A stretch of 40,624 nt of DNA from Magnetococcales bacterium HA3dbin3 (GTDB taxonomy: Bacteria > Pseudomonadota > Magnetococcia > Magnetococcales > DC0425bin3), in contig PEAJ01000003.1 in NCBI GenBank assembly GCA_002753495.1, forward strand, positions 1 to 40,624, in the 5' to 3' direction. The notes under the pieces are model-generated. The model was given only the letters and a program-made list of their open reading frames with translations, was not told the DNA's origin and did no database searches. Below, piece after piece: positions 1 through 40,624 of the stretch. The position numbers and the translations under genes were made by a program. Positions within the stretch are counted from its first letter, which is position 1, and every line of letters starts with the position of its first letter.

Positions 1-1
1 T

Positions 2-18
2 GGGGGGGGGGGGGGGGG
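2..18. repeat. 17-base poly-G tract at the window edge
   Basis: Seventeen consecutive G residues follow the first base. An 8-bp inverted repeat (AACCGCGA at 22-29, TCGCGGTT at 55-62) lies between the tract and carA. The tract could be a real phase-variable homopolymer upstream of carA, or a sequencing or assembly artefact at a contig end. The sequence alone cannot decide this. Confidence 0.6.
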
Positions 19-85
19 TATAACCGCGACCACAAAAGGCGATGCGCAGGGCAATCGCGGTTTGACAGGGCGGCGGAGTGGGAAC

Positions 86-1231
86 GTGGGCGGAGCATCG
101 GCGGCACAGCGGGCAGCGGCGACCCTGGTCCTGGAGGATGGTACGGTCTTCACCGGTTGGGCTCTGGGGGCGGATGCCCGGCAGGTGGGAGAGGTGTGCT
201 TCAACACTTCGATGACCGGCTACCAGGAGATCATGAGCGATCCCTCCTACGCCGGCCAGATTGTCACCATGACCGCCACCCAGATCGGCAATGTTGGTCT
301 CAATCCCGAGGATATGGAGTCGGCGCGGCCTTACATTCGCGGATTTGTCATCAAGGAGTCCTCGCGCATTGTCTCCAATTGGCGGCAGCAGGAGACCCTC
401 GACCATTTCCTGAAGCGCCATGGTATTCCCGCCATCGAGGGGATCGACACCCGGCAGCTTGTCAACCTGCTGCGCACCAAGGGGGCACAGCGCGGCGCCC
501 TCTCTACCCGTGGTGATTCCGCCGAGGCGCTTCTCGCCCAGGCACGCTCCTGGCCTGGATTGGTTGGTATGGATCTGACCGGCGAGGTAACCTGCGCCGC
601 CTCCTACCCCTGGGACACAGGGGGGTGGCGACTCGGGGATGGGTATCGCCGGCCAGGGGCGGATGAGGGGAGATTCCACGTCGTTGTCATGGATTTCGGC
701 GTCAAGCACAACATCTTGCGCTGTCTGGTCGAGGTTGGTTGTCGGCTCACCGTCGTGCCGGCTACCACCGGTGCCGATGCCATCCTTGCCCGTAATCCGG
801 ACGGGGTGTTTTTCTCCAACGGCCCCGGTGATCCAGACGCGGTCAAGGGGGCTATCGCGGCGATCCGAACCCTGCTCGCCAGCGACAAGCCGCTGTTTGG
901 CATCTGCCTCGGTCACCAGATGCTTGGCCTGGCCCTGGGTGGCCGGACGACAAAGCTGAAATTTGGCCATCGTGGCGGCAACCATCCGGTGCAAAACCTG
1001 CGCACCGGTCAGGTGGAGGTCACCTCCCAGAATCACGGCTTCATGGTTGAGGAGGGGAGTTTGCCGGCCGGTGTCGAGGTGACGCATCGCTCCCTGTTCG
1101 ACGGGACGGTCGAGGGGATGGCCCTGCGCGATCGCCCGGTCTTCTCGGTGCAGTATCACCCGGAGGCAAGCCCGGGCCCACACGATTCGCGCTATCTCTT
1201 TCGGCAGTTTGCCGACCTGATGCGGGGGTGA
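86..1231 (+). CDS. carA: Carbamoyl-phosphate synthase small (glutaminase) subunit
   Basis: This cytoplasmic subunit hydrolyses glutamine and passes ammonia to CarB for carbamoyl-phosphate synthesis, which feeds arginine and pyrimidine pathways. The N-terminal CPSase_sm_chain domain shows LVLEDGTVF and [11 protein letters not shown]. The C-terminal class I glutamine amidotransferase domain has the nucleophile Cys274 in GICLGHQ and the His358/Glu360 pair in QYHPEAS. I chose GTG at 86 because GGAG at 75-78 sits 7 bases upstream. A TTG at 62 in the same frame would add 8 residues with a poorer ribosome site. The length (381 aa) is normal for CarA. The stop is 3 bases before carB, so the two subunits are co-translated. 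I see no convincing promoter in the short upstream piece. Confidence 0.95.
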
Positions 1232-1234
1232 GCC

Positions 1235-4200
1235 ATGCCCAAACGCACAGACATCGAGAAAATTTTGTTGATCGGCTCCGGCCCGATCGTTATCGGTCAG
1301 GCTTGCGAGTTTGATTACTCGGGGGCGCAGGCGTGCAAGGCGTTGGCCGAGGAGGGGTACCAGGTGGTGCTCGTCAACTCCAACCCGGCGACGATCATGA
1401 CCGACCCCGATCTCGCCGCCCGCACCTACATCGAGCCGATCACCCCGGAAGTGGTGGCCGAGATTATCCGCAACGAACGCCCACAGGCCTTGCTCCCAAC
1501 CATGGGCGGACAGACCGGGCTCAACGTTGCCATGCAGCTCGCCGAACGTGGCGTCCTGGCACAATACGGTGTCGAGATGATCGGTGCCTCGCGCGAGGCA
1601 ATCGATAAGGCGGAAAACCGCGAGCTGTTCAAGGCGGCCATGCACCGGATCGGTCTCGATATGCCGCGTTCCGGCTTTGCGCACAACTTGGACGATGCGC
1701 GGCGCATTCTTGGCGAAGTTGGCTTTCCGGCCGTCATGCGCCCGAGCTTCACCCTCGGTGGCACCGGCGGCGGCATCGCCTACAATCAGGAGGAGTTCGA
1801 GGAGATTGTCCTGGGTGGTTTGGAGGCTTCGCCAATCACCGAGGTGCTGGTCGAAGAGTCGGTCCTCGGCTGGAAAGAGTACGAGATGGAGGTGGTGCGC
1901 GACCGCGACGACAACGCCATCATCATCTGCTCGATCGAAAACCTCGACCCGATGGGGGTGCACACCGGTGACTCCATCACCGTCGCCCCGGCGCTGACGC
2001 TGACCGACAAAGAGTACCAGATCATGCGTACCGCCTCGATCGCCGTCCTGCGCGAAATCGGGGTGGACACCGGCGGTTCGAATGTGCAGTTTGCCGTGCA
2101 TCCGCAAACCGGGCGGCTGGTGATCATCGAGATGAACCCGCGCGTATCGCGCTCGTCGGCGTTGGCATCGAAGGCGACTGGGTTCCCGATTGCCAAGGTG
2201 GCGGCCAAGCTTGCAGTCGGCTACACCCTGCCCGAGATCATGAACGACATCACCGGCAGCATCCCGGCCTCGTTCGAGCCGACCATCGATTATGTCGTCA
2301 CCAAGATTCCCCGCTTCACCTTTGAAAAATTTCCCCAGGCCGAGCCACGTTTGACAACACAAATGAAATCGGTCGGCGAGGTGATGGCGATCGGCCGCAC
2401 CTTCAAGGAGTCGTTCCAGAAGGCCCTGCGCTCGATGGAGACCGGCCTGAGTGGCCTCGATGAGGTCCTGGATCCGGCACTGTCACTGGAAGACCGGCAG
2501 GCGATTCTGGAGCGGGAGTTGCACCAGACCGGGCCCGATCGCGTGCGCTATGTCGCCGAGGCGTTTCGTTGTGGTCGTTCCGTGGCCTGGGTTCACGAGT
2601 TGACCGCGATCGACCCCTGGTTCCTCGACCAAATCTGGCAGATCATCGCTGCCGAGGAGAATCTGCGGGGACAGGCGTTGTCGGGGCTTTCCCCGGATAA
2701 GCTGCGCACACTCAAGGTGATGGGGTTTTCCGACCGGCGTCTGGCAACCTTGCTCGGAACGACACCCGATGCCGTGCGCGCGACGCGGCTGGCGGTCGGG
2801 ATCAGGCCGGTGTTCAAGCGCGTCGACACCTGCGCGGCCGAGTTTGCCACCCAGACCGCCTACGTCTACTCCACCTACGAGGCCGAGTGCGAGGCGCGCC
2901 CGACCGATCGCCAGAAGATCATGATCCTGGGTGGCGGACCCAATCGCATCGGTCAGGGCATCGAGTTCGACTACTGCTGCGTCCACGCATCCTTTGCCCT
3001 GCGCGCGGCTGGCTATGAGACGATCATGGTCAACTGTAACCCGGAGACTGTCTCCACCGATTACGACACCTCCGACCGGCTCTATTTCGAACCGCTGACG
3101 CTGGAGGATGTCCTCTCCATCGTCGATGTTGAGAAGCCGAAGGGGGTGATTGTCCAGTTTGGCGGGCAGACCCCGCTCAAGCTTGCCAAGGCGCTGGAAG
3201 CGGCCGGTGTGCCGATCATCGGCACCACACCGGATGCGATTGATGTTGCCGAGGATCGTGAGCGATTCCAGAAACTTCTGCATCAGCTTAAGCTTTTGCA
3301 ACCAGCCAACGGTCTTGCCCGTTCGGAGGCCGAGGCACTGGAGGTGGCCGAACGCGTCGGCTATCCGGTGGTCGTGCGTCCCTCCTATGTGCTGGGTGGG
3401 CGGGCGATGGAGATTGTCTTCGACGCGCGCGACCTCAACCGCTACATGCGCACGGCGGTGCAAGCCTCGCCCGATCATCCGGTGTTGATCGACCATTTTC
3501 TCCAGGATGCGATCGAGGTGGATGTCGACTGCATCGCCGATGGCCAGACCTCCGTCGTTGGCGGCATCATGGAACACATCGAGGAGGCTGGCGTCCACTC
3601 GGGTGACTCCGCCTGCTCGTTACCCCCCTACTCGATCAGCGATGAATTCCGGGAGGAGATTGGTCGTCAGACCCTGCAACTGGCCGCCGCGCTGGGGGTG
3701 GTCGGGTTGATGAACGTCCAGTTTGCCATCTGCCAGGGGCGGGTTTACATCCTGGAGGTCAATCCGCGTGCCTCACGCACGGTGCCGTTTGTTTCCAAGG
3801 CGACGGGGGTTCCCTTGGCCAAGATTGCGGCCCGGCTCATGGCGGGGGAGACCCTTGCCGCACTGGGTATCACCGCTTCGCCGATACCTAAGCACATATC
3901 GGTCAAGGAGTCGGTTTTTCCGTTCGCCAAGTTCCGTGGCGTTGATACCATCCTCGGGCCGGAGATGAAATCGACCGGCGAGGTGATGGGGATCGCCGAC
4001 TCCTTCGGCATGGCCTTCGCCAAGGCGCAGTTTGGGGCGGGGGTGTTTCTGCCGCGCGCCCGCGATCTCAAGCCACAGCAGCGGATTTTTGTCTCGGTAC
4101 GCGATGCCGACAAGGAGGGGATGATCCTCCCCTCGCGCCAGCTGCTGGCAATGGGGTACCGCCTCTGTGCCACCCGCGGTACCGCCGAGAGGTTGCGGCG

Positions 4201-4477
4201 TGAGGGCCTGGAGGTGGAGACCGTGCACAAGGTGAACGAGGGGCGGCCGCATGTGGTCGATCACATGAAGAACGGCGTCATCGCCATGGTGTTCAACACC
4301 ACCGAGGGCAAGCAGGCGATGGCCGACTCCTTCGTCGTGCGCCGCACCGCCCTGATGTGCAAAATTCCCTATTTCACGACCATGGCCGGCATGCGTGCCA
4401 CCGTCTCCGCCATGGAAGCGGTGCAAGATACCGGGTTCCATTGCAAGGCGCTCCAGGATTATTATCCTCGCGGGTAG
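1235..4477 (+). CDS. carB: Carbamoyl-phosphate synthase large subunit
   Basis: The large synthetase subunit (1080 aa, normal size) makes carbamoyl phosphate from bicarbonate, ammonia and two ATP. It has the usual internal duplication. The first ATP-grasp half begins [20 protein letters not shown] and the second begins near residue 560 with [20 protein letters not shown]. The repeated [12 protein letters not shown] and [12 protein letters not shown] segments are the metal/ATP regions of each half. The C-terminal MGS-like allosteric domain is present ([15 protein letters not shown], then VFNTTEG), so effector control of the enzyme is likely kept. The start ATG is 3 bases after the carA stop. 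Nothing in the protein is truncated or odd. Confidence 0.97.
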
Positions 4478-4504
4478 CTCTTTTGCGCGTGCATCCTCTT
4501 TCCT

Positions 4505-4653
4505 TGAGAGGCTGTTTAAAAGCGCCGGATTGCGCCGCCCCGGCGAGGAAGAGCGGCGCGCAGATGCGCAGTGTACTGTGCTGTACATGAGCAATCGAGC
4601 ACCGATCTGACGAAGCCGCGGCAAGCAGGACGGTGTTTTCAAACAGCCTCTCA
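4505..4653. mobile_element. MITE-like element with 13-bp perfect terminal inverted repeats
   Basis: TGAGAGGCTGTTT at 4505-4517 is matched by its exact reverse complement AAACAGCCTCTCA at 4641-4653, and the match continues imperfectly inward (AAAAGCGCC against AAAACACCG). The 149-bp unit codes for nothing convincing. It carries an inner small palindrome, TGTAC and GTACA around 4573-4588. It fills almost the whole carB-greA gap and ends only 16 bases before the greA start. These features fit a non-autonomous miniature transposable element or a REP/BIME-like palindromic repeat. No target-site duplication is obvious. Confidence 0.6.
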
Positions 4654-4669
4654 GACGGGACATCGTAAT

Positions 4670-5143
4670 ATGGCACAAAAAATCCCCCTGACCCTGGAAG
4701 GGGCCGACATGCTGAAGGCGGAGCTGAAGCGGCGCAAAACCGTGGATCGCGCCAAAGTGATCGAAGCCATCGCCGAGGCCCGGGCGCATGGCGATCTCTC
4801 CGAGAACGCCGAGTATGCCGCCGCCAAGGAGCAGCAATCCTTCAACGAGGGGCGCATTCAGCATCTGGAGTCGATCCTCGCCAACGCCGATGTCATCGAT
4901 ACAAGCCGGTTGCGTTCGACCAAGGTGGTGTTCGGGGCGAAGGTCACCGTCACCGACGAACAAACCGACGAGGAGGTGACCTACTACATCGTCGGCGCGG
5001 AAGAGGCCGATTTTGACAAGGGGAAGATCTCCATCACCAGCCCGCTGGCACGCGCGATGATCGGCAAGGAGGAGGGGGATTCGATCAACGTGCAGGCGCC
5101 CGGCGGCGTGCGTCACTACGAAATTCTCTCCATCCGCTTTTGA
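4670..5143 (+). CDS. greA: Transcription elongation factor GreA
   Basis: GreA enters the secondary channel of RNA polymerase and stimulates cleavage of backtracked transcripts. The product is 157 aa, the usual length. The N-terminal coiled-coil tip carries the acidic pair in [17 protein letters not shown], with the catalytic D and E. The C-terminal FKBP-like domain ends with [17 protein letters not shown] and [14 protein letters not shown] chose ATG 4670 ([13 protein letters not shown]) because the alignment with the family starts there. An in-frame ATG at 4571 would run through the MITE-like element and is not credible. The stop touches the rlmE start (TGA immediately followed by ATG), suggesting co-translation. 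Confidence 0.96.
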
Positions 5144-7253
<2,110 letters not shown>

Positions 7254-7259
7254 GACCCC

Positions 7260-8852
7260 ATGCCCGCACACCCGAATCACCCGGCCGCGGATGCCGCGCC
7301 GACGCAGGACGAACGCATTCTCATCCTCGATTTCGGTTCCCAGTACACGCAGCTGATTGCCCGGCGCGTGCGTGAGGCGCGTGCTTACAGCGAGATTCAC
7401 CCCTGGTTCATGGCCCCCGAGGCGGTGCGCGCCTTCAACCCGAAGGGGATCATTCTCTCCGGCGGGCATCAGTCGGTCTACGAGCTGAAGGCGCCGACTT
7501 TGCAACCGGAGGTGCTCGCCCTTGGTGTGCCGGTCCTGGGTATTTGCTACGGCATGCAGGTCCTGGCGCGGCACTTGGGTGGTGCGGTTGAGGCCTCGGG
7601 CAAGCGCGAGTACGGCCCGATGCGCGTGCGGCGACAGGGGGATCCGGGTGAGCTGTTCGGCGAATTTTTCCACGAGGAGTCTACCCCGGTGTGGATGAGT
7701 CACGGCGACCATGTGACCGAATTGCCAGCCGGGTTTCGTGTCGTCGGGGCGAGCGATAATGCACCGATCGCCGCCATGATCGATGATCAGCGCCACATCT
7801 ACGGGGTGCAGTTTCACCCGGAGGTACACCACACGCCGCGTGGAAGCTTCCTGATCGATGCCTTCGTACGCAGGGTGTGTGGGTGTCGGGGATTGTGGAC
7901 GCCTGGGCATTTCATCGCCCAGGCCATCGCCCGTGTCCGGCAGCAGGTCGGCGATGATCAGGTGCTGCTTGGGCTCTCGGGTGGAGTGGATTCGGCGGTG
8001 ACGGCGGCCCTGGTGCATCGGGCGATCGGCGACCGCCTGACCTGCGTCTTCGTCGACAACGGTCTGCTGCGTTTGAACGAAGGGGACGATGTCATGGCCA
8101 CCTTCGCCGAGCATATGGGGGTGCGGGTGATCCGGGTCGACGCCGAGGATCGCTTTCTCGAACGTCTACGCGGCATCAGCGACCCGGAACGTAAACGCAA
8201 GATCATCGGCCACACCTTCATTGATGTTTTCGAGGCCGAGGCGCGGCGTTTGCCGGCCGTGCAGTGGCTGGCGCAGGGGACGATCTATCCGGATGTCATT
8301 GAATCCGCCGGCGGCAAAACCGGTGTCGCGGCAAGCATCAAATCGCATCACAATGTCGGTGGCCTTCCCGCCGACATGGGGTTGCGCCTGCTCGAGCCCT
8401 TGCGCGAACTCTTCAAGGACGAGGTGCGTCAGGTCGGCGAGGAGCTGGGATTACCGCGGCGCATGCTCTATCGTCACCCCTTTCCCGGCCCGGGGCTTGG
8501 GGTGCGCATCCTCGGCGAGGTGCGCAAGGAGTTTGCCGACATGTTGCGCCAGGCCGACGCCATCTACATGGAGGAGCTGCACAGTTCCGGCCATTATGAT
8601 CGGACTTCGCAGGCCTTTGCCGTCTTTCTCCCGGTGCGCAGCGTCGGCGTCAAGGGGGATGGGCGCAGCTACGAATATGTCGTTGCCCTGCGCGCGGTGG
8701 AGACACAGGATTTCATGACCGCCTCCTGGTACGCGCTGCCGCAGGAGCTTCTGTCGCGCATCGCCAACCGTATCATCAACGAGGTCCCCGGCATCAACCG
8801 GGTGGTCTACGACATCACCTCCAAGCCGCCAGGGACGATTGAGTGGGAGTGA
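7260..8852 (+). CDS. guaA: GMP synthase (glutamine-hydrolysing)
   Basis: GMP synthase converts XMP to GMP using glutamine and ATP. The N-terminal class I amidotransferase domain has Cys96 in GICYGMQ and His186/Glu188 in QFHPEV. The ATP pyrophosphatase domain has the P-loop LSGGVDS (residues 239-245). The C-terminal dimerisation domain begins around the [14 protein letters not shown] segment. The length (530 aa) is normal, with a slightly longer N-terminal tail ([18 protein letters not shown]). It is the last gene of the + strand block. The next gene is convergent, and I see no clear rho-independent terminator in the 95-base gap after it. Confidence 0.96.
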
Positions 8853-8947
8853 TTCAGGTCGCCCACTCGAAACACACCCTGCGGCTGGCAAGTTCCTGAC
8901 ATAACCGAGAGTTGTCGTGTGTCAGCCAAGTTTCAGCGGACGACCGC

Positions 8948-10831
8948 TCACACCTTGGCCCTCCCACGCGTCCGTGCCTGGAGCTGGCTTCTGACTTGTG
9001 TATAAAGCCGGGCCTCCCCGTTTTCCCGGTCACGCAGGCAGACCACCAGGGCATAGTCCTCTTCGGTGGCACATAGCGGTTCACCCCACGGAAGATCGTT
9101 GCGGGTAACAACAACGAACAGCCGGTTGTTGCGCAGGAGGGATCTGCGATCAAACTGCCTGAATTGCCAGAAGTCGGCCTGCACCGTGCCCTTGCTGCGG
9201 GCCCGCTGGCCAACGGTAGCGGTTTTCAACTCGGAGATGCTCTCGTAATCGTCCTTCTCGGTGGCCTTGTTGAACATGGTGGTGACATGTTCCAGATCCG
9301 GTGCCGTCACCAGGCGAAAGTCGATGCGGGTGGCACGGTACTTGATTCGGGTTGAACGGACGATGGGCGCATAGGCCAGCCCCACGGCAATTTCCCGCGA
9401 TCGACGACGGCCACCGCTGGTAAACTCCTCTGGAATGGGAATCTCATAGAAGTGGTGACGCTTGTTCTCAATGGAGCTATCGGCGATAAGGGTCACCGCA
9501 TTTTCGAGGGAGCGGTACAGAGCCGATTCATCCACCCGGCCATAGCCGCAGACCTTTCTGAACGCCTCATCGCGGTCTATCAGGGCCTGGCTTTCCTTTG
9601 GCATGATGGCATGGGCGCAGAGCAGTGCCCGCAATAGTCTGGCGCTGGCGTCAGGATGTTCCCGCAGGATGGACGCCGCCAGGTGGGCCACCTGGGGCGC
9701 GGCCATGCTGGTTCCCGAATCGACGGCAAAAGGATGGCCCATGGCAAATTGATGATGGGTCGAGACGACTCCCAGACCCACAGCCCGATCCAACAATGCG
9801 TTGCCAACCCGCCGAGTATTGAACGCCCAGTTGCCGCCATGCGCCATCAATTCTGGCTTGATCGCCCCATCCACGGAGGGCCCGCTGCGGGTGAAAGGGG
9901 ATGGCTGATCCGGCTGGGCAATCGGGATCTCTGACGGGTCCAGCGGGTAGTGCTGGCTGTTGTAGGTTTGGTTGTGTCGAGCCAGGCTGCCTACGGTGAG
10001 GACGTTCAACGCCGGGGCCGGCTCGATCATCCGCCACGCCTTGTCCAGCAGGTAGTGCGGGTAGTTGTCCCGCCAGGCAAGTCCGTCAGGGGAATCCTCG
10101 CCGACCCTGTGGTTGCCCGCCGACACCACGAACAGCACCCCCAATTCTCTGGAAAGGGCATCCAGAGTCAAGGAAAGTCCTTTCAAATGGCCGCCCAGGT
10201 AGGGTTTGTTGGCGTCACCGAAAGAGAGATTGAAGACCCGGCAGTTGTACTCCTTCACGAAATACCGCACGGCCTTTTCGATATGTTTCTCGACAAAGCC
10301 TGTGGTGTTCTCGTTATTCTTGTCGAGAATCCTGCCACTGAACAGGCGCAGTGTGGGCACGAATAAACGGGAGCGCAGGCTGCTCTCGAAATCCCCGTAC
10401 AGGGCCAACCCGGCCACATGGGTGCCATGCCCGCTCTCATCGGCGGCAGACTCTCCAGGCAGAAAACTTTGAGCGTCCCCCACCGCCGCCCCCAACAAGG
10501 GGTGTCCCGTGGCCAGGCCGCTATCCAGGACCACGACACCGGGAGCTTGCTCGCCCGGGGCATTGACGATAGGGAACTTCTGGATATCCTGAAAGACGAC
10601 GGAGCGTTCCAAACCGAAGCTGGGTGGCAGGTCTACTGACCGCACATCCCGGTGTCTGAGAAGCTGATGAGCCTGGACAGCGTTGCACTGCACTCGGTAA
10701 AGAGTCAGGCCGGACTGTTTGGCCTGATCTTTCTTATCAATGCCTTCACGAGTCAACCACGTTTCAAACGCCTCCCATTCTTGGCCTCGTTCCCGATGAT
10801 TATCTTCCAGGGGCCACAGCTCCACATCCAA
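8948..10831 (-). CDS. ietS: IetS-like subtilisin-family serine protease, C-terminal part (frameshifted)
   Basis: This S8-family peptidase retains the full catalytic set. Numbering from the TTG at 10831, these are Asp103 in VVVLDSGLA, His135 in SGHGTHVAG, Asn240 in VVSAGNH and Ser375 in DSGTSMAAPQ. No signal peptide is seen, so it should act in the cytoplasm. The open frame has no ATG near its beginning, and the true N-terminus is in the adjoining feature at 10800-11303. Dropping one A from the 7-A run (template positions 10862-10868) joins the two into one 784-aa protein across KKQGLPESDSFLLDVELW. Together with the AAA+ ATPase gene just upstream this matches the ietAS toxin-antitoxin/defence architecture, in which IetS is the protease toxin. 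The coding state is uncertain: sequencing indel, real mutation or transcriptional slippage. Confidence 0.8.
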   Translation of the reverse strand: MDVELWPLEDNHRERGQEWEAFETWLTREGIDKKDQAKQSGLTLYRVQCNAVQAHQLLRHRDVRSVDLPPSFGLERSVVFQDIQKFPIVNAPGEQAPGVVVLDSGLATGHPLLGAAVGDAQSFLPGESAADESGHGTHVAGLALYGDFESSLRSRLFVPTLRLFSGRILDKNNENTTGFVEKHIEKAVRYFVKEYNCRVFNLSFGDANKPYLGGHLKGLSLTLDALSRELGVLFVVSAGNHRVGEDSPDGLAWRDNYPHYLLDKAWRMIEPAPALNVLTVGSLARHNQTYNSQHYPLDPSEIPIAQPDQPSPFTRSGPSVDGAIKPELMAHGGNWAFNTRRVGNALLDRAVGLGVVSTHHQFAMGHPFAVDSGTSMAAPQVAHLAASILREHPDASARLLRALLCAHAIMPKESQALIDRDEAFRKVCGYGRVDESALYRSLENAVTLIADSSIENKRHHFYEIPIPEEFTSGGRRRSREIAVGLAYAPIVRSTRIKYRATRIDFRLVTAPDLEHVTTMFNKATEKDDYESISELKTATVGQRARSKGTVQADFWQFRQFDRRSLLRNNRLFVVVTRNDLPWGEPLCATEEDYALVVCLRDRENGEARLYTQVRSQLQARTRGRAKV

Positions 10832-11303
10832 CAGGAAGGAGTCCGATTCTGGAAGGCCCTGTTTTTTTCAGCGCCCACCCTTTGCGATCCTCGGGACGCC
10901 AGTTGTCTATGCTTTGCAGGGCATAAATGACCTGCTTGTTGGTGACGTCACCCCCGCTGGCCATGGTGGCCAGTCGGGCTTCGAACTGGGCAAGGGCTGC
11001 GTCACTGGCGAAGACGACAACAACCGTCTCGTCCTCCTGGCTGACGAACTCGATTCCCGAGGAAATCTTGCGCAGGTCGTCGGGGTTGAATCCCTTCTGC
11101 ACGGAAAAGCGGAACAAGCGGCGCTCGTCAAACCCACCTACATCCCCCGCGGTTTGCTCCCTGGCCTGGGCGAGTTTTTGCTGCAATCCTCGTCCATGGC
11201 CACGAATATCTTGCGGAACAGAAAACCTTGGCGGCTGGCCCGGTCGTTTCTCATTGACCAGTGCCTCCCGTTGCAGTGGCAGATGAGGATAGGACTCAGC
11301 CAT
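10800..11303 (-). CDS. ietS: IetS-like protease, N-terminal part (frameshifted)
   Basis: This open frame encodes the 5' part of the protease: LPLQREALVNEKRPGQPPRF, then a charged helix (RGHGRGLQQKLAQAREQTAG) and an alpha/beta prodomain-like segment with DETVVVVFASDAALAQFEARL. It reads into the 7-A run at 10862-10868 as ALKKTGPSRIG and stops soon after, with its end out of frame with the protease domain. The next frame continues the expected sequence. Its ATG is 7 bases after the ietA stop, so ietA and ietS form one operon. On its own this 167-aa product has no catalytic residue. It may be the leftover of a frameshift or the 5' part of a slippage-expressed gene. Confidence 0.75.
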   Translation of the reverse strand: MAESYPHLPLQREALVNEKRPGQPPRFSVPQDIRGHGRGLQQKLAQAREQTAGDVGGFDERRLFRFSVQKGFNPDDLRKISSGIEFVSQEDETVVVVFASDAALAQFEARLATMASGGDVTNKQVIYALQSIDNWRPEDRKGWALKKTGPSRIGLLPVGCGAVAPGR

Positions 11304-11309
11304 GGGTCA

Positions 11310-12305
11310 TCAACCTCGCTTCATCCGGGCACGCCGGGCATCCTCCCGGTGGATGGCGGACTGGATGTGCCGTTCGCTCAGGAACTCCTTGCCGGCTAGA
11401 ATCATTTCTTTAGCGGCCCGGCGCAATACCCGCTCCACATCGGCTTGACTCATCCCCTTGAAGAGGGTGGCGATCTCGTTGCTCTCCACCTCGAAATTTC
11501 GTCGCAGACCGCGCAGTTTGCAGGCCAGCAGCTTCCGCAATTGCTCCAGATTGGGCGGTTCGAAAACCAGAACCTCGTCGAACCTGCGCCAAACGGCGGC
11601 ATCCAAAATGCCCTCGTGATTGGTGGCGGCGATGAGCAGGCTCCTGCCATTGTAGGTATCGAGAAGCTGTAAAAAGGCATTGACTACTCTTTTCAGCTCG
11701 CCATGATCCGCCGCATCGGCGCGTTCCTTGGCCAGGGCGTCGAACTCGTCGAACAGCGCCACCATGGGCACGGAGGCTACGAAATCCAAAACCTGACGCA
11801 AATTGGCGGCTGTCTCTCCCAGATAGGAGGAGACCACACTGTCGATACGCACGATGGCCAATGGTAGACCGAGTTCCGAGGCCAGGACTTCCGCCGTCAG
11901 GGTCTTGCCGCAGCCAGGAGGGCCGCAGAACAGGAGTCGATCCGCTGGCGCGAGACCATGACTCTTTAATACCTCTTGTCGATGGTACTCCTGGAGAACC
12001 TCGTCGATCAGGGAGCGGTTGTCATCGGAAAGAATGACATCCTCCAACCGCCGAAGGGGTTCCCTGATATACAGGAGTGGAAGGCCACGCTCTTTGTCGC
12101 TTGGAACTTGCTTGGTCAAGGAGACGAATGGTTGACTGGTAACACTTGACCGGCCGTAAAGGATTTTTTCCAGGTCGCTGGCAAGTAGGTGGTGGTGTCT
12201 CTCCCGCTCCTCTCGGATGACATCCTCGGAAGCCTTTTTGAAAGCCTCCAGGTCTCCTTCCGCGCCTGACCGAATGAGCTGTCTTAGCAAGCTGCCCGAT
12301 GCCAT
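11310..12305 (-). CDS. ietA: IetA-like AAA+ ATPase (protease partner)
   Basis: This single-domain AAA+ ATPase is 331 aa long. It has Walker A GPPGCGKT (residues 128-135), Walker B VALFDEFD (182-189), sensor 1 Asn229 in IAATNHEG and arginines WRRFD at 240-241 that suit an arginine finger. The N-terminal 110 residues are helical and charged and carry no known domain I can name. The C-terminal lid has SQADVERVLRRAAKE. The gene is followed at once by the subtilisin-like protease gene, the same order as in ietAS loci. In that family IetA is proposed to restrain or direct the IetS protease. An AGAGGG ribosome site lies 8 bases before the ATG. Catalytic residues look complete, so the ATPase should be active even if ietS is broken. 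Confidence 0.85.
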   Translation of the reverse strand: MASGSLLRQLIRSGAEGDLEAFKKASEDVIREERERHHHLLASDLEKILYGRSSVTSQPFVSLTKQVPSDKERGLPLLYIREPLRRLEDVILSDDNRSLIDEVLQEYHRQEVLKSHGLAPADRLLFCGPPGCGKTLTAEVLASELGLPLAIVRIDSVVSSYLGETAANLRQVLDFVASVPMVALFDEFDALAKERADAADHGELKRVVNAFLQLLDTYNGRSLLIAATNHEGILDAAVWRRFDEVLVFEPPNLEQLRKLLACKLRGLRRNFEVESNEIATLFKGMSQADVERVLRRAAKEMILAGKEFLSERHIQSAIHREDARRARMKRG

Positions 12306-12451
12306 GGTTTAAACCCTCTCTTCGGACCTGTTTGCCTTATTGGGGGGACTCCATGGAAATTTTCAAGGAGTAGGGCAGGGTCCAGGGCAAGGGCAAGGGG
12401 ATTCATCGATGCCCGTGGTTTCCACGCCTCCCTTCCCCGATCGGCACTGGC

Positions 12452-12538
12452 CTATCCGAACTTGAGGACAAAATTATCATAGCTTTCGGTCATGCCATAG
12501 TCATTGCCAATGCCGCGCGCAGGAACGCCAAAAAGCAT
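12452..12538 (-). CDS. Possible 28-residue peptide ORF coupled to the upstream gene
   Basis: An ATG overlaps the stop codon of the preceding gene in a TAATG arrangement, which often gives translational re-initiation. The ORF encodes 28 residues that end in MTESYDNFVLKFG before TAG. The composition looks protein-like, but the reading frame is short and I recognise no family. It could be a chance ORF or the C-terminal remnant of a longer gene. The rest of the gap to ietA, 12306-12451, holds only a G-rich stretch with repeated AGGGCA units. Confidence 0.2.
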   Translation of the reverse strand: MLFGVPARGIGNDYGMTESYDNFVLKFG

Positions 12539-12915
12539 TACTCCTGGAAGCACGAAAGGCGATAGTAGCGCCGATTGATGGTGACGCATCGGTGGTCGCA
12601 AGGCATGATCTCGTAGACCATCGAGTGATGCATGCGCGGTTCGCGGCCGCAGTAGAGGGTGTGGCAGTGCTTGCGGATGGCCTGCTCTACCTGGTCTTGG
12701 CGCAGGATGTCACCCCATTCGGCATTCTTGTATCCCAGGGTAAGTCCGAACCAGTTGCAAGCCGGGGTTCCCGGCATGGCGCCGACGATGCCAGGCGAAC
12801 ACAGAAAGACAAAGGACAGGAGAGGCACGCACAAAAGGGCCACTCTCCTCCCCTTGCCTTGCGACTCCAGGCTCTGTTTCGCCGTGGTCACGCCTCCATG
12901 TTGCCGCGGTTTCAT
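12538..12915 (-). CDS. Small exported protein of unknown function
   Basis: From the ATG at 12915 the product is 125 aa. It has a positively charged start and one hydrophobic signal segment (VALLCVPLLSFVFLC, then GIVGA as a likely signal-peptidase site). The mature part of about 75 residues has six cysteines (CNWFG, CHTLYCGRE, CDHRC, SCFQE), consistent with disulfide bonds in the periplasm. The open frame extends upstream to 13251, but that part overlaps the DUF4412 gene and is arginine-rich, so I reject the longer start. The ribosome site is weak at 12915 and the start is uncertain. It follows the DUF4412 gene on the same strand. I recognise no family. Confidence 0.5.
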   Translation of the reverse strand: MKPRQHGGVTTAKQSLESQGKGRRVALLCVPLLSFVFLCSPGIVGAMPGTPACNWFGLTLGYKNAEWGDILRQDQVEQAIRKHCHTLYCGREPRMHHSMVYEIMPCDHRCVTINRRYYRLSCFQE

Positions 12916-13063
12916 TCGTGTTACCGCCCGCGTCGCCACGCCTTCATCCCTGCCTGACAACCGCCCGGTGACGCCAGAAATGACCCGCGAAGGGGGCACT
13001 CCAGCCTCCTCGCGGCCACGCTCCCGCAGGCGAAACGCCCACACCTCTTCCCGGCCATCAACT

Positions 13064-13936
13064 TCAGCGAGGCGGGTACCGGTTACCCCCCGGCGGCTCG
13101 GTGCCCCCCTGCGGACCACCCTGTGGCGGCGGACCACCCTCACCGCCCATGCGCGGATCGGGCATTTTGGGAGCGGCCACCTGTTGAAAATCGCCCGGCA
13201 GCACGAAGAGGGCATCAGCCTGAGGCCCTTCCTGAATATTGCGAACCTCAAGGAGGTATTTCTGATCGCTGCTCATGCCGCGCACGGGAATGCGCAAACG
13301 CGCATCGATCCATTGGGTGCTGCTCATGCTCTGACCACGGAAGGAGCGCACAAACTCCCATTTTTCGGTCTGACGCCCGTTGACGTCCTCCATGCCCTTG
13401 AAGAGCCGTTCCATGATTGGGCCATCCTGCGCTTCCTGGCGCAGCACAATGCGACGTTGCGCATCCACCCACAAGTTGACCTGCATCGTCCGATTCTGGA
13501 ACGCACGCACAATCACCCACTTCTCGGCAGCAACCCCGCCGACATTTTCCGTACCGGTCTTGCTGCATTTGACCTGACCAGCGCTGGTGTTGCATGGGCT
13601 GTCCGCGTCGGAGGGCATCGGCTCGACGTCAGGCTGAGGCGGGACCGGGGCATCGGCCACCCCCTCGTAGTACTGCTTGCTTGTCGGGAGGAGCGTCCAC
13701 GCCTTGTGGTTGGTATCATCGATGAGGACAACCTTGCTCTGCCCACGATAGGACCCTTCCGCGCGCAGGCGCCCCTTGCCGACGAAGACGCGCCCCGTCG
13801 CCTGATTGCTGGGGTTGTCCTTGCTGCTCATGGTCACTTCCGCCGAAAACTCCCCCCCGTACCAGGGAGCGGCAGCCGCCGGAGAAGCCACGACACCCAC
13901 GACCAACAGAGCCAACGCCCCGGTAACCTGTTTCAT
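13064..13936 (-). CDS. Exported DUF4412-type protein
   Basis: This 290-aa protein has an N-terminal signal peptide (TGALALLVVGVVASPAAAA), so it should be periplasmic or outer-membrane associated. The mature protein shows repeated beta-strand patterns with FSAEVTMSSKD, GRVFVGKGRLRAEG, DTNHKAWTLLP and AQRRIVLRQEAQDG. These are typical of DUF4412 and related LolA-fold proteins that bind lipids or hydrophobic ligands. The last 40 residues are low-complexity, rich in Pro and Gly (GGPPPQGGPQGG). GAGCAGAGGT precedes the ATG. It is the first gene of a - strand run and is divergent from ndk. A specific function cannot be assigned. Confidence 0.75.
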   Translation of the reverse strand: MKQVTGALALLVVGVVASPAAAAPWYGGEFSAEVTMSSKDNPSNQATGRVFVGKGRLRAEGSYRGQSKVVLIDDTNHKAWTLLPTSKQYYEGVADAPVPPQPDVEPMPSDADSPCNTSAGQVKCSKTGTENVGGVAAEKWVIVRAFQNRTMQVNLWVDAQRRIVLRQEAQDGPIMERLFKGMEDVNGRQTEKWEFVRSFRGQSMSSTQWIDARLRIPVRGMSSDQKYLLEVRNIQEGPQADALFVLPGDFQQVAAPKMPDPRMGGEGGPPPQGGPQGGTEPPGGNRYPPR

Positions 13937-14064
13937 ACCTCTGCTCCCCTTCGGATTGCATCCATCCTGAACAAACCAACCCCTCCCTCGGCATCATAGG
14001 CGTCGACACTGCCCGACGCAAAGGGAAAACACCCCCGCAACCGGATGATGGGTTTCGGAATGCC

Positions 14065-14093
14065 TTGGCGGCGGAGCGCGGCTTTGCTACCCT
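14065..14093 (+). promoter_or_regulatory. Candidate sigma70 promoter for ndk
   Basis: TTGGCG (14065-14070) and TACCCT (14088-14093) are separated by 17 bases, which fits a -35/-10 pair. The predicted start lies about 140 bases upstream of ndk, in the divergent gap between the DUF4412 gene and ndk. No competing better pair was seen. Confidence 0.35.
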
Positions 14094-14242
14094 CGGCCGC
14101 GTTCTGTCGCGCTTGGCGTTCCGGCGTTTCATGTTCGTCATCGATCGGCCACCTCCCTTGGGGGGTGTCGCCGGTGCCCTCCGCATCCGCAAGGGTGATG
14201 GGGACCTCCCCCGCGCCCGTCCATCCCATCAGGAGAGATTTT

Positions 14243-14668
14243 ATGGCAATCGAGCGTACCTTTTCCATCATCAAACCGGATGCCGTGGCCAAAAATGTCA
14301 TCGGCCAGATCGTGGCCCGTTTCGAGGCCGCCGGCCTGCGGATTGTTGCCTCGCGCATGATCCACCTGACACGCGAGCAGGCTGGGGCGTTCTACGCCGT
14401 GCATAAGGGACGTCCCTTTTACGATGAGTTGACCGCCTACATGTGTTCCGGGCCGATCGTGGTTCAGGTTCTTGAGGGCGAAAATGCCATCAAGAAGAAC
14501 CGTGAGGTCATGGGGGCAACCGATCCGAAAAAGGCAGCGCCGGGAACCATTCGCGCCGATTTTGCCAGCGATGTTTCCGCCAACGCGGTTCACGGTTCCG
14601 ATGCACCGGAGACCGCAGCCCAGGAGATTGCCTTCTTCTTCAATGGTCTTGAGATTTGCCCGCGCTAG
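14243..14668 (+). CDS. ndk: Nucleoside diphosphate kinase
   Basis: This kinase equilibrates nucleoside di- and triphosphates through a phospho-histidine. The product is 141 aa, the standard size. The family start [18 protein letters not shown], the KPDAV motif and the active-site histidine in NAVHGSD are all present. AGGAGA lies 9 bases upstream of ATG 14243. The open frame continues to 14045 but that part has no family similarity. The gene overlaps the rlmN start by 13 bases, so rlmN is probably co-translated. Confidence 0.97.
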
Positions 14669-15729
14669 GAATCCGCCTGACGGGCCTTTCCAGGGCGGAG
14701 CTGACCGAACTCGTTGCCGGATGGGGGGAAAAACCTTATCGGGTTCGGCAGCTCTGGTCCTGGATCTACGTGCGTCTCGCCTCGGAGTGGGACGCCATGA
14801 GCGACCTTTCCAAGGATTTTCGTCGCCGTTTGGCGGAGAGCTGTGCCCCGATGCGACCGCTGCCGGTGACGCATCAGGTGGCGGCTGATGGCACCGAAAA
14901 GTGGCTTTTGCAGCTCCAGGATGGCCAGACGATCGAGACGGTGTTCATCCCGGAGGAGGGGCGAGGCACCCTCTGCGTTTCGTCACAGGCGGGTTGCAGC
15001 CTGAATTGCAGTTTCTGCCATACTGGCGCTCAGGGTTTCAGCCGCAATTTGACGGCAGCGGAGATTGTCGAACAGGTGTTGTTTTGCCGGCAGGATCTGG
15101 CCCAGCGTGATCGGCGGTTAACCAACATCGTCCTCATGGGGATGGGCGAACCCCTTTACAATTACGATGCCGTCGCCAAGGCGGTACACATCCTGATGGA
15201 CGACGCCGGTGTCGCCATTGGCACACGCAAAATAACCCTCTCCACTGCCGGGGTGGTGCCGCGTTTGCACGCGGTCGGACGCGAACTGGGCGTCAATCTT
15301 GCCATCTCTCTCCATGCCGTCCGCGACGACCTCCGCGATCAATTGGTGCCCCTCAATCGCAAATACAACCTCGCTGCGTTGCGACAGGCCCTGCTCGACT
15401 ACCCCCTGAAGGGAAGCCGACGCATCACCTGGGAGTATGTCCTGCTTTCCGGAGTCAACGACACCCCGGACGATGCCCGGGAGATGGCGCGCTATCTGCG
15501 CGGCATTCCCTCCAAGGTCAATTTGATCCCCTTCAACCCCTGGCCGGGCTGCCCGTATGAGCCGGCGCCGGCGGAGCGCATGCTCCGTTTCCAGGAGATC
15601 CTGCATCAGGCAGGCTATGTGACGGTGATCCGCGACAGCCGCGGTGCCGATATCGCCGCCGCCTGTGGGCAACTGAAGGGGATGCTTCCCGGGGCGCGTT
15701 CGCGCGTTCATGCCCCCGCCGACGTGTAG
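14656..15729 (+). CDS. rlmN: Dual-specificity RNA methyltransferase RlmN
   Basis: This radical-SAM enzyme methylates C2 of A2503 in 23S rRNA and of A37 in some tRNAs. It is 357 aa. The 4Fe-4S cluster motif CSLNCSFC supplies Cys114, Cys118 and Cys121. The two catalytic cysteines can be placed at 107 ([10 protein letters not shown]) and 337 (AAACGQLKG). The [10 protein letters not shown] segment and the SAM-binding [20 protein letters not shown] region match the family. The start is TTG at 14656 inside the end of ndk, since no ATG lies before the conserved region. The short 3' gap to the convergent yejF-like gene shows no terminator. Confidence 0.95.
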
Positions 15730-15818
15730 CCTTGCCCCTTGTCGAGTCTGTTCGGCATGGTGTCCGCTGGATTGGCATTCGGGCGCGCGCGCAGGTCGCA
15801 CGGTCGATTGCAGGCACA

Positions 15819-17483
15819 TCAAGCCAACGCCGCCGGAAGGGACTGGCCCAGTGCGGGGGCGTGGTGGCTTGAATCACGCTCGGCATCACCCAAATGAAGG
15901 GCGGCGGCCAGGAGTTTCCGCGTATAGGGGTGTTGCGGCTGGTCAAAAATTTCCCGCGTCGGGCGATATTCGACGATGCGCCCCTGGTGCATGACGGCAA
16001 CATCGTGCGCCATGGCGCGAATGACACGCAAATCATGGGAGATGAAAAGATAAGCCAGATGGTGATCCGCCTGCAGGCGCAGCAAGAGCTTGAGGATTTG
16101 CGCCTGTACCGAGAGGTCGAGGGCGCTGGTGGGTTCATCGAGGAGAAGCAGATCGGGTTTGAGGACCATGGCGCGGGCGATGGCGATGCGCTGGCGCTGC
16201 CCGCCGGAGAATTGATGCGGGTAGCGATCAAGGATCTCCCCGCTCAGGCCGACCTCCTCAAGCATGGCGACGATGCGGTTGCGCCTGCGTGCCGGATCGC
16301 TCTCCAGACGGTGAACCTTCAACCCCTCCTCAAGGCTCTGGGCAATGGTCAGGCGTGGCGACAGGGAGGAGACCGGATCCTGAAACACCACTTGCAGGCG
16401 ACGTCGCAGATATCGCAACTCAGAGCGTTTGGCTCGGGTCAGATCCTGACCATCGAAGAGAAGTTCCCCACCACCGGTATTGAGACGGAGCAGGGTCTCC
16501 CCGAGGGTACTCTTGCCGCTGCCGGATTCGCCAACCACGCCCAGGGTTTCACCACGATGCAGCGTCACATCTACCGCGTCGACTGCCTTGATCCAGGCCA
16601 CGGTACGCTGCAGCACCCCACGCCGGATCGGAAAGTGGCAGTGCATACCCCGGGCAGCGTAGAGAGGGGTCGCCGCTTGCGGACGTGGTGGCGGGTGAGT
16701 GGATGGAAGGCTTGCAAGCAGGGTGCGCGTGTAGGGGTGACTGGGGGCATGAAACAGTTGCCCGGTGGCCGCGCTCTCCACCACCTTGCCGGCACGCATG
16801 ACGCAAACCCGATCGGCCGCACGCTGCACCATCGGCAGATCATGCGTGATCAGGAGCAGGGCCATGCCCAAGTCGCATTGCAGATCACGCAAGAGGTCAA
16901 GTATTTGCGCCTGAATGGTGACATCGAGGGCGGTGGTCGGCTCATCGGCAATGAGCAGGGTTGGTCGACAGGCCAGCGCCATGGCAATCATCACCCGCTG
17001 CCGCTGCCCGCCAGAGAGCTGATGCGGATAGGCATCGAAAACGCGCGGTGGATCAACAATCCCGGTACGTTCGAGCAGGGCAAGGGCCGGTACCCGAATC
17101 GCCGTGGTGCTTAACCCCTGATGCTGCATCAATGGCTCCGCCAGTTGCCGCCCGATCGGATAGACCGGATTGAGCGCGGTCATCGGCTCCTGGAAGATCA
17201 TCGCCACCTTGTTGCCACGCAGACGACGCCACGCCGTCTCGTCCATCTTCAGCAGGGAGTCATCTGCAAAACGCAGCGTTTTTGCCACGTGCCTGGCACC
17301 CGGGGGAAGCAAGCCGAGAACAGCCAGCGCGGCCATGGTCTTGCCGCTGCCTGACTCTCCGACCAGCGCCAGGGTTTCGCCCGCGTCGACGTGAAACGAT
17401 ACCCCGTCGAGGGCGACGACTTCCCTGTCCCTGTCGCCAAAACGGACGGCCAGATCCTCCACTTGAAGCAGGGGGCGATGCAT
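15819..17483 (-). CDS. yejF: Peptide ABC transporter, double ATP-binding subunit (YejF-like)
   Basis: A single 554-aa chain carries two complete ABC ATPase domains. The first has Walker A GESGSGKT near residue 42 and signature LSGGQRQR. The second has GESGSGKS near residue 318 and signature FSGGQRQR. Both have Walker B DEPT segments ([12 protein letters not shown] and [11 protein letters not shown]) and the oligopeptide-type C-terminal [10 protein letters not shown]. This architecture is that of YejF/DppDF fusions that power import of peptides or peptide-like compounds. The gene lies 39 bases downstream of the yejE-like permease gene on the same strand. The other partners (YejA binding protein, YejB permease) are not in this window. 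Confidence 0.9.
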
Positions 17484-17522
17484 GCAACCTTCACCTGTCT
17501 GGACGACGTGATAAAAAAACGA

Positions 17523-18563
17523 TTAACTTCCCAGCTCTTGCCGGGGATCCATCGCGTCGCGCAAGGCTTCGCCGATAAAATTGAGCAACAGAAGAACCAC
17601 CACCAGAACCACAAAGGTGGAAAGGGAGAGCCACCAGGCGTCGATGTTCTCCTTGCCCTGGCGCAACAGTTCGCCGAGACTCGGGGTGGTTGGTGGCACG
17701 CCCAGCCCGAGAAAGTCAAGGCTGGTCAGCGCCATGAACGCCTCCGAAATCCGAAACGGCAGAAAGGTGATGACCGGTGTCAGGGCGTTTGGCAGCAAGT
17801 GTCGCCCCATGATCGCCAGGTCGGACACCCCCATGGCCTGCGCCGCCTTGACGTAGACCATGTTGCGCGAACGCAAAAACTCCGCGCGCACGTAATCCGA
17901 CAGACCAATCCAACCAAAAAGCGAGAGCAAAACCAAAAGCAGCCCCAATGTCGGCGTGAACATGCTCGCAAAGATGATCAACAGGTACAGCTCGGGCATG
18001 CTGCCCCAGACTTCGATGAACCTCTGCAACGACAGGTCGACCCGACCGCCGAAATAGCCCTGGATCGCCCCGGCCAGGGTGCCCAAAACCACACCAATGG
18101 CGGTCAGGGCCAGGGCGAAGAGCACCGACAGGCGAAAACCGTAAATCAGCCGCGCCAATACGTCGCGACCGCGATCGTCGGTGCCGAGGAGATTTTCGCG
18201 CGAAGGGGGGGCCGGCGAAGGACGCGAGAGCTGGGTGTTGATCGAGCGGTAGCTGTGCGGGTTCAGAGGGAAAATGACGCGATTGCCGGCCGATTGCAGT
18301 TGCCCCAGAATGAAAGGATCCCGATAATCAGCCTCCGTTTCGAGAAAACCACCAAAGCGGGTTTCCGGATAGGTGACAAACAGTGGAAACAGCCATGTCC
18401 CCTGGTAGCGCACGATCAATGGCCGATCGTTGGAAAGAACCTCGGCGAAGAGGGAAAACCCAAACAGGATGCCAAAAATCCAAAGGGAGACGTATCCCCT
18501 GCGGTGCTTTTTGAAGAGCCGCCAGCGACGTTGAGTCAGTGGTGAAGGGTTCCAGGGGCGCAT
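17523..18563 (-). CDS. yejE: Peptide ABC transporter permease (YejE-like)
   Basis: This 346-aa inner-membrane permease has an N-terminal membrane anchor (residues about 27-45), a periplasmic loop, and the DppC-type core with five membrane segments. The segment TDDRGRDVLARLIYGFRLS opens the core domain. The EAA-like loop is seen around AAQAMGVSDLAIMGRHLLPN, where it contacts the ATPase. It is the first gene of the pair with yejF. YejE should work with a YejB partner, which is absent here. The gene has no ribosome site, and a TATAAT box lies 6 bases upstream of its ATG. Confidence 0.9.
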   Translation of the reverse strand: MRPWNPSPLTQRRWRLFKKHRRGYVSLWIFGILFGFSLFAEVLSNDRPLIVRYQGTWLFPLFVTYPETRFGGFLETEADYRDPFILGQLQSAGNRVIFPLNPHSYRSINTQLSRPSPAPPSRENLLGTDDRGRDVLARLIYGFRLSVLFALALTAIGVVLGTLAGAIQGYFGGRVDLSLQRFIEVWGSMPELYLLIIFASMFTPTLGLLLVLLSLFGWIGLSDYVRAEFLRSRNMVYVKAAQAMGVSDLAIMGRHLLPNALTPVITFLPFRISEAFMALTSLDFLGLGVPPTTPSLGELLRQGKENIDAWWLSLSTFVVLVVVLLLLNFIGEALRDAMDPRQELGS

Positions 18564-18569
18564 GCGGCG

Positions 18570-18575
18570 ATTATA
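18570..18575 (-). promoter_or_regulatory. TATAAT -10 box directly upstream of the yejE-like gene
   Basis: On the minus strand TATAAT ends 6 bases before the ATG at 18563. Transcription from such a box would begin at about the A of ATG, giving an effectively leaderless message, which agrees with the absence of a Shine-Dalgarno sequence. No good -35 hexamer lies at the expected distance, so the call rests on the -10 box alone. Confidence 0.4.
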
Positions 18576-18652
18576 ACGGCTCTCGACAGGTTGCAGCAGG
18601 TATCTTGTGTGCCAGGTGGATGGGTTGATCGCGGGATTTGGGAGACAACAGC

Positions 18653-20329
18653 ATGGAGAACAAAAGGAAAAAGGGTCTTGACATCACGTTGCGCTGGGGG
18701 CTGGGGAGCGCCTTTGTTGGTCTGTCCCTGCTGACTCTGTTTCTCTTCGGGTTGGTCACCCACCTCATGGTTCATACCTCGGCCAAGGAGGAGTTTCGGA
18801 ATTGTCTTTTTGAGGCAACCGGCATTGCCGCTCTGGTGGTTGATGCTCGTCTGCATAGCTCCATTCACGGTCCCACCGACGAATCCAGCGAGGCCTATCT
18901 GGCCATTCAGCGTCAATTGCGGCGCGTGCGCAACGTTTCCGGTGAAATCCAGTCCATTCATACCCTACGCAAGGAGCCGAGTGGTCGGATCATCTTTGCT
19001 GTCGATGCAACGCAGGGTGCTGATCGCACCAACCATGTCGGTCATCCGCGTGAGAAGGTCACGCCGGCGATGCTTGCGGCGTTCGAGAAACCCTATCGTG
19101 TTACAGTCGAGCAGGAGTTTCACACCGACAAGGCGGGGACGACCCTCTCCAGCTACGCCCCGATCTTCAATACCGATGGCTCCCTGGAGGCGGTCCTCGC
19201 CATTGTCATCAACGCCCAAAAAATCGCTGGTTACGAGAGCGACTACATCTACACCCTTTGCACGATCATCTTCGTTTCGACCCTCGTCGCGATGGTTCTG
19301 GGATTTCTCTTCTCGCGCCGTATCAGCAAACCTTTGCTGGCCCTGGAGCAGGACATGGCGCGGATCCAGCGGTTTGATCTCGATCACAAACCCGAGGTTG
19401 ACTCCCGTGTGCGCGAGATTGTCATGATGAAGTCGACGGTCGACAACATGAAGAACAGTCTGCGCTCCTTCAAGAAATATGTTCCCGCTGATTTGGTGGC
19501 GGAGTTGATTCTGTTGCGCAAGGAGGCGGTTCTGGGGGCGGAAAAGCGGGAGATGACCATCTTTTTTTCCGATATTGCCGGCTTCACTACGATATCCGAG
19601 CAGGTCTCTCCGGAGGTGTTGTCCGAGCGTCTGGGGGTCTATTTCGAGGGGATGACCAGCACCATCTTGCGGCAGCGTGGGACAGTGGATAAGTTCATTG
19701 GCGATGCGATCATGGCCTTCTGGGGGGCGCCGGGATTGCTCGCGACCCATGCCGAAGCGGGGTGTCGCGCGGCCCTGGCCTGTCAGCGTCTGCTTGCCGA
19801 ACAGGCGCCGGCATGGAGCCAGGCTGGATTTCCCGCGTTTCCCACGCGCATGGGACTGTGCAGTGGCGAGGTCATTGTTGGCAACATGGGATACAAGGAT
19901 CGTCTGAGTTACACGGTCATCGGCGATACCGTCAACCTCGCCAGCAGGCTGGAGAGTTTGAATAAATATTACGGTACGCGCATCGTGATTGGTGAAAGCA
20001 CGCAGGCACAGGTGGATGCCAGCATGGTGACCCGGTTTCTGGATGTGGTGGCCGTCAAGGGCAAGAGCCAGGGCGTACGTATCTACGAACTGGTGGAGGA
20101 GCGGGACCGAGTGACGCCCGAGGAGTTGCAATTTGTCAATCGCTACAATGACGGTATGCGTCTTTATCTCGATCGTCAGTGGCAACAGGCGGCGGAGCTC
20201 TTTTCGGCTTGTCTTGGGGAGCGGCCTCAGGACCAGCCTGCGGGCATGTTGCTCACGCGCTGTCGAGAGCACGCCATTCAATCGCCCCCCGCTGACTGGT
20301 GTGGCGTGACAATCATGAAGGAGAAGTGA
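18653..20329 (+). CDS. Membrane-bound class III adenylate/guanylate cyclase
   Basis: The 558-aa protein has a membrane segment (residues about 14-38), an extracytoplasmic sensor of some 150 residues (ending SYAPIFNTDGSLEAVLAIV), a second membrane segment (202-222), a HAMP-like linker and a catalytic domain preceded by SFKKYVPADLVAELI. Metal-binding Asp307 (FFSDIAGFT) and Asp351 (IGDAIMAFW) are present. VIGDTVNLASRLE holds the base-recognition Asp425, Asn428 and Arg432 and suggests ATP as substrate. A helical tail follows after residue 470. ATG 18653 has GGGAGA upstream and is preferred to a TTG at 18638. The downstream membrane-protein gene starts 3 bases after the stop, so they are an operon. 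The 3' third of this gene is the left part of a tandem duplication. Confidence 0.88.
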   Translation: MENKRKKGLDITLRWGLGSAFVGLSLLTLFLFGLVTHLMVHTSAKEEFRNCLFEATGIAALVVDARLHSSIHGPTDESSEAYLAIQRQLRRVRNVSGEIQSIHTLRKEPSGRIIFAVDATQGADRTNHVGHPREKVTPAMLAAFEKPYRVTVEQEFHTDKAGTTLSSYAPIFNTDGSLEAVLAIVINAQKIAGYESDYIYTLCTIIFVSTLVAMVLGFLFSRRISKPLLALEQDMARIQRFDLDHKPEVDSRVREIVMMKSTVDNMKNSLRSFKKYVPADLVAELILLRKEAVLGAEKREMTIFFSDIAGFTTISEQVSPEVLSERLGVYFEGMTSTILRQRGTVDKFIGDAIMAFWGAPGLLATHAEAGCRAALACQRLLAEQAPAWSQAGFPAFPTRMGLCSGEVIVGNMGYKDRLSYTVIGDTVNLASRLESLNKYYGTRIVIGESTQAQVDASMVTRFLDVVAVKGKSQGVRIYELVEERDRVTPEELQFVNRYNDGMRLYLDRQWQQAAELFSACLGERPQDQPAGMLLTRCREHAIQSPPADWCGVTIMKEK

Positions 20330-22385
20330 CCGTGGTGGCACGATACCTGTCGGCGATTCTCGTTCTTGGCACGTTGTTTGTCGGTGGCTGTCTGGTCAGT
20401 TGGAGAAAGTGGGCGGACATTACGGTCGACTATGGCCGCAGTCTGTACATTCCCTGGCGCATGAACGAAGGGGAGGTGCTCTATCGTGACCTCGATGCCA
20501 TCTTTGGTCCCCTCTCCCACGCCTTTCATGCCTGGCTGTTTCGGATCTTTGAAACCTCGTTCATGACCCTTGTCGTGCCGAATTTGATAGGGATTATTCT
20601 CCTTGCCGCCTGCATTTTCCATTTTTTCCGACGCCATACACTACCCATTTCCGACCAGTCCACGGGATTGTTTGTGGGTACCCTGGTTTCCTCCGTGTTT
20701 TTGGCGGTGTTTGCTTTTGGCCACTACGCCTGGATGGGCAACTTCAACTACGTTACGCCCTACAGTCCGGAGGCGGTTCATGGAACAATTCTGCTCACCT
20801 TTATGGTCACCCTTGGTGCGTCGACGCTGGGGAATCCGGGGCGAATCCGGCTTCTGGTTTGGCTGATGGGGGGGGTGTGTGGTCTGATTTTCATGACCCG
20901 CGTGGATATGACCCTGGCGGCGTTGATGATTGTGGCGGTCTACATGCTGCTTGCCTGGCGTGCCCCGGCGCATCGGGTACTTGGGCTTTCCCCGCGCGTT
21001 GCCCTGTTCGCGGGCGGTGTGGTCACGGCGATACTGGTTGTTTACGTGATGATTGGCCAGTTTCCGTTGGCCTATATCTGGCATGACATCAACGTATTGC
21101 TCGTGCGGGGTCGCATCGACAAAAACCCCTTCTACGCCACGGTGATGGGAACCGATAATTGGCAGGGTAATCTCTGGGTGATGACGAAAAACATGTTTGT
21201 CTACCTGGCCCTGATTGTTGGCACGGCCATGGTCTACCGTGCCCCGCCGGCGGCCATGGGCGTGGGGGGGAAATTGGTGTATGTGGTGGCGGGGCTCTTT
21301 CCCATGCTTATGGTAACGCTGTGGATCTGGGAGATGTTTCCCATCTCCGGGCTTGCATTAATCTGCCTGTTGCCGATCGTTGGTCTGGTCTGGTCGACTT
21401 ATCGCTCCCCGCCTGTGGTGGGAAGGGTCGAGGGATGGCTGCGCAAGGCGGCAAGTCTGGTTCCCATGCTTGTGGCGGCGCTGTGGATCCTGCTGACTCC
21501 CCCTACGCCATTCCTTAAGTTATTGTTGCTTTCCATCCCGCTCCTGGTCCTGATGATGGCCGGGATGTTCCTGGTTGCCCTCTTGCGCCCGCGAGAGAAA
21601 CAGGGGTTTGACGGGGAAGGGGCCGTCCCCTGGTTGCTTTGGGCAACCTTCTCCTTTGCCCTGTTGCTGAAGGTGCCTTTTAATGCCCGTATTTTTCATT
21701 ACGGCTTTATCCATGTCATGCCCGCAACCCTTCTGCTGGTCGCATTTCTGGTCGGCCACCTGCCAGCGTGGCTGCGAGCGCTTGGATTGAACGATCGACA
21801 TTTTCGTTTGGTCATGACCGTGCTGATTGTCTTGACATCGGCGCGCCTTGTGAGTTTGGGTTACAGCCTTTATGCGAAAAAAGACTTTCCGGTTGGAGAG
21901 GGGCAAGATCAGATGTTTGTTTATTCGCCGAAGAACGATGCACGCGGCGAGGTGATCGGCAACTTTCTTGCCTGGATGAAAGAACGCGCAGCACCGAATG
22001 CCACGTTTGTCGTGGTCCCTGAAGGGGTGATGTTGAATTACCTTGCCCGGCGCAAGACTGTAACCCCGTCCATGTCATTTCTCCCTCTCGAGTTGCTGCG
22101 CATTCCTGAGGAACAGCAAATTGCTTATTTTGAGCAACGTCCGCCGGATTATTTTGTCGTGATCAAGCGAACACTCAAGGAGTATAGCCTGCCAGGTTTT
22201 GGCGAAAGTCCGAAGCTTGGGCAAAAAATGATGAGCTGGATTCACGGTCATTACAGCCAGCTGGCGTTTCTGGAACCGAAAAATGAGGATCCCGGCAAGT
22301 TTTGGATCCGGATTCTTGGCAGAAAGGAATCCCCTTATAACACGAAGCAAGGTGAAACCGGCATTCGCGGAACACAGTGACGAAT
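19771..22385 (+). repeat. Tandem duplication, unit 1 (2615 bp)
   Basis: This stretch covers the cyclase catalytic C-terminus and the whole first GT-C-like gene. It matches 22419-25033 at a constant offset of 2648 bases, with both stop codons and both start codons in register and no indel seen. Identity is very high at the start of the membrane gene (one change in roughly 150 bases from 20318) and in the last 100 bases, and visibly lower in the middle. Confidence 0.9.
20332..22380 (+). CDS. Polytopic membrane protein, GT-C glycosyltransferase-like, copy 1
   Basis: The 682-aa protein has roughly a dozen hydrophobic segments and a C-terminal soluble domain of about 170 residues after AKKDFPVGEG. 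The first loop carries YIPWRMNEGEVLYRDLDAIF, then GPLSH. A tyrosine/acidic loop of this kind after the first membrane helix is typical of GT-C (PMT/ArnT-like) glycosyltransferases that use lipid-linked sugars. That is a family-level inference, and no catalytic residue is proven. I chose GTG 20332, 3 bases after the cyclase stop, because AAGGAG lies 8 bases upstream. The close link with a cyclase suggests joint regulation of some envelope sugar or lipid. A second copy lies downstream. Confidence 0.7.
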   Translation: MVARYLSAILVLGTLFVGGCLVSWRKWADITVDYGRSLYIPWRMNEGEVLYRDLDAIFGPLSHAFHAWLFRIFETSFMTLVVPNLIGIILLAACIFHFFRRHTLPISDQSTGLFVGTLVSSVFLAVFAFGHYAWMGNFNYVTPYSPEAVHGTILLTFMVTLGASTLGNPGRIRLLVWLMGGVCGLIFMTRVDMTLAALMIVAVYMLLAWRAPAHRVLGLSPRVALFAGGVVTAILVVYVMIGQFPLAYIWHDINVLLVRGRIDKNPFYATVMGTDNWQGNLWVMTKNMFVYLALIVGTAMVYRAPPAAMGVGGKLVYVVAGLFPMLMVTLWIWEMFPISGLALICLLPIVGLVWSTYRSPPVVGRVEGWLRKAASLVPMLVAALWILLTPPTPFLKLLLLSIPLLVLMMAGMFLVALLRPREKQGFDGEGAVPWLLWATFSFALLLKVPFNARIFHYGFIHVMPATLLLVAFLVGHLPAWLRALGLNDRHFRLVMTVLIVLTSARLVSLGYSLYAKKDFPVGEGQDQMFVYSPKNDARGEVIGNFLAWMKERAAPNATFVVVPEGVMLNYLARRKTVTPSMSFLPLELLRIPEEQQIAYFEQRPPDYFVVIKRTLKEYSLPGFGESPKLGQKMMSWIHGHYSQLAFLEPKNEDPGKFWIRILGRKESPYNTKQGETGIRGTQ

Positions 22386-22977
22386 GGGCGTGTGGTGTGG
22401 TGGTACGAGGTGTTATGCCGCCCTGGCCTGTCAGCGTCTGCTTGCCGAACAGGCACCGGCGTGGAGCCAAGCTAGATTTCCCGCGTTTCCCACACACATG
22501 GGGCTGTGCAGTGGCGAGGTCATTGTTGGCAACATGGGGTACAAGGATTGCCTGAGTTACACGGTCATCGGCGATACCGTCAACCTTGCCAGCAGGTTGG
22601 AAAGTTTGAACAAGTACTATGGTACGCGCATCGTGATTGGTGAAAGCACGCAGGCACAGGTGGATGCCAGCATGGTGACCCGGTTTCTGGATGTGGTGGC
22701 CGTCAAGGGGAAGAGTCAGGGCGTGCGTATCTACGAGCTGGTGGAGGAACGGGGTCGGGTGACAGCCGAGGCGTTGCAATTTGTCGAGCGCTACAATGAC
22801 GGTATGCGTTTTTATCTTGACCGTCAGTGGCAGCGGGCGGCAGGGCTTTTTTCGGCCTGTCTTGAGGAGCGGCCCCAGGATCGGCCTGCGGACATGTTGC
22901 TTGTCCGTTGTCGGGAGTACGAAGTTCAATCGCCTCCCACGGACTGGCGTGGTGTGACGATCATGAAGGAGAAGTGA
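22384..22977 (+). pseudogene. Truncated cyclase C-terminal fragment created by the duplication
   Basis: The 197-codon frame repeats the end of the cyclase from about residue 373 (ALACQRLLAEQAPAWSQA) to the same MKEK end. The first 12 residues (MGVWCGGTRCY) are unrelated junction sequence. It keeps VIGDTVNLASRLE but lacks both metal-binding aspartates and the whole sensor, so it cannot be a working cyclase alone. The frame is intact with many silent changes relative to the parent, so it is still under some constraint or is young. The gene 3 bases downstream begins in the same way as after the full cyclase. It may be translated only to couple that gene. Confidence 0.75.
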
Positions 22978-25033
22978 CCGTGGTGGCACGATACCTGTCG
23001 GCGATTCTCGTTCTTGGCACGTTGTTTGTCGGTGGCTGTCTGGTCAGTTGGAGAAAGTGGGCGGACATTACGGTTGACTATGGCCGCAGTCTGTACATTC
23101 CCTGGCGCATGAACGAAGGGGATGTGCTTTATCGCGATCTTGACGCCATCTTTGGTCCCCTTTCCCATGCTTTTCATACCTGGCTGTTTCGGGTTTTTGA
23201 AACCTCGTTCATGACCCTTGTCGTGACGAATTTGATAGGGATTATTCTCCTTGCCGCCTGTATTTTCCATTTTTTCCGACGCCATATACTACCCTTTTCC
23301 GATCATGCCACGGGATTGTTCGTGGGCACCCTGGTTGCCTCTGTATTTTTGGCGGTGTTTGCTTTTGGTCAATATATCTGGGCGGGTAACTACAACTACG
23401 TTGTGTCTTACAGCCCGGAGGCGGTCCACGGGACAATTCTGCTTGCTTTCATGGTTACCCTTGCTGCGTCGACGCTGGGGAACCCGGGGCGAATCCGGTT
23501 TCTGGTTTGGCTGATGGGGGTTGTGTGTGGTCTGATTTTCATGACCCGCGTGGATATGACTCTGGCGGCGTTGATGATTGTGGCGGTCTACATGCTGCTT
23601 GCCTGGCGTGCCCCGGCGCGCCGGGTACTTGGGCTTTCCGCGCGCGTTGCCCTGTTTGCGGGCGGCCTGGTCACGGCGATACTGGTTGTTCACGTGATGA
23701 TTGGCCAGTTTCCGTTGGCCTACATCTGGCGTGACATCAACGTGTTGTTCGTACAGGGTCGCATCGACAAAAATCCCTTCTATGCCATGGTGATGGGAAC
23801 CGACGATTGGCAAGGTAATCTTTGGATAATGACGAAAAACATGTTCGTCTACCTGGCCCTGATCGTTGGCACGGTCATGGTCCATCGCCCTCCGCTGGTA
23901 ACCATGGGCGCGGGTGGGAAATTGGCGTATGTAGCGGCGGGGCTCTTTCCTATGCTTATGGTGACGCTGTGGATCTGGGAGATGTTTCCCAGCCCCGGGC
24001 TCGCATTAATTTGCCTGTTGCCGATCGTTGGCCTGGTCTGGTCGACCTGTCGCCCTCCGCTTGCGCTGGGAAGGGTCGAGGGATGGCTGCGCAAGGCGGT
24101 GAGTCTGATTCCTATGTTCCTGGCGACACTGTGGATTATGCTGACTCCTCCCCTTCCTTTTCTGGGGCTGTTGCTGTTCTCCATTCCAATCTTGGTCCTG
24201 ATGATGGCTGGGGCATTTCTGGTTGTCCTCTATCGGCCATGGATGGAACGGGGGCTTGCTGGAGAAGATGTCGTGCCTTGGCTGCTCTGGGCAACCTTCT
24301 CTTTTGCCCTGTTGCTGAAGATGCCTTTTAATGCCCACATTCCCCATTATGGTTTCATCCATGTCATGCCTGCGACCCTCCTGTTGGTTGCATTCCTGAC
24401 TGGCCACCTGCCAGCGTGGCTACGGGCATTTGGATTGAACGATCGACATTTTCGTTTGGTCATGACCGTGCTGATCGTCTTGGCATCGGCGCGCCTTGTG
24501 AGTTTGGGTTACGGCCTTTATGCGAAAAAGGACTTTCCGGTTGGAGAGGGCAACGATCAGATGTTTGCCCTTTCGCCGGAGAGCGACGCGCATGGCGAGG
24601 TGATCGGCAACTTTCTTGTCTGGATGAAAGAACACGCAGCTCCGAACGCCACGTTTGTCGTGGTTCCCGAAGGGGTGATGTTGAATTACCTCGCCCGGCG
24701 TAAGACTGTAACCCCGTCCATGTCGTTCCTTCCCCTGGAGCTGCTGCGCATTCCTGAGGAACAGCAAATTGCCTATTTTGAGCAACGTCCGCCGGATTAT
24801 TTTGTCGTGATCAAGCGGACTTTCAAGGAGTACGGCCTGCCAGGTTTTGGTGAAAGCCCGGAATTTGGACAAAGGATGATGAGCTGGATTCACGGTCATT
24901 ACAGCCAGCTGGCGTTTCTGGAACCGAAAAATGAGGATCCTGGCAAGTTTTGGATCCGGATTCTTGGCAGAAAGGAATCCCCTTATAACACGAAGCAAGG
25001 TGAAACCGGCATTCGTGGAACACAGTGACGAGC
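22419..25033 (+). repeat. Tandem duplication, unit 2 (2615 bp)
   Basis: This is the second copy of 19771-22385, separated from it by 33 bases. The right junction falls at CAGTGACGA in both copies. The left junction lies inside the cyclase frame at GCCCTGGCCTGTCAGCG. Beyond the right end the two flanks still show weak likeness in a GT-rich stretch, so the original repeat may have been slightly longer. Confidence 0.9.
22980..25028 (+). CDS. Polytopic membrane protein, GT-C glycosyltransferase-like, copy 2
   Basis: This 682-aa paralogue of the gene at 20332 has the same length and topology. It starts with the same GTG and the same upstream AAGGAG, 3 bases after the truncated cyclase frame. Most differences lie in membrane segments and short loops of the middle region (for example TVMVHRPPLVTMGAGGKL in place of TAMVYRAPPAAMGVGGKL). 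The N-terminal 60 residues and the C-terminal 60 residues are almost unchanged. No stop or frameshift is present, so both copies appear functional. Different substrate preference is possible but not shown. Confidence 0.7.
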   Translation: MVARYLSAILVLGTLFVGGCLVSWRKWADITVDYGRSLYIPWRMNEGDVLYRDLDAIFGPLSHAFHTWLFRVFETSFMTLVVTNLIGIILLAACIFHFFRRHILPFSDHATGLFVGTLVASVFLAVFAFGQYIWAGNYNYVVSYSPEAVHGTILLAFMVTLAASTLGNPGRIRFLVWLMGVVCGLIFMTRVDMTLAALMIVAVYMLLAWRAPARRVLGLSARVALFAGGLVTAILVVHVMIGQFPLAYIWRDINVLFVQGRIDKNPFYAMVMGTDDWQGNLWIMTKNMFVYLALIVGTVMVHRPPLVTMGAGGKLAYVAAGLFPMLMVTLWIWEMFPSPGLALICLLPIVGLVWSTCRPPLALGRVEGWLRKAVSLIPMFLATLWIMLTPPLPFLGLLLFSIPILVLMMAGAFLVVLYRPWMERGLAGEDVVPWLLWATFSFALLLKMPFNAHIPHYGFIHVMPATLLLVAFLTGHLPAWLRAFGLNDRHFRLVMTVLIVLASARLVSLGYGLYAKKDFPVGEGNDQMFALSPESDAHGEVIGNFLVWMKEHAAPNATFVVVPEGVMLNYLARRKTVTPSMSFLPLELLRIPEEQQIAYFEQRPPDYFVVIKRTFKEYGLPGFGESPEFGQRMMSWIHGHYSQLAFLEPKNEDPGKFWIRILGRKESPYNTKQGETGIRGTQ

Positions 25034-25229
25034 CGAACGTGTGTGTGCGGTGTACCCGAAGAGAGGAAGGGGAGGGGAGCATGAAGAGTTCACCGCATCT
25101 CCCCGACGCGTTTCGGCCATCCGCGCGGAAAACCAATAACTCCAATGCCAGATCAAGGTGGCAACGAGGCCCATAACGCGTGAACGAGAAGGAGACAGCA
25201 CACGTTTGGTGCGGCGAGGAGCGAGCAAG

Positions 25230-25269
25230 GCAGCCAACGAAGTTGCTGTCTTGGTCTGGAATTGGAATT
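25230..25269. repeat. Short dispersed repeat, copy A (GCAGCCAACGAAG ... GGAATT units)
   Basis: GCAGCCAACGAAG at 25230-25242 is followed by two GGAATT units at 25258-25269. The same arrangement recurs at 26322-26359, so the Sel1-repeat gene is bracketed by two copies. The rest of the gap 25029-25267 has no gene or terminator that I can support. Confidence 0.45.
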
Positions 25270-25939
25270 ACGGTTTCAGGGTTTCAGGAAATTTTTCGGC
25301 CCATTCGCGGCTTAAGCGTTGCGCTTCCTCAATTTGGGTGCGCGTCATGATCCTGGAGATGGCCGTGCGGTACGCGACCGCATCGTCGGCACCATTCGAG
25401 GCCGCCAGATTGAACCAGGCATAGGCCAGGGTGTCGTCCTTCGGAACACCTTCCCCCTCCCGGTAGAGCAGGCCGAGGTTGCACTGGGCGCTGACGATGC
25501 CCTGTTTTGCAGCCTTGCGCAGCCACTCTGCAGCCTGCCTGTCATCTTTTGGGGTTCCGTGTCCTTCGTGGTAGGCCGTGCCCAACATGCCCTGGGCTAC
25601 GGCAAACCCCTGTTCCGCTGCCTTGCGCAGCCATGTCACGGCGCGTCGGCTGTCTTGTGGCAGCCCCTGTCCCTCTTGGTACATGAGCCCGAGCATGGCC
25701 TGAGCGCTTGCGTCCCCCTGTTCCGCGGCCTTGCGAAACCATGTCGCCGCCTGTTCGTCGTCCTTGGTGACGCCGAGGCTGTAGTAGTACACCATGCCGA
25801 GGCTGGATTGGGCGTTGGCGTCGCCGTGCTCGGCTGCTTCTCGCGTCAGATCGATGCTTCTTGAATCGGCACAAACTCCGACCCCAACCTGGACAAACGT
25901 GATGATTCCGATCGCCAACAATGCCGAGAAAAATCTCAT
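25268..25939 (-). CDS. Secreted Sel1-like repeat protein
   Basis: The 223-aa product has a signal peptide (residues 1-24, ending GVGVCA) and four to five Sel1-like repeats of about 36 residues. Each has the pattern of A-x-W-x-R-KAAEQG, then A-x-A-x-x-x-LG-x-x-Y-x-x-G-x-G (for example KAAEQGDASAQAMLGLMYQEG). Such TPR-like helical solenoids mediate protein-protein contacts in the periplasm. The stretch after residue 190 is a charged helix. GGAGG precedes the ATG. It is alone, antisense to its neighbours, and shows no tie to the duplicated region beside it. Confidence 0.85.
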   Translation of the reverse strand: MRFFSALLAIGIITFVQVGVGVCADSRSIDLTREAAEHGDANAQSSLGMVYYYSLGVTKDDEQAATWFRKAAEQGDASAQAMLGLMYQEGQGLPQDSRRAVTWLRKAAEQGFAVAQGMLGTAYHEGHGTPKDDRQAAEWLRKAAKQGIVSAQCNLGLLYREGEGVPKDDTLAYAWFNLAASNGADDAVAYRTAISRIMTRTQIEEAQRLSREWAEKFPETLKP

Positions 25940-26321
25940 TGCGTATCCTCCATCAAGTGCGCGACAGGCGGGAAGAGGTCGAGGGACAAGACGAAGCGGA
26001 CACGCCTGCGGCCGGTGCCCTTGCCATTACGTGGTGAAAAGAAGCCGATCACATCTCGGGTAGCGTTTCCGAAGCCGCGAGAGACGGGACAACGGCCTCA
26101 AGATCGACGTCCCGTGAATCAGGGTTCGGCACCTCAAGCAACCACCCCGGGGATTCTGGAACACGCTTCCGATCGTGTCAATCGAAAGTGAAACGCGCGC
26201 AGGGCAAACAGACCTGAAACCTGGCCAAGGGGTGGTAATCCGTCGGGGGCATGGGTCTCCTTTTTGGCGCGGACCTCTGAAGCGGAGTCAATCCAATTCC
26301 AGTATTCAAGGTGGATGCAAA

Positions 26322-26359
26322 GCAGCCAACGAAGCGGATGCTTGAATTGGAATTGGAAT
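26322..26359. repeat. Short dispersed repeat, copy B (GCAGCCAACGAAG ... GGAATT units)
   Basis: This second copy of the element at 25230 has GCAGCCAACGAAG at 26322-26334 and then a GAATTGGAATTGGAAT run at 26344-26359. A related inverted CCAATT string sits at 26292-26297. Confidence 0.45.
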
Positions 26360-26439
26360 CAGGTTGCAAGTTCGCCCCGATGGCATATCCGACTCCGTGA
26401 CCGGATGGCAGTCACGGTCCTGTACTGGCACCTCCATGC

Positions 26440-27060
26440 GTGAAAGTGCCAATTTCCATCAGCGTCTTTTTTAACCGTTGGTTCAGTGCGGCCATCTCAA
26501 TGCCGGATTCATGCTTCCCATGACATGTTTCTATTGGATGTATTTACCAGATGATCCTCTGTTTGCAGCAAGAATTGTCTAATATCTGGCAGGTTATTCC
26601 CATCAAAATTCATAATCGCGGACGGTCTGAGTGTGATTAACGTGTAAAATACATACAAACTGGCGCAGAATCAAGTTTCAGCTCCGCAGACAAGATGGCA
26701 ATATCTTGATGTTTACAATTATTTCCCACCATGCCGCCGCGCAGAAATTTTTAAATATCATCACGGCGCTACCGGGACATTGCATTATTTTGTGCTATAT
26801 TTAATAGGATTAATTTTAATACTAAAATCATTGAAAGATGTTTTTTTTGCATTGTTTCGGGTTATTAAGTCTGTTTTTCTAGTGATCTTTCCCTGTTCGG
26901 CCTTATCAGCCTTTGCATATTTCATGAGGATGGTCACGTTGTATTCTGTGCATGGATTCAAGCGCCCAAAAAAATCGAGTGCCAGCGATTCCGGCGTTTT
27001 CATCGCGGGTATTCTGTGCTATCGTGCCGAGCTTGGTCCTGCCTGGGGCTGTACGGGGGC
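26440..27060. other. AT-rich island without a supported gene
   Basis: Base composition drops sharply relative to both sides, most clearly from 26640 to 26920, with T-rich and A-rich strings. The only longer frame (26780-27109) encodes a hydrophobic N-terminus but runs into tRNA-Lys, so I do not call it. From 25940 to 26440 the DNA is GC-rich and I see nothing in it apart from the repeat at 26322. The island may be a decayed insertion or the remains of an integrated element beside the tRNA. Confidence 0.5.
26997..27025 (+). promoter_or_regulatory. Candidate promoter of tRNA-Lys
   Basis: TTTTCA (26997-27002) and TATCGT (27020-27025) are 17 bases apart, with a TG-type extension (TGTGC) before the -10. 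The start would lie about 40 bases before the tRNA, a usual distance for a processed 5' leader. Confidence 0.4.
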
Positions 27061-27071
27061 TGGATTGCGAT

Positions 27072-27147
27072 GGGCCGTTAGCTCAGTCGGTAGAGCAACA
27101 GACTTTTAATCTGTGGGTCGTTGGTTCGATTCCAACACGGCTCACCA
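27072..27147 (+). tRNA. tRNA-Lys (anticodon TTT)
   Basis: The 76-base gene folds fully. The acceptor arm GGGCCGT pairs with ACGGCTC (one G-T pair), the D arm is GCTC/GAGC, the anticodon arm is ACAGA/TCTGT with loop CTTTTAA (anticodon TTT at 27105-27107), and the T arm is GTTGG/CCAAC with loop TTCGATT. A73 and the CCA end are encoded. It decodes AAA and AAG lysine codons. Confidence 0.97.
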
Positions 27148-27154
27148 AAAAAAT

Positions 27155-27190
27155 CAGGGGGTTGCGATCTTTCGCAGCCCCTGTTTTTTT
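27155..27190 (+). terminator. Rho-independent terminator after tRNA-Lys
   Basis: CAGGGGGTTGCGA pairs with TCGCAGCCCCTG (one bulge) around a short TCTT loop. It is followed by a run of seven T residues. It lies 7 bases after the CCA end of the tRNA. Confidence 0.9.
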
Positions 27191-27368
27191 GTGGGTGTCA
27201 ACCAGGTGTCAACGTTGAGCGGATTCATCCGCTTGGCGTTTCGGGGATCGTATCTCCGCTGTGGGAGGGACGAAACCAGGGCGTCTTGATCTTTCTGGGA
27301 CGCTGAGGGAGAATCCCCGGCCTTGGCTTTTGGCGGCCATTTTTTCAGCACAGCGAGGGCGCGCGGGC

Positions 27369-27869
27369 ATGACGAGCGACCAGACGTTGACTCACTTCGA
27401 TGCCCATGGGGCGTCACGGATGGTGGACATTGCCGGCAAGGGGGAGACGGCACGTCTGGCAATAGCGGCTGGGGGCGTTGCCATGCGGCCGGAGACCCTG
27501 ACCCTGATTCTCGACAGACAACTCGCGAAAGGGGATGTTTTGGAGGTTGCGCGCATTGCCGGTATCATGGCGGCCAAGCGGGCGGGCGAGCTCATTCCCT
27601 TGTGTCACCCGATCGCCCTGACGGCAGTGAGCGTCGACTTTGCACCCGATCGCGAACGAAGCCGGGTGGACATTATTGCCCGCGTCACTTGCACCGGTCG
27701 TACCGGGGTTGAGATGGAAGCCCTGACTGCGGTGGCGGTGGCCGGTCTGACCATCTACGATATGTGCAAGAGCGTCGATCGGAGCATGGTGGTTGATGCC
27801 ATCCGCCTGCTTGAAAAGTCTGGCGGGCGCAGTGGTCATTTTGTTCGGATGGTCGAGGGACAAGGGTGA
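27369..27869 (+). CDS. moaC: Cyclic pyranopterin monophosphate synthase MoaC
   Basis: MoaC completes formation of cyclic pyranopterin monophosphate in molybdenum cofactor synthesis, from the MoaA product. The 166-aa length is typical. Conserved segments include RMVDIAGK near the start, [16 protein letters not shown] and [20 protein letters not shown], which contain the active-site lysine/histidine residues of the family. I chose ATG 27369 ([11 protein letters not shown]). An in-frame start at 27261 would add 36 residues unlike the family. The last 4 bases overlap the moaA start, so the two are co-translated. The 178-base gap after the tRNA terminator holds no gene. Confidence 0.95.
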
Positions 27870-28900
27870 CCGCGATCGAAACACCGTCAGCGCTAACATC
27901 CTCGGGGTTGCGGGATCGCTTTGGGCGGGTGATTCGCTATTTGCGTTTATCGGTGACCGAAAAGTGCAATTTTCGTTGTCATTATTGCCGGTTGGCAGCC
28001 GGTGAGGGCGGGGAGCCACGGCACGATCCCCTCACGACCGCCGAGCTCGTGCGCTTGGTGCGACTGTTTGCCCGGTTGGGAGTGGGGCGGTTTCGTCTGA
28101 CCGGCGGCGAACCGTTGCTGCGTCGTGACATCACCACCTTGTTGGCGGCGATGCTTGCACTGCCCGGCGTGGAGGAGGTCTCCCTTTCGACCAATGCCTA
28201 TCTGCTCGCCGGCATGGCCCAGGAGTTGAGGAACCTTGGCTTGCGTCGCGTCAACATCTCCCTGGACTCGCTTAAACCGGAGATGTTTGCCCGCATCACG
28301 CGCGGCGGGGATCTGGCGCGGGTGCTTTCAGGCATCGATGCCGCTGTGGCGGCGGGATTGGCGCCGGTGAAGATCAACACGGTGGTCATGGGTGGAATCA
28401 ACGAACAGGAGATTCCTGACCTGATCAACTACGCGCGTGGCCGGGGCGTTTTGTTGCGTTTTATCGAGACCATGCCGATCGGCGACGCCGGGGCGGCGGT
28501 GATGGGGCGCCACGTCCCGGCCGCGGAGATTCGGGCGCGCATCCTGGCCACTTGTGGCGGGGAGCTGTTGCCGGTATCCCAGCCCGTTGGCAATGGTCCC
28601 GCGAGTTATTTTCGCATTGCCGGACTTGGGGTTGATGTGGGCATCATCTCCGCTTTGTCGCAGCATTTTTGCGACACCTGCAATCGGGTACGTCTTACGT
28701 CGTGGGGAGATCTTGTTCTTTGTCTGGGTCGGGAGGATCGGGTTGACTTGCGGGAGGTGCTCCGGTCACATGCCGACGATGCAACCCTTTGTGACATGAT
28801 TGCCCAGGCCATCCTCCGCAAACCTCGCGGGCACGAGTTTGCCGCGTCATCCGTTAGTGATAACATCTCCCCCCACCCTATGGCCAGCCTTGGAGGATGA
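27866..28900 (+). CDS. moaA: GTP 3',8-cyclase MoaA
   Basis: This radical-SAM enzyme cyclises GTP to 3',8-cyclo-GTP, the first step of molybdopterin synthesis. Cluster 1 is bound by Cys34, Cys38 and Cys41 (CNFRCHYC). Cluster 2 is bound by Cys269, Cys272 and Cys286 ([11 protein letters not shown] and LVLC). The GTP-contacting [12 protein letters not shown] and LDSLKPE motifs are seen. The protein ends in Gly-Gly, a conserved feature needed for activity in MoaA. The start is GTG at 27866 in a GTGA overlap with the moaC stop. It is the last gene before the decayed soxB-like region. Confidence 0.96.
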
Positions 28901-28981
28901 CGCGAGAGCCAAGCTGACCCAAAATGCGTGGCTGCCTTCCCCCCCGTCCGCTGCGCCACCTTGACGCTGCGTCCCCTGTGG

Positions 28982-29215
28982 TCATCTTTTGGTGATCTGT
29001 ACCGCCTGGTTGGGTTCCACGTGGATCGTCTGTTTTTCCTTGATGTGATCCCGCACCACTTCCCATATCGGTGTTCCGCCTGGAGACTCTGGTTTCTCCA
29101 CCGAAGCCCAACCAGCCACAACGTAGTTCCGTTGTGGTTCCAGCACACGTCCGTCGCTTAAGGTCAGACTGTGGATACGCTGACCGGCAGCCGCTTCCGG
29201 GTCGATCTGTAGGGC
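28982..29215 (-). pseudogene. C-terminal remnant of a soxB-like thiosulfohydrolase
   Basis: Minus-strand translation gives 77 codons and a stop. They contain YVVAGWASVE and GGTPIWEVVRDHIKEK, the C-terminal signature of SoxB (metallophosphatase/5'-nucleotidase superfamily enzyme of the Sox thiosulfate-oxidation system). A stop codon (TAA) lies in frame about 50 bases upstream and nothing of the N-terminal metal-binding domain is present, so this is a truncated scrap. The break lies next to repeated TTGGCAC motifs. It implies that a relative or ancestor carried a sulfur-oxidation gene here. The SoxB assignment is from memory of the family and could instead be another 5'-nucleotidase C-terminus. 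Confidence 0.5.
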
Positions 29216-29225
29216 GCCGTTTGAT

Positions 29226-29370
29226 TTGGCACCGATCGTCGCTTAGGTTGGCACCGATTTAGGGTTGTAAAAAAGTCATCGGCACGCATCTTGCTTTTAC
29301 CAACCGGACACCTGCTGTACCGCGCCGCCTTCGTTGGCATAAATTTTTGCGCTCGTTGGCACTGATTTAG
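29226..29370. repeat. Cluster of TTGGCAC-type motifs, possible insertion-sequence end
   Basis: TTGGCACCGAT occurs at 29226 and 29248. A diverged TTGGCACTGATTTA lies at 29356, and partial forms (CGGCACGCATC, TTGGCATAAATTTTT) lie near 29279 and 29334. Several directly repeated motifs at a terminus are a feature of IS21-type elements, but no transposase gene is present. The cluster lies exactly where the soxB-like frame breaks off and just before the prophage-like genes. The remaining bases to 29432 hold no gene. Confidence 0.4.
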
Positions 29371-29432
29371 AGCCTACCTTCCCCGCTCTCGCCACCTCCT
29401 CCTAAGAAAATGCATTGTTCTGTTTTTTTCTG

Positions 29433-29526
29433 TTGCATAGCCTACGCAGTATGCTATGATGGATTCATCGATCGGGGCAGACGGCCCCACCCGCTCCTCG
29501 GGGATATCAGGGGATGGAGATGGAAG
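29433..29526 (+). promoter_or_regulatory. Promoter and structured leader, copy A
   Basis: TTGCAT (29433-29438) and TATGAT (29455-29460), 16 bases apart, form a strong promoter with a TGC extension. The predicted 5' leader of about 60 bases starts near ATTCATCGATCGG. It has GGGGC (29474-29478) pairing with GCCCC (29484-29488) and a pyrimidine-rich CCCGCTCCTC followed by GGGG (29500-29503). GCCCC could alternatively pair with that downstream GGGG. The CTCC could also pair with the GGAG ribosome site at 29516-29519. The same module recurs at 31131-31226 with identical stems and changed loop bases. Confidence 0.65.
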
Positions 29527-29919
29527 ATGCAAGAAAAAACACATCATTTCGTTCAGCTCGCCATTGATCGCGCAGCCCGCCTTTTAGAGGAAAGGCTTGT
29601 GCAGCTAAGGGCGGTTAAGGGCCCCGGCTGCCCCTTCCCCCAATTCGATCCACGCGTGGTTGAATGGCACCGGGAAATCAAAAAGAAGTGCTGTGCGGAG
29701 TCTGAGAGGCATGTACCTGCCATAACAGCAGCCGCTTTTGCCGCTGCCGGCGCTATGGCAGTGGCAGAAACTGATGCCGCAATAGTGACTGTGGCGGAAA
29801 AAGCCGCCCAGTCTGTTGTCCATAAGATATGCCCGTTCCCGACTGCGTTGGAGCTATCAGATGCATACGTAGGGCTCTCACCCCTCTATCCTCCCGAGGA
29901 AAACGACTGCGCAGGGTGA
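29527..29919 (+). CDS. Small protein of unknown function, first of the leader-linked cluster
   Basis: The 130-aa product has a helical N-terminal third (FVQLAIDRAARLLEERLVQL), then a short Pro/Cys stretch and a long alanine-rich helix of about 40 residues (AITAAAFAAAGAMAVAETDA). The C-terminus is proline-containing and acidic. No signal peptide is evident and I recognise no family. ATG 29527 is preferred because GGAG lies 7 bases upstream and it sits right after the structured leader. The frame extends upstream to 29410 but that part overlaps the promoter. It lies at the left edge of the prophage-like region and is read with its own strong promoter. Confidence 0.6.
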   Translation: MQEKTHHFVQLAIDRAARLLEERLVQLRAVKGPGCPFPQFDPRVVEWHREIKKKCCAESERHVPAITAAAFAAAGAMAVAETDAAIVTVAEKAAQSVVHKICPFPTALELSDAYVGLSPLYPPEENDCAG

Positions 29920-29934
29920 CTAAGACGGCAAGCC

Positions 29935-29964
29935 GGTGGTGGGAGATAGCCCTCCCCCACCACC
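29935..29964 (+). promoter_or_regulatory. Strong hairpin between two small genes
   Basis: GGTGGTGGG (29935-29943) is the exact reverse complement of CCCACCACC (29956-29964), giving a 9-bp stem with a 12-base loop in the transcript. No T-run follows, so it is not a standard terminator. It lies between the stop at 29919 and the next start at 30000. It could stabilise the upstream message, limit read-through or set relative expression. Confidence 0.5.
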
Positions 29965-29999
29965 ATCCTTCATATCCTCCAAAAAATGAGGTTGAGAAA

Positions 30000-30551
30000 A
30001 TGTTGAAATCTTTCGATAAATTTTCACAGGATTCCATTCTACTGGTCTCGGCGGAGGCTCGTGCCGTTCTCTCCGACGCGGCCCGGGAGGGACGGACGGC
30101 TGCGGTGATAGAGGATGTCCGTGATGCCTATGACATACTCCGTCCCCTCGCTGTTGTCTCCGCCGCACGCCTCCTGATCGGGGCGCGCGGGCGGATCGAC
30201 GAGGGGGAGCTCCGCCGACTCCTCGGCGCCCCCGGGACAGTCGTTGATCACCTATCCGTCGTAGAAATTTATGGGTCAACCCCTTATGATAATATTTTCT
30301 TATCTGACTTCTTCGACGCGACGACCCTCGATAACACCGTGAGACATGCCCTCACGGTGTCAATTTTTTGCGATCTCCGTGCGTGCCCTGTTTGCGTTGG
30401 GGGGGGCTGCCCCTCATGTGCGCAGATCGGGGACAGCATCGTCCAGGTGCGCCCTGGACGGCCATCGTGCTTTGGCAAGAGCCCCCAAGAGCGGTTTGAG
30501 GAGGAGATCAGGGAGTGGCTGTCCCTGCCTCCGTCAGAGACGAGGATCTGA
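30000..30551 (+). CDS. Protein of unknown function with a CxxC-x4-CxxC cluster
   Basis: From ATG 30000 (GAGG upstream) the product is 183 aa. The N-terminal two thirds look helical (SAEARAVLSDAAREGRTAAV, then RLLIGARGRIDEGELRRLL). Residues 124-140 have Cys124, then Cys129-x2-Cys132-x4-Cys137-x2-Cys140, a tight four-cysteine pair that could bind zinc or an iron-sulfur cluster. The C-terminal helix has ERFEEEIREWLSLPPSE. The frame extends upstream to 29829 but overlaps the preceding gene. A terminator follows 12 bases after the stop. I recognise no family. Confidence 0.6.
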   Translation: MLKSFDKFSQDSILLVSAEARAVLSDAAREGRTAAVIEDVRDAYDILRPLAVVSAARLLIGARGRIDEGELRRLLGAPGTVVDHLSVVEIYGSTPYDNIFLSDFFDATTLDNTVRHALTVSIFCDLRACPVCVGGGCPSCAQIGDSIVQVRPGRPSCFGKSPQERFEEEIREWLSLPPSETRI

Positions 30552-30563
30552 GAGATAAACACA

Positions 30564-30599
30564 CCCTGGCGGGCCATCCTCTGCCAGGGCATCTTTTTT
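30564..30599 (+). terminator. Rho-independent terminator or attenuator before the HTH gene
   Basis: CCCTGGC (30564-30570) pairs with GCCAGGG (30583-30589). CATC and a run of six T residues (30594-30599) follow. The T-run is directly followed by the GGAG (30600-30603) of the next gene, which has no separate promoter that I can see, so it may act as an attenuator. Confidence 0.8.
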
Positions 30600-30606
30600 G
30601 GAGTAT

Positions 30607-31098
30607 ATGCAAGGGCGTAACTATATGATAAAGCTGGTCTATCCCGACTCAGAGCACGCACTTAGGTTTGATCCCGTGCGGATCGCTGTCCGCTGGCCGC
30701 ACGGGAAAGTTATTGACGGGGAAGAGTTTTCGTCTATCGCCGCGGCTGGGGGCGTCATAAAGACCGACCAGAGAATCGGAGTTCTACGCGCGTTCCAGGT
30801 CGAGGACGGCAGCCTTTTGGCAGATTCCATTGTTTCTGTTGAGGATGTTCGTGGAAAGCGCTTGCGCGATCTGCTGTCGCTCATGTCTCTCACACGCGAC
30901 CAGGCGGCGGCGCTGGTGATGGTCTCGCCATCGACGCTGGATGCGTGGATCTCACAGACTGGGGGGGCGGCCAAAAGGTCTGCCCCCGCGTGGGCCCTGC
31001 TGCTCCTCTCTCTCCTCTACGAGGCACGCGCCGCCGGAGAGGTAGGAGAGGCGATCGAGCGTAGAGCGCGCGCACGGGTGGAGTCCAAAAAAATTTAG
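30607..31098 (+). CDS. Small helix-turn-helix protein, likely transcriptional regulator
   Basis: The 163-aa product has an N-terminal part with beta character (MIKLVYPDSEHALRFDP, then RIGVLRAFQVEDG). Residues 95-117, SLTRDQAAALVMVSPSTLDA followed by WIS, match the helix-turn-helix pattern of XRE-like or Mu-type regulators. The C-terminal region is helical and basic (AIERRARARVESKK). The start may instead be ATG 30625, where the spacing from AAGGG is good; the TTG at 30598 is unlikely. The terminator just upstream overlaps its ribosome-site area. If a regulator, it may act on the paired promoters nearby. The family is not recognised with certainty. Confidence 0.6.
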   Translation: MQGRNYMIKLVYPDSEHALRFDPVRIAVRWPHGKVIDGEEFSSIAAAGGVIKTDQRIGVLRAFQVEDGSLLADSIVSVEDVRGKRLRDLLSLMSLTRDQAAALVMVSPSTLDAWISQTGGAAKRSAPAWALLLLSLLYEARAAGEVGEAIERRARARVESKKI

Positions 31099-31130
31099 GA
31101 TGGATCGCTCCTTGCCGTGCCGTTTTTTCC

Positions 31131-31226
31131 TTGTATAGACCACCACGCGTGCTATAATGAAATCATCGATCGGGGCACATCGCCCCGCCCGCTCCTCGGG
31201 GGGAAATCAGGGGATGGAGATGAAAA
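31131..31226 (+). promoter_or_regulatory. Promoter and structured leader, copy B
   Basis: TTGTAT (31131-31136) and TATAAT (31153-31158), 16 bases apart, precede a leader that matches copy A at 29433-29526 over almost its whole length. GGGGC (31172-31176) pairs with GCCCC (31182-31186), and the loop is ACATC instead of AGACG. CCCGCTCCTC and a G-run (31198-31203) follow. The shared ATCAGGGGATGGAGATG stretch sets the ribosome site 7 bases from ATG 31227. Confidence 0.65.
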
Positions 31227-31967
31227 ATGAATAAAACCAATTTTTTGGTCCCGCTGCCATCCCTCACAGGCCTTGAAGCGGCTGAGGCTGAGCCTGTCCG
31301 CGACCGTCAGCTTGGCATAGCCCGCAGGATCGGCGAGGCGTTCGCTTTATCCGAGGACGGCGCCAGCCGTGAGGAGATCAGCTCGGGACTAGAAGGCCAG
31401 GAGCCAGTTTTTTTCGGTCTCGTGCTCGGATACGCTTCCCTGTCAGAGTACGACAGGGTGGTAGCTCATCTCGCCGGCATCACGTCGGCGCGCTGGTGGG
31501 TGACGACGGGGGCGAAGATTTTTCCGGAGCTGATCTCCAGCGCTATCAGACACATCCGTCTCGGTGAGCTGCCGGAGCTGGAAGGGACTGAAAAGCAAGC
31601 GGTCTGGGCGGGGGAGATCCGCGCCCAGCATCTCGATCGCGCAGAGCGTATGCTGCGCATCGCGCGTATCGTACAAAGTGAGACGATCTTCCTCAGTATG
31701 TCCGAACAGGCACAGGCGGAGGCATATACTGAGATCAAAAAAATTGCGGCGGGGACTTCTCTCCTGGACCAGGGCGCCCATGGAGGGGATTTTGTCACCC
31801 TCATGCGTCTCGCGGGCGACTCTGGTCGCTACGAGGCGTTTTACACCTGGCTGCGCGGCCGGACTGCATCTGGATGGTGGCTGGAGCGCAAGGTGGCGGG
31901 AATGGATTTGATTATGAAAGATTTTTTACGGGTGAGTTCAGCTGCTCAGAGCAGCTTCCGCTCCTAG
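31227..31967 (+). CDS. Protein of unknown function, leader-linked
   Basis: The 246-aa product has no signal peptide or membrane segment. It appears mostly helical, with LGIARRIGEAFALSEDGASR early and AERMLRIARIVQSETIFLSM mid-chain. Aromatic pairs (SARWWVTTG, ASGWWLERK) recur at about residues 89 and 218. It ends with a serine-rich tail (SSAAQSSFRS) encoded across a short perfect hairpin. It shares its promoter and leader with the first gene of the cluster, yet the two proteins look unrelated. It lies convergent to the tail operon with a 22-base gap. I recognise no family. Confidence 0.6.
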   Translation: MNKTNFLVPLPSLTGLEAAEAEPVRDRQLGIARRIGEAFALSEDGASREEISSGLEGQEPVFFGLVLGYASLSEYDRVVAHLAGITSARWWVTTGAKIFPELISSAIRHIRLGELPELEGTEKQAVWAGEIRAQHLDRAERMLRIARIVQSETIFLSMSEQAQAEAYTEIKKIAAGTSLLDQGAHGGDFVTLMRLAGDSGRYEAFYTWLRGRTASGWWLERKVAGMDLIMKDFLRVSSAAQSSFRS

Positions 31968-31989
31968 TCGGCGGCGGTAGGGTTCTCGA

Positions 31990-32217
31990 TCACATATAAA
32001 ACACTGGCGTATCATCGCTTTCCGTCTGCGCCTTGACGACCCTCCCGTCGCGCACGGTGACACGATCTCCCGACACCGAGACCCCATCCCACGCCGCCTC
32101 GACCACCCCGCGCGGCGTGGCGACGCGGGCGGTGCTGCCGGAGACGGAGAGGATCCGGCCAGAAGACGACGCATCGCCGACTAAAAGGGAACGCAGCTCA
32201 AGTAGAGGATGGGGCAT
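31990..32217 (-). CDS. Small protein ending the tail operon
   Basis: The 75-aa product has a beta-rich sequence (GRILSVSGSTARVATPRGVV, then VSVSGDRVTVRDGRVVKAQ) that resembles a KOW/OB-like small barrel seen in phage tail-tip or baseplate accessory proteins. Its start lies inside the end of the hub gene (20-base overlap), which supports coupled translation. A competing frame at 31938-32174 is arginine-rich and less plausible. The function is unknown. Confidence 0.55.
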   Translation of the reverse strand: MPHPLLELRSLLVGDASSSGRILSVSGSTARVATPRGVVEAAWDGVSVSGDRVTVRDGRVVKAQTESDDTPVFYM

Positions 32218-33598
32218 AGCGGAGCACCTCCAATGAAGTCGTGATGCGCGGCAAGCGCGCCTCGTGCGTGACGCTCGTGACCTTGCCGCGCCAGGAATCG
32301 CCCATCAGGGCGTCGTGGACCTCGACCAGCTGGCCAGGCATGATGCCGGGGCGGTAGATACAGGTCAGTGAAATCTCTTGCAGATCCTCCCCGGCGTCGA
32401 TCTCGGAGCGGCCGCGCTCGATCTTTTCGGCGCTGTTGGCAAGAAGCGGTTCAGCGATGTCTTTGCCCGGGTAATCGCCAGCGCCGCGCTGACAGATGAT
32501 GTCGCTGTCCCCGTAGCCGGTGCCGTTTTTGGTCTGCCCGGAGATGCGCAGAGAGACCGGGTAGGCTTCGAGCCCGCCGGCTGTTTTGGGCGTGATCAAT
32601 CCCCAGGCCTGGGCAACGGATCGGTACTTCACCCGCGCGACGGCCGTGCCGGCGTACTCCGCGGTCAGGGTGCGGTTGTCGGATTCCAGATTCAGCTCAC
32701 CCAGGGTTACCCCGAGCCAGAGGACGCTGACGATGGCCACTGCTGGCTTACTGATGGCAGCCATGGAAGTCCCTGAGAATGTGACGATTTCTTCGTTCTC
32801 TACCAGGTGGTTTCCCTCAGGGAAGATAAGTCCGGCGGAGGCCTCCAAAGCCAGATTGGTCACATTGGCGTCGACGTAGGCGAGGGTGTGTACCGTGTCG
32901 CCGCCGTAAAACTCCGTGCGGCCGCGATTGAGACCGGCCGGCCTGGCGTCCGGCTCGATATTGATCGGGCTGCCTTGTGGCAGATAGCCACGCACGACGA
33001 TCCGATTGACGCGCAGTCGCGACCGGTGCGACTCGCGGCAGGAGAGATTGTCGGCGATGTCGGTCAAGACATGATCCGGCGTGGCCGTGCCCCAGTCCGG
33101 TGGCGAGACCGGAAAGCGCTTACGCGTATGCAGCCGACCGTCGGGCAGACTCTCGACCACCCCGCCCGCCGCCTCGGCGATGGTGCGGACTACCTCGATT
33201 GGAAACCCCTCATGAATCGCCAGCCGGACCCGCCCGGATATGAGCCAGTTAATCATGTCCCAAACGATGGTCTCGCCGATCGCTTCCTCGGCGGCGGTGT
33301 GCGCCATGATCGGGGCATCCCAGGTGCGCTCGATAGGCTTTGCGCGCGGGGTTGCATAGCGCGCGGCCGGGCTGATGACGGCAACGACCAGTCGCGGCCG
33401 ATGTACACCCTCGCGCGACAGCTCTTTGCGATCGACGATCACACCGTATGTTTCGCCCGCGGCGTCGGCGCCGCCCAGGCGGATGGTCAGCGCGTCGTCG
33501 ACCTGGATGCGCTGATAATCTGCCGGGTTTTCCAGCTCGACCTGGCCGGTCCAGAACAGGTCGCCCTCGGATACTGAAAGAGTGATGGAGATTGGCAT
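32198..33598 (-). CDS. Phage tail protein, baseplate-hub-like
   Basis: The 466-aa product starts with a beta-rich domain (ITLSVSEGDLFWTGQVELEN, then DALTIRLGGADAAGETYGVI). A middle region resembles the hub/late-control-D type (EEAIGETIVWDMINWLISGR and SPPDWGTATPDHVLTDIADN). A C-terminal region has SLTCIYRPGIMPGQLVEVHD, with GKVTSVTHEARLP near the end. This organisation fits a tail hub that joins tube to baseplate. ATG 33598 is chosen; upstream codons to 33658 have a different character. It follows the AT-rich gene. The family assignment is inference from sequence pattern. Confidence 0.6.
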   Translation of the reverse strand: MPISITLSVSEGDLFWTGQVELENPADYQRIQVDDALTIRLGGADAAGETYGVIVDRKELSREGVHRPRLVVAVISPAARYATPRAKPIERTWDAPIMAHTAAEEAIGETIVWDMINWLISGRVRLAIHEGFPIEVVRTIAEAAGGVVESLPDGRLHTRKRFPVSPPDWGTATPDHVLTDIADNLSCRESHRSRLRVNRIVVRGYLPQGSPINIEPDARPAGLNRGRTEFYGGDTVHTLAYVDANVTNLALEASAGLIFPEGNHLVENEEIVTFSGTSMAAISKPAVAIVSVLWLGVTLGELNLESDNRTLTAEYAGTAVARVKYRSVAQAWGLITPKTAGGLEAYPVSLRISGQTKNGTGYGDSDIICQRGAGDYPGKDIAEPLLANSAEKIERGRSEIDAGEDLQEISLTCIYRPGIMPGQLVEVHDALMGDSWRGKVTSVTHEARLPRITTSLEVLRYAPSST

Positions 33599-33626
33599 CG
33601 GATTAAACCAAAACAAGCTGCAAAGA

Positions 33627-34499
33627 TCATGATTTGCGCCGAAACGACAGAAAGACATCGCAAACAGGAATGAGTGACGAAGATGATTGTGTCGGGAGTG
33701 ACCAGGTATCCCCAGACCTCAAAAGCACGACCGGTCCCCCGGTCACCACTGGGCCAAACCAGGCTGCCGTGAGTGATGAAGCGATTGACTGCATCGGCAT
33801 AGAGTTGTCATAAACAGGGATGTTTATCGTCGATACAGCTGACGAAACCGTAATATTCACCCCATTGACTATAAATTTTTTAATTAAAAAGGTACCTTGT
33901 AAACAATTATAGAAGAACCCATAAACAGGGGTAAGAACTTCGATAACACTAATTGGTTGAATTCCTTTGCTTACCCAGTTTTCAATAGAAATTTCATCCC
34001 AACTGGTAGAAATCCTGTAGTAGGTAAAACATCCGGAGCATGGGCCGGTTGGGAATTTACTATCGTATGAAATTTTCTCATATAGCGGAGAGCCAGGAGT
34101 CCGTAAAATCGCCGGGTAAGACGGGATCCCTCCATCTGTGACGAAGGAGGAAGTGTAGATGGACAGCGTAACATTTCCACCGTTAACATTATCTTGCCTA
34201 GAGGGTTCCCTATAGAAATTAACCACATAGGACTCAAGGTATCCATCACCTACAAACTTTATGTATATTACAGACGTGCCTGAGTCGAAAAACGCCCCAG
34301 TTCCATCATTAAAAAAATTGAGAAATCTCCACGGGAAAATATCTCTAAAATTAGCGTCTATCCTGATAAGGAACCTCCATGAAATACCGTCTTGACCAAG
34401 GAACCGGTAGAGTTTTCCGCTATATCTTTTTGGGCCAAGGCTCGCCCCCACCACCTCATCAAACGGTCCAAGATCAATGGCTTGCGTCTGCGTCGTCAT
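33627..34499 (-). CDS. AT-rich gene within the tail operon, unknown product
   Basis: The 290-aa product is rich in Tyr, Phe, Ser and Asn (FFNDGTGAFFDSGTSVIYIK) and looks beta-rich, as receptor-binding tail proteins often do. The DNA is clearly more AT-rich than the genes on either side (for example 33860-34330), so it was probably exchanged horizontally. The 4-base ATGA overlap with the gene before it keeps it in the operon. No signal peptide is evident. It may set host range or act as an accessory gene of the tail. I recognise no family. Confidence 0.6.
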   Translation of the reverse strand: MTTQTQAIDLGPFDEVVGASLGPKRYSGKLYRFLGQDGISWRFLIRIDANFRDIFPWRFLNFFNDGTGAFFDSGTSVIYIKFVGDGYLESYVVNFYREPSRQDNVNGGNVTLSIYTSSFVTDGGIPSYPAILRTPGSPLYEKISYDSKFPTGPCSGCFTYYRISTSWDEISIENWVSKGIQPISVIEVLTPVYGFFYNCLQGTFLIKKFIVNGVNITVSSAVSTINIPVYDNSMPMQSIASSLTAAWFGPVVTGGPVVLLRSGDTWSLPTQSSSSLIPVCDVFLSFRRKS

Positions 34500-35053
34500 C
34501 GAATTGGTATCCCGAGGTGGATGATGCTCACCCCACCATCTGGCATGAGCGGTGGCGTGTCACCGAGGACGGCATAGCGGATGGTCATGCTTTTACGTAC
34601 CGGATTCAGCGCGAGGAGGGGGTAGGAGATGGTCGCGGACGCCCGTACCGGACTTGTGCAGGCCCACTCCGCCCGCATAGCCTGCGCTACCGAGGTCAGA
34701 GTGCCGTACTGGGCTGTTGCGGCTGCGGCCACCCCCAGGCCGTAGACGCCTCGCGCTGCGGCAGAGAGGTAGCTTGCCCCACAGATGCCGCGCGCCGCCG
34801 CCTCGACGCGCAGGCCGTAGCTCGCTCTGACAGCGGCCGAGACACCGAGAGACCATGCCCCACGCTCGGCAACCCGGGTGACGGTGATCCCCTCCGTGAG
34901 GACGGCGTTGCCGGTCTGGTCGAGGATCCTGCCGCCATCCTGCCCCAGGATCCGGCCCGGGTAGACGGACGGGAACTCGATTGCCAAGAGATTCCCGGCC
35001 TGGTCGAGGATCTTCCCCCCAGCCTGGTCGAGGAGATGTGAGACGGTCGTCAA
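34496..35053 (-). CDS. Phage tail protein with short repeats
   Basis: The 185-aa product opens with repeated LDQxG units (LLDQAGGKILDQAGN, then GRILGQDGGRILDQTGN). An alanine-rich stretch follows with a loosely repeated pattern (RASYGLRVEAAARG, LSAAARGVYGLGVAAAA). The C-terminus is beta-like with MTIRYAVLGD. Such ILxEDG-type openings are common in small phage tail proteins. Both ends overlap neighbours by 4 bases (ATGA). The exact role is unknown. Confidence 0.55.
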   Translation of the reverse strand: MTTVSHLLDQAGGKILDQAGNLLAIEFPSVYPGRILGQDGGRILDQTGNAVLTEGITVTRVAERGAWSLGVSAAVRASYGLRVEAAARGICGASYLSAAARGVYGLGVAAAATAQYGTLTSVAQAMRAEWACTSPVRASATISYPLLALNPVRKSMTIRYAVLGDTPPLMPDGGVSIIHLGIPIR

Positions 35054-35502
35054 GGCGCGATCGCCCAGGGCGGATGCCCTTCATAAAGGTGCAACCCTGC
35101 CACCTGCGTCGGCCGGCTGGTGGCGATCACCGGCGGCGTTGGCGGGCTCGCCAGCGGGTCCGGCGGCGCAGTGACGGTGAGGGTATCCTCCAGGTAGTCG
35201 AGGATCGTCACCGGCACCGGCCGCAAGATTGCCAGGTGTCCAGAGGCGTCGATCCCTTGCATGGCGAGCACCTGCCAGTCGAGCTGGTGCGCGGTGATGG
35301 CGCTCTCGATCGTCGCCAGCGGGTCAGCAGTGTCGATGTCGATCAGCACGTGCGTCAGCCGCCGTCCGCTCACCACGCGCGTCCCCGGCATCATCCCCGC
35401 CGGCCACTCGCCGCGCATTTGCCGGATGGTCGCTTGCACAGCGGCGGGGAGTGCGCCGAAAGACGTATCGTCCGGCATGTTGAGGATGGCGTCGCAAATC
35501 AT
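35050..35502 (-). CDS. Small phage tail-fibre accessory protein
   Basis: The 150-aa product shows VVSGRRLTHVLIDIDTADP and HQLDWQVLAMQGI, followed by a proline-rich C-terminus (PPDPLASPPTPPV). Placement after the fibre/spike gene and before two tail genes suggests a fibre-assembly or tip role. This is only positional inference. ATG 35502 overlaps the preceding stop by 4 bases. The longer frame to 35658 is rejected because it overlaps the fibre gene. I recognise no family with confidence. Confidence 0.55.
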   Translation of the reverse strand: MICDAILNMPDDTSFGALPAAVQATIRQMRGEWPAGMMPGTRVVSGRRLTHVLIDIDTADPLATIESAITAHQLDWQVLAMQGIDASGHLAILRPVPVTILDYLEDTLTVTAPPDPLASPPTPPVIATSRPTQVAGLHLYEGHPPWAIAP

Positions 35503-36860
35503 GAAAAATCTCCTTGGATGGCGACGGTAGACTGAACGCTGCCGAGGATCATCGCATTGGCGATCAGAATTGATTCCGGGATTCCCACCCCAAGGGTGAT
35601 GTAGCCATCGGAGCCTGCAAAGGAGCCGGCAAAGCTCGTGACCGTTCCCCAACTCCAAGCTCCAGGATCGGTGATGTTTTTACAGCCGATTTGCAGCTGA
35701 TTGGTCGCCACATCCCAGCGCACGGCGACACGGAAGCGTTTGCCGCGTGCCGGCACCGCTGCGATGCTTGCGCTGTTGCTACCATCGGTGGCCTTAAAAG
35801 CCTGCGCGGCAAAGTCGTAGTAGCAGAGTGACGCAGCGGACCCGGTGAGACTGACCAGCCCCATCGCGCCGGACGACAACAGAGAAGTGTCCTTCAAAAA
35901 CGGAAGCTCCAGCTCAACGATAAGCACGCCAGAGGCTCCATTGACGTTACCGGTGGCTGGCCACCGTAGAGCCTCGGATGCGCGGGTGACGGCGCTTATG
36001 CCTGTCACGATCGGGGTGCTGACCCCGTGCCCCGCTTCAACTTGTACATGCGCAGAGTCAATTGTTGTGGCGCCTGTCCCGCCGCTGTTGAAGGTCCAGT
36101 GCGTCGCCCCTCCGTCGATCAGGTGCTCGAGGTAGGCGTAGTCTTCTCCGCTTGGTATGTGACATTCGGTCGCGCGGATGAACCCTGTCGTCCCCAGCTC
36201 CGTGACATCTGCATCGATAGATGCGTCTCCTGTCACATGACATGTCTTGCTGTAAGGGTCGTGATAAAACTGGGAAGATGAGGCGCCGCCAAGAACTTGC
36301 ATGTAGCTGAAATGGGGGTTATCCCCGGCAATTATTTTATAGATTGCCTGTGCGGCGGCAGGAGTACCTGCCGGGAAAACGCCGTTGACCCCGCTCCAGC
36401 GGGCAGAATACCATCCCCACCCCTGCGGTTTGCCTAGACGTAGGCAAGCGCCGCCATCAATACCAGTACCGATATTTGCAAAAGTTTCGAGGTTGACGTT
36501 TTGAGGATTATTTCCCCCTTGATCTTGCGTCGACGCGTAGATGTAGTTTGTGCGCGTTGGCTCCAGGAGCAAGCCGAAGCCGTTTTGATCGAACCAGGTC
36601 ACGCCGAGCTTGCTGGTGCTCGTCACCCCCGGCGCTGACCACGCCGACCCCGACCAGATGCCGCCTTGAAGACGATGAACGTTGGTGCTCATTGACTTTA
36701 GCGCCCAGTTCGCATCGAAGACAGTACCCGTGCTTGCGCGGGTGAAGGTGGCCGCCCCCTGGCCCGCACGCAACGAAAGGTCAACGAAGTTCGGGCAAAA
36801 CAGCGGCGTTGCCTTGCCGCCGCCGGAGGCGAGCACCCCGATGCACGCTGGCGACATCAT
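35499..36860 (-). CDS. Phage tail fibre/spike protein
   Basis: The 453-aa product carries the head-spike/fibre motif ATFTRASTGTVFDANWALKS, followed by GLLLEPTRTNYIYAS, which is shared by many phage fibre proteins. The C-terminal half has a jelly-roll pattern like LamG/concanavalin domains (VLIVELELPFLKD, then FRVAVRWDVATNQLQIGC). Such domains bind host surface sugars. The ATG at 36860 overlaps the previous stop by 4 bases; the frame open to 37037 lies in the neighbouring gene. It is a likely host-recognition protein. Confidence 0.7.
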   Translation of the reverse strand: MMSPACIGVLASGGGKATPLFCPNFVDLSLRAGQGAATFTRASTGTVFDANWALKSMSTNVHRLQGGIWSGSAWSAPGVTSTSKLGVTWFDQNGFGLLLEPTRTNYIYASTQDQGGNNPQNVNLETFANIGTGIDGGACLRLGKPQGWGWYSARWSGVNGVFPAGTPAAAQAIYKIIAGDNPHFSYMQVLGGASSSQFYHDPYSKTCHVTGDASIDADVTELGTTGFIRATECHIPSGEDYAYLEHLIDGGATHWTFNSGGTGATTIDSAHVQVEAGHGVSTPIVTGISAVTRASEALRWPATGNVNGASGVLIVELELPFLKDTSLLSSGAMGLVSLTGSAASLCYYDFAAQAFKATDGSNSASIAAVPARGKRFRVAVRWDVATNQLQIGCKNITDPGAWSWGTVTSFAGSFAGSDGYITLGVGIPESILIANAMILGSVQSTVAIQGDFS

Positions 36861-37423
36861 GCCAGGTCTCCGTACGCGCCCCAGGTGTTGGGGGTCCCAG
36901 CGACCAGCTTGATGATGGTGACCGGGGAGTGCTGGCCGGCCAAGGATGTTCTTCCCTGCTTGCTTTCGATTACGTCCGCCCCTTGAGCGACCATCGTCAC
37001 CGTGCCGACGCCTCGCTGGATCACGGCACACTGCCACCCGGCCGGGATGGCCTCGGTGGAGGTCTGCGGCAGCGTCAGGGTGATGGGGCTCGCGTTGCTC
37101 AGAGTGATGATCTTCCCGCGATCCGCCCCGGTGGCTGTGTAGCTGGTACCGGTCTGCGCGCTGATCTGCGCACCGTGGCCAGACATGCTGTTGTTGGCAT
37201 CGACGGCGATGCCGGAGGCGTGCGCCGCGCCGTTGCCGTCGGTGACCGGGAGATACCCAGCACTTCCGGACGGGCCCATCGCCTGTCGCAGGTTTGCTCC
37301 GGTGATTTTCCGCGTGCTCCCGGCGGAAGAGTCGGTCGTGTCGGACACATCGACTGTCACGAAGTAGTCGCTTGGGTCTGGGGTCGTCAGAGCCGGCAGG
37401 TCGGTGATTTTACGGTCGGCCAT
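36857..37423 (-). CDS. Phage fibre-associated protein
   Basis: The 188-aa product begins MADRKITDLPALTTPDPSDY, a typical N-terminus of phage structural/fibre proteins. It then has SSAGSTRKITGANLRQAMG and a beta-helix-like middle (GKIITLSNASPITLTLPQTS). Such proteins usually attach a fibre to the tail. It is followed by the spike gene with a 4-base overlap and preceded by a 10-base gap. Function by position and N-terminus only. Confidence 0.65.
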   Translation of the reverse strand: MADRKITDLPALTTPDPSDYFVTVDVSDTTDSSAGSTRKITGANLRQAMGPSGSAGYLPVTDGNGAAHASGIAVDANNSMSGHGAQISAQTGTSYTATGADRGKIITLSNASPITLTLPQTSTEAIPAGWQCAVIQRGVGTVTMVAQGADVIESKQGRTSLAGQHSPVTIIKLVAGTPNTWGAYGDLA

Positions 37424-37433
37424 ATCATTCCCT

Positions 37434-38399
37434 TTAGCTATTGCTGCTTTCGTCGTCTGGGAGGAACCTCATCTTGATTACCCTGCCCGTATCTTGGTCC
37501 TTCATCCAGACCTCTGTGGTTCTTTTTACATCGACCTTCTGAGAAGTGTCGTCCGGATTTGTTACTGGTTTGGTGTCGGTTTTTTTCTTGCCGGGCATCT
37601 GGATTAGTAGATCTTCATCCTTGACATCATCGCCGTTATTGTCCGCACCGTCCCTCGGCTTCCGGATGCGTATCTCGGGACGGCCACGCGGCCAGAAAAG
37701 GCGCGGAAAAGAGAGAGACCCGGCGTGATATTTCGACTTCCCAAAGACGCGGACTGGCGGGACTTCGGCGAGCGTGACATCGCCTTTCTCCCAGGCGCGT
37801 TGCATCGCCTTGAAAACGTCTGCCGACGCAACCTTTTTTCCGTTGTCATAGGGGATACTGTAGAGCGAAAAAGGCACTGTGTAGGACACAAACATCGCCC
37901 CCGTGCAGGCGACGGGCGAATAAAATTCTCCGCGGTCTCTGTCAAATACAGGCGTCGGCACCATGTTGTCGCGATCGTCCCAGAAATCAGTACGCTGGTC
38001 GATCGAGACGCTTGTCACATTGTATGGGTATCGCAGCGTCTTGCGCACCTCGCGGCGCCAGGTGATGTCCTCCTTGATGACATCCTGACGCCGGCCAAGA
38101 TAGTCATACCCCCAGCCGAAAGAGTTGCCATCGACCGAGAGCCTGACGGTGTTGGCAACCTCGTCCGAACAGAAAAGCTTGATGCGTTTGATGCCTGGCC
38201 GCTCTACACGCAGAGAGTCCTCAGACGTTGCCGGGGGAGGCTTCCCATCCTCCCAGACAGCTATCGTGCCAGCCTCGACGGTAAAGGCGACAATGCACGG
38301 GAAGGCCCCCCCTTGATCGTCATCGACGACCAGCTCAAACGGCTCACTCGCCGCACGCGAGGCGATGGAGAGCGGCAGGACGGCAGAGACGACGGCCAT
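37434..38399 (-). CDS. Phage tail protein of unknown type
   Basis: The 321-aa product contains FELVVDDDQGGAFPCIVAFT and TIAVWEDGKPPPATSEDSLR. Further on it has GNSFGWGYDYLGRRQDV, and a charged C-terminus (GKKKTDTKPVTNPDDTSQK). It is a soluble protein with no membrane segment. ATG 38399 shares one base with the stop of the upstream gene (TAATG). The longer frame to 38537 would overlap that gene. Operon position suggests a tail-tube or fibre-adaptor role. I recognise no family. Confidence 0.6.
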   Translation of the reverse strand: MAVVSAVLPLSIASRAASEPFELVVDDDQGGAFPCIVAFTVEAGTIAVWEDGKPPPATSEDSLRVERPGIKRIKLFCSDEVANTVRLSVDGNSFGWGYDYLGRRQDVIKEDITWRREVRKTLRYPYNVTSVSIDQRTDFWDDRDNMVPTPVFDRDRGEFYSPVACTGAMFVSYTVPFSLYSIPYDNGKKVASADVFKAMQRAWEKGDVTLAEVPPVRVFGKSKYHAGSLSFPRLFWPRGRPEIRIRKPRDGADNNGDDVKDEDLLIQMPGKKKTDTKPVTNPDDTSQKVDVKRTTEVWMKDQDTGRVIKMRFLPDDESSNS

Positions 38400-39424
38400 T
38401 ACGCGCTCTCGCCGGAGATCATGAGGTCGAAGTAGTTGTTCGAGAGGCTGTTGGCCCCGGCTGGTACGATGCGCTTGGTCCAGACCGGCACGGATGATGG
38501 ATGCGTGCGGAAGGTCAGGACATCGCCCGTTGCCCACGTACCGCCCCAGCCGGCAGACGGCAAACTGAAATAGGGCCTGGAGAAGATGGCGTTGGCGGGC
38601 GAGAAATCGTTGCCGGTCGATCCACTACCGACCGCCCCGAGGGTGTCGCCGGTACAAGCAAAGGTCGTGGGACTGGTAAAAACCAACGTCCACACCTGCT
38701 CAACACCGCCAATCGAGTCCACCGTCGGCACCACGGATGTCGGCGGTGTTGCCGGCGCGTTACCGGCGTAGGTCCCTGCAACCGTCGACCCGCCCCAGTT
38801 GTCCCACGACCCAATGACATATCCCACCTCGATCACCGACGAAACCCGGGCCGTGCCCCCGGCATAGCCATACGCCGTGCTGACGCCGGCAGAGAGCGTG
38901 AGCGTGGCCTTGCTGCCGTTCCAGCTGACACCGGAGGTCGATGCCACGCGCAAAAACTCCTCGTGCCCGTTGGCATCACTGATGCTGGTCTGGTCGCAGA
39001 TGCGGATTAGGTCGCCGTTACGGAATATTTGGTCTGCCGCCTCGCAGTTGACTGCGAGTGTGGTAGCCCCGGCGCTGATTGTGACATCGAGCGTGCCGGC
39101 GCCGTAGAGTCGCTCGGCTCCGGTCAAGGCATTCTGGGTGTCGGTCTGTACCCCTGGAAAGATCAAAACCCGGTCATCGCCCGGTGTCGGCGCGTTGAGA
39201 AAGACCTTGGCGTTGACCATTCGCTGGTTGCTCGCCGGGGCGACTTTGGCGAACAGTTTTCGATACTTCGTTGACCCCGCCAGCCGCTCAGCCTGCGGGA
39301 CGTAAGGAAAAAGGTTGCCCATGCCAGCCGGAAGGGCGTTTGCGGACATCCGGCCGCCGTTGCTGGAGGCGTCGCTGACGGTCGCGGGGAGATAGAACTG
39401 GATGTCAGTTGCTTGGATGGCCAT
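38399..39424 (-). CDS. Phage structural (tail) protein
   Basis: The 341-aa product starts MAIQATDIQFYLPATVSD and has repeated beta patterns (GTLDVTISAGATTLAVNCEA, then SKATLTLSAGVSTAYG). A Gly/Thr/Pro-rich region follows (GTYAGNAPATPPTSVVPTV). Similar proteins are found next to tape-measure genes in Mu-like and other phages, to my recollection. No catalytic motif is visible. It lies 7 bases from the preceding gene and overlaps the next by one base. Confidence 0.6.
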   Translation of the reverse strand: MAIQATDIQFYLPATVSDASSNGGRMSANALPAGMGNLFPYVPQAERLAGSTKYRKLFAKVAPASNQRMVNAKVFLNAPTPGDDRVLIFPGVQTDTQNALTGAERLYGAGTLDVTISAGATTLAVNCEAADQIFRNGDLIRICDQTSISDANGHEEFLRVASTSGVSWNGSKATLTLSAGVSTAYGYAGGTARVSSVIEVGYVIGSWDNWGGSTVAGTYAGNAPATPPTSVVPTVDSIGGVEQVWTLVFTSPTTFACTGDTLGAVGSGSTGNDFSPANAIFSRPYFSLPSAGWGGTWATGDVLTFRTHPSSVPVWTKRIVPAGANSLSNNYFDLMISGESA

Positions 39425-39431
39425 GATATTT

Positions 39432-39824
39432 CTAGACCTCGATCAACTTTACAGTGCCACTGTAACGGTCGTTCCAGGTCGGCACCGGCGTGCGGTCATT
39501 GTGCGGAACGCACGGACGTAGATCGATTGCCGGCGGCTCTTGATGGCGAAACCGCACCTGGAATGATTTATCCCACCAAATCAACATAAAAACAGCGTCG
39601 GGTAGGGCGGCGATGGCTTGCAGGGCATCCACCATTGCCCGCGTCAGCCATACCACCTCCCGGTGGGCCTCAAGGGTGATCGGGCGCCCGCCGGTGAGCG
39701 GAGTTGACCAATAAGCCACCGACCCGCCCAGCGTGCGTACGCCCTCTTGGGTGACCGGCGCCCAGGCGTGCTCATCGCTCCACTGGATGGCGTCAGGCAA
39801 AATCAGATCTCCGAGCCTTTTCAT
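39432..39824 (-). CDS. Small tail protein next to tape measure
   Basis: The 130-aa product has the pattern of a phage family found downstream of tape-measure genes: LILPDAIQWSDEHAWAPVTQ near the start and TGGRPITLEAHREVVWLTRA in the middle. It ends in a beta-rich domain (FMLIWWDKSFQVRFRH). The start overlaps the tape-measure stop by 4 bases. It may be a distal-tail or hub adaptor. Family name not certain. Confidence 0.65.
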   Translation of the reverse strand: MKRLGDLILPDAIQWSDEHAWAPVTQEGVRTLGGSVAYWSTPLTGGRPITLEAHREVVWLTRAMVDALQAIAALPDAVFMLIWWDKSFQVRFRHQEPPAIDLRPCVPHNDRTPVPTWNDRYSGTVKLIEV

Positions 39825-40624
39825 GGCAGCCCCCGCAGTGTCTCTTTGATGGAGTCGACCATGCCCTTGATCTGCTCGCGCGGCGCAAGCACCGATCCGA
39901 CACCTTTACCATTGATCACAATCTCATGCCGTACGACGTTTGCCTCTAATGCGCTTGGCGTGCCGCCCGATCCGCCGGCAGCGAAGGCCGGAGCAGGGAT
40001 GGCGGGGATGGTCAGGCGTGGGATTTCCGCCGTGAAATCATGGCCGGCATTCAGCCACGCCTGCATCCGGTCGGGCGGTGGCGGTGTAAACCCGGGCGGC
40101 CACGCGCCTTGCGCGTGGCTAGATTGAGATTGCCATGAGCTTAGGCGGTTAACAGCGGAGCCTCTCCAGAAATCATCGAAACCGCCCATCTGTTCGATAT
40201 ATGCTTCGGGACTTGATGGAACTTCGAGCTTTTCACCCTGCTTAGCTAACGAAAGAAGCCACTTTTCTCGCCATCCAGTCGTATGGCCAGGATGATGTTT
40301 TGCCGTGTTTTCCTCGTCTACAAGAGTCCCTAGATGCCGATTTTCTGGTTGCTCGGGCGCAGAGCCAAGATACTGCTTTTCCAGCACCCTGCCCTCCTTG
40401 TCCATAAGGGCTATCCAGGATCGCTCTTTTGGCTGTCCGGGCGCAGAGCCAAGATACTGCTTTTCCAGCATCCTGCCATTTTTATCCACAGATGCTATCC
40501 AGGATCGCTCTTTTGGCTGTCCGGGCGCAGAGCCAAGATACTGCTTTTCCAGCATCCTGCCCTCCTTGTCCATAAGGGCTATCCAGGATCGCTCTTTTGC
40601 TCCCCCGTCGCCAGCGCGAGGCTT
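39821..40624 (-). CDS. Tape-measure protein, C-terminal part (continues beyond the window)
   Basis: The reading frame is open to the last base of the window, so the gene is partial and only its 267 C-terminal residues are visible. They contain three near-identical 28-residue repeats (unit ending GSAPGQPKERSWIA) and two degenerate ones. A Pro/Ala linker (PAIPAPAFAAGGSGGTP) and a terminal helix (EQIKGMVDSIKETLRGLP) follow. A protein of this kind at the head of a tail operon, followed by small tail genes, is most likely the tape measure. The visible part lacks its membrane-like segments, so this is inference. Confidence 0.6.
   Translation of the reverse strand, partial: KPRAGDGGAKERSWIALMDKEGRMLEKQYLGSAPGQPKERSWIASVDKNGRMLEKQYLGSAPGQPKERSWIALMDKEGRVLEKQYLGSAPEQPENRHLGTLVDEENTAKHHPGHTTGWREKWLLSLAKQGEKLEVPSSPEAYIEQMGGFDDFWRGSAVNRLSSWQSQSSHAQGAWPPGFTPPPPDRMQAWLNAGHDFTAEIPRLTIPAIPAPAFAAGGSGGTPSALEANVVRHEIVINGKGVGSVLAPREQIKGMVDSIKETLRGLP
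40335..40599. repeat. 84-bp in-frame tandem repeats in the tape-measure gene
   Basis: The string AGAGCCAAGATACTGCTTTT starts at 40361, 40445 and 40529, exactly 84 bases apart. The sequence between is nearly identical. Each unit equals 28 codons, so copy-number change would keep the frame. The second unit has a local variant (TTTTTATCCACAGATG in place of CCTCCTTGTCCATAAGG). Confidence 0.9.

Follow-up and report, generated by a model that had tools for sequence, protein, structure and literature searches.

An IetAS Module with an Interrupted ietS Toxin Gene in Magnetococcales Bacterium HA3dbin3, and the Mosaic Character of ietS in the Magnetococcales

Gene Content and Genomic Context of the Locus

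The analyzed window of 40,624 nucleotides corresponds to a complete contig (G000:C206) of a draft genome of Magnetococcales bacterium HA3dbin3, which comprises 2.9 Mb in 316 contigs and is 77% complete. Magnetococcales DCbin2 is among the relatives that place the host in this order. The contig opens with a run of 17 G (positions 2–18), probably an artefact of the assembly end. The part of the window considered here contains the following features:

7260–8852, plus strand: guaA, the conserved neighbour of the module; synteny with same-genus genomes stops at its stop codon
8948–10867, minus strand: second part of ietS, with the linker, a predicted ferredoxin-like module, the S8 catalytic domain and the C-terminal domain
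10800–11303, minus strand: N-terminal ORF of ietS, starting with ATG, 167 aa; the first ~146 codons are homologous to ietS and are followed by ~21 out-of-frame codons up to the stop
10862–10868, minus strand: A7 run at the frame change (T7 on the plus strand); the closest homologues, L015 and L018, have A6 at the same place
11310–12305, minus strand: ietA, encoding an AAA+ ATPase of 331 aa, the predicted antitoxin or partner; intact

IetAS consists of an AAA+ ATPase antitoxin or partner and a subtilisin-like protease toxin, and is both a toxin-antitoxin pair and an anti-phage system. In the window, the ietA stop codon (11310) is followed by the ietS start codon (ATG at 11303), both on the minus strand, with 6 nt between them. 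The product of ietA matches the PADLOC IetA profile (E 5.1e-99, positions 4–324 of 374) and Pfam AAA (E 1.1e-28), carries the Walker A (GPPGCGKT) and Walker B (VALFDEFD) motifs, and is 92% identical to IetA of G029/G037/DCbin2. The second part of ietS matches Pfam Peptidase_S8 (E 1.2e-38), and its product retains the catalytic D (VVVLDSG), H (GHGTHVAG) and S (SGTSMAAP) as well as the oxyanion N (VVSAGN).

With IetAS of Agrobacterium pTiC58 (PADLOC ietAS), the module thus shares the order of ATPase and S8 protease genes and the catalytic residues, and the PADLOC profiles match both window proteins over nearly their full length. It differs in that the toxin frame is interrupted; a single open protease frame is needed for a working IetAS module, not for descent from the family. 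The scores against the NCBIfam equivalogs of the characterized anti-phage pair (NF042956/NF042959) are below the cut-offs (118/900 and 251/510 bits), the IetS score being that of the C-terminal part of the split protease alone, and the window pair represents a divergent subfamily. SgiAT of Salmonella genomic island 1 (S026-S025) is likewise composed of an AAA+ ATPase antitoxin and a subtilisin-like toxin and resides on mobile DNA (PMC5006074). Toxicity of SgiT, the homologue on SGI1, and rescue by its ATPase SgiA were demonstrated in E. coli (PMC5006074), whereas the window toxin is a predicted one and its gene is broken.

Synteny between the window and two same-genus genomes runs up to the guaA stop codon and not beyond. 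Misbinning of the contig was ruled out, since guaA is 89% identical to that of the same-genus genome G001, and the contig therefore fits the host genome. Integration of an island that duplicated the 3′ end of guaA was also considered and rejected, as that end has no second copy in the window. In the two same-genus genomes (L107, L108), the 3′ side of guaA carries genes that we take, as read from the DNA, to be HicAB-like and HipB-like. Since ietAS, HicAB-like and HipB-like genes occupy this place in three genomes of the genus, the 3′ side of guaA looks like a spot at which toxin-antitoxin modules are gained and lost. The nearest relatives of window IetS are found in other families of the order, while those of guaA belong to its own genus, which supports a probable horizontal acquisition of the ietAS module.

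The Frame Change in ietS

The homologous ietS sequence carries on in the +1 frame after the A7 run, up to position 8948; this downstream frame is open from just past the stop at 10870 to its own stop at 8950–8948. Positions 3–147 of the PADLOC IetS profile (PDLC02198) match the N-terminal ORF (E 7.9e-32) and positions 145–788 of 795 match the second part (E 7.5e-235), with no gap between the halves. Magnetococcales homologues also align over both halves. Since a single profile spans the two ORFs and homologues align across them, they are not chance neighbours. The initial annotation had described an ietAS-type module with an intact ATPase gene and a protease that keeps all its catalytic residues, split by one base at the A7 run, and these results confirm each of these points.

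The N-terminal part of IetS contains no known Pfam domain above the cut-off. In an AlphaFold2 model of the whole protein the mean pLDDT was 48, so it was used for the outline of the N-terminal part only. For residues 1–235 of the homologue L012, two alpha/beta modules are predicted, one at residues 63–119 with low confidence and one at residues 158–226 with pLDDT mostly of 72–93. The latter has a ferredoxin-like order of elements and directly precedes the catalytic domain, a position usually taken by a prodomain in subtilases; it is probably prodomain-like. A Foldseek search returned weak ferredoxin-like matches only, none below E 0.001. By this model, the window lesion falls in the linker between the two predicted modules.

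The frame is unbroken at the site of the A run in all 15 distinct homologues, which come from Nitrosomonas, Marinobacter, Pusillimonas, Methylomonas, Methylobacter, other proteobacterial MAGs, a viral-collection contig and Magnetococcales. The run comprises six, five, four, three or two As, and seven in one homologue. The codons at the site are AAA AAA CAG (Lys-Lys-Gln) in L015 and L018, AAA AAG CAG in L012, AGA AAA CAT in L017 and AAG CAG CAA in L005, while L020 has GAA AAA AAG, an A7 run that leaves the frame intact at this site. Since the codons vary and the A7 of L020 is read in frame, the A run lacks conservation and is not tied to a frame change. The window site is a Lys-Lys pair plus one extra base. 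A viral-collection contig, L040 (IMGVR_UViG_3300025270_001884), carries an intact ietS (68% identical) together with ietA.

It had been proposed that transcriptional slippage at the A run yields a little full-length protease and so acts as a switch. The run is located exactly at the frame shift, and longer runs are known to permit transcriptional rescue: in tssM1 of Citrobacter rodentium, which is likewise interrupted at an A run, slippage was shown with 11 As, and it was also shown in a Yersinia tssM (PMC4256274), whereas the window has seven As without conservation. For E. coli RNA polymerase, slippage becomes detectable from 8 As or 7 Ts up, a threshold that may not be that of the Magnetococcales polymerase, and bases are lost less often than they are gained (PMC6260861); the full-length frame in the window would need a net change of −1 or +2 bases. 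A large share of bacterial genomes show evidence of selection against slippage at a run length of nine (PMC1088944). Because the run is not conserved, the homologues read through in frame and seven As lie below the E. coli threshold, the slippage switch is not supported and is considered highly improbable. The search suggested by the initial annotation, for ietS homologues with a conserved A run, yielded none: the run is 2–7 As long and in frame in the 15 compared.

The two halves could also be made separately, as an N-terminal regulator and a prodomain-protease acting together, or be joined by a shift of the ribosome. The position of the shift, within a linker that joins two predicted modules, would suit separate proteins, and with a TTG at 10831 as its start codon, the second part would begin right at the prodomain-like module. 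Neither this TTG nor the next GTG is, however, preceded by a Shine-Dalgarno-like sequence, as judged by eye, whereas the native ATG at 11303 has GAGGT, and no homologue among those compared is split at this site. Ribosomal frameshifting by −1 was rejected, as it enters the wrong (third) frame and meets a stop at 10755. The chance that functional halves or a ribosomal shift account for the gene structure therefore seems very slight.

Probable Recent Inactivation or Sequence Error

The most likely reading, held with moderate confidence, is that the module beside guaA is a horizontally acquired IetAS pair and that a one-base insertion has recently inactivated its ietS toxin. As inferred from sgiAT and ietAS, the free protease would harm the cell, and the ATPase would restrain it until a trigger appears. 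An A6 run located between the N-terminal and prodomain-like modules would have gained one base, so that translation would end soon after ~146 native codons; no active protease would be produced and ietA would be left as an orphan antitoxin. The insertion would be recent, because both halves are under purifying selection and there is no second lesion. The dN/dS ratio between the window and near homologues is 0.08–0.25 in every computable block, whether before or after the break, and the lineage-specific changes in the catalytic block comprise 27 synonymous and 10 nonsynonymous ones, which indicates that the lesion is either recent or not real.

The main rival, to which a substantial minority chance is given, is an error of sequencing or assembly: ietS would be intact in the organism, with the additional A being a base-calling or consensus artefact in the homopolymer. 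The difference is a single base in a homopolymer within a single draft assembly of 316 contigs, and the absence of decay, with no further lesion and purifying selection in both halves, is expected from an error too. On the other hand, comparison of ~163 kb of conserved coding sequence with same-genus genomes revealed a single further frame change that is credible, at an A9 run in an IS1-like transposase gene, and 13 A/T runs of 7–8 nt in conserved genes stay in frame. The small number of frame errors in conserved genes bounds the error rate of the draft, yet is still compatible with one error at ietS. No second intact ietS copy was found in the genome (draft 77% complete). Of the three explanations initially offered, recent inactivation or sequence error thus fits the data, and the slippage switch does not, given the in-frame homologues and the short A7 run.

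In the search for frame changes, a high frameshift rate of the draft was considered and dismissed, as the first candidates mostly looked like antisense or start-extension artefacts on inspection; one further case (L148) lies on an apparent antisense frame. The IS1-like transposase gene of the same genome (L166:17438-18073), with A9 at the frame change, is a better candidate than ietS for slippage or a programmed shift.

Independent lesions, at differing sites, were seen in at least six other copies of ietS, five of which have an intact ietA beside them:

P. aeruginosa pF076: 1-nt deletion, otherwise 99.96% identical to the intact pPALO532; ietA intact
pF061: IS30 insertion; ietA intact
A. salinitolerans: frameshift splitting the gene; ietA intact
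R. leguminosarum/ruizarguesonis plasmids: shared frameshift; ietA intact
pNGR234a: IS21 insertion; ietA not found in the stretch read
G021: frameshift; ietA intact

Repeated independent breakage of ietS, with ietA usually kept, was noted at loci L167, L168, L169, L170, L171, L172, L176 and L020. The excess of lesions in ietS over ietA is not significant by gene length alone, and some of the broken copies may be sequencing errors themselves. The pattern is consistent with cells that tolerate losing the toxin and keep the antitoxin.

Mosaic Structure of ietS

Sliding identity among the window, L012, L015, L017 and L018 revealed that the nearest relative changes sharply along ietS. The N-terminal segment of the window gene is 74–92% identical to L017 and 55–68% to L015, whereas the catalytic block is 86–96% identical to L015 and 60–73% to L017. 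Conversely, L018 has an N-terminal segment of the L015 type and a catalytic block of the L017 type. The switch of ancestry lies near 10916 in the window and near 10724 in L018. Segments change their nearest relative at conserved anchors, located at approximately 10915–10806, 9726–9427 and 9132–8948. The first of them, delimited by sliding identity and site-by-site alignment, is the following:

10806–10915, minus strand: conserved anchor between segments of different ancestry, holding the A7 run

The tree of the N-terminal block rejects the groupings window+L015 (p-AU 3.5e-7) and L017+L018 (2.2e-8), and that of the catalytic block rejects window+L017 (4.3e-5) and L015+L018 (4.5e-4); these values are descriptive, because the groups were picked after the identity plot was seen. 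Pairs of ietS outside the Magnetococcales display homogeneous identity. Assembly chimeras are a caveat here; against them, the pattern recurs in several independent assemblies, and most window segments are 4–26% diverged from their nearest relatives. Taken together, the alignments indicate that Magnetococcales ietS is a recombinational mosaic. A short, highly variable stretch of ietS precedes the catalytic serine block (9825–9727), and only L012 is similar there.

Swapping of specificity segments occurs in other defence proteins. A comparable, tentative proposal for IetS, possible but rather unlikely as a whole, is that the toxin is modular and that Magnetococcales genomes swap its N-terminal and catalytic segments through recombination at conserved anchors, perhaps altering the trigger or the target that is cut. 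The lesion at the A run would then be a by-product of such an exchange or the silencing of a mismatched combination.

Overall, the module is an ordinary member of a known toxin-antitoxin and defence family, and the slippage switch, which would have been a new regulatory mechanism, is struck off. The window case adds to the repeated breakage observed in the IetS toxin gene. The mechanism of the IetAS defence pair has been described as unknown (PMC9958689). The mosaic is the part worth following, as it offers a lead on how this little-understood pair diversifies, namely which segment of IetS may sense the trigger and which may pick the target.
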